This document shows positions 1 to 64,000 of a stretch of DNA of 64,000 nucleotides, one piece after another. Numbering within the stretch: the stretch's first letter is position 1; each line of letters begins with the position of its first letter. Position numbers and translations under genes: made by a program. The notes under the pieces were generated by a model, which saw only the letters and a list, made by a program, of their open reading frames with translations, was not told where the DNA came from and searched no databases. The stretch covers positions 334,303-398,302 of the forward strand of contig BCKL01000007.1 in assembly GCA_001600635.1 (NCBI GenBank), written 5' to 3'. Source of the DNA: Leucosporidium creatinivorum (Eukaryota > Basidiomycota > Microbotryomycetes > Leucosporidiales > Leucosporidiaceae).

Positions 1-357
1 GCCCACCTTTCACGTCTCTTGCGCGGCTCCCCTGCTCTCCGCTTCTGCAGCTCGCGACTCCAGATGACTTTGGAAAAAACGATTCAGAGGTTGGGCATTC
101 AAAAGGGGGATTGGGGTGAAGCTTCGGAATAGAGGGGGTAGGGGGAAGACTACGACGAAATCAGGCGAGTGCTGAAGAGCCGGTGTGGACGAGAATCGAG
201 CGCTGGCGGAAGCCGACGCCGAATCAAGCTATCACCGACCTCTCAACACAGACCCGAAGGAGGACGAGGGGGGACACAGAATTGAAAGAAGAAAAAGGGG
301 GAGGAGGAAACGAAACAGAGTCCACCATCAACGAGACGAAAGGGAAGGCAAACGCGA

Positions 358-2270
358 TTAGGCGGCCTCCTCGCCAGTAGGGGCGGGCGCCTCGGGCTGC
401 TCCTCAGCCTTGACGTCCTCCTTCTCTTGTGGGGCTGTTCGAGGGAGCGAGGTCAGCTGGATGTCGGCGAGAAGCAAAGGGGGACGAGACGAAGAAATAC
501 GCACTGTCCTGGAGGTCCGAAGTCCACAGGGTGAGGTTGTCACGAAGGAGCTGTTATAACGCAAATCGCTCGGTGGTCAGCTCTCATCCTCTCGCTTCTC
601 CCTCCGCTCTCACGCCCTCCCGCGAACGCACCTGCATGATGAGGGTCGAATCCTTGTAGCTCTCCTCGGAGAGGGTGTCGAGCTCGGCAATAGCATCATC
701 GAACGCCAGCTTGGCGAGGGCGCAGGCCTTGTCGGGCGAGTTGAGGATCTCGTAGTAGAAGACGGAGAAGTTGAGCGCCAGGCCGAGGCGGATGGGGTGC
801 GTAGGGGGGAGCTCGGTCGAGGCGATCGAGGAGGCAGTCTTGTCTGTTTCAGCGCGAGAGAGAGGGAGGTCAGTGAGGGAGAGGATGGGAGAAGGAGGTG
901 AGACAGGACGAACAAGCCTCGAGCGAGGCCTCGGAGGACGACGAGCGGGTGTTGCCGGTGGCGAACTCGGCGAGGTAGCGGTGGTAATCTCCCTTCATCT
1001 TGTGGTAGAAGACCTGTGACGCGAACAGACGAGGGTCAGCTTTGCTTCTCTCGCCGACAATGCGCTCTCCTCCAGCTGAGCTCGAAACGCACCTTGGACT
1101 CTCCCGACTCGGCAGACTTGATGAGGTGGTCATCGAGAACCTTGAGGATGTCCTCGCAGACTGTTGTAAAGGACGCACAGGAAGAGAAGGTCAGCTCTCG
1201 CTCCCAATTTCAACGAGCCGCACGCGACTCGAGCTCCCACAGGAGAAGGCCACTCACTGCCGGCAAGCTCGGCCTCGATCTTCTCGCGGTAAGCCTTGAT
1301 GGCGGCAACCTGGGTGGTGTTGCCCTTGGCCTGTCAGGAATCCGAGAGAGTGCGTTAGCTCGCCGATCCGTCGCCTCCGCTCCCCCAAGGTGCTGCATGC
1401 CTCGGGCCCTTCCGTCGCGGTTCCGCTCGAAATCCCAGTTTTGCAGCACCCGCCAGTAGTGCGAGACTCACCTCCTCCTTGCCCTCGATGGACGAGACGA
1501 TCCTCCACGAAGCACGGCGAGCTCCGATAACGTTCTGTTGAGGCGAGCGCGGAAGGAGACTGTCAGTTCGAGCTTGCCAGTCGGAGAGCACTGTAACTCA
1601 CCTTGTAGGCGACCGAGAGAAGGTTGCGCTCCTCGATGGAGAGCTCCGAGTCGAGCTGCGGGGGGTTTGGAAGGAGGGGAGCGAGGGCGAAAGGCGCGGC
1701 GGGGGGTGGGTGGTCCGAGAGTCAGCTTGCTGTAGCCCGTCTCGGCGCGTTTTGAGGGCTCAGACACAGAATGACGACTCACAGAAGCGATGCTCTTCAT
1801 CTGGGAGACCATCTAGAGGAGGGGGAACGGGAGAGGGGATGGCGGAGAGGTGGCGCGTCAGCGTTTCCGTTGGCTGGAGGATGAGCAAGCTTCTGTAGTC
1901 TCTGCTGTCTCCTAGAGAGCGCAGAGGAGGGGGAGGCAGTGATGACGAACCTCATCGTAACGCTCGGCCTGTAGTGAGAGAACAAAGTCAGCTTCAACTC
2001 GAGAGCGGGCTTGTTTGAAAGGGCGAGAGGACGGGGCGCGTTCGTGGGGTGTGAGAGTTATGAGAGGGAGAGAGAGAGGACTGACCTGCTCCGCGAGCTT
2101 TGCCATGTAGACCGACTCGGATCGGTCATCGGAAGGGGCGGCAGACCTGTTCGGAAGGGAGGAGAGCGGCGAGAGGAGGGGGAGGAGAGGGAGAGGGTCT
2201 CAGCTTGATGTCCGTTGGTACTAAGCCCAGTTCTGTAGCCTGGTAGGCTAGTGGGGACTGGTACTCACAT
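358..2270 (-). CDS. BMH1: 14-3-3 protein
   Basis: Phosphoserine/threonine-binding adaptor of the 14-3-3 family, which docks on phosphorylated clients in signalling, cell-cycle and checkpoint control in the cytosol and nucleus. Family landmarks read in order across many small exons: [33 protein letters not shown], then [16 protein letters not shown] and [10 protein letters not shown], followed by an acidic tail ending in GEEAA. At least eight introns were followed. The start is striking: the A and T of the start codon (2270-2269) are followed by a GTGAGT donor, and the G is supplied by the next exon at 2146, giving [21 protein letters not shown]. The last exon begins after CGAACAG and ends with TAA at 358-360. 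It is divergent from the LEA-like gene at 3123. The family call is very secure. Which paralogue it is cannot be told, so the symbol is only the usual fungal name. Confidence 0.95.
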
Positions 2271-3122
2271 TGTGTAGAAAGAGTGGGAGAAGGTGAGAAG
2301 GCTGAGAGAGGGGAGAAGCGTCGAGTGCAATAGCGGTGAGGCGAGGGGGACAGAGCGCGTGCGTTGTTCAAAGGCCAGAGACAGAGTCGTGTAGGAGAGA
2401 CGATGCGATGTACAAGGGTACAGATTCCACAGTGAGCCAGTCGAGTAGGCAGGGCGAGCAGCAGCGCAGGCGAGCAGAGGAGAGAGGCGACCAGGGAGGG
2501 AGAGGGCGGGTCGTGTGTTGAGACGTGACGGAGAAGCCAGTCAAAGAGAAGGAGAGGGAGGTAAGAGGGTACAATCAGTCAGCGAACAATTCTGTAGCCT
2601 TGTATCCCCCTCTACTACTCACGGTGAGAGTGCTTGGACAGACGAGAAGCGGTGAGGAAGGAGGCCAAGGTGCTCGACCGTCTCGAGCGTCGTGGCCCAG
2701 AGCGGAAGCTCAAGTCTGTAGTCGAGCATTTCAAGCGCTTTCTAGTCACCTACAGCTTCTGATAGACCTTCTCCTTCCATGCGATTTGAACTCGTTACAG
2801 AATCACTGTATCTCGGTCCAAGCCTCCTATTACCAAATCTGTACCAAAGCAGCTCTGACCTCTTACATGCGCAAAAGCAGCTCTGTACCAACTGTTACCG
2901 AGGTCGAAAAGCACCAGAAAGCTCAGCGAAAGGCGAGCTCAGCCCATCGTCATCCTCCTCACCGAAACTCTCGCTCTCGCTCTCTTCCTCTTACTCTATC
3001 TTTCGCTCGCAAATCTTCACTACTTTCACTTCAACCCAACAGTGAGCTGCTCTCTACCATTCTACACCCTCTCTTTCAGCTAACCCTGCCCTCCCCTTAG
3101 CAGCCCCACCTCGTCAATCACA
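2271..3122. promoter_or_regulatory. divergent spacer between 14-3-3 and LEA-like gene
   Basis: An 850 bp spacer between divergent starts. It is long for this window, as might suit two strongly expressed genes. Pyrimidine-rich tracts precede the start at 3123. The word TCTGTAGC occurs near 2588, and a similar one lies just inside the 14-3-3 intron near 2231. Several open frames cross the spacer but none has splice-consistent extensions or recognisable protein features. No convincing TATA box or known factor site was identified. Confidence 0.5.
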
Positions 3123-3662
3123 ATGTTCGCCCTCCGCCGCTCCGCCCTCATCGCCCGCCCCGCCGTCCAGGCTCAGGCTCGCACCTTCATCGCCACCCGT
3201 CCTTCCTACAAGACCATCACCGAGTCAGTCAAGGACGCCGCCAACAAGGTCAACGACGTCGCCTCCAAGGCCGCCCTCGGCACCATCGAGACGGCTGAGG
3301 CTGCCAGTCAGACTGTCAAGGACAAGGCTGCTCCTCTGACTCAGCAGGCGAAGGATGTAAGCTTGGAGGTGCTCTGTGTGCTGTAGGAGAGCACAGAGCT
3401 AACCACCGACGATTCGCGAGCAGGCCGCATCTGACGTTTCGACCGAGGCGCAAAAGGGAGGAGCCGACGCCGTCAACGCCGCCAAGAACGCTGCTGGAGA
3501 CCTCAAGACTGAGGCTTACAAGGCCAAGTACGTTGCTTCCTGCTCTGCCTCGTCGGCGAGCTGCAGTTGGAAACGATCGCCGAACCCTCTCGCTGACGCA
3601 CTTCCCCTTTCGCTTCTCGTAGGGCTGATGTCGAGAACGCCGCCAACAAGGCTTCCAACTAA
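3123..3662 (+). CDS. mitochondrial LEA-like amphipathic helix protein
   Basis: Small protein of 125 residues from three exons (3123-3356, 3424-3527, 3623-3662). The start MFALRRSALIARP, followed by QAQARTF, looks like a mitochondrial presequence, rich in Arg and Ala with no acids. The mature part is a run of Ala/Lys/Glu/Asp-rich amphipathic helix with 11-residue-like periodicity (SVKDAANKVNDVASKAA, TVKDKAAPLTQQAKD, DLKTEAYKAKADVENAAN), typical of late embryogenesis abundant group 3 or apolipoprotein-like stress proteins. Such proteins are thought to protect membranes or proteins during desiccation or heat. That role is inference from composition, and there is no catalytic motif. It is divergent from the 14-3-3 gene. 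The ATG follows a CAATCACA context and fits a short leader. Confidence 0.8.
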
Positions 3663-3850
3663 GCTGAACCAGTGCATAGTCGAATCTAAGTAGTACCCCT
3701 CTCGCCCGCCTTACATACGCAGTGCAACAAAGAAGTGCTTGTACAAAGCTCGCCGAACCCTGTCACTCTCTCCCCTCGCTTCTGGCGAAAATCGATATTG
3801 TAATACTCTACTCTTTCCATACCACACCACCTCGCCAGGACTACACTGCA

Positions 3851-5537
3851 TCATTCCCCATGCACCGTATACCTCGTCCTGTTGATCTCGGGGTTGAACA
3901 CCTCCCACCGCGAGGCCGGGAAGATATGCTTCGAGCGGTTGTACCAAGATCGTTCGACGACTTTGCCGGCGTGGGTCTATTGCGAGTCATCACCTGCGTC
4001 AGCGAGAGAGCAGAGGAGAGGAAAGGAGAGAGAGGGAGACTAGCCTCATCCTTCTCGACCGAGGCGTCGTGGATTAGGCGCACGTCGTCGTGCACGTCAA
4101 AGGAGAACATGGGGCCCGATTTGCCGCGGTACTTGTTGACGATGAAGTCGTCTGTTGAGGTACGCGCGAGCGAGGAGGAGGGTCAGCGACAGCTCGGCGA
4201 AGGGAAGAGCCAAGGCGGGAGGGAGGGGCCGCACAGAAAGTGTAGTGCTGTTTTGAGGTAGAGAGGTCAGCGAGAGTCGCGAAGGGAGAGGAGAGTAAGG
4301 GGAGAGCGTACATGAGGCACAATGAGATCCTCTTTGATGTACATGAGGTTGTCGACCGACACGGCTCGCAGCTCGGGAAACTGCTGGCGGCACTTTTCCA
4401 GAAACTGGGCAATCGAGTCGCCCTTCTTGCACTGCAGTCGGGGCAATGTCAGCTCGGCACCTCCATCTCGACACCGCACCGAACGACAGGTGAAAGGCAA
4501 AGGAGCAAGAGCGTATCAGGGCTCACCGTGACGACCTTCCGATGCCCCGTGCCATCCCAATACGAGTAGGTAATCTCGATATCCTCCTCCTTCATCTCCT
4601 CCTGCTTCAACAGCCACTCCCTCCGCAACGCGTCGCGCTCCATTCGGTCCGCCTCTTCCCGCTCTCGGTCGGGCAGGAAGTGCGTGTCGACGCCCGGGTT
4701 CTTGCCTAGCTTGGCGCGTTTGGTTGGTCGGTCTGTGTCAGAGAGGGAGTGAGTTGGGGCAGGAGAGATGAGAGGAAGGGGGAGAAAGCGAACCCTCGTC
4801 CTCGGTCCCGTCGGCGGAGTTTGAAGGCTTCTTGCTGCTCGCCCGTGAGTCCTCTTGTTCCTCCTCATCGCCGTCGTCAAAGGAGAGCTTAACTTTCGTC
4901 TCCTTCTTCTTCTTCTTCTTCTTCTTGTCGTCGGCTCTGCACAACGCCGAGGAAGGTCAGCACGTCGGCGCCGAGATGGTCGGGCTGAAGCGATCGCGCT
5001 CACTTGACCTCGCTCGTACCGGCTGCCTCTCGTCGAGCTTGCTCCTCGAGCTTCTCCCTCGTTTCCTGTAGATGTAGCGCGATTAGCGATGGCACCCACG
5101 GCGAGAGGTCGTCGAGCCGCCCCCCAAATGACTCCACAAACGCACCCTGAAATCCGACAGCTGCACCAGTCCATACGTAGACTTCTTCAACGCCTCATCC
5201 ACACCATCCGTCTTGCTCGTAAAGCGGTCGGAACCTACTCGAGCGGGGGAGGGTCAGCTCTCGAGCTCGTCCAAGCTCTGCTCAGCAAGCTGCAGCGCAC
5301 TAGTACGGTTTTTGGCGGTCTCAGCTATAAGCTCTTGCTTTTGAGCGGCGAAGCTGTCCTATAGACGGCTAGGAAGGGTCAGCACAGCGCTCAAACGACG
5401 AGGCAGAGCGACGAGGGGCGTACGAGCATCTCCTTGCGCTTCTTCTCGAGGGCGGCTGCGGTGCAGAGTGTCAGCTGTATCCTGACATGCTACATATGGT
5501 CCTACATACCCAGCTTGGCCTTCTCTTGAGCCGACAT
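3851..5537 (-). CDS. xap5: XAP5/FAM50 family nuclear protein
   Basis: Homologue of FAM50A/XAP5, a nuclear protein linked to spliceosomes and gene expression. The N-terminal part ([10 protein letters not shown] onward) is a charged coiled coil with GLVQLSDF. A lysine run encoded by an AAG/CTT microsatellite near 4897-4926 follows. Then comes the highly conserved XAP5 domain: [69 protein letters not shown], and finally [20 protein letters not shown] with SRWEVFNPE close to the stop (TGA at 3851-3853). Introns interrupt the domain several times, each with a GCTGAC branch site. It is divergent from RAB11. The identification is firm because the motif order and the C-terminus match the family closely. 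The N-terminal exon joins were followed less carefully. Confidence 0.93.
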
Positions 5538-5863
5538 GGTCGCTTTCGAGCTCAGAGGCTCAGAATCGAGGCGTGTGAGTGCTGAAGAGCTGTAGTCGTG
5601 TAGCTGAGGTCCAGTAGCAGATCCTGCGCAATCCAACGAGTGTCGAGAGATTTAGTGCAAGTAGTGGTGGGAGTCTAACCCTAGATCTAGCCGTTCGAGC
5701 TCGAGGACTTGGTCGCGCGCCACCCTCCCACTCGCTTCGCTTCCCTCCTCATCCTTACCTCGTCTTCTTCTCTCGCCAAAGTCGATTCTACCAGGCTACA
5801 TACAAGTCTACAGTATCTCTCAAGCTTCTACTACCCTCCCACAACCCTTTCCAAGCTTTCAGA

Positions 5864-7220
5864 ATGGTGCGCTCCTTCGCTCAGCTCTTGCGGCGCTCTC
5901 TCCGAGCGCTTCTACGGCCCCAGCTGATGCATATTACTTCGATGCAGGCCGACGCGAGCTACGATTTTCTCTTCAAGTTCGTGCATGTCTTCTGCGCCCC
6001 CTTGAGCCGCTCTGTAGTCTTGCCTGGAGCAGGGAGAGAGCGAGAGCTGACCGTTGAGCGGCGCCAACTGCTCCCTTTCCTCTCCCTTCCCTGCCCTTTC
6101 TCTTCGCGCTTCCTGCATACTACAGGGTAGTACTGATCGGAGACTCAGGCGTCGGAAAATCCAACCGTAAGCAGACCGCTTCAATCGCTCGCCGAAACGT
6201 CGAGCTGAACACGCGCCTCACCCCAGTCCTTTCGCGATTCACCCGCAACGAGTTCAACCTCGAGTCCAAGTCCACCATTGGCGTCGAATTCGCTACTAGG
6301 TCCATCTCGGTCGACAGCAAGACGGTCAAGGCGCAGATCTGGGATAGTACGTCTTGCGGCCTCCGTTTCGACCTCGCCGACATTTGTGATGGGGGGAGAG
6401 CTGCTGTCTGGATTTCGCTCGGGAGGAGCAGAATAATGAGAAGGTGACTTGGGAATAAATGGGAAGCAGCGAGGTCGGCGGGATGCTGCAGAAAGGCCGA
6501 GGGAACCGACGAGAGGGAGGTGGCGCTGCGTTATCCTCAACTCTCCCCGACTATCGCAGGACAATGCTGATCCCATACATCAACTCCAACAGCCGCTGGA
6601 CAGGAGCGATACCGCGCCATCACTTCGGCGTAATTTCATCTCCCTCTTCCAGCCCGAAAGCACCGGCTGACCCTCCCCATCTCAACAGCTACTACCGCGG
6701 CGCCGTGGGAGCTCTCCTCGTCTACGACATTGCCAAGCATGCCACCTACGTCAACGTCCTCCGCTGGCTCAAGGAGCTCCGCGACCACGCCGATAGCAAC
6801 ATTGTCATCATGCTCGTCGGCAACAAGAGCGATCTGCGTCACCTAAGGGCGGTCCCTACGGAGGAGGCCAAGCTCTTCAGTCAGGAGAATGGATTGAGCT
6901 TGTGAGTTTCGTGTCGAGCGCGGTGATTCGCAGTCGCTGACCCTCAATCTTCGGCGCCGAACAGCATCGAGACTTCGGCCCTCGACGCTTCCAACGTTGA
7001 GAACGCTTTCCAGACCATCCTTACCGGTTCGTTGGACGTGGACGATCTCCCTGGACTGTTATGCTGACCCTAGATGACACCCGCAGAGATCTACCGCATC
7101 GTCTCGTCCAAGCAGCTCGAGGCCGACCCCATCTCGTCGAGGCCAGGCAACGGCGCTTCCATCGAGATCACCCCTTCGCCCAACGACGGAGGACAGAACT
7201 CGAGTGGGAAGTGCTGCTAG
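5864..7220 (+). CDS. YPT31: RAB11/Ypt31-type small GTPase
   Basis: Rab GTPase of the Rab11/Ypt31 group, which acts in trans-Golgi and recycling-endosome exocytosis. Eight exons (5864-5866, 5948-5976, 6126-6166, 6227-6346, 6593-6629, 6689-6901, 6965-7026, 7087-7220) sum to 639 nt, or 212 residues. Seen in order: P-loop GDSGVGKSN, switch I with [53 protein letters not shown], and a C-terminal CC for double prenylation. The start is inferred: ATG at 5864 is followed at once by a GTGCGC donor, giving [11 protein letters not shown]. An alternative in-frame ATG at 5942 would give [12 protein letters not shown] without that first intron. It is divergent from XAP5. A piece covering exon 2 and intron 2 is duplicated in inverted orientation at 11301-11468. 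Confidence 0.95.
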
Positions 7221-7976
7221 AGCAGACCAGGTGTCTGTTTCTGCCCCCTTCCTCGTTTCTCGGTTCTCTCGCCTCGGTTTTGTTCTGTGCGGTCGGCGGC
7301 CCCTCTGCAGCGGAGATGGGTGTTCGGGGGAGGAGGCAGGTGATGGGCAGAAGGGTCGAGGGTCATCTTTTTACTTTCCTACATTGTGTTCTTAGCTACT
7401 CCTCATGTGCTATCTCGATTTTGCCGTCGTGAAGTTTTCAAGGCTTGAAAGATCGCGAAAAGGAGCGAGACAATAAGACATAGCTAGAAAGATCCAACAA
7501 GCACGCAGAGTGGGAAGCGGCGGTCGTCGGGAGCAGCTTCCGAGCCTTCGCTCGGTGAGGTTCGCCGAGCAGGCTCTCCGAGCGGGAGGACGGGCGATGT
7601 AGCTTACTGAAGCTCCCGCTTTAAGAGCAGGATGTTGTGTAATCTTGGAAGACATGCTGCGGCGTAGCGGCTAATGAATGAGGGCACGGACCGGCTTTCG
7701 CTTGTTGCGCCGAGCTCGGCTCGGCGGTCGAGGCAATTCTTGCGCATGCTGCTGAGGCTCGCTCGTTGTATGATGCAAAATGGAACAGGAACAAAGTCTT
7801 TGTACATCAAAGCTCATCTAAACGAGCTCTACTGAGCCCCCTCCTCAGCCTGGTGAGCCACCGCCGATCTTCGAATTGCTAAGCTGTTACGAGGGTACAT
7901 GGAAGGCTGTGGAGAGGGTAGGCGGGAGTCAGCAATGTACAATTTGCAAGTCGGCGTCTACTGTTAACTCACGGGG
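7221..7976. other. gene-free convergent spacer
   Basis: About 750 bp between the converging RAB11 and F-box genes. It should contain both 3' untranslated regions. Near 7971, just past the F-box stop, a GTGAGTTAAC donor and a GCTGAC branch word on the minus strand suggest a possible 3'-UTR intron. I saw no coding frame with support, no tRNA and no repeat. Confidence 0.5.
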
Positions 7977-9625
7977 TCACTCCCACTTCGTCCACATGAG
8001 CTCTCGCCGAAAGCCGTCTTCCTGACGCAGCAATCGAACGCCCTTCTTATGCCACAGGTCCCAGTCCCCCGTTACTTTAACCTCCACAAGCTCGGTACGG
8101 CGGAGAAGATCGAGGAGGAGGAAGGAGATGGGGCTGTAGATGCCGAGTTCCAATGACTCCAGCGAAGCCAGCAAGTTGTGCGGGTGGCATGCGTTGATCC
8201 ACCCGGGAAGGGTGAGGCGAGAGGCGTGGGGGAAGCATTGGAGGAGAGAACGGAGGAAGAGGATCGAAGTCTGCACGAGACAAGAGTTAGCTCTCTACGG
8301 CGTAGCCCTGTCACTTTCAAGTTTCGGCGCTCACATTGTCCAGCGCGTTGCCGGTGATAAGGTAACCAAGAGGAGCAAGTTCCAAGTCCTTGACACTGGG
8401 TAAGGAGAGCCCGAATTCGGGATCGGCAAGCCCTGAGCACTTGACTTTGGCGAACCCGCCAATGTGCAACGCTGAGAGTGAGGTGAACGCCGAGAGGAAC
8501 TCCATCATCTTCGTATGAGGCTGGGTCAGGTCATCCCGTATTTCCAGTAGTTCGAGGCCTTGAATATCGAGGAACTCGAGAGGGCGTGCTTGGTGTTTGT
8601 TGAGCTAGAAGCGAACAGTGTCAGCGTATCGCTCGGCGCCGGCTTTTCGCCTTCCTCGCGCCGAAGCTTACCGCAGGGTCGAACACCTGGCGTAGCTGAT
8701 CCAGTCGCTCGGCCAGCGCAATAGGATCATCTTCTTCACCGTAAGTTTGGTAGAAGGACAAGGAGTGCAACGTCTCGGCGCAAGCGGCGATGGCAGCGCA
8801 GCCGAAGTCGTCGAGCCGTACTTCGAGGGAGCGGAGTGTCGGTCCGTTCTTGAACAGTGAGTGAGGGATGGTCATATATCTGGCGACCAGCGAGGTGAGA
8901 CCAGGGAGGTCGACAGCGAAGGAGAAACTCGTGTCCTCGACGTCGTAGAATTGTTCGAATTGGAGCCAGCGCAGGGATCGGAGCGACTTAAGGGCGATGG
9001 TGACCGCTTTTGGCAGAGTCTGGCGTTCCTCCTCGTCGTCTTCATCGTCCTCGACATGTGGGTAGATGCTGAGGCGGGTGAGGTGGCTGAAGCCGGACGA
9101 AAGGTGGACGGCCGACATGGCTGAGAGAGGCCAGGTGAGGGTGTACATGACTGAGCGGACAAGGGGAGCGGTGGAAGTGGTGATGAGGTGTGCCATCAAG
9201 GTGTCGTGGGATTCGAAGTCCCCTGCCAGGACGACCTGCCTCCAGATCCACGCTTTGCACACGGGGCCGAAGCGCCGCGCCGAGAGTTGCAGGCTTCGAA
9301 GATCCTGCTTGTTCTTGAGAAGTCCAGCAACGGCGCTGAGCAGCTCGTTGGGAAGCGACAAGAGCGTATTGCGAGATCTGTAGCCGTGTCGACGACGCGT
9401 TAGCTCGCGCCTTCGGCTTCCCATCTTCGCGTCGACGTCTCACGGCTCGAAAGTCTGCAGCAAATCACGCGTATCAGCCCTCTCATCAGCAGCAAGCTCG
9501 TCCTCCGTTCTAGCAGCGTCGCCGCCCTGCTTCGAAGCTGTTCGAGGGAAGAGACGCGTCAGGAAAGGTGCGCGTCGAGCGGGTTAAGAGGTGCAGGAAG
9601 TGGGCTTACCTTCAAGAGCAGCCAT
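7977..9625 (-). CDS. F-box/LRR-like protein
   Basis: Predicted substrate adaptor of an SCF ubiquitin ligase. Five exons (9625-9610, 9537-9444, 9377-8672, 8604-8335, 8270-7977) sum to 1380 nt, or 459 residues. The F-box lies around residues 38-80: NTLLSLPNELLSAVAG, then KNKQDLRSLQLSARRF and VCKAWIWRQVVL. Downstream the protein is leucine-rich with irregular LRR-like repeats (LTRLSIYP, LRSLRWLQFEQF, LTSLVARY, LRSLEVRLDDFG, VKDLELAPLG, LESLELGIYS). The start was placed at a 16 nt first exon because introns with good branch sites (GAGCTAACGC, acceptor CTACAG) join it in frame. An ATG at 9424 opens the same frame but lies inside the second intron. The substrate is unknown. It is the last gene before the repeat-bearing block. 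Confidence 0.8.
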
Positions 9626-10030
9626 CTGTGCGTAAGCAAGCTTCGTAAATGTCGAGTTCAGCGAGCGAGTCGAGGCAGCAGCGAGCGCGAGTGAGACGGA
9701 GGAGGGAGAGCTGGGAAAGCGAGGTCGAAGCGGGCGAGCCTTGTGAGGATGGAGTCGGTACAGCCTAGCAGAGGGTTGCTCTGGCCTTGTGTATATATAT
9801 CAATCGAAGCTATAGGAGCTTCACCACAGCCCGCTGTAGCCTTTGCAACCGGTAGCAGCGCCCGAACTCCCTTTCCGACTTCGCCGAGCTTCAAGGCGAT
9901 TCTTGCAGGGGAGTATCGAGGTCTCGCTTCCTCTGTATAAATAGCATGAGTGACATTGTGCTCGTGTTTGCTCTTCTGATGCCTACCGTGCAGTGCGAGA
10001 GCCACCTCTTCGAGTGCGGCGAAGAGAGGG
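9626..10030. other. gene-free flank of repeat copy A
   Basis: Upstream region of the F-box gene, about 400 bp. A short TATATATAT stretch lies near 9791-9799 and another AT-rich patch (TATAAATAG) near 9934. Both are unusual in this GC-rich window and could be core promoter elements, although their distance from the F-box start is large. No supported gene was found. Confidence 0.4.
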
Positions 10031-11235
10031 AGCTCGGCTCACCCTTCTCGAGCTTGATCAGGGTCGCTGCAGAGTCAGGCTGTGGCTCAAAGAGTGGCAT
10101 GGAGCTCTGCTGCACCTGACCGGATAACCTCTAGCCCACCTTTCATGAGAAGTCGTGAGAGAGAGTCTGAGCTTGGCGAGTTGAAAATCGAGCCCGGCTT
10201 GCTCTCTTCTCTCTTTCTCTCCTGCCACATCCTCCTGGAGTGGTCGTTGCGTGTAGCATCCACAAGCATGATGCTCTCGCTCGTGTGAGTGCAGGCCTCT
10301 GTAAAAGGCTCTGCCACCTGGATCAAGGCCCGACTCTTCCTCGCGTGAAGCTGCTCGTCGACCTCCAACCTCTCTCAGCGAAGGATCGCAGAAGCAGTCG
10401 CTCCCGCTCTTGTAGCGCTTGGGAGTCGAGCTCACTCACAATCCTGGGACGACCGCTTCAAGTCTCCCAACAGCTCTCGCAGCCTGCTCTTCGCTGAGCA
10501 AGCTCGAACTGAGATTGAGCGCCCGAGGAGCTCGCTGCCCTTTGCTCCTCCTTAGCGATGGGAAGACCGCTATAGCCTTCCCACTCCAACCCCAGGTCCT
10601 CCTAGTGGTGCACATTTACAGGCTGCTGCTCACACAGCAGCCTTTCGCAACCGAGGAGCCGCGAGCAAGTGCTCCTCACCTTCAAGCGTCGGACTCGACG
10701 GGAGGCGCGCTACAAGTCCTCCCTCTCCTGCAGCTCTCGAGACTGTGGGCTTCTCGGTAGTCGCTAGGTGTGTGGTGAGGCCTACAGGTGAGTCCTCACT
10801 TCCTCGCTGGCTCGGATGTAGTGCAGCGGAGCGCTGCGGGGAGAGGAGGAGGGGGCGAGGAGGAATGGGAGCGGCGGAGGGTGCAGCAGAGAAGCTCGGG
10901 GAGTAGGAGGGGCTGTACCTCAGCGGAACCTACGTAGAGACTATGCAGCTGATCTTCGTTTACGCTCGTCTTTGCAGCGTCGTCGACGTTGCTCTCGTTT
11001 CCAAGCTCGGCGGCGGTTCCCTCGATAAGGCAAGTCCCTCTCGCTGCGCCCGCCACTCCCTCCTGTCAACCCCGAACGTTAGAGCTTTCAAGTACAGCCG
11101 ACTGTCGGGATGAGCTTCGAGAGCTATGGGGTTTGGAAAGGCGAGGGACGAAGCTTGCTTTTGCCGAGCCATCAGCAAGCGTCCGAATCGACGCTTCGCA
11201 CGGCGAGGCTAGCAGGCTGATAACTCCCGAGAGTT
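10031..11235 (+). repeat. dispersed 1.2 kb repeat, copy A
   Basis: This segment recurs in inverted orientation at 37119-38324. Read side by side, roughly the first 1.07 kb match at about 96-99% and the last 130 bp (toward 11235) at about 85%, with homology stopping at AGCTCGGCTCACCC on one side and a near-palindromic ACTCCCGAGAGT on the other. Both copies carry a perfect 9 bp hairpin (here 10620-10643). I see no long terminal inverted repeats, no target-site duplication and no recognisable transposase, polymerase or integrase. Open frames of 70-125 codons occur in both copies, but small length differences between copies shift frames, so protein coding is doubtful. It may be a non-autonomous mobile element or a segmental duplication of unknown type. 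Percent identities are estimates by eye. Confidence 0.85.
10620..10643. other. perfect hairpin in repeat copy A
   Basis: AGGCTGCTG, a six-base loop, then CAGCAGCCT. This is a 9 bp perfect inverted repeat, kept in the other copy of the element at 37711-37734. It could fold in RNA or cruciform DNA. Its function is unknown. Confidence 0.7.
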
Positions 11236-11300
11236 GCCAGTCATGCTCCTGCTAACCCTAGAGTGTGCTGCTCATTGCTTGAGTGTGAGCCGAGAGAAGA

Positions 11301-11468
11301 GCGAAGAGAAAGGGCAGGGAGGGGAGAGGAAAGGGAGCAGTTGGCGCCGCTCAACGGTCAGCTCTCGCTCTCTCCCTGCTCCAGGCAAGACTACAGAGCG
11401 GCTCAAGGGGCGGCAGAAGAGATGCACGAACTTGAAGAGAAAATCGTGGCCGCGTCGGCCTGCATCGA
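11301..11468 (-). pseudogene. inverted duplicate fragment of RAB11 exon 2 and intron 2
   Basis: These 168 bases match the reverse complement of 5939-6107 with only a handful of differences (about 95% by eye). The source is the end of RAB11 intron 1, the whole 29 nt exon 2 and most of intron 2 of the gene 5.4 kb away. The copy lacks all other exons, so it cannot encode a GTPase. It retains the CTGAC branch word of the parental intron, which shows genomic DNA rather than spliced RNA was copied. It lies 65 bp beyond the edge of dispersed repeat copy A. Edges are sharp at GCGAAGAGAA (11301) and TGCATCGA (11468). Confidence 0.88.
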
Positions 11469-11932
11469 CTCACTGCGCTGGTCAGTTCGACCGTCGCCGA
11501 GCCAATCTCGCCCTCGAGCAGTGGCTGCTGCAGAGGAGCATGCTCGCCTTCAGCGCGGCTCAGAGGTCGCAGTAGACAGTTAGGTGGATTGCAAGAGTTG
11601 CCGAAGTCCCGCCCCTCTACTTCGCAAAGCAGGCTGGCGAGCGACCGAAAGACCCGTCGCCTTCACCTCATGAAGCAGCACGACAAGCAGAGAGGCAGCA
11701 GGCTCCGACGCGGCTGCCAGCTGGAGCCGGAAAGACACACTCGAGCATCAATCGTCCTTTGGACAGCGAGCGGCTCCGTTGAAATCGAGGAGAGCGAGGC
11801 GCGAGAGAGCCGCTCTACTGGGAGAAGTTGATGAGCTGTTTCGAGCGAACGCGACGAACGATGAAGCTTACAGCTGAAACATAAGGTATCGATTCCCAAC
11901 AAAGCGTCTGCACCTTCCCAGTCCTCCCCTGC
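11469..11932. other. gene-free segment beyond the RAB11 fragment
   Basis: About 460 bp between the RAB11 fragment and the RBM42 stop. It holds the 3' flank of RBM42. No frame has homology or splice support, and no further similarity to the rest of the window was recognised, so its origin is unknown. Confidence 0.4.
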
Positions 11933-12963
11933 TCAACGACGAATGTAGCTCTTGCGCGAGCGCTCGGGTCCATATCCTCCCATCCCTGCGAGCGACTCTG
12001 CCTCGGCCGCCTTCGACTTCTCGTACGGAACTGTTCCCGACTTGGTCTTCTTCTTGGCGTCCAGTGCTGCTGCCTTGCGGTTTCCGATATTAACGGCGGC
12101 GACTCCGGCGGTGGCTTTGGAGATCTTGACGGGGCGGGTTCCGACGTATTTGCCTGTGGCATATGGAAAAAGAGGGGGAGAGCGGACGGAGTGTGAATGG
12201 GATGGGCGGAGAGGAGACGAAAGGGAGAGCGATGGGAGAAGGGGAGTCAGCTTCGGTCGCTTCGGCTCGGCGATGCGAGCAGGCAAGACTCACCATTCAT
12301 CTCCTTCCAAGCCTTCAAGAAGTCCTCGGGATCGCTGTACGACACAAAGCCGAAACCCTTGCCCTTGTTGGTGTACTTGTCGCGGATGATCTTGGCCTTG
12401 ACGAAGGACTTGTAGCGCACTCCCGAGAAGGCTTGCACGAAGAGGTCGTCCGAGAGAGCAGGGTCCAAGTCACCGATGAAGAGGCGGAAATGAGCTGTAG
12501 GTAGAACGGAAGGCGAACGCAGAGCGGCCGAGGATGAAAGGGAGGAGAGGGGGAACCAAGTCAGCTCTCGAACCTCGCGACTACAGCAGTAGAGCAGCTG
12601 CAACTCACCAGGATCCCATTCCATCAAACTCGGGTCCTCCCAGACCTCTCCTCCACCCTTCCTCAACACCGTCGTCCTCGCCTTGCCCTTGTTTCCGTCC
12701 GCCACCGCCGGAGCGTGCTTCTTGGCCGCCTCTGGGGTGTAGATGGACTGCTGAGCAGCTACATCGGCGTCGAATCCACCAGCGTATGGGTCTGCGCCTG
12801 CTCCTGGGTAAGCGGGTCCTGCGCCGTAGCCTGCTCCAGCCGAGTAGGAAGGGCCAGCTGGAGGGTAAGCAGGGCCTGCTGCAGCGTAGGCGGGATAGGT
12901 TGGTGCAGGGCCGTAGGTGGAGCCTGGGGTGCTGTAAGGGTTTCCGTAAGGGTTGTAGGACAT
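11933..12963 (-). CDS. RBM42: RNA-binding protein, RBM42 type
   Basis: Single-RRM protein resembling RBM42, an RNA-binding protein associated with spliceosomal and stress-granule complexes. Three exons (12963-12609, 12494-12294, 12153-11933) give 777 nt, or 258 residues. The first third is a low-complexity Tyr/Gly/Pro/Ala region (MSYNPYGNPYSTPGS onward). The RRM follows: RNP2-like FRLFIGDL, VKAKIIRDKYTNKGKG and RNP1-like KGFGFVSYSDPEDF, then MNGKYVGTRPVKISKAT, the C-terminal extension characteristic of RBM42. The tail ends SRKSYIRR. The start lies only 97 bp from the divergent NDUFA13 start. Family assignment is confident from the RRM and the KYVGTRPVK junction; the precise role in this organism is inferred. 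Confidence 0.9.
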
Positions 12964-13060
12964 TGCGGAGGTGCGAAAGAGATGTGGCAGGAGTCTAAGG
13001 AGCGGATCGAGGCCAACTCGCCCAAGTCGAGACAGCTCTCCCTCCTCCACACTCAGCGCC
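12964..13060. promoter_or_regulatory. 97 bp divergent promoter RBM42/NDUFA13
   Basis: Only 97 bp separate the two start codons, so the leaders of the divergent transcripts must share or overlap promoter DNA. No TATA element is visible. The sequence is mixed GC-rich with a CTCTCCCTCCTCC pyrimidine tract toward NDUFA13. Confidence 0.6.
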
Positions 13061-13815
13061 ATGGTCAACTACAAGCAGTCAGTCGCTCGCTGCATCTCGA
13101 TAGAGCTCTGTTCACTCACCTTACCTACTCCGCTACAGGGATCTGCCACCAAAGGGCGGTTTCGAGGCCATCAAGTTCAAGCGTAACCTGCCTACTAAGG
13201 GTCCTGGAGGAGCCGTCGTCTTCGGCGCCGTCACCGCCATCTGCGCTTTCGGTTTCTGGCGTGTCGGTCTCGGTAATCTCGAGAAGAGGTGAGCTTTCGC
13301 CTTCTATTCGTCCTGCTCAGCTCCGACGGCGCTGGGAAGGTGTTTTGCGGGACGGGATTGGGCCAGCAGAGGGTGGTGTAGCCGTAGAGGTTATAGGCAG
13401 GATGATAGTGATATGTCGGAGAGCTGTACGCTGACCCCGTCGCTCTTACCGTCTCTAGGGAGCTGCAACGCGAGAGGGCGTGGTCGCGCATCCACCTCGT
13501 CCCTCTGCTGCTCGCCGAGAGTGACCGTGACATCTACCGGAGGGAGCAGGCTGCGTTGGCGCGTGAGAAGGAGATTATGAAGGATGTCCCCGGGTGGGAG
13601 GTAAGTCCTCGTCTCGAATCTCGGCGTTGAGGGAGGCTTCGCGCGGGGGAGTCGGCGGCACTTGCTTCTGCTGGCTCTTCTCATTCGAACTAGAGCCTTG
13701 ACGCTTGGACGTATTTCTCACAGAGCAGAGCGCTGACCTCTTGCATCTCCTACAGGTCGGACAAAAGGCTTACCACTCGAAGAGGTATCAGCCGGCGTCG
13801 ATCGTTGTCATTTAG
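13061..13815 (+). CDS. NDUFA13: complex I subunit NDUFA13 (GRIM-19/B16.6)
   Basis: Accessory subunit of mitochondrial NADH:ubiquinone oxidoreductase. Four exons (13061-13077, 13139-13288, 13459-13600, 13756-13815) sum to 369 nt, or 122 residues. The family pattern is clear: MVNYKQDLPPKGGFEAIKF, then a membrane helix in GAVVFGAVTAICAFGFW, then the charged matrix or intermembrane-space helix ELQRERAWSRIHLVPLL with ESDRDIYRREQAALA and MKDVPGWEVGQKAYHS. The length is slightly short of the animal protein but usual for fungi. The first coding exon is only 17 nt. Its presence, with NDUFS3 and NDUFAF3 nearby, shows that this organism has a proton-pumping complex I. Confidence 0.95.
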
Positions 13816-14065
13816 AAGTGCAAGAGTGTCCTTTGTCCCATTCGCCTCGACTTTCGGTCGCCACGGAGAGTACAATGAAGCGAGCGGCAGCGCTGTGGCT
13901 ACAGCTGGTCGTCTCGGCGTTCGCTTCGCAGGCTCTCGGAGATGACTTTCGGCGCTCCTGCTCTCGCTCGCCGGGATGGTCAACAGATCAACAGAAAGCA
14001 CTGCTCATATGAACATCTAACTACGGCACTGCAGATACTACAGCTCACCCTCCCTCGCCGATCAG

Positions 14066-15552
14066 CTACGCCCGAGCTCGCTCGGCGTAAGCTGCTGCCG
14101 ACGCCTTGACGCGCCGGAGGAGGGGAATGACCATGCAGTCGAGGCTGAGAGTTTGGTCGTGTCCAGCGTCGGGGATGGTGTGCCAGTCGTCCTCCGCCAC
14201 GAGCTTGAGGCGCTCGACGAGGAGGTCTCGGAGGTAGTCTTGGCCCTTGGTCGGCACGAGCCCATCCTCCGCTGCATACCATACCGCTATCCTGGTCGGC
14301 AGGGGCCCCTCCTCCATCTTCCTCTTGAGCGCGCTGAATCCTCGTTCGAACAGCAGCTGCTCATCCACCTCTTCTCCTTCCTCGCCCTCTCCCCAGCCCC
14401 ACCTCGCTCCGTCCCCTTTCCTCAAGCACACCAACGCCTCCTCGCCCATCGAATCCAGCCCCTCCGCCAAGACCCAGCTCATCCCAATCGAGAACATCTC
14501 TGGCGGGTAGTATCGACCTCCAAAGACCTTCTTATGTGGCTCCTTCTCGGCTTGACGAAGCGCGAACTGGATGAACTTCTTCTCCTGCGAGTCGCCGCGC
14601 TTGAGGGCCGCTTCCTCGGCTTGTTCCTCCTCCTTCTCGGGTTCGACGCCGCCTCCCTTGGCCCATCCTGGCGCTAGGCCAGCCGAAACGTTGGCGAGTC
14701 CCGAGGAGAGGCCGCCCGAGAAGGAGAGCAGTCCCGACGCGGTGCCGGTGGTCCACGACTCGGCTTTCATGAGACCACCGAGGAGGCCACCGAGACTCCC
14801 TGTGGCTTGCGAGGGGATCCAGCGAGCGATTGAGAGGGGGATGGAGCCCGAGAGCCAGGGGGGAACGAAGGGGGAGGAGGCGATCCATTCGAGGACGGTG
14901 AGGTGCGGTGGGAGGTTGAGGAGGAGATAGAGGGTGTACAGGTCGCCGTTGGAGTGGGAGAGGATGGAGAAGGTGTTGATTCCCTCGTGGGCGAGGAGAG
15001 CGACGACCGCTTCGCGAGTCCATTCGAAGCGCCGAGCTAGCGGGACGGGGGTGGACCCGCCTGATGAGGGTCTGTCGATGGAGATGATGCGAACGTCGTG
15101 CTCGTCGCAGATTCCGTCGAAGAAGCATACAGCTAAGCGGTTGCCGCCTGCGAAGAGGGTGGAGTTACGATGTTCGGTCGAGGTTCGGTTAGCTCAGAGG
15201 AGAGGGTGAGAGCAAGCAGAGGGAGACATAGCTCACCTAGACCGTTCAGCCACAGCAGAGTAGGAGCGTCTGGCTCCTTGCTGCCGGCCACGGCGTAAGT
15301 CAAACGATGGTCGGGCTCGCCAGCTTCGAGGAAGGAAGGGCGAAACTTGAGCGATTTGTGGAAACGGTTGTCGAGGAGATATGCTTCTGGATCTTGGTAC
15401 GCCTCGGGAAGTAGTGTCATGGACGGTGTGCGAGTGTGCGCTCGCAACGAAGCGAACGCTTGAGAGCTCGAGCCTTGGGGCGCTGGGATGGGCGCTTCTG
15501 TGGTGGTAGCCGGTGGCTCAGCAGCCTGCGGTTGATCTGTAACGTCCGCCAT
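14066..15552 (-). CDS. alpha/beta hydrolase-fold protein
   Basis: Probable serine hydrolase of the alpha/beta fold. Two large exons are joined by an intron near 15140-15240. The N-terminus (MADVTDQPQAAEPPATT) is disordered. Core motifs follow: LTYAVAGSKEPDAPTLLWLNGLG (oxyanion region; read as two parts), DRPSSGGSTP, and the nucleophile elbow SHSNGD, close to the G-x-S-x-G consensus with Ser as nucleophile. A large lid-like insertion with Gly/Ser- and Glu-rich stretches precedes VWYAAEDGLVP (likely acid) and DAGHDQT (likely catalytic His). The substrate cannot be told from sequence. It has no signal peptide and no peroxisomal tail. It converges with NDUFA13 and runs in the same direction as NDUFS3, 240 bp apart. 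Confidence 0.8.
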
Positions 15553-15792
15553 TGCTGTAAGACGAGTCGAAGCAGAGTCGAGCGGAGCGCAGGAGCGAGA
15601 GAGGCGAAAGCGGTTGTTTGGGCTCTCAAAAGGATCGCTTGACGCTGCTTGACGTCGAAGGCGGTTGCAGGGAAGTAGATGCTTCTTCGCTGACAGCTCT
15701 ATGAGTAGCGCACAGCACTCCCGAATGGTCTGCGAGTCTACAATCTGGCATTACTGAACGAGCTACCCCTCTCTCCACTGCTTCTCCCCACT

Positions 15793-17104
15793 TCACTTCT
15801 TGGCCTCCTCGACCTTCTTTTCCTCCACTGGTGGCTTGAGGACAAACTGGTCCGCACGAGTGTCAACTCCCGATCCAACGGCCTCCCAAGGCTGCACGAG
15901 GAGGGAGAAATAGTCAGCTCGGCGAACTTGCGAAGGCTGATCTCGGCGGCCGAGTCGAGGTTCCGGCGTGCGCAGAGCTCGCTACGAGCTAGCAGAACAT
16001 TCCAACTCACCGAAAGAGCTCCCTCGAAGTTCCTGAACGCCTGACTGAGCTGCAGCGGCTCGGAGACAACGCGCTTCTTCTCCTCGTCGTAGCGAACCTC
16101 GGTGTATCCCTAGGAGAGCGACGATGAGTCAGCGAATTCGTCCAGTGCGAAACGAATCCCCTAGTAGTGCAGAGGAGTAACGCACGGTCAAGGGGAAGTC
16201 CTTGCGAAGGGGGTGGCCCTCGAATCCGTAGTCGGTGAGGATGCGACGGAGATCGGGGTGGCCGCTGAAGAAGATTCCGTACATGTCCCAGGCCTCACGC
16301 TCGTACCTATGAGAAGTAGTAGCAAGAGCGGTTAGCAGGTCGCTCGGCGATGCTCGAGTCCTCCGCTTCGTCCCATCGCAGGTCGCGCATTCGACCTCCG
16401 CTCGTATGGCCCTATTACAACTCCCTCGACCAGCTCAGGTTGTTCAACTCACCAGTCGGCACCGCGGAAGAGGGGAACGACGGAGGGAACGGGCGAGACC
16501 TCATCGGCGTAGGTCTTGACGCGGATCCTCGAGTTGTGCTTGACCGAGAGCAAGTGGTAGACGACCTCGAAGCGCTTGGAGCGTTGTGGGTAGTCGGCGC
16601 CGCAAATGTCCATGACCGACTTGAACTGGGTGTTGGTGTGGTCGCGGAGGAAGTGCATCACGGGCACGGCGGCGGAGGGAGCAACGTAAAGGGTGAGCTC
16701 GTCCTTGTAGACCGAGGTCTGCTGGACGAATTTGGGGAGCGATGCCATGCTGTTTGATGTCAGTAGATGGTCAGCACTAGAATACAAGCGCCAGAGCAGC
16801 CAGGCGACCAGGGCTGAGAGTGCGGGCGCGCTCTTCTGCTGGCCCAGCTCGTAGAGAGGGAGGCAACTCACATCCAAGCGCCATACTCCTGAAGAGCGGG
16901 AGTGAAGGGCTTGAAGTCCTCGGCGGGGTTCCGTCCAGCGGGCTCGACGAAGGGCGACTCCTTGCCAGAGGGAGCGGCTGAGAAACGAATCGCAGAAGAC
17001 GAGAGGCAGCGCGCTCCAGCGACGGCGAGAGGGCGAGCAGCAGCTGGCCGGACAGCAGCAGAAGTGCTAGCGAGCACGCGGCCGAGGGTACGCTGAGCAG
17101 CCAT
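15793..17104 (-). CDS. NDUFS3: complex I 30 kDa subunit NDUFS3
   Basis: Core hydrophilic subunit of mitochondrial complex I, in the peripheral arm near the quinone module. It starts with a mitochondrial presequence ([20 protein letters not shown], rich in Arg/Ala). The conserved domain follows: [52 protein letters not shown], then the family signature [20 protein letters not shown] and [20 protein letters not shown]. The tail is [20 protein letters not shown], stop at 15793-15795. At least five introns were followed. It is divergent from GWT1 with only 148 bp between the starts. The identity is unambiguous. Confidence 0.96.
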
Positions 17105-17252
17105 GATGATGAGGAGGAAGTGGAGAAGGGCAGACTCGCGATTGGGCGAGCAGTCGAGGAGGGTCGAAATTCAAGGTAAGAAACTCGATTAGCTCGAGTT
17201 CCTTAGTCGAATTCGATTCCAGCTTGGCTCTCTCTTCGTCTTCCCACGCGGC
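17105..17252. promoter_or_regulatory. 148 bp divergent promoter NDUFS3/GWT1
   Basis: Short spacer between the two start codons. It contains no TATA box. A GAATTC-containing AT-richer patch lies near 17190-17222. The two products act in different compartments, so shared control would reflect general growth rather than one pathway. Confidence 0.5.
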
Positions 17253-19146
17253 ATGAGCGGGTACAAGGAGGCCAAGGAGGCTTTTGTGAGTGGGAGTACA
17301 GGCGGATCAGTCACTAGGATCAATGCCGTGTGTGCTACAGCAGCCGTGAGTCGCCTGGAGGAGCTCCTCGAGCCTACACGTGCTGAACTCGCTTCCACAG
17401 ACGACCTACGCCCTATGGACAGTTCTCACTCCTCGACTAGCACTAAGAACAGGTAGCCCATCGCTCAGGGTACCCGCCATCGAATTCGGCATCCTCGTCG
17501 TCCCTCTCCTCCTCGCCTTGACGGCTCTCTCGGCCCATCCTCTCGCGCTCAATGTCCTTCTCACAGCACTCGTCGTTGCTGCGGATCGACTCGAGCTTCC
17601 CCTCGCCTCCCCTCCACTCTCGCCCAAGCAGACGAGGCGCTCGGCGGATCCACTACCTCTCGGCAACCGACTCTTCTCCCAGCCATTCGTCACAGTCTAT
17701 CGCGCCCACATGATGCTCATGACAGTCATCTGTATTCTCTCCGTCGACTTCAAGATCTTTCCTCGCGAGTTTGCTAAAGCAGAGACGTGGGGAACCTCGC
17801 TGGTGAGTCCGCTTAGCACTCGGGCGCTCGTTGCCGCTTGCGTATGCTCTTCGGCACCCAGATGGACATTGGAGTCGGCTCGTTCGTCTTCTCGCTCGGC
17901 CTCATCAGCGCTCTCCCTCTACTGCGGACGACGGATCGCACACCCTTCTTCTCGGCGGTCTGGCAGTCGACCAAGAAGAGCGCTGGTGTTCTTGCGCTCG
18001 GCCTCGCTCGGGTGATTATGGTCAAGGGAGTTAAGTATCCGGTTAGTTGCACTTCTCCTTCGCATCGCAGCGTACTACTGACGCACTTCGCGTGCAGGAG
18101 CATGTTACCGAGTACGGCGTCCACTGGAACTTCTTCTTCACCATGGGCCTCCTTCCCATCTTCGGTGCCGCCCTCCAATACCTCTCACCTCTTGTGGACT
18201 TCCATTTGATGGCGCTCGTCATCTCGGTCGGTGAGTGAAGTCCCGTTCTCGGCCTCGGCTTTCGCTGACCTCTAGGCCTTTCCTCGCAGTCCACCAATTC
18301 GCTCTGTCTCATACACCTTTGCAAGCTTGGACGCTCAATGCCGAGCGGACCTCTCTTCTCTCGCAGAACAAGGAGGGCATCGTCAGCCTGCCTGGCGAGT
18401 CATGATCTGCCTTCCCAGCTCGGCGCTTGCTGACCCGCTCCCCGCCGCCGACCCCACAGGCTACCTCGCCATCTTCCTCTTCGGCATCGGTACCGGCCTC
18501 TACGTCCTACCGCCAAATCCCTACTTCTACAAAGCTCTTCACCTCCAATCCAAGCCCACCGACTCGCCCGAGGTCCGGCGCGCCATCGAGGAGAAGAGGC
18601 AGAAGGCATGGAAGCCGAAGCCAGGAAAGCTAGCGAACGTGCTCGGAAGCTATGCCATGCTTTGGTGGGGATCCTACCTGGCGCTGCGCTACTTTGGCGG
18701 CGACGTCTCACGACGAGTGGTGAGTACTCGGGTCCCGGCGTTGAAGTCGAATTGGTCGCTGACTCTCTCATTTGTAGGCCAACCTCCCCTACGTCATCTG
18801 GATCGCTGCATTCAACACTTCCTTCATCTTCCTCTACCTCATCATCCACTCCTGGGCCTCGTCAAAGCCTCTCGCCCGAGCGGTCGGCGCACCCGCCATC
18901 TTCGACGCCTTCAATCGCAACGGTCTCGTCGTCTTCCTCGTGGTGAGACTCGTAGGTCTACCACTGGAAGTAACAGCTCCTGACTTCGCGTTCACTCTGC
19001 AGGCCAACCTCCTCACTGGACTCGTCAACGTCTCGATCGAGAGCATGTACGCCTCCGACTCGCTCGCCTTGGTCGTGTTGCTGCTGTACTGCGCTGGAGT
19101 AGTAGGGGCAGCATGGATGTTGCGGACGAAGCGATTGCGGATGTAA
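17253..19146 (+). CDS. GWT1: GPI inositol acyltransferase GWT1/PIG-W
   Basis: ER membrane enzyme that acylates the inositol of GlcN-PI during GPI-anchor synthesis, and target of the antifungal class that includes gepinacin and manogepix. Multi-exon gene; the start [14 protein letters not shown] and the following [15 protein letters not shown] match the family N-terminus. About a dozen hydrophobic helices follow. Conserved segments include [55 protein letters not shown], then [20 protein letters not shown] and [10 protein letters not shown]. The C-terminus [18 protein letters not shown] with [18 protein letters not shown] carries the usual Arg/Lys tail. Introns are short with GCTGACC branch words. 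There is no sign of disruption. Confidence 0.95.
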
Positions 19147-19203
19147 GGTGCGCTGCTATTGTGATGCTATCTTGTCTACTCGCCTTTCGCCCATCTTTTC
19201 ACC

Positions 19204-20677
19204 TCAACGCCGACGACCGCTACCGACCTCCTCGTCGCTGCTGTACGATGCCTGATGTCCTACAGAGCTCATAAGAGGCTCATCGTCACTCTCCGCCACT
19301 CTGCTCGCCCCTCGCCCGCCGTTCCTTCGACTCTTTTCATTCCGCCCACTTCGGCTTTGCTGATCGTGCCCAAGCTCGAGGTGCGCGAGAGGTGTAGGAG
19401 GGTAGCCGGTCTGCGGAGGAGAAGAGGTAGAAGCGGTGCGACCTGCTGCCCCCTGTCGAAGTAGCCATGGAGGGTCGGCTCCGACCTGGGTTCGACTGAC
19501 CGCCGAGGAGGACGGGTGCAGCTCGTCGTCGAGGTCCGAGTCCGAGTAACCACTCGGAGGTGGAACAGCCTTTGGCGGCTTGTTAGGATTAGGGCCTCGG
19601 TGGTCGTATGGGTACTCGATGTCGTCCGGCACCTTGTGCAGCTTTCGGTGTTCCTTTGGCGGGCGAAGGGATTTGGCCGAGCGAGTGCGGCAGAAGATGA
19701 AGGCGAAGATGAAGAAGGTGGCGTGGAAGAGCGATGCGATGATGGTGGGTGCGATGGCGGCGGCGCGGACTGCGCTCCACCAGCCGGTGCAGGAGGGGCG
19801 GAAGGCGGTGAGCTCGCTGTGAGGTCGACCGAGGTAAGTTCAGCGGACTGGAAAAGGACTGGAGCTCGTCGCGACGTACCACACGTTGAGTATCCACGCT
19901 TTGTTCCCTTCACTGAGCTCGAAGTTGAGGCAGACGACCATCAGCGGGATCTGCCAGACCGAGACGATCTGCGCCGAACGCCGAGCGGGTCAGCTTGCGG
20001 CAGCGAGGTTTACTCGAACCAGCTCTCGAGGTCAAGGACCTACTCCGTACGCGTACACCGACCCCTCCTGCAGCTCGCGAGATGTCGTGCAAAGTGCGAG
20101 ACACATGTCCATCGTCTGCCGAAGCGGACGAAGCTGTCAGCAGCCTTCTGCTGACACGACAAGGCTGCAGAGCTCACCAAGCATAGCTGCATAGCGTACC
20201 AGAACGCTGTGGCGAGACTGGAGTTGGCAAGACCTGTACGAGGGCAGGAGGTCAGCAAGGCTTGACCCGGTCACCAACGCCGAACCAGCTTTTCGGGTGG
20301 CGAGACTCTGTGATACTTTGGACGCATGTGTCAAGCAGCTGATATATCCAACTCACCTCCAAGTGGACTTGCCGGCAGCTTCTTCAGCAGGTCTTCGTTC
20401 ACCGACATCGAATAGGTGTCTGCGAGGGTATCGCCGAGTTAGCTCTTTTCTCGACGGTGCTAGATGATTACTCACATCCGTAAGCCCAGCTGAGCAGAAT
20501 GATACAGGTCACATCCATCACGAGCACTGCCGCTCCTACAAGAAGGGTCGAGCCCGCCAAGTACGAGCCTTGCCACAGCGCCCACGGGCTCAAGAACCTC
20601 GGCTCGTTGTTGGTGGTCTCCGCTCGCTGTTGCGTTGAACTTGCTCCTGCTCTGAACCGGTTCAGTAGCGCGCTCAT
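19204..20677 (-). CDS. four-helix membrane protein, unknown function
   Basis: I do not recognise the family. Six exons join in frame (MSALLNRFRAGASSTQQ; TLLVGAAVLVMDVTCIILLS; YSMSVNEDLLKKLPASPLG; LATAFWYAMQLCLTMDMC; IVSVWQIPLMVVCLNFELS; PTIIASLFHATFFIFAFIFC). Four hydrophobic segments are visible, followed by a long hydrophilic C-terminal tail with PDDIEYPYDHRGP, Ser/Pro-rich stretches and a final EEVGSGRRR. A basic stretch directly after the fourth helix suggests that this tail is cytosolic. No catalytic motif is evident. Its 3' end lies 57 bp from the converging GWT1 stop. It is divergent from the aminotransferase across 620 bp. A transporter-accessory or membrane-sensor role would be a guess. 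Confidence 0.75.
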
Positions 20678-21298
20678 GGTGGGCTGTACGGTGTCAAGAG
20701 CCGTCGAAGAACAAAAATCCTAATCCTCGGAGGGCGCCGGCGGGGCGACTCTCCTTTCCACCCCACAAAGCTGTGTTTTTCCGTGTACCAATCGGTCCGC
20801 CAGCATATCCTGTACAGAAGCTGGAAGCCTGCACTCATCTCGCGCTGATCGAAGCTGCTCGGCTCAGCCTCACCTTCGCCGAGCTCTCCCAAATCCTCCC
20901 GGCTCTCCTTCGACCAAGGCAAAATCTTGTATCGCCGACGCACCACTTCCGAGTATTCTGACGGCTCACCTTGCCTCGATACGAAGCATTCATGATTTGC
21001 ACCCGTCTTGCCGACTGCTCTTGGTCTGGGGAAGGGGCGGCGAGCCGAAGCCTCGGCGGCGAAAGAGAACCGAGGGAAACAAGCCGTCCACCTCTTTCCT
21101 TCCTGATACTCAGTCCGCGTTTCTCAGTCGCCCTTTGTGTGAGTACAGACTTTTCAGACGCGACCAGGTGGATTCGACTCTGCTAGGATTGCACTACAGA
21201 GCAGGATCTTGCCGCGCAGAGTCAACAGCAGAGACGCGGCGGCATCGCTTTTCGCTCCGGGCTGACCCTGCTTTGGACACAGCTCATACACTTTCACA
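20678..21298. promoter_or_regulatory. divergent spacer, membrane protein/aminotransferase
   Basis: About 620 bp. A GCTGACCC word followed by TTTGGACACAG just before 21283 suggests a possible 5'-UTR intron acceptor upstream of the aminotransferase start. A 90-codon minus-strand frame (20946-20674) is uninterrupted but has no homology and overlaps the promoter, so it was not called. Confidence 0.45.
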
Positions 21299-22974
21299 AT
21301 GTCACCAATGGCCATCTCGGATCCTTCTGCTGCTCCTCAGACCAATGGCGCCCCCGTCAAGGCCGCCGCTGCTGCTAAGGCTTGGGCGCCCGTCAAGATG
21401 TCTTCTAACGTTCGCAAGATCGGCAACCGTGGGTTATACGAGCACAAAGAGGAAGTACATAGCTGACACGTCTACCACAACAGCCATTCGCGAGCTCATG
21501 ACCGGTATCGACCTCGGCGCTGCTCCCGAGAAGGGCTCGCAGAAGCCTCTCCTCAACCTCGGACTCGTGCGCTGCTCTCTCCCCTCAGCCCGTCGCTCTC
21601 GCTCACCTCATACACGCAACACAGGGAGATCCCACCGTCTTCGGCAACATGCCCCCTCACCCCGCCGCCCTCGACGCTATCGAGGCGTCCCTTCGCTCTG
21701 GCCGCGCCGATGGCTACCCCGAGTCGGTTGGCTACGCCGATGCAAGGCAAGCTGTCGCCGACTACTTTGACGAGGGAGTCTCTGGCAACTGGAGGATCAC
21801 CAAGCGCGACGTCGTCATGACCCACGGAGCTTCGGGAGCTTTGGAGATGGTGAGTTCCTTCGGCGCCGAGCAGGCGGCAAGCAGTTTCCCTGACCTTCTC
21901 TTTCGCTCCCAACAGGCCCTCGCCGTCCTCGCTGAGCCAGGCAAGAACGTCCTCTTCCCCAAGCCTCTCTTCACCGCCTACGAGACCATGATTGCCACCG
22001 TCGGCGCCGAGATTCGCTACTACGACCTCTTGCCCGAGTCCAACTGGGAGGTCGACATCGCTTCGGTCGAGCGTCTCGTTGACGAGAACACTACTTGCCT
22101 CATGCTCAACAAGTGAGTCCCTCTCTTGCCTGAGCAGAGGTGAGCAACCCCGCTCACCTCTCATCTCATCTCGCAGCCCCTCCAACCCCTGCGGCTCCAA
22201 CTGGTCGAAATCCCACCTCCTCGACCTCGCCGCCATGGCCAAGCGCAATCAGTTGGTCGTCATCTCGGACGAAGTCTACGCCGGGATGGCCTGGAACGTC
22301 ACAGGCGAGCAGCCCGCCGAGCAGACCCACGCGCAGGGCAAGTTCAACCGCGGCGTCTTCACTCCCTATGCCTCGGTTTGCGGTGACTCGCCCGCGCTGA
22401 TTGTGGGAGCTGTGTCCAAGAGGTGGTTGGCACCGGGATGGCGCCTCGGATGGGTCATTGTGCATGATCCTCAGAGTTTGCTCGAGGATGTGAGTGTTCG
22501 GCGCTGGTTCCCTTCCTGCTCTCTACTGACTCGCTCGCTCTTCTACAGGTCCGCGACGGACTCGGTCGTTGGGCTTTCCGCATCCAAGGCCCCAACTCAA
22601 CGATGCAGCGTTCCCTCCCCGCCCTCCTCGCCAATACGCCCGAATCCTTCTTCGACGAGACCAAGGCGACCCTCTCCTCTGTCGGTCAGCAGCTCTTCGC
22701 ACGCCTCTCCAAGATCGACGGGCTCAAGCCCCTCTTGCCGCAAGGAGCCATGTACCTCATGTGCGGTGGGCTTGAGAACTTTGAGTTCGAGGACGATAGG
22801 GCGTTCGTCACGGCGCTGCATAAGGAGGAGTTGGTCTTCATCCTCCCGGGGTCGTGCTTCCGCCTCGATGGGTTCATGCGCTTTGTCACTACTGTACCCC
22901 TTCCTGTCCTCCTCGACGCCGCAGATAGGATCGACGCCTTCTGCCAACGCCATCGCAAGGCTGGCTCGGCGTAG
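21299..22974 (+). CDS. class I/II PLP aminotransferase, tyrosine aminotransferase-like
   Basis: Pyridoxal-phosphate enzyme of the fold-type I aminotransferases, closest in layout to tyrosine/aromatic aminotransferases. After a low-complexity Ala-rich N-terminus, the core reads IRELMTGIDLG, LLNLGLGDPTVFGNM, DGYPESVGYADARQAVADYF, VVMTHGASGALEM (phosphate-binding), LNNPSNPCGS, LVVISDEVYAGMAW (Asp/Tyr contacting PLP) and AVSKRWLAPGWRLGW with the Schiff-base Lys in SKR. The C-terminal domain has QGAMYLMCGG and LPGSCFRLDGFMRFV, with the Arg that binds the substrate carboxylate, and ends HRKAGSA. The intron at about 22494-22549 splits EDV/RDG. No organelle signal is obvious. Transamination of an aromatic amino acid is the likely reaction, but alanine-type substrates cannot be excluded. 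Confidence 0.88.
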
Positions 22975-23135
22975 ACCCTCTCCCTCGCATACCCCCCTCT
23001 CCCCCTTCGCATTATGTATCTCCCTCTCATTATTAGAAGTACCCTTTAGATTCTCACAGGCTCGGGAGGTCATATATAGACGGCTTAGCTTGATACAAGT
23101 GACTCTTGAACTGAACACGACCCTTCCTCGCTTCT

Positions 23136-24752
23136 TTACATCTGCGCGCGAACGACGCCTTCTTGAGTCTGCGAGCGGTCACTCGAGGATCAGCTACAGC
23201 TCCATCTTCGACCGCCGAGAGAGAGAGAGAAGCGAGGCGAGGAGATCAACTCACACAGACGACAGCGAGCGTGCCGTCCCGTTTGTAGATCTTGCCCGAG
23301 ACGAGACCGCGACCGTTTGAGACGATGGGGGATTCCATGTAGAAGAGCAACCAGTCGGAGGCGTCGACCGTGTCGTCATAGAAGTCTGTTGTCGCGTCGA
23401 GTGAAGGTCAGCTTGTGTTCGTTCGGCGGCGAGCTCGGTCGACTCCCTCTTCAATTCCCCCAGAGAGCAGGCAGGAGCAACTCACACATAGCATGATCCA
23501 AGCTCGCCAACATGCCCAACGCCGGCTCGGTCCTCGCTCCGAGGCCCATAGCCCTTGCCGCGGTGCCAATGAAGGAAAGGTCGGAAGCGTAGGCGAGGAC
23601 ACATTTCTGGAAGGCGGGGTCGGCTTTCACGGGGGCGCGGGAACGGAACCAGTGCATTTGTCTGCGGGAGAGGGGAGGTCAGTGAGGGAGAGAGGGAAGG
23701 AGGGTAGAAAGAGGACGCACTGGGGCTTGGAGGTCCGTTGTCGCTCGGTTGAGATGAGGTCGAAGAGCTCCTTCCTGGGGGTGAGAGAAGAGGGGGCATT
23801 AGCTCTGAGACTTGCAAGAGTGGAAGAGAAGAAGCCAAGCTCACTTGTTGCAGTTGCGAACCTCGATGCTCGACTGTCGGCGCTCGGCGGCGATTCGGTC
23901 GATGCTGTTGCGGCGGGCGCGTTCAGTCGACGCCCCGGGAGCCGCGCAGAGATGAAAACTCACTACTCCCGAACCTTCTCGGGCCACTTCTTTGATTCCA
24001 ACACCAACTGCAGCCGATCCTCAGTCGGCAAGCACTCCTCGGGCCTCGGGATCTGCTCAATCGTTCCCGTCTTGCCGACCTCCAGTGGCCACGCCGGCAT
24101 GGGCAACACCTTCATAGGCTGGTGGGGTTCGGGGAGGCAGAACGAACAAGTGATGGTGAAGATGGGCAGGCCGTTCTGCGTTGCGAGGACGGTTCGGGTC
24201 GAGTATGAGCGGCCGTCCCGCAGGCGTTGAACAGAGTAGAGGATGGGAAAGTCGGTGTTGCCAAAGTTTAGGAAGTAGGACTATCGGGTTACAGAGCGAT
24301 GTTAGCCAGGAGAAGGAGAAAGCCGGAGCTCAGAGAGTGATAGCCGGTGCGCGCGAAGGCAGAGGGGATGGGACAGCGCTCACGTGAAGAGAGTGTAGGC
24401 CTTTCTTGGACTCGGGCTCATCGCGACGAACGGATTGGGTAGCTGCCCAGGCCGCTTGGGCGATGGTTTGGCCGCCAAAGACTCCGCGACCGCCTGAGGG
24501 CTGCGAGATGGGAAGCGAGTTGTGAGTGTGGGGTTTAAAGCGGGCTGATGAGATGGTACAAACGCACCTTCCAGAGTTCCCTGGAGCGGTACAAATCTCG
24601 GTCAATCTCCTCTAGCAGCTGTAGGAGAGGGAGCGAAGTGAGTTGGAAGGCTGAAAGCGAGGCGCGGGAGTGGGAGAGGGTGTCGAGCTGAGACGTACGA
24701 TAGCGTCCTCGATGAGATGGGCGAGCTCCTTGGGGGTAGTAGGTTCGGACAT
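23136..24752 (-). CDS. TES1: acyl-CoA thioesterase II (TesB/ACOT8 family)
   Basis: Double hot-dog thioesterase that hydrolyses acyl-CoA, in fungi usually peroxisomal and linked to beta-oxidation. Seen: MSEPTTPKELAHLIEDAI, EIDRDLYRSRELWKPSGGRG leading to VFGGQTIAQAAWAATQSV, LHSLHSYFLNFGN, YSVQRLRDGRSYSTRTV, QNGLPIFTITCSF, then the second hot-dog with MHWFRSRAPVKADP, LAYASDLSFIGTAARAMG, LASLDHAMYFYDD, DWLLFYMESPIVSNGRGLV and GKIYKRDGTLAVVCTQEGVV. The last exon was found across an intron containing a (GA)n run (23219-23230) and ends RAQM. That is not a canonical peroxisomal tail, so the location is uncertain. It is divergent from BCAS2. Confidence 0.92.
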
Positions 24753-25008
24753 GATTAGGTACAGGCGCGGTGGAAGAGCAGAAACGAGCGATTTGGCGAG
24801 AGAACAAGAGCAGCGAAGGAAGGAGGGCCCGGCCAAGTCGATACCGGCGAGCGCGTCTTTCGCAGAGGGTTGATCTCCTACACTTGTTGACCCTCGTTTC
24901 ATAGTCTCGACGCTATTCGACTCTACTAGCCTGCCAAGGTGAGCCGCTCTGTAGCCTTACGCCCACCACCAACGCTGACCTCTCCCTCTCCCTCTGGTCG
25001 CCCGTCAG
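24753..25008 (+). promoter_or_regulatory. divergent promoter and 5'-UTR intron of BCAS2
   Basis: The BCAS2 start codon directly follows a CGTCAG acceptor. A GTGAGC donor at 24939 and AACGCTGACC branch near 24971-24980 define a 70 nt intron (24939-25008) wholly in the leader. The word CTCTGTAGCC lies inside it. The rest is the shared promoter with the TesB-type gene. Confidence 0.65.
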
Positions 25009-25859
25009 ATGTCCAACCCATTCAACGCGCCGTTAGATTCGCTCCCTTACTACGACCGCGACTTGGATGCTCCAGATCAACAGCGTATGCTTCCACTCGT
25101 CTCTTCTGTACCTTTGTAGCTCCCTCACCTCACTGACACACTACTCGCTCGCTCGCTGCAACAGACCTGCGCCCTGCCATCAACTCGCTCATCGCCGTCG
25201 AACTACGCTCCCTCCTCCCTCAAACTGCCAATCAACCTCCTACCAACCTCACTCACCTCCCCTCTGCTCGCCCTCTGCCCCCTTCCACTTCCTTCCTCGC
25301 TCATGAACTCTCCCGCGTCGAATCCAACAAGCCCACTCCTCCAGGCCAAGGGCTAGACACCACCCGCTACGCTATGCCTGCTCCAAAGGGGGAAGCAGTA
25401 GACCATGTAGCAGCATGGGAAACCGCCCACCGCTCCTCCTTGGCCCAACTCGAGCACCAACGCCTTCGCACCCTCAACGGCACCCTCCTCCAAGGGCCCC
25501 TCGGCGCCAACAAGTGGAAGGTCCAGAATTTTGCCATGGAGAACACGGTCGAGAGGGTCGAGAAGGAAGGAGAGGCCATCAGGAAGGTCGTAGAGGATGT
25601 CAATAGGCGGAGGAAGGGCGATCAGGAGAAGGGAGGTGAGACGCTCAGCAGGTTGGAGAGGAAGTGGACAGAGTTGGTCAGTGGGAATATGCAGTTGGAG
25701 ATTGGATGCATGGCCATGTGAGTTTAGGGTCTCCAGGAGTGCAAGATGGAGCGCGATAGCTGACTATGTTTCGGTTCGCTTCCGCACAGGGAAGCCGAGG
25801 TCGCTCAGCTACACCAGCAGCATGCAGAGCTGACAGCACGTCTCGCTGCTACTGCATAA
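25009..25859 (+). CDS. BCAS2: splicing factor BCAS2/SPF27 (Cwf7)
   Basis: Component of the Prp19 complex (NTC) that activates the spliceosome. Three exons. Matches to the family: N-terminal FNAPLDSLPYYDRDLDAPD, then LRPAINSLIAVELR, TSFLAHELSRVESNKP, the core AWETAHRSSLAQLEHQRLR with TLNGTLLQGPLGANKWKVQN, and a coiled coil VEKEGEAIRKVVEDVNRRRK, EKGGETLSRLERKWTELV and a final exon EAEVAQLHQQHAELTARL. The protein is of usual length for the family. The start follows a leader intron. The identification rests on the N-terminal PYYD...D pattern and the ANKWKVQN element. Confidence 0.92.
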
Positions 25860-26137
25860 GTAGGAAGAAGAAGGAAGGATCCGTGTCGTTCTGTACCCGT
25901 GGAATCAACGCCGCGCTGTATCATCGCCTCGTCGTGGTCGCCGAGCTGTCGTTCTGCGAAGGGTCGAGCAGAGCGCTACGGAGCAGCCGAGGGCTACTTA
26001 AGCCACTTGTACATCCCCCCGACTTGGCTCTCAGCCTCCCCCTCCCCGGTCTCGGCACTTCCAAATAGCAACCGAGCCCTCGGCGCTCTTGATTTTGAGA
26101 TCCTAGCTCTATCTACAGGTCCCTCTACACCAGTGCT

Positions 26138-27247
26138 CTACTCCGCAAGCTTGGCGAGCGCCTCGCCCTCGAGTCGCATGCCCTGCCATTCGCTCTTCTG
26201 CAGAAGGGAGAGAGGAGAGAGGTTAGCTGTCGGCGGTGCGATTCGAGCGGCGGCAGTGAGCCATGGGAGGCCGGAGCGAGAGTGAGAAAGAGCGCGCGCG
26301 GAGGTGCGTATGAGGTAGGGCAGGGGTGGAAGGTGGGAAGCGGTGGACGAGCGGGGGCGGGAGGGGCAAAGGCTCGGAGGGAGGAGAGAGCGGAGAAAGA
26401 CAGGGACTTACGTGCACGGCGCCCATCTTCTTGTAGACGTTCTTGGCGGGCTCGTTCCAGTCGAGGACGACCCTGTGTGTAATGAGCAGAGGGTTGCGGT
26501 GTTTCGAGTTCAGGACAGGGGAATGGACGGGGTAGAGAGCGACAGGGGAGCGCCGAGAACGAATGGGAGGGCAAAGGAATTGGGAAGGGGCAGAGCCGCG
26601 ATTAGCGCGTAGAGCACAGAAAAGGCAAGGAGCTCGACGCACCAGTCCATCCTCGGTAGCTTCTTCTCCTTGCAAATCTGCCCGAGGTAGCGGAACAGCG
26701 CCTTGCCAACGCCGAGGCCGCGAGCTTCCTCCTTGACGAAGAGGTCCTCGAGGCTGTGGTAAAAGGGGAAGGGGACGGAAGATCAGTCGTGTGTATGACG
26801 CCGTCTCAAGGCCGAGACCTGGTTGAGGATGACCGAAGCCGGCGTTCGGCGAGGTTGCGAGCAGGAGAGTCGACTTACTAAAGGCCGCCGCGACCGGTCC
26901 AAGTCGAGAAGGTGAAGCTGTAGGGTATCATGACATCAGTCAGTCTTGCCCCTCAGACTCTTCCTCCCCTCAAGCCGCCCTCAACCCTGACGACACCCTC
27001 AAACTCACAAATACACCGCCATCCCCACTGGCTCCTCGCTCTCTCCCTGATAGGCAAGCACGCACTGCGCATACCTCTCCCCCTTTCCCCCTTCGCCGCC
27101 GAAGAAGCTCTCCCTCAGCAGGTCGACAGTCGCCTCCACTGCGTCGGGCTCCTTCTCGTACGTTGCTAGAGCTTTGATGAGTTGGAGCACTTGGGGCAGC
27201 GTGGTGTCGGCGTTTTGGAGGGTGACGGGGCGGAGAGAGAGTGCCAT
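26138..27247 (-). CDS. GNAT acetyltransferase, spermidine/diamine type
   Basis: GCN5-related N-acetyltransferase resembling spermidine/spermine N1-acetyltransferase (SAT1/SAT2). Four exons: MALSLRPVTLQNADTTLPQV with LIKALATYEKEPDAVEATVD and LRESFFGG; FTFSTWTGRGGLYLEDLFV; motif A KEEARGLGVGKALFRYLGQI, which binds acetyl-CoA; WVVLDWNEPAKNVYKKMGAV, the diagnostic motif B; and KSEWQGMRLEGEALAKLAE. WNEP and the Tyr in NVYKK are typical of SSAT-like enzymes. It could acetylate polyamines or thialysine, and the substrate is not fixed by sequence. Stop at 26138-26140. It converges with BCAS2 and runs in tandem with the methyltransferase. Confidence 0.9.
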
Positions 27248-27478
27248 TGCTGATGGATGAGGAGACGAGGAAGGAGGAGGAGGGAGAGAGTCGAAAGGCG
27301 GGGGAAGCTGAGTGGTAGAAGCGGGTAGAATCTTACTACAGAGCTACAGGGGTTCTCTGGTGCTCGGCCGAGTGTATTACAGAGCCGTGGGGTCAATAGT
27401 AGGGCCTTTTCGCTCTCTCGCCTCCTCTTCCCTCCCGCTCGGCGATGGATCTCAGCTCAACTCCAGGCTCCAGCTAGT

Positions 27479-28495
27479 TCACAGCACAAAATGCCCAACC
27501 CACACATCCATCGTCGTCACACCCTTCACGCCTCCCACACCTTCCATCGCGCTCCTCACAGCATCCCTCATAGCCAACACACTCGCTTTATCCCGCTCAT
27601 CCTCCCCCCCGCCGAGAAGCTGCTCCACCCGCTCCTCCCACCCTCTCGAAGTCACCCACCCGACTTCCCATCTACCGTCCTGGAGGTCAGAGTCAGGAGT
27701 GACCCTCCCCTCTTTCACCAGCTTCAGAGGCTCGGCGCCAGTGGTGAGCAGCTCTTTGATCCTCGCCGGGCTCAGCACAGTGCGCACGTTGGAGGCCTCG
27801 CCCTCGCTCAACGGGCTCTTAGCTTCGAGTGACGACTGGGTAAGGACGGCGAGGAGATGGGGGAGGGAGGAGGGAGTGGAGGAAGTGAGAGCGTATTCGG
27901 CGAGAAGAATGCCCTGCCGAGAGTGGGCGGCGAGGGTCTTGAGCGTTCGGATGAGTTGGAAAGGGGAGGCGAAGTAGTAGAGAGAGTGTATGAGAACGCC
28001 GTCTGGGTTGACCTTGAGGTTAGTGAGTTTCGCGAGGAGAGGGAGAAGGGACGAACAGTCGAACATGACCTCGGGGTGGCTTTCGAGGTGTTCCACCGGG
28101 TCCGCTTGCAGCCAGGTGATCCGGTCGCCTACTTCGCTCTTCTTGAGCCAATCCTGTGCCTGTCCCAAAGTCCAGGGAGAGCCTGCAAGCCTACAGATCA
28201 GCCTCTGCCTGGCTCCCCAGTCGCCGCTCGGCTATCTCGAACAGGACTCACCATACTCCAAACTCGCCGGATCGCACCCCACTACACTCCCTTTCTCTCC
28301 AACAGCAGCAGCCAACACGGCCGTCGCATCCCCCTGCCCACAGCCTACTTCAAAGACCGACTTGCCCTCGAGCTCCACGTCCCAGGCTTGGAGGAGGGCG
28401 ACTCGGTGGGCTACTTGAGCGGTTGACGGGTCGCCTGTTGTGGGATCGTAGATGTTGAGCTTGGAAAGTCGGGAGAGGTCGAGGAGGAGTGACAT
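27479..28495 (-). CDS. class I SAM-dependent methyltransferase
   Basis: Rossmann-fold methyltransferase. Two exons joined by an intron near 28178-28248. After MSLLLDLSRLSKLNIYDPTT, motif I is KSVFEVGCGQGDATAVLAAA, where the Gly-rich loop binds S-adenosylmethionine, followed by VVGCDPASLEYG. The second exon has WLQADPVEHLE (motif II region), VMFDCSSLLPLL, GVLIHSLYYFASP, and GILLAEYALTSS, where other enzymes hold motif IV/post I. A C-terminal region with VTPDSDLQDGRWEVGWV follows and the protein ends VWVGHFVL. It looks like a small-molecule methyltransferase of the fungal UbiE/SAM-dependent type, with substrate unknown. Confidence 0.85.
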
Positions 28496-28908
28496 GGTGG
28501 AACGAGGAGGGAGGGGAAGAAGGGAGACAGGCGGGACGGGAGAAGCAGCTAATCAGAGGCAACCGCGTGGTAAGGTCGACTCATTGCGGGAAGTGCGAAT
28601 TGAGCAGCTTTGGAAGCGAGTGCGGAGGGCGATTAGACGAAAGAACAGAGAGAGAGAACCAGAAGGAAGCAAAAGCGAGGAGGCAGGAGAAGGGCAAGAG
28701 ATCAGGCCGTCGATTCGACTCGCTTGACCTTGACCTCGGCGAAGGATTCCATGATTCGATGTCGTGTAGTCTCGAGGGGCGAGAGGAAGCTACAGAAAGC
28801 CCTCTGTAGCCCTCTGCTGAAGAATAGCTCGCCGTCCATCGTCGCTCTCTGTCAAGACCCTCGGCGCTCGGCGACAACCATCTCATTGCGACTCGGCGTC
28901 TCTAAGAT
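28496..28908. other. spacer between RIX1 and methyltransferase
   Basis: About 410 bp holding the methyltransferase promoter and RIX1 3' end on the minus strand. CTACAGAAAGCCCTCTGTAG (28791-28810) is an interrupted inverted repeat of CTACAG/CTGTAG. Nothing coding is supported. Confidence 0.45.
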
Positions 28909-31901
28909 CTACTCTTCATCCGAGTCCATGTGGATAGTCGGCATAGCCTCATCGTCTGACGAATCCTCCTCATCATCATCTCCACCCCTGGAGGCCCCTC
29001 CAGTCGCCACGCCGGGCACGATCGCCTGCACGAAGGAGGGGACCTCGGCCTCTTCATCGCTCGAATCCTCCTCATCCTCGGCGGCGGCGGGGACGACAGT
29101 CTCCACCTTCTTGACGGCAGCGAAAGAGGCGAATCCAGCTGCCGTACCGAACGAGCTCGCGCTGGTAGGCTTGACGACGCTGACCTGCTCCTCCTCAATC
29201 ACCATCTTCTCGCCCTGCCCATCCTGCCCCGCCGAGGAGAGGGTAGTAGCCTTCGTCTGCGCCACTAGACTCCTCTTCACCTCCTCATCCTCCTCATCCT
29301 CCTCATCCTCCTCCTCCGCGTCCTCATCGACCTCCATGCCCTCCCCACGGCCGCGCTTGGCCACCCGAGCAGCGAACTCGCGGGCACCTTCCTCGAGATC
29401 GAGGTCGTCGCCTACGCCTTGGAAGCCGCCTACTCGCTCGGCTTTGAGACGTGCGAAGGTTGTGTTGACTTGTTGAGGAGGGAGGAGCGGGTGGATGAGA
29501 GAGGAGAGGGACGAGAGGGCGGTGATGCTGAGGTGCTTGATCTGCGCAAGTTCAAAGAAAGGATCAGCGAGTGCGAGGCACACAGCGGGCAAAGAGCGAA
29601 CGCGCCTCTTCATCACCATCCAGGCAACCCCTCCTCCACACCTCAGCAGCCCTCTCCAAAGTCCCGCCGGCGGCATTCCCACCCTGCTCCGCCAAAGCCC
29701 TCAGCGCCTTGACGACTCCCCTCCTGAACCCTACGCTCTGCTTGGCGATATCGACGCCACTGCTCGCCGAGGTGGCGGGGTAGAAGGTCGAGGTGGAGGG
29801 GAGGGGGTGGGTGCTGAAGAAGGAGGGGTCGAGCGCGAGGAAGAGGAGGAGACGGGAGGTCGAGAGTTGGAGCTTGGGAGGGAGGAAGTGCGAGGCAGGA
29901 GCGAGGAGGAGACGCTCGAGGGCTGTACGAGTCGAGAAGTGACGGTCAGCACACCGAGATCTCGAGGTCAAGCGAAGCGAGGAAGGACTCACTAGCCAAC
30001 GCCCTCTCGGCAATCGCCAAATCCATCTCCTCCACCGCAGCCCTCTTCTTCTCAAAGCTCTCACTGGGATCATACGTCGTCTTCTGCTTCTTGCTCTTCC
30101 TTCCTCCGCCCTTTCCATCCTCAGTCGACGCAGCCACCGCAACGGGCTCGACCGCCACAGCACTGATATCTTCCAGCACGCAGCGCCAGACACGAGCGAG
30201 CGACTTCTTGCCCTCTTCGGGATCGAGCGAGGCGCCGAGGGAGGTGAGGAGGAGGGAGTAGGTCGTGGAGAGGGAGGCGCGCATCGGCGAGCGGAGGGCG
30301 TAGGTCGAGAGAGTGCGGGAGATGGTGCCCAGGATCTCGGTAGCGTGGGAGACGAGGGGGGTGCCGACGCTGTAGGTGGTGACAGAGGTCAGCGAGAACG
30401 TGAAGAGGAGAGAAGCGGCAAAGCTTACGCAAGGCCGAGCTGGGCGAGGAGCTGGCAGCCGATAATCTGAAGGCGAGGGAGGAGGGAGAGGGTGAGGGTG
30501 ATGGTCGAAGGGTCGACGCGCTCCTTGATCTGTGACACGGAAGGCGAGGTCAGCGATCCCCTTGCTACGCAGAGCGACGGCAGAACTCACCGGCGTCTCG
30601 GTGTTCAATCCGACGAGACGGACGCCAAGCTCAACGAGAGCTCCGACGGGGACCTCGACAGCTCCAACACGCTCGACAGTGGGCGTGCGAAGAAGGAGAG
30701 CCAGAGCTTGCGAGAGCGCCTCGATGCGGTTGAGGGCGCCAACGGGCGAGGTGTCGACGAGGGGAGGAAGGGCGAGAGGAGCCAGGGTGTGGTTGGTGAG
30801 AGGGTCTGTGGGAGGGAGGCGAAGAGTGAGCAAGCGGCTCGACGACAGCAGCAGCGAGACCCAAGAAACCCACCCTCGGCGAAGATGTCCGACGTGATAA
30901 GGGGCACAAGCGAGTCGATGCTTCCGACGAGGGCCTCAGCACCCCTCTTCCACGCATCGCGAAGTCCATCGCGGCCCTTGGGGGCGAGGAGGTAGAGCGA
31001 GACGAAGAGCTGTGCGCCAGCGTCAATGTTGGCGCGCGATGCTCCGGGCTGGGAGATGAGAGCAATGGAGAGGGTGTGGAGGGAGGGTGCGAGAGGACGG
31101 AGAGGAGTGGGGAAGAGGGGGAGGAGGGAGACGATGGCGTTGAGGCAGGCAGGCTTGACCTGGAGCGAGGAGAAGGAGGAATCAGCTCGGCGCTCGACTC
31201 GGGCAACCAGAGAGGGTCGAAACTCACTTCCTCGACCTGTCCATTGGCGGCAGCAACAAGAGCATTGACAGTCCTCTGCACCACAGCGGCGCCCGCGACC
31301 TCACGAGCCCACTCTGCGTGCCAGGTGCTCTTGGCGAGGATGAGCCGAACGACCTCGAGCGCGGCGACAAAGATGGCGGGGTCCGACTTGTTGGAGGTGA
31401 TGACGTTCAAGGCGAGGGCGACGGTGTTCTTGCCTTGCGAGAGGAGCGACGAGGTGGAAGCGCTGAAGGTGAGGTGGAGCAGCTCGAAGCCGGCCGTGCG
31501 GAGGGGAGCGAGGACGGTAGGAGCAATCAGCGAGGCGAGGCGTAAGTTCCACCTGTAGTAGAGTTGAAAGGTCAGCGCTGCTCTCGCATCTGGTTCAGCA
31601 GCTTGTGCAGAGCTGCAGCGTCGGCGCAGACTCGGAGCTGGGTGACTTTTTGATGGATGCAGCTCCGAGCAGCGTACAGCGGGCTGGGCCGAAGTAGAAG
31701 GCAGTTATGCTGGCCTACAGGCTGCTGTAGCAGATCAGGAGAGACTGCTCACCTGTGCAAGACGGGACCGTTGAGGCCTTCCTCCTGCTCGGCTTGCTGA
31801 ATGATGCGCTGAGCCAAGAGTTGCTGGAGGTGAGGCAAGTTGTGTAGGAGAGCATCGTTGGTGCTCAACTGGTGCGCCAACAAGTGATTAATCGCGTCCA
31901 T
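28909..31901 (-). CDS. RIX1: pre-rRNA processing factor RIX1/PELP1
   Basis: Subunit of the Rix1 complex (with Ipi1 and Ipi3) that acts in pre-60S maturation and ITS2 processing. A long alpha-helical, armadillo-like protein in about eight exons: MDAINHLLAHQLSTNDALLH, RWNLRLASLIAPTVLAPLRT (RIX1 core), AGFELLHLTFSASTSSLL, ALNVITSNKSDPAIFVAALE, KPACLNAIVSLLPLFPTPLR, PLALPPLVDTSPVGALNRIE and TLSLLPRLQIIGCQLLAQLG. A nuclear-type basic patch GGGRKSKKQKTTYDPSES follows. The last 200 residues are a low-complexity acidic region (long Glu/Asp runs encoded by CTC/CAT-rich repeats near 29270-29330) ending DEAMPTIHMDSDEE. That acidic C-terminus is shared with PELP1. It is divergent from UTP15 over 210 bp. 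Confidence 0.88.
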
Positions 31902-32111
31902 CTTGCTAGATCGAAGTGAAGAGCGAGAAGTCAAGCGTTGCGTCCTTTGCTTCGCGCCGAAAGAAATCTGCGGCTTGGTTTCCCTCCTCTCATCTTTACC
32001 TCGTCTCATTTTATCTCAGCACTACTATTTTAGTACCGTCCTACAGCAACTTTTCATCGGCTAGCTCTTCCCCTCGCAGCTCGCTCAGCTCCCTCCCCTG
32101 TTTGACTGACC
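31902..32111. promoter_or_regulatory. shared promoter of two ribosome-biogenesis genes
   Basis: A 210 bp spacer between the divergent RIX1 and UTP15 starts. It has a T-rich patch CTCATTTTATCTCAGC near 32005-32020 and TTTTCATCGGCT near 32050. The second resembles part of the PAC-like words found at yeast ribosome-biogenesis promoters, but is not an exact match. Co-control of the two genes is inference from layout. Confidence 0.55.
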
Positions 32112-34105
32112 ATGGCTGAGTTCTCTCGCCTCGTCGTGCCCAAAGCACCGAGAACTTCGACCGAGAATGTACAGAAGAAGGAGTCCGTTTACTGGAAATC
32201 ATTCAAGGTAAGCCCTCCCCTGCTCGCTGTACCTCTTCATCCCATTCTCAGCTCACCTCTGCTCTCTTCTCTCTGGCGCGCTCTTAGTCTCCCCTCTTCA
32301 TCAAGTCCTACGCCCCCATATCTCACGTCCAATTCTCCCCTTCCTCGCCCCATCGCTACGCAGTCACTTCGGGTACTCGCCTACAAATCTACTCGCCAAA
32401 GACGAACCGAGTGGTCAAGACCATCTCGCGGTTCAAGGACGTCGCAACCTCGGGAGAGATTCGTACAGACGGCAAGCTCTGCATCGCTGGAGACGAGGCT
32501 GGTCTGGTACAAGTCTTTGACATCAACAGTCGTGCCATTCTTCGTACCATCCGCGCTCACAAGCAGTCAGTTTCTTTCGTTTCGCTCGCTCGGCGCTCTC
32601 GAGCTGACCCTCAACTCTTCTCTCGCAGAGCTGTACACACCACCAAATTCTCGCCTGGACCCGGCACCCAAATCCTCACCACCTCATCTGACACCACGGT
32701 CCGTCTCTTCGACCTCTCCACCTCCGCCTCCCTTCGCACCTTCTCCCTCCACACCGACTACGTCCGAACCGCCTCTTTCGTCCCCTCCGCTCCCTCCCTC
32801 ATCTTCTCGGGAGGCTACGACGGTACCGTGCGGCTGTGGGATGCTCGAGTACCTGCCTCCGAGGGTGGAGGACAGGTCTGGATGGGCCGTCACGGCAAGC
32901 CCGTTGAGGATGTCATTGTCGGCCAATCGGGCACGATGGCCATCTCGGCGGGAGGTCCCATTATGCGCGTGTGGGACCTGCTCGGCGCTAGCACCAGTCG
33001 GAGTGGACTGGGGCAGGAGGAGATGGATGAGGAGGTCGACACGGGGTCGCAGTACTGCCTCAAGGCGCTCAGCAACCACCAGAAGACGATCACGAGCCTG
33101 TGTTGGGCCGAGGCGGAGAATGGCGAGGCGAGGGTACTGAGTGGTGGATTGGATGGATTGGTCAAGGTATACGACCCGCAGGAGAACTGGCGCGTGAGGC
33201 ATACCATGCGCTACGGTGGTCAGATCCTCACTCTCGCCGTTTCGGTTAGTCGTCTTGCAGCTCTCTCCGCCTTTCCTTCGCTCACTTTTCTCTCTCAACA
33301 CTATAGCCTAACTCATCCCACCTCGTCGCTGGTCTCTCCGACGGCTCCCTCTCCATCCGCACACGCGTGGCGCCGAAGAAGGCCGGCATCCTCTCGGAGA
33401 AGGTCGTTCCCTCCTACGACGCTCTTCTCGCAGGCGCCGGATCAGGTGGCATCGTGCACAAAGGCAAGGAGGCGATGGAGGGCATGAAGGCGTTCGAGGG
33501 GGAGCAGAAGGTCGGCAGGGAGCGGAAAAAGAAGCTGATGGAGTGGGATCGGCTGTTGAAGGACTTTAGGTATGGGGATGCGCTCGACTCGGTGTTGCGC
33601 AAGGTGGGCTTTACGTCTTCTCCTGCTTCGCTTCTCTCGTTGACCCTCACCTCATCGCATTAGGACGTCACCCCCGCCACGACTTTCGCCCTCCTCGACG
33701 AGTTGATCCACCGCGACGGTCTCCCCATCGCCCTCGCCAACCGCCACGACTTGTCTCTCGAACCCATCCTCCGCTTCCTCGTCAAGCACATCATCAACCC
33801 TCGCTACTGCGTCCTCGCCGCCGACGTCGCTACCGTTCTCATCGGTTCGTTTCTCGAGTCGCTCCTTCCTCTCCTCCCCTTACTCACTCGCTGACCCGCC
33901 CTTCTCGCATTCGCACGACACAGAGATCTACACCCCCACTCTTGGTCTCTCGCCCCTAATCGACAGCCTCTTCACCCGGCTACGACGCAAGGTGGACGAG
34001 GAGCTCGCTTTCCAGCAGGAGCTGACGGCCGTGAGGGGCGCGTTGGAGATGGTCTTCGCTAGCAGTCAGCAGAGTCTGGTCAAGCCGGCTAGTGTTGTGG
34101 TGTAA
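32112..34105 (+). CDS. UTP15: U3 snoRNP component UTP15
   Basis: WD40 protein of the t-UTP/UtpA subcomplex of the small-subunit processome, needed for 18S rRNA processing and Pol I transcription. Start MAEFSRLVVPKAPRTST, then KKESVYWKSFKSPLFIKSYA (family N-terminus), WD repeats including ISHVQFSP, RLQIYSPKTNRVVKTISRF, AVHTTKFSPGPGTQILTTSS, DTTVRLFDLSTSASLRTFSL, SGGYDGTVRLWDARV, IMRVWDLL, LSGGLDGLVKVYDP and LVAGLSDGSLSIR. The C-terminal UTP15 domain has LLKDFRYGDALDSVLRK, TTFALLDELIHRDGLPIALA and LRFLVKHIINPRYC. Six introns were followed, each with CTGAC-type branches. The stop is TAA at 34103-34105. Confidence 0.95.
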
Positions 34106-34327
34106 TGACAGGGGAGCAGTGAGATAGACTTCAGCGGATACAGACCGTGAACGAGAATTTAGAGCTCGGCCGTTTTGGGTCGGTCTTCGAAGTGAGCGAT
34201 AAGGACAGATTGAGATAACACTACTACGACAACAATTATACGAAGCTACTAACGATTAGATACTGAGATCACGCTGATGCCCGACTAAGCTCCTCTCCAA
34301 CCCCTCGCCGAACTCTTCTCCCCCTCC

Positions 34328-35429
34328 TCACCACTCCTCAACGATGGCAAAGCATCCCTCGTGCTGGACGATGGGGGTAGCAGGAAGTGCCCTCGGATGG
34401 TAGCTGCTGACCTCGCCGATGCTTGCGACGCCCATCTTGACGTCCTGCTCGGGCGAAGTGCGGTCGGCGAAGGCGAGAGCGGCGAGCGAGTTGACCGAGT
34501 TGGAAGGCGAGGGACCGGCAAAGAGGTCCTCGAGGCCGGTGGTGGTGGTGGTGGTGAGAGTGTGTGTGTTGACGTATCCGATGCGAGCGAGGCCCGACTC
34601 AATGTCCTTGGCGAGTGGGAGGCGATCGCCAAAGCTGGCGAGGCTGGCGAGAGAGTGGGTGGAGGACGAAGGGGTGGGGCCGCTGAAGAGGGTGGCGAAG
34701 GGGTCCGAGATGGTAGTAGGCGGCTTCTCGAATGAGGAGGGGACGACCTTGCGCTGAACGCGAGCGGTGCGGCGGAGAGGGGAGATGGGAGGAGGGAGCT
34801 CGGTGAAGCGGTCCTCGGTGGAAGTGAACGGAGTGGGTGACTCGACCCTGTCGAAGCTGGCGACCGAGTCAAAGATGGGCGAAAGCGTGCGACTCGAGCG
34901 GGAGGAAGCGTTAGGCGAGGCGGGCGCCGAGGGCGAGAAGAGCTGCTCGGAGGGAGTGCTGCAGCGAGGGAGCTCCTTGTGATGGTGGTGCTCCGAAGGA
35001 GCGTTGTCCGAGCAGTTGGAGGTGTTAGAAAGCTCGGAGGCGGAGGAGGGGAAGTCGGGCTGCTGCTGCTGAGCCGAGAGCGAAGTTGCGGGTTGCGACT
35101 GCTCGGCGTCGAGGCTGGGGAGCTGCACCTTGTGCTTGATGGGGAAGGTAGGCTGGCGAGGAGGGGCGGTAGGGTTGCAGAGCTCGATGGCGAACAGCTT
35201 GTCGTCGTACATCTGCGCGAGTGAGCCGAAGGAGAAGCGAGGTCAGACTTTTTGCGCTCGAGGAATGTGGCTNAGCGAGAAGGAGGAAGCTCACCTGTTC
35301 GAGAGCTGGCGACATCGACTTGCTCACACTGTAGGGTGCAGAGATGGTGNCGATCTTGNTGCTACTCNTGCGAGCGACCTTGGAGCGAAGCTTGGACGAG
35401 AGAGCGGCGAGCGACTTGGAGAAGGCCAT
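34328..35429 (-). CDS. orphan Ser/Thr-rich protein with a duplicated ~40-residue unit
   Basis: I do not recognise this protein. Two exons: MAFSKSLAALSSKLRSKVAR to SMSPALEQ (35429 to about 35296), then from 35212 MYDDKLFAIELCNPTAPPRQ on to the stop at 34328-34330. The N-terminus is basic and amphipathic. The middle is Ser/Pro/Gln-rich and probably disordered. Near the C-terminus two related units stand in tandem: SDPFATLFSGPTPSSSTHSL... ending GLARIGYV, and LEDLFAGPSPSNSVNSLAAL... ending GVASIGEV, joined by a short Thr run. The tail HEGCFAIVEEW is distinctive. Ambiguous bases occur in the first exon (35273-35367). A regulatory or scaffold role is only a guess. Confidence 0.65.
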
Positions 35430-37118
35430 TTTGGAGCACAGCGAGTTGGGAGGTGGTGAGGTGGGTGGTAGGCGAGGTGCACTAGTGTGAGATGAAGCTA
35501 TGTAGGCTGGTAGACGATAGGGCTGCAGCGCTGAGATAAGCGAGAGCCGAAGCGAGAGAGCAGTGAGAAGTAGGAAGGAAAGAGAGGTCGAGCTGGCCGA
35601 GGGCCAATTTGTAGCCCTGTCGCATCCTCTGAGAGCCGCAGAGAGATGGCTGGTCGCTGAGCTTGGGCCATAGGAGTAGTACTAGTCAATAGGGGTACAG
35701 CACCATCTCCGCAGACCTCACAGCTGCCTGTCGACCCTCGACCGAGCCCGTCCTCTGCGAATCCCCTCTTCTGCGTCCTCTCCCACCACAACAGCGGCCT
35801 CTTAGCCGACTGTGGAAGGTGACTAGGGTGGAATGGCCAGCTGAGAGGATCGAAAGAGAGCCTCTGCCAGTCTTTCGGCCCAGCAGAACTCCTCCCTCGA
35901 TCTCGGCGACGACGACGGCGCAACCTGCCCGAGCTGGTCGGCGCCGCTCAGCCAGGAGAGCACTGAGCTGATCTTCCACTACCTCACCGAACTCGTCAGA
36001 CCTCCTTCAGCGCTCTCCTGCTCGGAGGAAGGGACTCGCCTAGATCGGACACTGCACCGAGCGATAGGGGGTCTGTGCGAAAAGCGGTCGCCCGNTTNNT
36101 TCTCCAAGTCGGCTGGAAGAGCNTTNAAGTGTACCGCACTACATATCGACATCGCATCCGAGCTGCTCAGTTCGAAGAGAAGGCATTTCGACCTCCTGCT
36201 CTCCTGCTGAGGTCTGCGCTGGACAGCCGAGCCGAGCAGAGCCTGTAACCAAGCAGACTGGGTGTCTTGGAGAACGGGGAAGCGTTGACGAGAGAGAAGG
36301 ATTGATCAAGATGAGCGAGGAAGCCAAGAGAGCTCGCAGAACACGTCGGGCGTTTGAGAGGCAAGGCATTACGAACCGAGTAAGCGCCGAGTTAGTCCTC
36401 GAGACTAATGGTCAATTGTAGGTCTGTCTACTCGGCTACATGCGCCAGTGAGAGGGGAGAGCTTCAATGTCCTTACAAGATCACTTCAACCCTCGGCTCT
36501 TCGGTCAAGCCCTTTGGACCACTCGACCGAGCCTACTGCTTGGCTGCGCCGAGCACCATCTTCCCCCTGTCTACCAGTCACGCAGCTCGCAGAAGGACAC
36601 NGAGAGCTTCTGGATCGACTTACAACTCCTTCAGAGCTCTCCTGGGCTGCTTTCCAGCCTGTAGCATGTGCCCTCTTCCCCCCCTCGAGCCGAGCTCTGC
36701 GGAGCAGTCGCTCTACCGCCAAGCTGCCCTTGCTCTCTGTCTTACACCTCGAGCAATCTCGGCGTCCCCAATNCTGCGTNCAGACCACCTCCACGCCGCG
36801 ACGAACCGCCAAGCAACGCAAGAGCTCCCCTTTAGGGTGACAGCGCCAACCTTTGCTCGGCGAGCAGCTTCGCCTCGCGCTCCTCGTCTGACAAGCTCGA
36901 GGATGACAGCTGACTCAACTGTGCAGTAGGATCACGGGTGCTAATGCCCCTCTGTAGCTCATCGGCAGCGTGGTAGTGAGAACATCGGCAGAGTTGAGAG
37001 GTCAGCGCTCGATTGGGCGGAAGGAGAAAAGGCCCGCCGCTTCCCTCCTCCGCAATCCCCTCAGCCGAAGCGTAGAGCGCGACCCGACGCAGCAAAAGGC
37101 TATGATGGCGTGGTCGGG
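35430..37118. other. gene-free block with ambiguous bases
   Basis: A 1.7 kb stretch upstream of the orphan gene with no supported gene. Ambiguous bases cluster at 36095-36125, 36601 and 36774-36780, pointing to poor assembly. Open frames through it (for example 36408-36929) carry ambiguous codons, have no recognisable motifs and do not continue across good splice sites. TCTGTAGC occurs at 36951. It is probably relic or repetitive sequence next to dispersed repeat copy B. Confidence 0.5.
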
Positions 37119-38324
37119 GACTCCCGGGAGTCATCAGCTTGTTCGCCTCGCCGGGCGAAGCGTCAATTCGAACACTCGCTCATGGCTCGGCGAAAGCAAG
37201 CCTCGTCCCTCACCTTCCCAAACCCCATAGCTCTCGAAGCTCATCCCGACAGTCGGCTGTACTTGAAAGCTCCAACGTTCGGGGTGGACGGGAGAGAGTG
37301 GCGGGCGCAGCGAGAGGGACTTGCCTTATCGAGGGAACCGGCGCCGAGCTTGGAAACGACAGCAACGTCGACGACGCTGCGAAGACGAGCGCAAACGAAG
37401 ATCAGCTGCATAGTCTCTACGTAGGTTCCGCTGAGGTACAGCCCCTCCTACTCCCCGAGCTTCTCTGCTGCACCCTCCGCCGCTCCCATTCCTCCTCGCC
37501 CCCTCCTCCTCTCCCACCAGCGCTCTGCTGCACTACATCCGAGCCAGCGAGCAAGTGAGGACTCACCTGTAGGCCTCACCACACACCTAGCGACTACCGA
37601 GAAGCCCACAGTCTCGAGAGCTGCAGGAGAGGGAGGACTTGTAGCGCGCCTCCCGTCGAGTCCGACGCTTGAAGGTGAGGAGCACTTGCTCGCGGCTCCT
37701 CGGTTGCGAAAGGCTGCTGTGTGAGCAGCAGCCTGTAAATGTGCACCACTAGGAGGACCTGGGGTTGGAGTGGGAAGGCTATAGCGGTCTTCCCATCGCT
37801 AAGGAGGAGCAAAGGGCAGCGAGCTCCTTGGGCGCTTCAGTCTCAGTTCGAGCCTGCTCAGCGAAGAGCAGGCTGCGAGAGCTGTTGGGAGACTTGAAGC
37901 GGTCGTCCCAGGATCGTGAGTGAGATCGACTCCCAAGCGCTACAAGAGCGGGAGCGACTGCTTCTGCGATCCTTCGCTGAGAGAGGTTGGAGGTCGACGA
38001 GCAGCTTCACGCGAGGAAGAGTCGGGCCTTGATCCAGGTGGCAGAGCCTTTTACAGAGGCCTGCACTCACACGAGCGAGAGCATCATGCTTGTGGATGCT
38101 ACACGCAACGACCACTCCAGGAGGATTCGGCAGGAGAGAAAGAGAGAAGAGAGCAAGCCGGGCTCGATTTTCAACTCGCCAAGCTCAGACTCTCTCTCAC
38201 GACTTCTCATGGAAGGTGGGCTAGAGGTTATCCGGTCAGGTGCAGCAGAGCTCCATGCCACTCTTTGAGCCACAGCCTGACTCTGCAGCGACCCTGATCA
38301 AGCTCGAGAAGGGTGAGCCGAGCT
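37119..38324 (-). repeat. dispersed 1.2 kb repeat, copy B (inverted)
   Basis: Reverse-complement partner of 10031-11235. Homology begins at a perfect 14 bp palindrome GACTCCCGGGAGTC (37119-37132) and ends at GGGTGAGCCGAGCT (38311-38324). Identity is highest over the part away from the palindrome and lowest in the 130 bp next to it. It contains the same conserved hairpin at 37711-37734. As in copy A, no protein domain or classical terminal repeats were found. The two copies are 26 kb apart and opposed, so recombination between them would invert everything from RBM42 to the orphan gene. Class unknown. Confidence 0.85.
37711..37734. other. perfect hairpin in repeat copy B
   Basis: AGGCTGCTG, TGTGAG loop, CAGCAGCCT. 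It has the same 9 bp stem as in copy A, with the loop reverse-complemented as expected from the inversion. Confidence 0.7.
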
Positions 38325-38626
38325 GCTCCTCTGCGCCGAGCTTCAGCGCCGGTCGAGCAGGTCCTCAGCTGCGCAAGATCTCCTGACTGATATTAGCAGT
38401 CCTTGTCAAGCCTTCTTGAACAAGGTGCAAGTCACCTCTTCCTCTTGTATCTCGTTCTCCCTCTCTTCCTCTCTCCCAGTCGGCGACGAGTTGTTGATTT
38501 GTTGAGCAAAGATGGTAATTGCTTGGATAGTCATTATCTACAGCAGACCCGTCCGATGGGGGAATAATCAACATTGTAAGATGGAGTTGGGTCTGTCTAG
38601 CTGGTCCGCACGCCGAGAAGGATGCT
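38325..38626. other. 3' flank of the HAD phosphatase gene
   Basis: About 300 bp between repeat copy B and the HAD stop. Nothing coding is supported. It includes an AT-richer stretch (TTGTTGATTTGTTGAGC near 38492-38508) that may be part of the 3' untranslated region or polyadenylation signal. Confidence 0.4.
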
Positions 38627-40476
38627 CTAGATGAAGTCGGGAGCGACGGCGACGAAAGAGCCGCGCGATCCGTGCTTGGGGTGCTTCGGTGGGTGAGCGT
38701 CGATGACGATGCGAATGGAGCCGTCCTTGTTGGGGAAGGCGTGAACGCAGTCGAGGGAGGGAACGATCTGAGAAAGGGGGACGAGGAGGTCAGCGACGGC
38801 CGAGCCGGAAGGTAAGCTGGGAAAAAGGACGCACGTAGTGAGCACCGCAGTTGGCAATCTTCTCGACTGTTGGAGTAAGGGCCCCGGTCAATACAGCGCT
38901 CGAACTGAGGCGAAACAAGGCAAGCTCGCACCGGGATGCGAAGTGCAGATGGCGATCGTCTTGGCCTTGGAAGCGACACCAGCCTTGATACCGGAAGGGG
39001 AGTCCTCGAAGACGAGGCACTTTTCGATGGGGTATCCGAGCTCCTCGGCAGCCTGTAGTGAACGCGGAACACGAGCAGTCAGCAGCGATTCTCGGAGCTT
39101 CAGTGTTCATTTGACCCCGCCCGCCTCGATCTCCTTCTCCCCCGAAGGCGAGCACCTTCTTCGCGCTCCTCGCTCGCAGAGGGCAAGACACGTACAAGGA
39201 TGAATGGGTCGGGGAAGGGCTTTCCGCGCTTGAGCCTGGGGTCGTCGGCGGTGATGGTGACGGCAGGGCGCTTGATCTGAGCGCGAGCGAGAGCACCATG
39301 GCAGTCTGTAGGGTCAGAGAGGGTCAGCGACCATCCACAGGACTCGTGGGCGCCTCCTACTCACAGGTCTTGGCTCCCGAGGTTGCGACGGCGAAGCGTC
39401 CCTTGGGGAGCGAGTCGATCAAGCGACGAACTCCGGGAAGGATGCGAACCGACTTGTCGGGGCAGCTGTTGCGACAGGTACAAGGTCAGGTCACTTCCTT
39501 GCGAACGATTGGCGAAACCAGAGGGAACGCACCCAATCTCCTCCTCCGTGTACTCGCTCAGGTCGAACTCGTCGTCGGACTCGTCGTCGTCGTCGAAAGG
39601 GTTCTGATCGAGCTGAGCCGTACGAGGCTGCTCAACGGTCGACTCGGTCGACAAGTTGGCGAGCTTGTCGCTGACCTCGTCGAGGTTGGCGGGGTCGGAG
39701 CCAGCGGGGGGTGCGTCACTCTTGGGGGTCTGAGGAATGTGGCTCGTCAGCGCCTGTAGGCCAATCATTGCGGGATAGCACTCACGGGGATCTTGGACAT
39801 TCCAAAGTTGCCTCCCGCAAGTCCGCTCAGAAGGGGGTTGCCTCCGCTGGCCGAGGAGCTGCGACGACTTGCTGACCGCGAGCCCCGGCGACTGGAGCCA
39901 GCAGACGAGCTACGGCGGGAGCGGACCTTCTCGGTGAACTCGTCGGCCTCCTTGAGGATACGCTTCTCGAACTGTTCGAAACGAGCGCGCGTGTCAGCCA
40001 CAGACCGGAGAGGACCCGACGGGGCGAACAGCGCCTGGCTAACGTACAGCTTCGACGTGAGGCTCCATCTGCTCGTTCGTGAGACGACGGAGCTTGGGCT
40101 GGAGATCCCTGAGGTTGTCAATGGCGCGGCGACCGTGTGTGGCCGCGATGACCTCCTCAGCGGGCTGACCCAGCTCGTTGGCCACGGAAGTCCAAGCAGC
40201 CTCAACGGCGGCGATCGAGTCGACGAGAGTGCCGTCCATCTGTAGGGATCAACGCGAAGTCAGCGCGAGGTCTTGACGACGAGCGATCCGGCGGAATCGC
40301 GGGAGGACTGAGCTGGGGGACTGACGTCGAAGAGAATAGCCTCGACGGTGAACTCTGCGTGCTCTACGGGATGGGAGGGCGAGAGCGACCTGCATAACGA
40401 GTATGTCAGTCAGTCCACAGCGCCCCCGGTCGCTAGAGGCTTACATCTCGGCTGCCGAAGGGTTCATGTTGGCCAT
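38627..40476 (-). CDS. HAD-family sugar/glycerol phosphatase with low-complexity insertion
   Basis: Haloacid dehalogenase phosphatase related to fungal glycerol-3-phosphate and 2-deoxyglucose-6-phosphate phosphatases (GPP1/DOG1 group). Motif I is AILFDMDGTLVDSIAAVEAA, with the two catalytic Asp split by an intron after the first. The cap region has ATHGRRAIDNLRDL. Motif II is FAVATSGAKT, motif III is the Lys in LKRGKPFPDPF, and motif IV is CLVFEDSPSGIKAGVAS. The tail is FPNKDGSIRIVIDAHPP and ends FVAVAPDFI. Between the cap and motif II an extra block of roughly 120 residues appears: an Arg/Ser-rich stretch (SRRSSSAGSSRRGSRSAS), NPLLSGLAGG, and an acidic stretch (NPFDDDDESDDEFDLSEY). Known relatives lack it. 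The 32 nt first exon starts MANMNPSAAEM. Confidence 0.85.
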
Positions 40477-40998
40477 CTTGGAGCGCGCGGTTTCGAAGGG
40501 CTTTAGTGGTGAAGTACGAGTGTCGGTGAGGTCCGAGCAAGGTCGTGTAGTAGAGTCGACGAGGTGTAGGAAAGTCGAAAAGAGAGCGCGAAAGATGTGG
40601 CAGGAGCGAAAGAGTGGAAGTTCCCCTCGCCGTATTTCGCCCTGAGGTCATCATCTCCTCACTGCCCGCCCGGGAGTCGCGCAAAGTTTCTATTCTTCTA
40701 TCGAACGGGAGCTTCAGATAGCGATCTCCGATAATAATCACCGTTAATGAACTCGCCTCCTCTGCGAGCGCGAAGTCCCTTTCGCCGAACAATCCTCATC
40801 CCTCGGCTCGCCCTCCTGAGATTCACACGTGGCCCACAGAGATGTCCCTGGCCTGTACTGTCGTTGTAGCGGGGAGGTTGAGCTACAGATTGGCAGTTTT
40901 GCAGCATAGAGAGAGCAGAGGTGTACGTCCGCTGAGCCCTCGCGCCCGTTCGCCGAGCAGCATGCGAACGTCGAGCTTAATTGCTCTAGCTGAAATAG
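40477..40998. other. spacer between HAD and PEX10 genes
   Basis: About 520 bp. It includes the HAD promoter and the PEX10 3' end. An AT-rich patch with AGCGATCTCCGATAATAATC lies near 40719-40738. No supported gene was seen. Confidence 0.4.
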
Positions 40999-42618
40999 CT
41001 ACATGTTGTACACAGGCAGCAGCTTCGATAGTGCGATAGATTGACGACATAATGGACATTCCGGCTGCGAAGTATAAGGCGTCAGTTTACCCGTTTCGGA
41101 GCAGTCAAGAACGACCGCCGAGCTCACCTTCTCTCTCGCCCAACCGACGATACACTCCCAGCAGACTGACGAGGCGAAGGGGTCAGCTTCGGAGCCATTA
41201 CAAGATGTTCAGCGTACTCACAGACGTGACCACAATCTGTCGCAGTAGGATCCCTCCTCGTTCCCAAGCATAGCGTGCACCTCCGATCCCTCGCCTCTGC
41301 CCCATCCTCCTCATTAGGATACGGCGACGCCTGATCTGGATCATCCGGATCAAACACGACGTCCGAAAGCGGCTTTCCATCTACCATGAACGTCCGCTTC
41401 GCCCTTTTGGCGGTCTGAGCCTGCTCGGCCTGACCTTCGGCGGAGGACTTGGCTGTGAGCTCACGGCGACGTCGAATGGCGAGGAAAGCGCGCACGCTGA
41501 TTTGGATCGCCATGAGAACTCCCAGCACCTCGTAGGAGGATGGTGGGGATGCGCCTGCCGAAGCCCCAGCGGCAGGAGAGCGGCGAGCTTGAGTCGAAAT
41601 CTGCGAGGCGAAGGTGGTCAGCTGAAGGTCGGCGGCAAGTTAGCCGCTTAACATACAAAGCGGATTCCAGCTCCTCGTTTGCTGAGGTGATAGTAGCGGC
41701 CGAAGAGGTAGAAGACGGCGAGATGAACGCTTCGAAGGTAGTCCTCGGTAAGGGACTCGAACGTCGGCAAGTCGGCTGCGAGCGAGCTGAGGCTATCCAG
41801 CAGACGCTGCATGATGTTCCGCTTCGGAGGCGGCGGTGGCGCTGTGGCGAAGAGCGAGTCCAACGAGGCAGCCTGAAGGCGAGCCTGCTCGGCGGCTTCG
41901 GAGCGGGCGAGAAGCGACCGTCGAAGGGTCGAGTAGGTGCGAGCGAGGAAGTAGGGGCAGATGATGTGGAGGAGGAGGAGTATGGCTCGTTTCTATAGCG
42001 GATGTGGCTGGTCAGTAAGGTGCAGAGCGCTGCAGCTGATACGGAGAGACGCACCCGAGCCGATGGCGGCTTCCTAGTCTTGACGTCGTACTGTAGGATG
42101 CCACAGTACTCCTCGCCGAGCGTTTGCGATCCTGTATAGCTATCAATCAGCCTCCGTCATCCCTCTCAGCAGCGTCGAGCTCACCTAGCAGCGTCGTGAG
42201 GCCAAAGTAGGCGAGTCGGCTGCCGTGCTGCAGCTCCTTGCTCCAGTTCTGTAGCCAGCGAGTACCTGTAGCAGATTGTCAGCTGCATTCGCCATCATTG
42301 AGAGCCTTTCACGCACCCAAGAGCGAGCGCGAGACGTCCTCGAAGCGCTCCGTGAGCTGGGCAAGATAGTACAGGTCCTTCTGGTTGGCGCGGACTGCAG
42401 AGGCAAGGTCATTAGCTGAATACTGAGCTACTGCTGCTCTCCTACTCACCAATCTCGGGCTGAGCAGCGCTAGCGAAGAAGGGCACGCGAGCCGGTCGAG
42501 CAGGCGGCAGTTGAGCGCGCGCTCGAGCTGCTACAGAAGCGGGGGCCGGTTGAGCCGTCGATGGTCCACCTTTCGAGACGGCGATTGGTGCTCCCGGCGG
42601 TGGTGTAGTCGACGACAT
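40999..42618 (-). CDS. PEX10: peroxisome biogenesis factor 10
   Basis: RING E3 ligase of the peroxisomal membrane that, with PEX2 and PEX12, ubiquitinates the import receptor PEX5. After a Pro/Ala-rich N-terminus (MSSTTPPPGAPIAVSKGG), the Pex2/10/12 domain reads VRANQKDLYYLAQLTERFED, TRWLQNWSKELQHGSRLAYF, RAILLLLHIICPYFLART, HLAVFYLFGRYYHLSKRGAG and YEVLGVLMAIQISVRAFLAI. The C-terminal RING reads CTLCLGTRRDPTATDCGHVF, continuing CWECIVGWAREKPECPLCRQ across two introns; all Cys/His ligands are present. The last residues are LLPVYNM. Eight or so exons. The identity is clear from the membrane domain plus RING layout. Confidence 0.95.
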
Positions 42619-42980
42619 GGTCGAAGAGCGAAGCTGAAAGGCGCTCACGGTCGAACTCGCCCAGTTAGCCGAGAGGCAAGGGGCTTCGCTTTTCGAGATA
42701 TGCTGCAGAGCGGGCGAAAGCTCGGGGGTATGACGAAAATGTTTGTTTAAAACCCTCCAATGACTATAACAGCTCAGCTAATGCTTCGACTCGCAGCGTC
42801 CATCGAGCTCGGCGGTCCCTTCTCCCGGCCTTCAGATCTCGTCCGCCCGTCCGCTCGTACCCAGCTCAACGATATACCCTCTACCTCTCTCCCATCCTGC
42901 TCCCAAACCCACACCGAAGTCGATTCCCCGCCTGCGAGGCGCGAAGGCGGAAAGCGCCTCCATCGAGCTCGGCGTAGGTC
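42619..42980. other. spacer upstream of PEX10
   Basis: About 360 bp holding the PEX10 promoter and the 3' flank of the repeat-bearing membrane protein gene. TGTTTAAAACCC near 42742 is AT-rich. No gene is supported. Confidence 0.4.
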
Positions 42981-44361
42981 CTAGCGCCGAACGGGCGGCG
43001 TCTCCTTCCCTTTGGCGTTTGTGAGAGTCGAAGTGAGAGTCGACGTCTTGCCATCGACCACGGTCGTGATGAGGGTGACTTGAGGTGTTGCCCCGGCCCC
43101 GGGAGCGGCGCCTGCGAGTGTCGAAGTGAGTGTCGACGTCTTGCCATCGACTACGGTCGTGATGACAGTAACTTGGGGTGTTGCCCCGGCCCCAGGAGCG
43201 GCGTTCGTGAGTGTCGACGTGAGGGTGACGGGCTTTCCGTCGACGGAGGTCGTAATGAGCGTGACCTGAGGCTGTCCAGGCGTCTCCTTCCCTCCGGCGG
43301 TGCCCGTGAGAGTCGAAGTGATGGTCGTGATCTTGCCGTCGACCTCGGTCGTGATCAGCGTAACCTGCCCTGCGCCCGTTTCGGCGCCCGTTTTGGTGCC
43401 GGTCTCTGTACCCTTTCCGGCAGTTCCCGTCGAGGTTCCAGTACCGGTTCCCGTAGCGCCTGTGGCTCCTGTAGCTCCAGTGGCGCTGTAGACGAATCGA
43501 GCCGGCGATTAAGAGCGAGCGAGAGGTCAGCTTCGGCGAAGCGTTTCTCGGCGCTCGTCAAAACCGCACGAGGAGCAGGGGACTCACCCAGTACTGCCTC
43601 CTATAGCAGGTGAAGTGGTTCCGGCACCAGTCGCTCCAGTGGTCTGAGGCGAAGTGGCTGTTGGGCAAAGAGCGAGTCGATATCAGCGCTGGCCTCGGTC
43701 GAGTGATAGCTTCTGCGAACTCACCAGCCGACGTGCCTCCAGCCGTCAAAGGGGTTGTACCAGTGCTTGCGGTGGGATCGCTGCTGAACCAACCCTGCTT
43801 GTAGGCGTAGAATCCTCCACCGCACGCGGCGATGAGGACGACGAAGATGACGGCGACGATAATGATGGTCCCCGAGCCACCGGAGCTCTACATTTCATGG
43901 TACATGTCAGCTACAAAGCGAAGAAGGAAGATAGAAGCACGCACCTGAGCTCCCGTGGTATTGTCGACGCTCCTCATGAGCCACGAGCGCTTCACCTTCT
44001 TGGCCTTGCTCTTGACGGCCAGCTTCCTCCTCTTCTTTCCCGATCCGACGAGGCGCTCTTCGTCCGAATCGCCGTCGCTCGACTCGGACGACCCCAAGTC
44101 GAAGGAGTCGCCTCGGTGTTGTGGAGACGAGCGAGAGCGGCTGCTGCTGGCGGGCTTCTCCTCCTTGTCGGCGGAGCCTTCATCGTCCTTGTAGGACCCT
44201 TGACGAGAAGGAGGTAGGGCGACGGCCGAGGCGGAACGAGCGACGTCGTCGCGGTAGACTCCTTCAGCCTGGTCCGAGTCGCTAGCCGATGATTCAGAGT
44301 CCGACAAAAAGTCGTCCTCCTTCTGGCGAAGGGGGACGGCTTTGTGCTGAGTAGGCTTCAT
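42981..44361 (-). CDS. single-pass membrane protein with tandem ITT-VDGK repeats
   Basis: The N-terminal 140 residues are hydrophilic and acidic/Ser-rich, ending in a basic patch (GKKRRKLAVKSKAKKVKRSW). One transmembrane helix follows (GTIIIVAVIFVVLIAACGGG). After it come Thr/Gly/Ser-rich stretches (SATGATGATGATGTGTG) and four tandem units of about 32 residues, each containing QVTLITT-VDGK-TLTSTLT. Such Thr/Ser-rich VDGK repeats are known from fungal Mid2/Wsc-like and secreted surface proteins. No signal peptide is seen, so a type II topology with the repeats outside is the simplest reading. A cell-wall sensor or anchor role is inference. An upstream in-frame ATG (44385) could add eight residues. 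It is divergent from NDUFAF3. Confidence 0.75.
42990..43375 (-). repeat. four tandem ~96 bp coding repeats
   Basis: DNA repeats encoding the VDGK units of the membrane protein. Neighbouring copies share long identical stretches such as TTGCCATCGAC and the flanking TGTTGCCCCGGCCCC, showing recent duplication or conversion between units two and three. Confidence 0.7.
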
Positions 44362-44634
44362 GCTGCTCGGTGTGTGCAGAGTCAAGCTTGCGAATTCGTC
44401 CTCGTCCGTTTCTGGCCACCTCCAGGAGGCTTCTGGTCAACTCCGAGGCTTCCGGTCGTCCGCACGGGAGTCCCCAGCGGGCAGTGAGCAGTGAGTGTAT
44501 GCTGTAGCGTATCATGTCGAAGCTGTGAATGTCGAGTCGAATCAAAGTCAAGATGTAGTCGGAGGTCAAGAAGGGAAATCGCGCCTCCGCTGGGCTTTCC
44601 CTCTCGCTCGTCACTGCTCCTTTTCCAACGCAAG

Positions 44635-45416
44635 ATGAACTCGCTTAAACTGGCCCGGAATGTACCACGATTGGTTCAGCGCACTCCTGTGCTCGCTCGA
44701 CCTCTGCTGGCCTGCACTTGCCCTGCTGCACCTCGATTCCAGCGGTCATTCGCGTCCTCCTCGCGAGCATCGAGCACCGCAGACCAGTGCGTAGCCTTTA
44801 GCGCTCCAACTAGCTACCACAAAGCTCACGCCATTCTCCCACAGATTCGTCAACATGATCTCGGCCGACGCAGCGCGCCCCATGGTGTCCATCTCATCCC
44901 TCACCCCGACCGCCGGCTTCACCTTGAGTGATGGACTCGTCGTACCCGCTCCGATCATCATCATTGACGGCACCGTGTTTCTGTGGGACGTCGGAGCTCC
45001 CAACGAGCAGGACATGAGCTGGGAGGGCTGGAGCGAGGAGAAGCTCAAGCTGTTCGAGATGGTGGTGCCCAGGCCTGGTGAGCTGGTTTGGTGTACGGGA
45101 GAAATCGAACCGTTCGCTGATTGACTTGCTCCCCTTGCTGCCTCGCAACAGAAATCCTCCTCGTCGGCACTGGACCGAGAGGGCTCTTTCCTCCTCCCGC
45201 CTTCAAGAAGCACCTCAACAGTCTCGGTATCCAGGTTGATGTTCTTGACTCGGTGCGCATGCCCCTGTACTCTCTATGCTAGCCTCCGCTGACCTCGCCA
45301 TGTCGCAGCGCAACGCCAGCTCAACCTACAATCTCCTGGCCGAGGAGGGGCGCCGAGTAGCAGCAGCTCTGTATCCTTTGACCAACCTGTCGGCTCGGAC
45401 AGGTCAGGCATCGTAA
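44635..45416 (+). CDS. NDUFAF3: complex I assembly factor NDUFAF3
   Basis: Mitochondrial assembly factor of the DUF498/AAMDC fold, needed for building the Q-module of complex I. The presequence is MNSLKLARNVPRLVQRTPVL, ending near FQRSFASSSRAS. The domain has FVNMISADAARPMVSISSLT, GFTLSDGLVVPAPIIIIDGT, FLWDVGAP, WSEEKLKLFEMVVPRP, EILLVGTGPRGLFPPPAFK, HLNSLGIQVDVLDS, and RNASSTYNLLAEEGRRVAAA followed by LYPLT. These are the hallmark GTG and STYNLL(x)EEGR elements. Four exons with short introns. It is divergent from the repeat membrane protein across 273 bp. Together with NDUFS3 and NDUFA13 this is the third complex I gene in the window. Confidence 0.93.
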
Positions 45417-45620
45417 TGTAGCACCTCTCGATGAGCAAGCCGAGGTCGAGATGGAGAGGTGAAGCCGTTGCAGAGGGGAACTCCTGCTCGGCGTGCGAAG
45501 CGCTGCGCCGAGGTCGCCTCTCGCTGCACCTGGAAGACTCACAAGCAGCAGCGAGCTCTGTATAGCTCTCTTATGCGAACTCACACGCTCTGCTAGGCTA
45601 CGAAGGAAACACCTGGCTCG

Positions 45621-48600
45621 ATGTCGTTTGCTCGGACGAGGCTTCGCTGCTTCGTCTCCGGCTGTTCACTCGCTTCTCGCTCTCCGCCTCCGTCCACTCG
45701 TCCAGCGGCTCTCTCCGCTCCACTCAGCGTCAAGCTGGAGGCTTCAACCTACCGAGCCCTCTCTGACAAGGTACAGCGCCCGTCTCTCCTTCCCCCCACC
45801 CGCGTTCGCGCGCGCTCCTCCCCTTGCTGGCTGACTTGCTGCACCTCAACAGGTCTACGAGAAGCGCAAGAATGCAGCTCTCGATTTGGAGCGTGTAGTG
45901 CGAGAAGCTTCGGCGGCAGACGACGTCAAGAAGCTGCACAACATCATCGCTCAGCTCTGCGACCTCGCGGGCAATCCTCAGTCCAACAGCAGGTCGGGCG
46001 CCATCATGGGACTCGCAGGAGCAGCGTGAGTGCTGAGCGCTGTAGTGACATCCCCTCGCCTGATGGCTGATTCGCTACACGAGGCAGGATCGCGCTGGGA
46101 CCCAGGATCGCTGAGCACTTGGGCGCATTGGTGCCGCCAGTGCTGGGTTGCTTCACCGATACGGATAGCAAGGTCCGCTACTTTGCTTGTGAGAGTATGT
46201 ACAACATCGTGAGTCTTTGTCGGCTGCTTCTAGTGAACGCCGAGCAGACGTTGACGCGCTCTCCCGTCCATCTGCTCGCTTGTAGGCCAAGGTGGCAAAG
46301 GGCGAGATCCTCATCTTCTTCAACGAGCTGTTTGATGCCATGTCAAAGGTACGCTAGCCCAGACTCAGGTCTCCGCCGAGCCCTCGTTGACCTTGAACCC
46401 CCCGAACAGCTCGCAGCCGACACTGAGCTGCCAGTCAAGAACGGCGCCGAGCTGCTCGACCGCCTGATCAAGGACATCGTCACCGAGCAAGCTTCCACCT
46501 ATGTCTCCGCCAACACCATCACGGCTCCTGTGTCCCCTCAAGCGTCGACCTCAGTTAACTCGCCCGACCCCGCCAACGCCGAGCACGAGAAGCAGCCACC
46601 ACCGCCCGAGCGCGCCTTCTCGCTGGCTCGCTTCATCCCACTACTACGAGAACGCATCTACGTCCTCAACCCCTTCACTCGCACCTACCTCGTCTCATGG
46701 CTCACTGTCCTCGACTCGGTCCCTGAGCTGGAGCTCGTCAGCTTCCTCCCCGACTTCCTCGACGGGCTGCTCAAGTTCCTCGGAGATCCGACGGTAGACA
46801 TTCGAACCGCTACGCAAAACGTACTCGCCGACTTTTTGCGGGAGATTAGGGAGGTGGCCGAGGTGCAGAAGAGTCGAGAGGAGGATTGGCAGCGGAGGGA
46901 GGAAGGGCGAGAAGAGGTGGGAAGCAAGGTCAACAGCAGGAGAACGAGTCAGTTGAGCGTAGGGGAGACGATGACTGAGGGAGAGCGGAATGATGAGGAG
47001 TCGGGGGAGCGGGAGACGGCCATCTTGGAAGAGGAGGAGCCTCCCCTCTCGGACGAGGACGATGATTATGAAGAGGACCTGGAGGGGTCAGGCGAGTGGG
47101 TACCGGGTCAGGGAGTGCACGTCGACCATGCCGCTATAGTCGAGATCTTGCTGGAGCATCTCTCGTTTCCAGGTGAGCCGTCTCGTTCTTCGGCCTCGGA
47201 CAGAGCTAATATTGCCTCCTCGCAGACGAGGAGATTCAGTCGACCTGCCTGCGGTGGATCGCCGAGTTCCTCCTCTTCGTTCAGCCGACCATGGTCCCCT
47301 TTGCTCCACGACTTATCCCCGTCATCCTCTCCTCCCTCGCGCACCACGTCGCGACCATCCGCACCGCCGCCAACGACACCAACTACAACCTCTTTGCCGT
47401 CATCCAAGCTCTTCCCGTTCCTCCATCTCCTCCGACCTCGCCGCACGCTACACATCTCGCTCCACCGGGCAGCTCGGTCGTGCAGCAGGGCAAGCAGGCT
47501 GACGGCGTCAAGGGCGAGGTCATCCGTGATCGCAACCTCACTGCCTCCCCACCACCAACCAACGCTTCCTTCCCTTCCAGCCGACTCCCCTCCCTCGACC
47601 GCGCTGCCGCCGCCGCAAGATCCGCCGAGGGACCCATCTCGCCCCTCACCTCTCGGTTGGAATCGTCGCTCGGCTTGACGGAGATCCCTGACGGCGAGAG
47701 GTCGAGGTCAAGCTTGTCGGACGGGTACGGAGCCCTTGGAGAGGCCGATCCGTTCGACTATGGCGCCACGGTCAACGCTTTGACGCTGCAGTTTTTGAAC
47801 GAGCACGAGGAGACGAGGGTCGCCGCACTCGAGTGGCTGCTTATGCTACATCAGAAGGCGCCGAAGAAGGTGCGTGGTGCTTGTAGTGTGTCTCCTGCGC
47901 AAGGGCTGACTCTCTTGCCCGACGACAGATCCTCGCCGTCGATGATCCCTCGGGCGACGCTACTCGCAACAGCTCCCGCATTCGACACGCCTACGACGGC
48001 TCGGAAAGTGGGCTCAGCATCGCCCTCCTCCTCAAGATGCTCTCGGACCAGTCGGAACGAGTCCTGCGCTACGACCTGCAGCTCCTCGCCCAAATCTCGT
48101 CAAGCTCGGAGGAGGAGTACTTCCCGAGCTTTATGATGAGCTTGCTTTCGCTCTTCAGCACCGACCGACGACTACTCGAGACGAGAGGGAGCTTGATTAT
48201 CCGACAGCTGTGCTCGAGTCTCAACACCGAGCGGATCTATAGGACTTTTGCCGAGATTCTCGAGAAGGACGAGGTGAGTTGGAAAGAGCCGGCGATTTAG
48301 CGGGGCCTCGCTGACTCTATCATCCTCTCCAGGACCTGGAATTCGCCTCCATCATGGTGCAAAACCTCAACCTCATCATGATCACCTCGCCCGAGCTGTC
48401 CGAGTTCCGCAAGCGACTGAAGACTCTCGAGTCCAAGGTATGTCCTTGAAGCTCCTGAGTAGAGGTCGGAAGCTGACAAAGGTTTGAACCGCTACAGGAC
48501 GGCCAAGCCCTCTTCACCATCCTCTACCGCTCGTGGTCGCATAACGCCGTCGCCACCTTCTCGCTCTGCCTTCTTGCCCAGGCGTACGAGCAAGCGTGTG

Positions 48601-49606
48601 CTCTGCTACAGATCTTGTGAGCCGAATGAGTCGAAAATGACCGGCGACGATAGCTGACCTCGGCTCTCTTCTCCAGCGCCGACCTCGAGATCACCGTCGG
48701 ATTGCTCATCCAGATCGACAAGCTCGTCCAGCTCCTCGAGTCTCCCGTGTTCACCTGTTAGTCCGCCTCTCCGAATAACCTTCCTTGAGCTACAGTGCTG
48801 ACTTACTGCGACCTGCAGCTCTTCGCCTGCAACTCCTCGAACCCGAGCGCTACCCCTACCTCCTCAAGGCGATGTACGGCCTTCTCATGCTGCTACCTCA
48901 AAGCTCAGCATTCGCCACCCTCCGCAATCGACTCAGCGCAGTCAGCTCTCTGGGTTTCCTGCAGACGGTCCCAAGGTGAGCTCATCCCATCTCTTTCGCC
49001 GCTCGCTCGTTCGCTAACTTCCTTCACCTTGCGAACAGACATTACACCTCGACCTCCTCCCTCCCCAACCCCTCCTCCACCCGCTCCACCATCATCGGCT
49101 CAGGCTCCGGTCCCTCTACCACAGCAGCAGGCCGTCGCGGCGTCGACGGCGAAGGTATCCGCTGGACCGAGCTCCTCACGCACTTCCGCGTCGTGCAGAA
49201 GCGGCGAGCATCAGCGACGGCCCACATCGGCGGAGAGGCAGCGATGGAGACGGTTGGTGCTGGTGGGCAGATGACGGCGCCGCCGGTCGTAGCGGGAGGA
49301 GCTGGAGCGGGAACGCAGAGGGGAGCGTCGGGCGCATCGGCGCTCGCTGCTGGAGGCGCGGGCGCTGGGCAGGCGAGGAGAAAGCTTCCGCCAGGACTGG
49401 GAGGCAGGATGGATAGCGGGAGTACGATTCGAGTGGGCAGCGGTCAGGGAGGTGGAGCGAATGGGTGGAAAGCGAGTGGTTCTGCGGGAGGCGGATCATC
49501 GTCGGCGACGGGAGCGGCGGTGGCGAGGCCGAGCAGTCCTATAGTCGTACCGAAGAGGCGAGTAGGAGGCGCTTCGGTCGGCTCGGCGCCGGGGAGGAAG
49601 GCCTGA
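45621..49606 (+). CDS. VAC14: VAC14, scaffold of the PIKfyve/Fab1 complex
   Basis: HEAT-repeat scaffold that holds Fab1 kinase and Fig4 phosphatase and controls PI(3,5)P2 on vacuole/endosome membranes. About eleven exons. Conserved: [60 protein letters not shown] with [160 protein letters not shown] and [18 protein letters not shown]-like text. An acidic low-complexity insert and a long Gly/Ala-rich tail are extra. The first exon ([11 protein letters not shown]) is in frame but unlike other family N-termini, so the start is tentative. Confidence 0.92.
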
Positions 49607-49701
49607 TTCGCGAGATGGCAGGCGGTCGAGAGGATATGGAAGAAGTAGCAATCTGCAATTGCTCACCAGCTCGTTTGTTGTCTAACAGATTGAACGAGCA
49701 A

Positions 49702-52700
49702 CTACTTGCGAGCCGAACGAGCCTTGTCCAGCTTCTTGCCCTTCTCCTGCAGGCGAACTTGAGAGTCAGCTTCGGCGCGGACGGAAGGACGAGAGAAAGC
49801 TCTAGACTGACCTTGGCGCGGTTGTGCGACTTCTCCTCAGCGCGCTCATCCTCGAGCGAGCCCATAATCTTGGCGATCTGTTGTTGTGGAGCGAGAGGCG
49901 GATCAGTAACGCCCTCAGAATCGAAGCGAAATGAATCGCCCCGAGACTCACCTTCTTATTGTAAACCGCATCATCCTCGGCCTTCCTCTTGACCTCCTCG
50001 GCCGCCAAGAACCTATTATCCTTCCTAAGCTCCCTAATGGCGCCCTTCTTCTCCTTCTTGTACAGCGCCTTGATCTTGCTCTGCTCGGCGCGCTCGGTAT
50101 CGGGGTCGAACCGGCGGTTGGGGTTGTAGCCCTCGTCGAACTTGGGGATGTAGGTGGCGATGGGGATGGGCTTGTGCTGTTGCAGGGCGAGGGGAGTGCG
50201 GGTCGAGAGGGAGAGCTTGAGCATGCGCCGCAGGGAAGTGAGGAGGGACGTGAGGTGGGTCTGTCGAGCAGAGAAGAGTCAGCGAGGCAGGAGAGGAGCT
50301 AGGAGAGCTGCAAGAACGCACCTTGGTAGCCGTAGGAAGGTTCTTTGTCGACACCTTGCCCAACAGCGCCTCTGCCGGCTTATACATCTCGTCAAACGCC
50401 TCGAGCGAGACCTGCCTCTCCGCCTGCTCCAACAGCAGATCGAACGCCATCTTGACCAAATCGACCTTCAACTGAACCTGCTCCCCCTTCGTCTTCTTAG
50501 CGCCACCCCTCAGACTCGACAGGAAATCGATCCTCTTGGACGGCTCGACGGCCTCGAGCGAGTCCTTGCTCTTGAGCTTGAGCGCCTTGGTGTGCTCTTG
50601 CGCGTAGTCGGGGGCGGGGAAGGAGCCAGGGAGAGTCTTGGCCGAGGGGAAGGCGTTGGAGGTGGTAGGGAGGAGAATGGCCGTGGCGTTGAGAAGGAAG
50701 TTGAGCGCCTCGGGGACGATTCGTTTGCTCTTCTCCTCGTATTGGGAGGCGAGGGTGCAGAGGAACAGACCGGCGGAGAGGTCGGCGAGGGAGCGAATCC
50801 GACTTTGACCGAGGTATTGGCCGATGAGGAGGAGGGCGGCCGCAGCGACGGGGTGCGAGAGATCCGAGGTGGACCAGACGATGCCGACGAGACGGAGGAG
50901 GGTGAGTTCGGCGGCGCCGGGCCAGGTGGGGGATGAGGGGTCGAGGGGACCGGAGGAGACGGCGCGGATAAAGTTGGCTTGCATGAGGGAGAGCTTGGTG
51001 AGGTAGTAGGGGGCGATGGCGAGGGGGTAGGCATGCGAGAGGGTGAGGAGATGAGGTAGGAGAGAGTTGATGGTGGTGAAGGTTGTGGGAGTGGGGTTGG
51101 AGGCGAGGTGGAGGATGTGGTCGAGAAGGACGTTGTGGAAAGTCTGTGTGAGCGAGAGGTTAGCGATCCGAGCCGAGCTGAGAGACGAGACGGGCGAGAA
51201 ACTCACCTGCAACTTCTCCTTGTTGGACTCTCCCAATCCCGGGTGGTAAAGCACCCTAATCCTCTTGACAACAGTAGCCGTCTCCTCCTCCTTGATGCCC
51301 GACGAGCGCAGGAGCTTGACAAACTCGGCGTGCGTCGTGGGGCAGGGGAAAGTGAACGGCAGCTCGGGCGCGACATCCTTGCCTCCCCAAGTACGCTTCG
51401 TCGGCGCTCCCTCGTCTTCGGCGAGAGGTTGCACGAGCGACTCGAGCGCCGTGCCCTTCAGCTCGTCGTCCTCTGAATCCGAGTCGTCCAGTCCGGCTGC
51501 GAGGTCCTCGTCCGATTCCTCCTCCTCCTCATCATCTGCTCCCTCCTCTTCTTCTGAGCCCTCCTCCTCACTGTGATCCTCAATGACCTGCGCGCCAAAC
51601 CCACCCTCCAACCCCTTGCCCAGTCCCTCCTCTTCCTCATCGCTAATCTCCTCGCCGAAATAGTCGTCCTCGAGGTCATCTCCCTGGGGCGCCCTCTTCT
51701 TCCCCTCCTTCTTACTCTTCTTTCCCTTCCCACTCTCCTCCTCCTCACTGTCACTCGCCTCCCCCCTCTGCCTCTTCAAACGCTTCTCCTCCCTTTTCCT
51801 CAACTCCTCGGCCGCTTCTTGCGCCAACTCCAACGGCGTCTTCATCCGATCGCTCGGCTTGGCCCTCGGCTCCAAAGCCAACAGACGGACATACTGGTCG
51901 TAAGGATCGGCTTCTCGCTCAGCGGCGATGGCGGCGGCGGGGCGGGGGATCGAGTCGTCCAGTTCGAAAGTCGGGGCGGGGCCGGTCGATTGGCGAGTGG
52001 GCTCCTCGTCCTCGTCATCGGAAGAGTTGTTGTCGCCAATGAGCTTGCGCAGGAGCTCCCTATTAACGCCGGGCTTGCCTGCAGCGGCGAGAGCAGCCTC
52101 GAGCTCCTCCTCGTTGAGCTCGTAGGTCGATCCTTCGTCGTCGTCGTCGCTGCCTTCCTCCTCCTCCTCGCCATCGTCGCTTCCGTCCTCCTCATCGCTT
52201 CCATCCTCCATCTCCTCGTCCGATCCAGCGGCGGCGGTCTCCTCCTTCTTGGCCGAAGGCGCCTCTGCCGGCCGAGGCATGCGACCCGTCCCGCCGAGAA
52301 GGGTGCGAAGCTCCTTGAGTTCGTCGTCGAGGGCGTGGCGCGTTTCGTCGTCGGCCGAGCGGATCTTTTGGCGTTCGTACTGTTGTGCAAAGAGGAGCGT
52401 CAGTGAGGAAGAGGAGGGGAGAGAGGAAGAGAACGGACCTTGTGGGTCTTGGACTTGACCATGACTTCCTCCATGATCTCGGCCTTGGTACGCTTGCGCT
52501 CGGGTTGCTGTAAAGTAAAAGGAAAGAGTCAATCATCGGAGTCGCCGAGAATGAGCTCTGTCACAACTCACATCCTCCTTCTCCTCCTCCTCGGCTTTGC
52601 CCTCGGCCATCCTCCTCCTCAACAAGGGCTCCCTATTACTCTCGCTCGCCCCACCCTGCACCGCAGCACCCAATCCACCCCATCCACCATGCTCCAATTC

Positions 52701-53326
52701 CTCCTCATCCCCAAAGCCCAACTTCTGTCCTCCATGGGTGAGTCCATCCTCGCCTCCCTCTCCCCCCTCATCTCCCTCATCCTCCTCGAGGTTGAACCGG
52801 GATTTCTTGTCGCCGCCCAACCGGGATTGACGTTCGGCAGTGAAGCGCTCGAGGGCCTTCTCTTCGGGGGTGAGGTGCGACGAGGCTTCGCCGAAACGAC
52901 GGTCAACGAAGGTGGAGGTGTGGGTGCGCGCTTCGAGCATGGGGAGGAGCGTCTTCTTGCGCTGTTGGAGCGGGTGTAGCAGAGTGATATAGTCAGCTAT
53001 TGATCTCTACTGCTGTGTCAGACTGCACTGCAACAACGTACCAATTCAAGACCAGCGGTCCTCGACTTGGTAGGAGCGCCCTTCTTTCCCTCTTCGAGTT
53101 TGCCTCCCCTGGTGACGACGTCGAATTTCCTCTTCTCCTGCCTGAGATCAAATTGGTTGAACCCCTTGCCGATTTCCTCTAGTTTAGCAGTACGATGGGC
53201 GAGCGAGGTGGCGGAAAGGTCTTTGCGTTGCTTGGACTTCTTTTTGGGATCTTTGGGGTTGGAAGTGCGAGAGAGGCCAGAGGACCTCAGAGTGGATTTG
53301 AGCTGGGAGAGTTGTGAGCCTCCCAT
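49702..53326 (-). CDS. NOP14: small-subunit processome protein NOP14
   Basis: Nucleolar protein of the SSU processome, needed for 18S rRNA maturation and 40S assembly. Start MGGSQLSQLKSTLRSSGLSR, then FNQFDLRQEKRKFDVV, the classic RRFGE element in TFVDRRFGEASSHLTPEEKA, ERFTAERQSR, and KRTKAEIMEEVMVKSKTHK. Long acidic stretches follow (several Glu/Asp runs between 51460 and 52240). Then come YDQYVRLLALEPRAKPSDRM, the helical Nop14 domain (LPFTFPCPTTHAEFVKLLRS, LIGQYLGQSRIRSLADLSAG), and the C-terminal YIPKFDEGYNPNRRFDPDTE with LYKKEKKGAIRELRKDNRFL. It ends KLDKARSARK. Six or seven exons. It converges with VAC14 with 95 bp between stops. Confidence 0.95.
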
Positions 53327-53679
53327 GGCTGTAGTAGAGTCGACTGGCGAGGAGCGAGACGAGGTGAGAGCTCAAACAGAGAAAGCTGAGAGAGCCGAGA
53401 TCTGAGTCCGAGACGCACTTCGCAAGGGGAAGAGGAGAAGAGGGGTCAGCTCGTTCAAAGTGCTACAGCTCGAAATAAATCAGGACTATTCTAATCAGAG
53501 TTACTATTATCCCTCTGAACCGAATTGCCTCGACTAGAGTTCGAATCTCGCTCCGCTGAACCTTGGGCTCGGACGCGGAACTCCTTCGATTCCCTCTCTC
53601 TTCCTCTTACGCTCTCGTTCCCTGCTCGACTCGCTTCGGAGTGCGCATACAGCTTTTGTAGGACATCAGTCACACGGTC
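53327..53679. promoter_or_regulatory. divergent spacer NOP14/large disordered protein
   Basis: A 353 bp spacer. An AT-richer patch (AATAAATCAGGACTATTC near 53472-53489) lies in the middle. A GTTCGAATC word near 53540 looked like a tRNA T-loop but no tRNA could be folded around it. Confidence 0.45.
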
Positions 53680-56643
53680 ATGTAGGTCAACCACCTCGTT
53701 GCTGTCTCCTCACTCGGCCTATCCTCATCGCATCATAACACCCTCACTCACTCTCTCTCTTCTACTGCGCTGCAGGGGACGGCCAATTCCACAAGATCGT
53801 ACGCTTACTCTATTCAGCTACAGCTCACTCTCCCGCTGACCGCTTTGCTCCCCTACAGCTCCCTCTCTCACCGACCCACAAGAGTCTCCCATCTCGCCCC
53901 TCGGACCCTCGACCCTCTCATCTCCCTCCTCCGGCCCACCCTTGATCCCGCACTCCCGTCTACGCTCTACTTCCCCTCCTCCTCCAGTCCCTCGAGTACA
54001 ACTCCCCTTCACTCACACCTTCACCGCCAGTGCGAGTGCGAGTGCACCAACCCCCACTTCAGCGACCAGCGCCTCCTCGCCAAACCTATCGGGCTTCAAC
54101 AGCTCCAGCACACCACAAGCAGGACTCCACTCCACCGACATCCCATCCGACATCCCCCGCTCCAGTCCCCTCCAAGTCCTCTTCCCCTCGGCTTCCTTCT
54201 CTCGCCGCCTGCCTCAGTCGCACTCGCCTTCACCGCCGGCTATAGCAACAGCAGGCGATTCTTCCGCCATCCCTACGCCAGCGATAGTGGAGAATGATGT
54301 CGAGCGATTGAGGAATTCGGTCAGGAGGTATAGAGAGGAAATTGAGAGGATTGGCGCGGGAGGTGCAAGCGGAGGTTCGGCGCCGAGGGAAGGGATTGAA
54401 CGCGAAGGAGAGGGGGAGGCTGAGGGGTTGAGGGAAGAGGAGGGACAAGCTGCTGTGAGACCGGATGGGCTGCAGAGATTCTCTGGGAGGGATAGGCAGA
54501 GGGAAGCAAGGGCGAGATTGCTCAACGCTGAGGGACGGCAAGGCAGTTTGGCTTTAGGGACGAGGGGCGGAGGAGCAGTAACGTCGGAGGAGGTGGGTAG
54601 AATAGGATCTGCGACGATGCCGAACGGACAAGTCGAGATGGAAAGGGTGTTGAGAGCCGCTCGTCAGGCGTTGAGCACCGCCGTCGCTTTCGCCGAGAGG
54701 TACGCTCCGTCCTCTTCTATCACTCTGAGGAGGTGCCGATGGCTGACCTTCTGACTTTCTGCATTTACAACAGACTCGAGCAAGTCACCACCTCCCTCTC
54801 CACCCTCACCGAAGCCCGCGCAACCCTCCTCCAACGCCAGCGGGCCGCGCTCGACTCCTACAGCAGCCCATCCTCCTCCTTCTCCCTCGCACTCTGGGAC
54901 ACCGATTCTTCACCCTCCNCTTCCTCCCCACTCACACATTTCNGATCCCCATCCTCNANCATCGAAGTCGACCGCCCGCTCCGTCCCTTCCCNTCCACCG
55001 CCCTCANCAACCTCGANCGNAGCATCACTTCCCTCCGAGCNGCTGGGAGTCGGATCGANACCCTCTTGAGGGAGATGGGGCAGAGCAATGAACCCCCCGC
55101 TCCGGAGAGGGAGAGGGAGATCTCGCCCGAGGAGCAGAGGAATCGGTTCTATCAGAGGCAGAGGGAGGAGGTGAGGAGGAGGGCGAGGGCTGCTGAAGAG
55201 GAGGAGGAGAGGGAGGAGATGGCGATGATGGGGAGGGTGGCGGGGCGGTTGCAGGAGAATGCGGGAGGGGGAGCGGCGTTTGAGGGGGACGAAGATGGAA
55301 GGAGCGAGGACGTGATGGACGGCTTTGATTTCGAGGCGGTGTTCAACGCGGCGGATGCTATGGCGATGGGAAACCACACGCCGTTCTCTCGCTCCTCCGT
55401 CGACAATCAGCAGCAATCCCTCCGCCCCTCACCGAACCTCCAAGAACGCCTCCGCCGAGCTCATCTCCCCTCGCCTTCCTCCTCGTCGTCTGTACCGTCC
55501 TCGTCCCCTCCGAGCGGCGTAGCGGCCACCAATCCCATCGCTCCATTCTCTCCTCCCTCGACCTCGACCCTTCCTCTCCCGCCAGCTCCAGCGCCAAACC
55601 TCATTCCCCTCCCTTCGCCCGAGCGCGGGAATCGTCAATCGGGAACGACGAGCTCGCCGAGCGGGCCGTACATGACGCGAGGCTCGCGCTTCATGCATCC
55701 AGAAACGAGTGGCGCAGGCAGGACCTCGACAGCGCCGAGTCCCCGACCTTTCGTCTCTCGTCTTACGCGGTTCGCCTCCTCCTCCTCCTCAGACTCGACT
55801 ACGCAACTTCCTACCACTATCGGCCCGACTCTCGCTCCCCTAGCTTCACCCTCATCAGCGCCGACCAACTCGGCCCTTCCTCGCCCTGCACCGAGGTTCA
55901 TCTCCCGGCTTCCTTCTTCTTCTCCCTCCTCCACCACCAGCAATCCCAGCCTCAGCACTCGACATCCCCTCACTACTCCGACCTCCAATCTCGCGCCCTC
56001 GACCGACCTGTCAGCGCCGCTGGCCCCAGCCTCAGCGCCGAGGTTCATCTCTCGCCTCCCTCCCTCCTCCTCTTTCTCCCCAACCACCAGCACCGGCAGT
56101 CGCATCCACATCGCGACCTCGGAGTCGGACTCGTCGGGCCCCNTCCCCGTGAGGGTCGACCCCTCCTTCNGCCGNGCCATGGCCGACGCTCGGCGGATGC
56201 AAGACTTTGTGCGCTTCACGGAGCAGNATGGGGGGATTGGAGGGCTGGGNGTGGAGGTNAGGACGAGNGTGGTGCCTGTTCGGCCGGAGGAGGAGGAGGA
56301 GGAGGAGGAAGAAGAGACGGAAGAGGACGAGATCCTCATCTCCACCGGCGCGACCGAACGACCCCTCCGTCGCCGGCCTCGCGTCCCTTCCTCCTCCCCT
56401 CCCCGCTCTCCTCCCGCTCCCCAAGCTCAACCACTCGTCTGGCGCCCACATACCCGAGGATTCCAGTCGCAACAGCAGCAGCAGCAGCAAGGCAGTTTGA
56501 GAAGGATGGGCTGGCCGATCAAGTTGGATCGGGATGGGGTTGAGATACGTGAGGAGGGGGATGGGGAGGAGAGCATTGGGAGTGGGAGAGGAGAAGGGCA
56601 GGGGGGGGGGGAGAGGTGGAAAGGCGGGAGGTGCGGGAGGTAG
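53680..56643 (+). CDS. large disordered protein with coiled coil and repeated PRFISRLP motif
   Basis: I do not recognise the family. Four exons (53680-53681, 53776-53798, 53859-54699, 54774-56643) sum to 2736 nt, or 911 residues. The start codon is split AT/G by the first intron, giving MGRPIPQDPPSLTDPQESPI; this is inferred from frame continuity. The protein is Ser/Pro-rich, with a helical region VERLRNSVRRYREEIERIGA and a coiled coil around RLEQVTTSLSTLTEARATLL. Then come ISPEEQRNRFYQRQREEVRR, a long disordered part with three related motifs (PRPFVSRLTRFASS, PRFISRLPSSSPSS, PRFISRLPPSSSFS), a run of Glu, and a short poly-Gln near 56470. Many ambiguous bases at 54919-55060 and 56143-56269 affect single codons. 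Function unknown; a scaffold is possible. Confidence 0.65.
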
Positions 56644-57137
56644 CAGGCTGAGAGGGTGGAGCTGGCGTGGGAGCGATTGCGAGGAGGTTTGGGGCGTTCG
56701 CATTAGGTTCGGTTTTCGTCTACTTCTTCGTCCTTTCTTCTTGTTGCTATTTCACTTTACGTTCATGCATTCCCTCACTTTTTCGAGCAGCGAGGAGGGA
56801 GGCAGAGAGCGAAGGCTCGGCGCTCACTCTTGACCGCTCTCGAGACGCTCTCTGGCTCGCCGGAAATGAGCAGCTGCCTGTGCTTCCAGCCGGATCATTA
56901 CAACATCTCTGCCGATCTATGTGCACGTCTCGCAGCGCTCGACTCGTCCCGCTTCGGCGCTGTCGATGGAATGCCTTCCTCCCGCTGAGGATTGCTGCAC
57001 CGTCTCTTGACCCTCGGAGGCCAGCCGAGCGAGTTTTCTCGTCAGCAGAAGCTGTCCGGCTGCGAGCGTTGGGTGCAGGGAGTTGAGGAAGCCACTCGGG
57101 GCGGGTGTTGGCTCTGCGAGGTAGGTCTGGTGGCGCC
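56644..57137. other. convergent gene-free spacer
   Basis: About 490 bp between the converging 911-residue protein and MED9 genes. It must hold both 3' untranslated regions. A T-rich patch (TTCTTCTTGTTGCTATTTCA near 56735-56754) stands out. No gene or repeat was recognised. Confidence 0.45.
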
Positions 57138-57616
57138 TCAATCCATCTCCATGGCGATTTGAGCTGCTCCCTCGGCGCTCGAATCGCTCGGGATGAGCTT
57201 GGCGAGTGAAGCGAGCTCGGTCCTGTAGCGCAAGAGCCGGGTGAGCCGGCGAACGGAAGCGCAGACAGCGAAAGCTCACTTCTTGGTCTCCAACCTGTCC
57301 TCCAGCTGCTCAATCAACCATGCCTGATCATCCAGACTCATCTCGCCAGCAGGGAGAGCAGCCGCCTGAGTCTTGAGCGCGCTGAGAGCGGAACGGAGGT
57401 GCGAGGCCTGAGGAGAACGAGCAGAGGCGCGTGAGCTAAAGCGTCTGAATTCATGCAGCAACTACATACCTGCTTGCCCACTTCCACTTTTGCTGCTCGC
57501 GCTTCCGGATCCTCTGCTGTAGGCTTTTGGAGCGAGGCGGCTTGGATGAGCTGGACGAGTTGAGGGAAGAGGTTCGAGGCGAGGGTAGTGTCGAAGGAGG
57601 GGAGTTGCTGTTCCAT
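57138..57616 (-). CDS. MED9: Mediator subunit 9-like protein
   Basis: Small helical protein of 119 residues from three exons (57616-57470, 57407-57280, 57222-57138; 360 nt). It starts MEQQLPSFDTTLASNLFPQL, continues VQLIQAASLQKPTAEDPEAR, then a helical pair ASHLRSALSALKTQAAALPA and GEMSLDDQAWLIEQLEDRLE with TKKTELASLAKLIPS. This is the layout of the fungal Med9/Cse2 domain: a helix, a short Pro/Gly loop, a D/E-Q-x-x-L-I-E-x-L-E segment, then a basic coiled coil. Med9 sits in the middle module of Mediator and helps pass regulator signals to Pol II. The protein is small and diverged, so the call is good but not certain. It is divergent from the PRELI-like gene. Confidence 0.72.
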
Positions 57617-57907
57617 GTTGTGGTAGGCTGTGGGCGATGTACGAGAGTCCACGAGACTGCAGCGAATGCTGCAAAGGGAGAGCCGAAATCGAACCTCGTC
57701 GCGAGGAGACGACTCCGCGCGGCTTGGCCTCGAATCATCACCTCGTCTCTGCTTCGGATCGACTACAGCACTCTTACGACAGCCTGAACCGCTCGCTAGA
57801 CCTACAGATCATCTACGCCCTTTTGCAACCTCCCAGACCTTCGTCGTAACTCAGAAAAACGCACTTGGCATCTCGGCCTCTGCAGCGCTCTGTAGGCTCT
57901 CTGAAGC

Positions 57908-58941
57908 ATGGTCTGCTACTCGGAGCAGCAGCACACCTATGAGTGAGTCTTTTTACTGCTCTACAACTTCCCCCGAGCTCTCCTCGCGCTTCTTAGCACG
58001 TTCGGCCTGCTCGAGGCTTCCATCGCCGGAGCTCTCGCTGACCACAGTTCCCTGCACCACAGCGCACCACTCCACTACATCGCACTCGCACACAACCTCC
58101 GCTTCCCTTCTCCCTACTCCACCCATGTCATCTCCTCGGACGTCATCTCACGCTCCTTCGTCGGCTCAAAGCTTCGGACGACTCGCCTGGTGCTCAAGAG
58201 GGGCAAAATGCCAGCATGGGCGCCGAGAGTAGTAGCACAGATTGGTACCAGCTGGGTGTTGGAGGAGACGGAGGTGGATATGGAAGGGGAGGAGAAGGTG
58301 CTGAGGACGAGGAGTCGGAATTTGGACCATAAGACTGTGTTGGAGGTGTTTGAGTGGCAGACATTCCGGCCAATGGAGGGGAACCTACACGGGTGAGCTA
58401 CCACGTCGTTACAAGTCGTGGAGCAGCAGGCTGACCCTTCGCCGAATTCCAGCACCGACGCCCGCACCCTCTCTCGAGTGACCTCCGACTTTGGCTTCTG
58501 GCCTCTGCGGAATCGGATCGAGAAGTTTGGTCAGAACCGCATCCCCAAGGCCAGCGAGAAGGTGCGCACCCATCCTTCCTTCGTGAAACGAGCCCGAGCT
58601 GATACCCCCTTCTTTCGCAGGCCCGCGCCGGCATCGAACTTATGGCCACTCTCCTTATGAACCCCACCACCTGCTCAAAAGTTCTCGCTTCCGGTCCTCT
58701 CGCTCCCTACCCCTTCGACCCCGTCCCCTCTTCCCTCGCCCTCGCCGTCCGAGCCAAATTCGACGAAGCGCGAGCCGTCGTTTCCCGGCGAGAAGAGGAG
58801 GAGACACTGAAACGAGATGAGCAGGAGCCAGGGAGGATCTGGAGAGAACGGTGGAGGGCGGCTGCGAAGAGGGGAGTCACGACGTTTAGGGCGAGGGTGT
58901 GTGCAGCTACCGGCTTGCTGTGCGCCGAGGGGAAGGTATGA
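57908..58941 (+). CDS. PRELI/MSF1 (Ups family) lipid transfer protein
   Basis: Protein of the PRELI-MSF1 fold, which with the Mdm35/TRIAP1 partner shuttles phosphatidic acid or phosphatidylserine across the mitochondrial intermembrane space. Four exons (57908-57942, 58063-58392, 58453-58561, 58621-58941) sum to 795 nt, or 264 residues. Family landmarks: MVCYSEQQHTYDAPLHYIAL (the His-Thr-Tyr/Phe element), FPSPYSTHVISSDVISRSF, RLVLKRGKMPAWA, VLEETEVDMEGEEKVLRTRS, then RNLDHKTVLEVFEWQTFRP. A C-terminal helix rich in Arg/Glu follows (IWRERWRAAAKRGVTTFRA). A GTATGAG donor word spans the stop, so a further exon is possible. Which Ups paralogue it is cannot be decided. Confidence 0.85.
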
Positions 58942-59325
58942 GATGGCGTGAGGGCTGGGAGCGGGTTGTCGGTCGGTCGGTCGTTAGAATCGACCTTGTT
59001 GTAACTATACATCATCATCGCTCTCCTTTCACTGATCTTGGAGGCGCTGGCGAAAGGTACGGCGCAGGAGGAAGAGGAGGTTGGCGCCGAGCTCGTCGGT
59101 GGGCGTCGGTACTGGCGCGCAGCGTCTATGGTAGCACTCGTTTCTCACATTATGCCACTTCACATCTCACCATCTCGCTCTCTCCGGCTGAAGCTCACCC
59201 TGAACCGGCGCGGCGACCTTTCTCCCTCCGCCAACTCGTTCGCTAATCACACCGACCTCACGCACGTCCGAGCAGCATCAAGATACACACCTCTACATCA
59301 TCCCACCGCTCAGACCTTACACACC
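58942..59325. other. spacer upstream of the THEM2-like gene
   Basis: About 380 bp. The frame of the next gene is open back to 59038 but without an ATG in a good context. It probably holds the promoter and leader. A TATACATCATC patch lies near 59007. Confidence 0.4.
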
Positions 59326-60237
59326 ATGCCCGTCGACCCCGCTGTGCTCGAGATCCTGAGGGAGCGCTGCGCTCGTGTTCTGGACATGGGCCACAACGGC
59401 TTTGGCGCCGAGCAGGCCAAGCGGTGCAGATTGTCTGCTATTGAGGTGGATGGCGTAGAGATGGGCGAAGATGGGGTGACAGTGCGTACAGAGAGCTGGG
59501 AGCTGGAGGCGAGGAGCGGAAGTGGGGAGATGCTGACCTTGTCATTGGTGCAGATTCCGGCAAGGGGAGCTTCAGCTACAACAGTCGTGGATATGGAAAT
59601 CGACGAGAGCTGCTGCAACATCTCTGGTGAGCGTTCGGCGCTCGTTCTCGGCTCAGCCACCGAGCTGACCCTCCTTCTGAGCTACAGGCAACGCTCATGG
59701 CGGTTTTCTCGCATGGCTGATCGACCACTGCTCCTCCCTGTCCATCTTCTGCCTCTCTGCGCCGGATCGGTGGATCACCTCGGGCGTGAGCACCAATATC
59801 AAGTGAGCTCGGTCGACCCTTCGAAGTTGCCCGCGCAGTGGAAGCATGCTGATGCTAGCCCTCTTTACAGCACCTTCTACATCTCTGCAGCTCCTGTACG
59901 TCTCCACTTTGCCGATCCTACGCCCCGACTCGCCGCTGACCCTCTCGACCCCTCGGCGTTCGCTCAACTCAGCTCGGGACTCCCGTGCGAGTCGTCTCGA
60001 AGATCATCCAAATCGGAAAGACTAGTGCAACATTGGAGGTCCGCGTCGAGAACCGGTAAGCTGCACCCTCGCCTGCATCGGCTCTGTCGAGGGAGAAACT
60101 GACCCTCGGCTGACCTCTCTTCTCTCTGCAGGGATACGGACAAGCTTATCGCTCTCGGCACGCACGTCAAGCAAGATGCGAAGCGCAGCCCCGAGGCTAC
60201 AGCTCGCATCGGGGTGCACCTTGCTGCGAAGCTGTGA
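59326..60237 (+). CDS. THEM2/ACOT13-like hot-dog thioesterase with AKL tail
   Basis: Single hot-dog (4HBT) thioesterase. Six exons (59326-59481, 59554-59626, 59688-59802, 59871-59895, 59973-60055, 60132-60237) sum to 558 nt, or 185 residues. Signature residues: CCNISGNAHGGFLAWLIDHC, matching the N-x-x-G-x-x-HGG catalytic pattern of acyl-CoA thioesterases, then SGVSTNINTFYISAAP, GTPVRVVSKIIQIGKTSATL, VRVENRDTDKLIALGTHVKQ. The C-terminus is AAKL, a type 1 peroxisomal targeting signal variant (AKL), suggesting a peroxisomal acyl-CoA thioesterase; that location is inferred. A 72 nt intron (59482-59553) with a GTGCGT donor and a CTGACC branch is a multiple of three and stop-free, so the unspliced frame stays open. 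Confidence 0.85.
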
Positions 60238-60452
60238 GCTCGGCGATGAGCACAGAGGCTAGGAGCGGAAGTCGGGACACCGCGCGGACGGGCTTGATGT
60301 AGAGTGAGAACTAGCTACACATGTTATTACACGAGTACACTCCACCGCAGAAAAGAGGGATAGGCCCGGGAGAACGAAAGGTACACCGACGAGACGCGAG
60401 GGGAGGGAGGATGCGAAGGCGAGAGGCGGAGCTAGGAAGAATGGAAAGGGAT

Positions 60453-62154
60453 CTAATGCCGCCTGCGCGACTCGTTGGTGTTCTTCCTGCCGCTTCCGAT
60501 GACGGGGAGGCCTGAAGAGTCGAGACGGACTTCTCCTCCAGCGCCGTTCTTGCCTCCCTTCTTGCGACCCTTCTCGCCGCGCATGAGGGCGGGCTGTAGA
60601 CGTATTCGAGCGAGAGTCAGCTCGGCTATAGCGGCAAGAGCGAAACACATAGCGACTCACCTGCCAATCGACATCGTTGAAGCCAGCAATCCCTCCTGCT
60701 CCTCCAAGTGATCCACTGCTCGTTCCCCTCCTCTTGTCATCCATCACGCTCTTAACCATCGCCCTCATCTCCTTGCCCCTCATAACCTCAGCAGTCTTGA
60801 CACCCCTACTCCACTCCTTCTGATCCTCCCTCAACACCGGGGCAGCGTTGACTCCTCCTCCGGCTTTGCCCATCTTGGGGTTCGGGAGCGAGTAGACGGT
60901 GCCGCGGAGGCGGTATTGGAAGTTGGCTTTGAGGTGGAGGACGTAGCCTTTGGGGTTTTCGGGCGTGGCGGGGACGTAGGTGATGGAGGTGCGGAGGAGG
61001 GTGGGGCCGCCGCAGGAGGGGCAGAAGCGCTTCTCGGGGTTCTTGCAGAGCCTGGTGGGTTGCAGACGAAGCGAGACGGAGGAGTGAAGAGGTGAGGGAG
61101 AGATGGGCAAGCGAACGGTCAGCTTCTATGACTAGAGACCAGCGAGTGGGGAAGGCCGAGCGAGAAACTCACTTGTAGCAAGCATGGCACCTCAAGATCC
61201 AGGTCCTAACCTCCCTGACCCTCTTTCCACCACTTCCGAGCACATTCAGTCCCATCTGCAGCGCAACGTTCTGCATGGCGAAATCGCCCGTGAGGACGGC
61301 CGACTTCATCACGCTCTTGGGCGCCTTCGTGACCTCGCCAGGAGGAGCAAAGAGCCCAAGATCCTTAACCTTCTGCGCGGTGACGTTGTCGGGAGTGATC
61401 CAGTCGCCGCCGGAGCCGGTGGACGAGTCCGAGTCGTTGCCGTCGTCCTCCTCCTCATTCTCGGCGTTGGTCTCCTCGACCTCGGCTTCCGCCTCGATGG
61501 GTGCGTCCTCCTGCTCAACGACGGGCTCCTCGACCGTAGGCTCCTCGACGACAGCGGCCGAAGTAGACGCCACTGGTTGCTCCTCCTCCTTGACGTCCAG
61601 CTGCTCGACCTTCTCGGCGAGCTCCTTGTCCTCGTCCTTCTTCTCCTCCGACGACTCCTCGGGCTTGGGAGGTCCAGTGAGGACTTGACCGGGCGTCTCC
61701 CTGACCCTCCAATGTCCGTTCTCCTCGAGCTCGAGGGTGAGGCAGAGGGCGAGGACGCGAATATCGGCGGCAGAGAGGACGGCGATATCTCCAGTCTTGC
61801 GAGCGAACGATGTGACTGTGCAGGGTGGAAGAAGAGTCAGCGCTACATAGGTCTACAGAAGAAGCGCTGCAACTCACTCTTGGCGATGGCCTCTGCGGTA
61901 GGCTCTCGGACGGTGAATCCATCCTTGGCCTGCGAACCAGGCTGAGCGGGCAGCTGAAGCTGAGCCTCCTGCATGACCTCGCGGCCCTTCTTGTCGCGCA
62001 GCTCACGGACTACATCTGGAGTGACGAGGTAGTTGGAAGCCATGCCTCGAAGGGAAGCCAAAGGCGAAGTCAAGAGCGGCGAAGAGTCGACGATGAGATG
62101 CTTGATGCCCCTCACATCCCCAGAGATGGAAGCGGCGGGTGGTGCGGATGCCAT
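60453..62154 (-). CDS. NOB1: 20S pre-rRNA endonuclease NOB1
   Basis: PIN-domain endonuclease that makes the final cut at the 3' end of 18S rRNA. The PIN domain has KHLIVDSSPLLTSPLASLRG (first catalytic Asp), YLVTPDVVRELRDKKGREVM, FARKTGDIAVLSAADIRVLA (later acidic residues). A long acidic linker follows (Glu-rich stretches between 61440 and 61660, with DSDSSTGSGGDWITPDN). Then come FAMQNVALQMGLNVLG, the zinc ribbon ILRCHACYK and FCPSCGGPTLLRTSITY with four Cys, LHLKANFQYRLRGTVYSLPN, VLREDQKEWSRG and a basic tail EKGRKKGGKNGAGG. It ends SRRRH. Five exons. The start ATG at 62152-62154 lies 186 bp from the divergent LEU2 start. Identity is firm. Confidence 0.95.
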
Positions 62155-62340
62155 GATGGTCGGGTGAGATATACTGTGGTGAGGTGCAGAAAGTCGCTTG
62201 AAAGTGCTAGACGATGCCGAGAGCGATGGAGGTAAGAGGACTTCAAGCTGTTTTTCGGCGCAGACGCAAAGCAAAACCGCAAGTTGGAGATGCTGACCAG
62301 GGTTGCCTCCTGACTTGTCACTCTACATCACACTACAACT
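62155..62340. promoter_or_regulatory. divergent promoter NOB1/LEU2
   Basis: A 186 bp spacer between divergent starts. The CACATCACACTACAACT stretch sits just upstream of LEU2. No leucine-responsive element of the yeast Leu3 type (CCGG-N4-CCGG) was seen. Confidence 0.5.
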
Positions 62341-63892
<1,552 letters not shown>

Positions 63893-64000
63893 GAGTTTGT
63901 ATAGCTCAAGAGAATGCACAAAAGCAGCCGCCGAGGCTTCGTCAGTATCAGCGTGACCCTACTTGCGAAGGCCTTCGACTCGAGCGAGCGCCGGCCAAGC
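63893..64000. other. 3' flank of LEU2 at window end
   Basis: About 110 bp. It contains the LEU2 3' untranslated region. GTCAGTATCAGCGTGACCC near 63942 hints at intron-like words but no exon could be supported before the window ends. Confidence 0.3.

What the first reader, a model, noticed from the sequence alone, without database searches (positions are those of the whole stretch)
10031..11235. Inverted pair of 1.2 kb dispersed repeats with no recognised class
Copy A here and copy B at 37119-38324 are reverse complements at high identity over about 1.2 kb. They sit in the two largest gene-poor blocks of an otherwise gene-dense window. No transposase, reverse transcriptase, integrase, long terminal inverted repeat or target-site duplication was found. 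Small length differences between copies shift the shared open frames, so the repeat does not look protein coding. It may be a non-autonomous element of a new or poorly known family, or a noncoding transcribed repeat. This is the strongest candidate for something undescribed in the window.
Basis: seen in the sequence. Interest (0 to 1): 0.75.

Follow-up and report, generated by a model that had tools for sequence, protein, structure and literature searches.

The report
Fifty-copy conserved noncoding fungal repeat
The inverted pair is two of about fifty copies of a conserved, non-protein-coding 0.5 kb element in what looks like a fungal genome, in which copies that lie near each other on a chromosome resemble each other most; it may be a family of undescribed structured RNAs, but transcription has not been shown.

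Summary
The pair is real: 10017-11234 and 37120-38338 are inverted, 96.7% identical. It is not a two-copy repeat. The genome (27.7 Mb, probably a fungus) holds about 50 copies that share a sharply bounded ~535 bp noncoding core (10206-10741; reverse 37614-38149). Words from its two ends hit the same loci (49 and 48 hits, controls 0), so no truncated copy was found. The core diverges about half as much as adjacent repeat DNA or less. It has no TIR, TSD or A-tail, no Rfam match and no coding signal. Core similarity falls with distance along contigs (C7 Mantel rho 0.81, 0/2000), and near-identical tracts point to gene conversion. Evidence for RNA structure is moderate: local hairpins, a repeated hairpin motif, one arm-swap result, a core-only C>T/G>A asymmetry; covariation is weak. 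Best reading: dispersed structured noncoding RNA genes, spread and homogenised locally. An old non-autonomous element or a DNA-level chromosomal element remain open.

The parts
10017..11234 (+). Copy A, the stretch shared with copy B
   Evidence: 96.7% identity to 37120-38338 inverted
37120..38338 (-). Copy B, inverted
10206..10741 (+). Conserved core of copy A (about 50 copies in the genome)
   Evidence: 49-copy alignment: 17 blocks of 30 columns at 0.74-0.97, 13 of them 0.89 or more, against 0.41-0.70 outside; genome counts
37614..38149 (-). Conserved core of copy B
   Evidence: same alignment; 31-mer reverse at 38005-38035
10320..10350 (+). Near-invariant 31-mer: 38 exact of 49 genome hits, 0 control hits; predicted to be locally unstructured
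10398..10429 (+). Hairpin V2, variable in sequence
   Evidence: swap test not significant
10445..10469 (+). Hairpin Ha, weak first instance of the GGGA..CCGCU..AG..UCCC motif
10524..10550 (+). Hairpin CGAGGAGC..GCTCCTC, first instance
10559..10583 (+). Hairpin Hb, second instance of the GGGA motif (GGGAAG/CTTCCC)
10620..10643 (+). Hairpin V4, variable; significant arm-swap result on both strands
   Evidence: z -3.5 on +, -3.3 on -; coordinates
10652..10677 (+). Hairpin CGAGGAGC..GCTCCTC, second instance
10699..10723 (+). Hairpin Hc, third instance of the GGGA motif (GGGAGG/CCTCCC)
10990..11234 (+). Right block, a second and less conserved repeat; also found at two loci without a core (C9:737 kb, C6:360 kb)
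7990..11234 (+). Extent of copy A shared with C7:321 (and 7989-10889 with C7:222); includes the F-box-like ORF 8621-9424 (-)
34161..38343 (-). Full unit of copy B, right end shared with C7:180, 263, 321 and 430
34328..35212 (-). Exon 2 of the C7-specific gene family (294 aa, MYDDKLFAIELCNP...), no Pfam match
35290..35429 (-). Probable exon 1 (MAFSKSLAALSSKLRSKVAR...); the inner boundary is approximate and the stretch holds ambiguous bases

Best explanation
The shared core is one member of a family of about 50 dispersed genes for a ~0.5 kb structured noncoding RNA, read from copy A's + strand. Shown: about 50 copies with both ends present, a core slower than adjacent repeat DNA, no coding signal, and relatedness that decays with distance along the contig. 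Partly supported: the product is an RNA made of local hairpins, including a repeated GGGA-stem hairpin, around an invariant unpaired segment; and copies exchange sequence by ectopic gene conversion. Inferred: the RNA is transcribed and functional, and copies spread by local duplication. On C7 the element was duplicated together with a linked protein gene, giving ~4.2 kb units. Copies A and B are a recent inverted pair within that C7 group.
For: Copy number and intactness: 49 and 48 hits for two words from opposite ends, all within the same 50 loci, controls 0. Constraint: core divergence below the adjacent flank in 52 of 55 C7 pairs (median ratio 0.47), below the further flank in 32 of 36 (0.36), and below the right flank in 18 of 20 pairs in other contig groups (one tie, one reversed). 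Not coding: no 3-periodicity; 93 of 572 indel runs are multiples of three. Structure: consistently negative local folding z at certain windows across 28 representatives while the most conserved segment is positive; fold z -2.1 (+) and -3.2 (-) for copy A; alifold energy beyond 12 column-shuffled controls; arm-swap z -3.5 (+) and -3.3 (-) for hairpin V4; a covariance model of the Hb+V4 region gives 37 weaker matches (E 0.001-0.09), 35 of them at one upstream place in the core, traced to a repeat of hairpin motifs. Strand: C>T exceeds G>A in the core (0.63 against 0.44 column-alleles per site, p = 0.002, 49 copies) but not in three flank sets (p 0.72, 0.88, 0.29), as G.U tolerance or transcription on + would give. 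Local relatedness: nearest core on the same contig for 36 of 46 (shuffled 8.3); Mantel C7 0.81 (0/2000), C3 0.47 (1/2000), C6 0.53 (42/2000). Conversion: C7:430 and B, 59 kb apart, have a 1499-column run without mismatch (9 N columns) beside stretches 15-19% diverged.
Against: No transcription data. Covariation is nil (term 1.7 and 0.6 with no stabilising gain; -0.1, with 2 of 30 pairs changed on both sides). Arm-swap tests of V2, V2b and Hb on + were not significant (303, 310 and 241 of 2000), V4 is as good on the minus strand, and the test does not correct for shared ancestry. The stem wobble bias (48 + against 23 -, p = 0.004, almost half of it from V2, reversed in one stem) is close to the whole-core bias (163:114). 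The C>T asymmetry is absent among the C7 copies alone (p 0.63) and A>G against T>C shows none. The internal-repeat alignment scores 1.0-3.8 sd above shuffles in five copies but never above the best of 300 shuffles. Ambiguous bases at the same place in paired copies suggest that part of the near-identity of tracts may be an assembly effect. No promoter or terminator was identified and Rfam gives nothing.
Confidence: 0.42

Rival explanations
1. An old non-autonomous mobile element (a SINE-, MITE- or Helitron-like relic) of which only the core is still recognisable everywhere; flanks were co-duplicated later.
For: About 50 dispersed copies with constant core ends, in both orientations; beside unrelated genes where neighbours could be named (a lactonase and an LYR-family protein among 9 ORFs scanned).
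Against: No TSD, TIR or A-tail; no truncated copy found; the core is slower than flanks that are themselves shared between copies; relatedness follows linear distance; none of the 16 reverse transcriptase matches lies on C3, C6 or C7, which hold 36 of the 50 copies.
Confidence: 0.27
2. A DNA-level chromosomal element (protein-binding array, boundary, loop or pairing site): the palindromic GGGA..TCCC and GAGGAGC..GCTCCTC motifs are binding sites, kept at fairly even intervals.
For: Repeated palindromes inside the core; spacing more even than random placement on C7 (CV 0.55, fraction 0.027) and C6 (0.39, 0.014), weaker on C3 (0.63, 0.064), not corrected for three tests; constraint without coding; hairpin V4 signal equal on both strands.
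Against: 535 bp of dense conservation is long for a binding array; the core substitution pattern is strand-asymmetric; copies were found on only 11 of 63 contigs. Even spacing could also come from loss of close duplicates.
Confidence: 0.2
3. A segmental-duplication and gene-family by-product: the core is merely a conserved regulatory leader carried with duplicated genes.
For: On C7 the core lies about 2.2 kb upstream of a gene family with intact frames and dN/dS 0.35-0.57, and F-box-like ORFs flank A and C7:180 (both below Pfam's cut-off).
Against: The gene family was found on C7 only (12 of 12 matches) and one member (C7:498) has no core in the 3.7 kb examined upstream; other contigs carry 37 of the 50 cores.
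Confidence: 0.08

Closest known systems
Dispersed multicopy noncoding RNA gene families that evolve in concert (for example dispersed 5S rRNA or snRNA genes; recalled, not tested here)
   Same: Dozens of intact copies, constrained RNA-sized unit, divergent flanks, homogenisation
   Different: No sequence or structure match in Rfam; longer; relatedness graded over hundreds of kb
Non-autonomous transposable elements (SINE, MITE, Helitron relics)
   Same: Dispersed, noncoding, constant core ends
   Different: No TIR, TSD or A-tail, no truncated copy found, core slower than co-duplicated flanks
Ectopic gene conversion between linked paralogs (PMC3924832 and PMC2277409, passages read)
   Same: Conversion declines with physical distance on the same chromosome
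   Different: The rice paper puts the fall-off near 35 kb; here the trend persists among C7 pairs more than 150 kb apart (rho 0.70), so serial local duplication is probably also involved

Membership tests
MITE or other TIR DNA transposon | Terminal inverted repeats | tested here: not met
   Longest inverted match between the consensus core ends is 6 nt
MITE or other TIR DNA transposon | Target-site duplication | tested here: not met
   At the core edges: own 5.04 nt, swapped 5.15 nt; 0 of 49 copies with 8 nt or more. Tested for the core, not for the longer units
SINE / LINE-derived element | A-rich or simple tail, frequent truncation | tested here: not met
   A6/T6 run just right of the core in 2 of 49, left 0 of 49; both end words at the same 50 loci
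SINE / LINE-derived element | Internal RNA polymerase III promoter | not tested
   No motif scan was run; no tRNA genes in the window or in 48 loci
Helitron | TC start, CTRR end after a hairpin, insertion between A and T | tested here: inconclusive
   The last 40 bases of the consensus hold no CTRR (read), but the edges are not known to the base and single copies were not scanned
Known RNA family (Rfam 15) | Match at gathering score | tested here: not met
   0 matches in the window and in 40 of the 48 loci L009-L056; best permissive match E 0.097, none up to 0.5 for the C9 copy
Structured noncoding RNA gene | Conserved fold with compensatory changes | tested here: inconclusive
   V4 arm-swap significant; other hairpins not on +; alifold covariation about zero
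Structured noncoding RNA gene | Transcript | not testable with these tools
   No expression data available
Protein-coding gene | Codon periodicity and frame-preserving indels in the core | tested here: not met
   Variability by phase 0.087/0.085/0.083; 93 of 572 indel runs multiples of 3

The most novel reading that the evidence does not exclude
A new class of chromosome-neighbourhood RNA or DNA element: about 50 copies of one conserved ~535 bp unit, tens of kb apart on a few contigs, each copy resembling its neighbours so that the sequence carries a record of position along the chromosome. It could serve as a regional address, for example in homologue pairing or domain organisation, through a structured RNA made at each site.
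Probability: 0.12. Interest if true: 0.85.

Novelty: new variant of a known kind. Interest (0 to 1): 0.5.

Why it matters
If the core is a functional RNA or DNA element, a compact genome keeps some 50 intact copies of an undescribed 0.5 kb noncoding unit, and the distance-graded similarity gives a natural record of how dispersed copies spread and homogenise. If it proves to be an old mobile element, it is one without visible truncated copies and with an anomalously conserved core, which also needs explaining.

Tried and rejected
Two-copy segmental duplication or assembly artefact: rejected, about 50 copies with different flanks. Mobile-element ends: no TSD, TIR or tail at the core. An empty-site test at the core-less gene copy C7:498: homology starts within the unit shortly before the gene, so it gives no empty site. 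Known RNAs and tRNAs: none. Coding core: rejected. Whole-core RNAalifold: consensus energy beyond column-shuffled controls (-77.0 against -54.3 on +, -64.1 against -49.4 on -; 12 shuffles each), but no covariation gain. Hairpin arm-swap: significant for V4 on both strands and for Hb on - only (8/2000); V2 and V2b not. Strand from G.U counts: 48:23, but the background is already 163:114, so it is weak. Link to the pheromone-receptor locus: STE3 matches are on C25, where no core was found. Viral collection: 0 exact matches to a 25-base word. Literature: seven searches listed nothing that describes such a repeat; only listings were seen, apart from passages of two papers on gene conversion. The held library lacks most subscription papers, so absence there is weak. 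Relatives in other species could not be searched: the tool says G000 has no relatives there.

Rows dropped: the core distance matrix used 46 of 50 copies; three with N and C7:321, which lacks the 31-mer anchor, were left out. The alifold test used 47, alignment A1 46. The folding z windows used 28 representatives chosen by me. The C7 flank ratios used 11 copies, 55 pairs, and 9 copies, 36 pairs, for the further flank. Rfam was run on 40 of 48 fetched copy loci.

Full report
WHAT IS THERE. The window is C7:334303-398302 of a 27.7 Mb, 63-contig genome. The inverted pair is confirmed at 96.7% over 1219 columns. Searching the genome with copy A gave 44 matches, a lower bound. A 31-mer from the conserved 5' part gave 49 hits with 3 mismatches allowed and 0 in the reversed control; with C7:321, found, that makes 50 loci: C3 15, C7 13, C6 8, C5 4, C1 3, C2 2, and one each on C8, C9, C14, C15 and C30. 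A 23-mer from the 3' part gave 48 hits, all at these loci. First-look candidate numbers for the two ends (50 and 49) agree. No truncated copy was found, although heavily diverged fragments could escape.

ANATOMY. Aligned, 49 copies share a core of about 535 bp with abrupt edges: 17 blocks of 30 columns have conservation 0.74-0.97 (13 of them 0.89 or more) against 0.41-0.70 outside. Outside the core, sequence is shared mainly within neighbourhoods of one contig, or weakly between contigs: about 170 bp on the left in many copies, and a right block (10990-11234) that also occurs at two loci without a core. On C7 the shared unit is far longer: five copies share 4.2-4.5 kb with nearly the same right end. 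That unit carries a two-exon gene whose second exon (294 aa in copy B, 34328-35212) is open in 5 of 5 copies examined, with dN/dS 0.35-0.57 in the ten pairs. All 12 matches to its protein lie on C7, and it has no Pfam match. Copy A instead shares 7990-11234 with C7:321 at 77%, including an F-box-like ORF (E 0.0023, below the curated cut-off).

THE CORE IS NOT CODING AND IS CONSTRAINED. Variability does not depend on codon phase, and 93 of 572 indel runs are multiples of three. In C7 pairs the core is less diverged than the next 500 bp in 52 of 55 and than a further 700 bp in 32 of 36, with median ratios 0.47 and 0.36; the ratio is 0.76 in the closest pairs. In other contig groups the core is below the right flank in 18 of 20 pairs, with one tie and one reversed (C6:834/866, 0.050 against 0.038). 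Constraint and preferential conversion of the core would both give this.

RELATEDNESS FOLLOWS POSITION. For 36 of 46 copies the nearest core is on the same contig (shuffled labels 8.3, maximum 19). Mean core distance rises from 0.047 below 50 kb (8 pairs) to 0.129 above 400 kb (74 pairs). Mantel tests give C7 rho 0.81 (0/2000), C3 0.47 (1/2000) and C6 0.53 (42/2000). Among pairs over 150 kb apart rho is 0.70 on C7, 0.31 on C3 and 0.27 on C6. Divergence along the unit is patchy: C7:430 and copy B, 59 kb apart, have a 1499-column run without mismatch beside stretches 15-19% diverged, and C7:263 and C7:321 a run of 778; C7:180 and B drop from 22% to 1-4% within 200 bp. This looks like gene conversion. 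The runs hold 9 and 10 N columns, some N in both copies at the same place, so part of the identity may come from assembly of near-identical copies. Declining conversion with distance is known for paralogs (PMC3924832 and PMC2277409, passages read); the rice paper puts the fall-off near 35 kb, so serial local duplication probably contributes here. Spacing is somewhat more even than random placement (fractions C7 0.027, C6 0.014, C3 0.064).

IS IT AN RNA? For: negative local folding z at certain windows across 28 representatives, with the most conserved segment predicted unstructured; whole-core alifold energy beyond 12 column shuffles on both strands; hairpin V4 folds better with its own arms than with swapped arms (2/2000 on +, 1/2000 on -); a GGGA-stem hairpin motif occurs three times in the core (10445, weak; 10559; 10699), with A-U in Hb against G-C in Hc at the fifth stem pair, and a GAGGAGC hairpin twice. 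The core, but not three flank sets, shows more C>T than G>A per site (0.63 against 0.44, p 0.002; flanks p 0.72, 0.88, 0.29). Against: covariation is nil; V2, V2b and Hb fail the swap test on +; the wobble bias hardly exceeds background; C7 copies alone lack the C>T asymmetry and A>G against T>C shows none; the internal-repeat alignment is 1.0-3.8 sd above shuffles but never above the best of 300. Neither the swap test nor the substitution test corrects for shared ancestry. I rate the RNA reading as most likely but unproven. No Rfam family matches.

IS IT A MOBILE ELEMENT? No target-site duplication, terminal inverted repeat or A-tail at the core. None of the 16 reverse transcriptase matches lies on C3, C6 or C7, which carry 36 of the 50 copies. 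Intactness, slow core evolution and positional relatedness are untypical of dead elements, but an old element with local movement is not excluded.

VERDICT. Observation confirmed and enlarged. The pair is two members of a family of about 50 constrained, noncoding ~535 bp elements, some of which travel in larger units with a protein gene. The most likely function is a structured noncoding RNA gene family; a mobile relic and a DNA-level chromosomal element are the main rivals. In the papers that could be searched nothing like it was listed.

Noticed in passing
window 5939-6112 and 11296-11468: A 174 bp inverted duplication (96%) of the start of what reads by eye as a Rab-type GTPase gene (about 5840-7220) begins 62 bp beyond the right end of copy A, perhaps a scar of a rearrangement that truncated A.
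   Followed up: partly
window 34328-35429 (-): C7-specific two-exon gene family with no Pfam match, dN/dS 0.35-0.57 among five copies; one further member at C7:498 kb has no core nearby.
   Followed up: partly
window 43014-43391: Four tandem copies of a 93 bp unit (66-88% to the reference).
   Followed up: no
L063 (C9:735800-738300) and L064 (C6:358600-361200): The right block of the repeat (about 300 bp, 82-85% to C7 copies) occurs without a core, so it may be a separate repeat family.
   Followed up: partly
window 8621-9424 (-) and L012:1-537 (-): F-box-like ORFs (both below Pfam's cut-off) flank copy A and the C7:180 copy.
   Followed up: partly
G000 C26, C12, C24, C32: 11 of 16 reverse transcriptase matches lie on these four contigs, perhaps centromeric or heterochromatic regions, away from the core copies.
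   Followed up: no
C7:430 and window copy B units; C7:263 and C7:321: Long mismatch-free tracts between units tens of kb apart, holding ambiguous bases at the same places in both copies: gene conversion, an assembly effect, or both.
   Followed up: partly
all cores, e.g. window 10206-10741: C>T exceeds G>A per site in the core but not in its flanks; the effect is absent among the C7 copies alone.
   Followed up: partly
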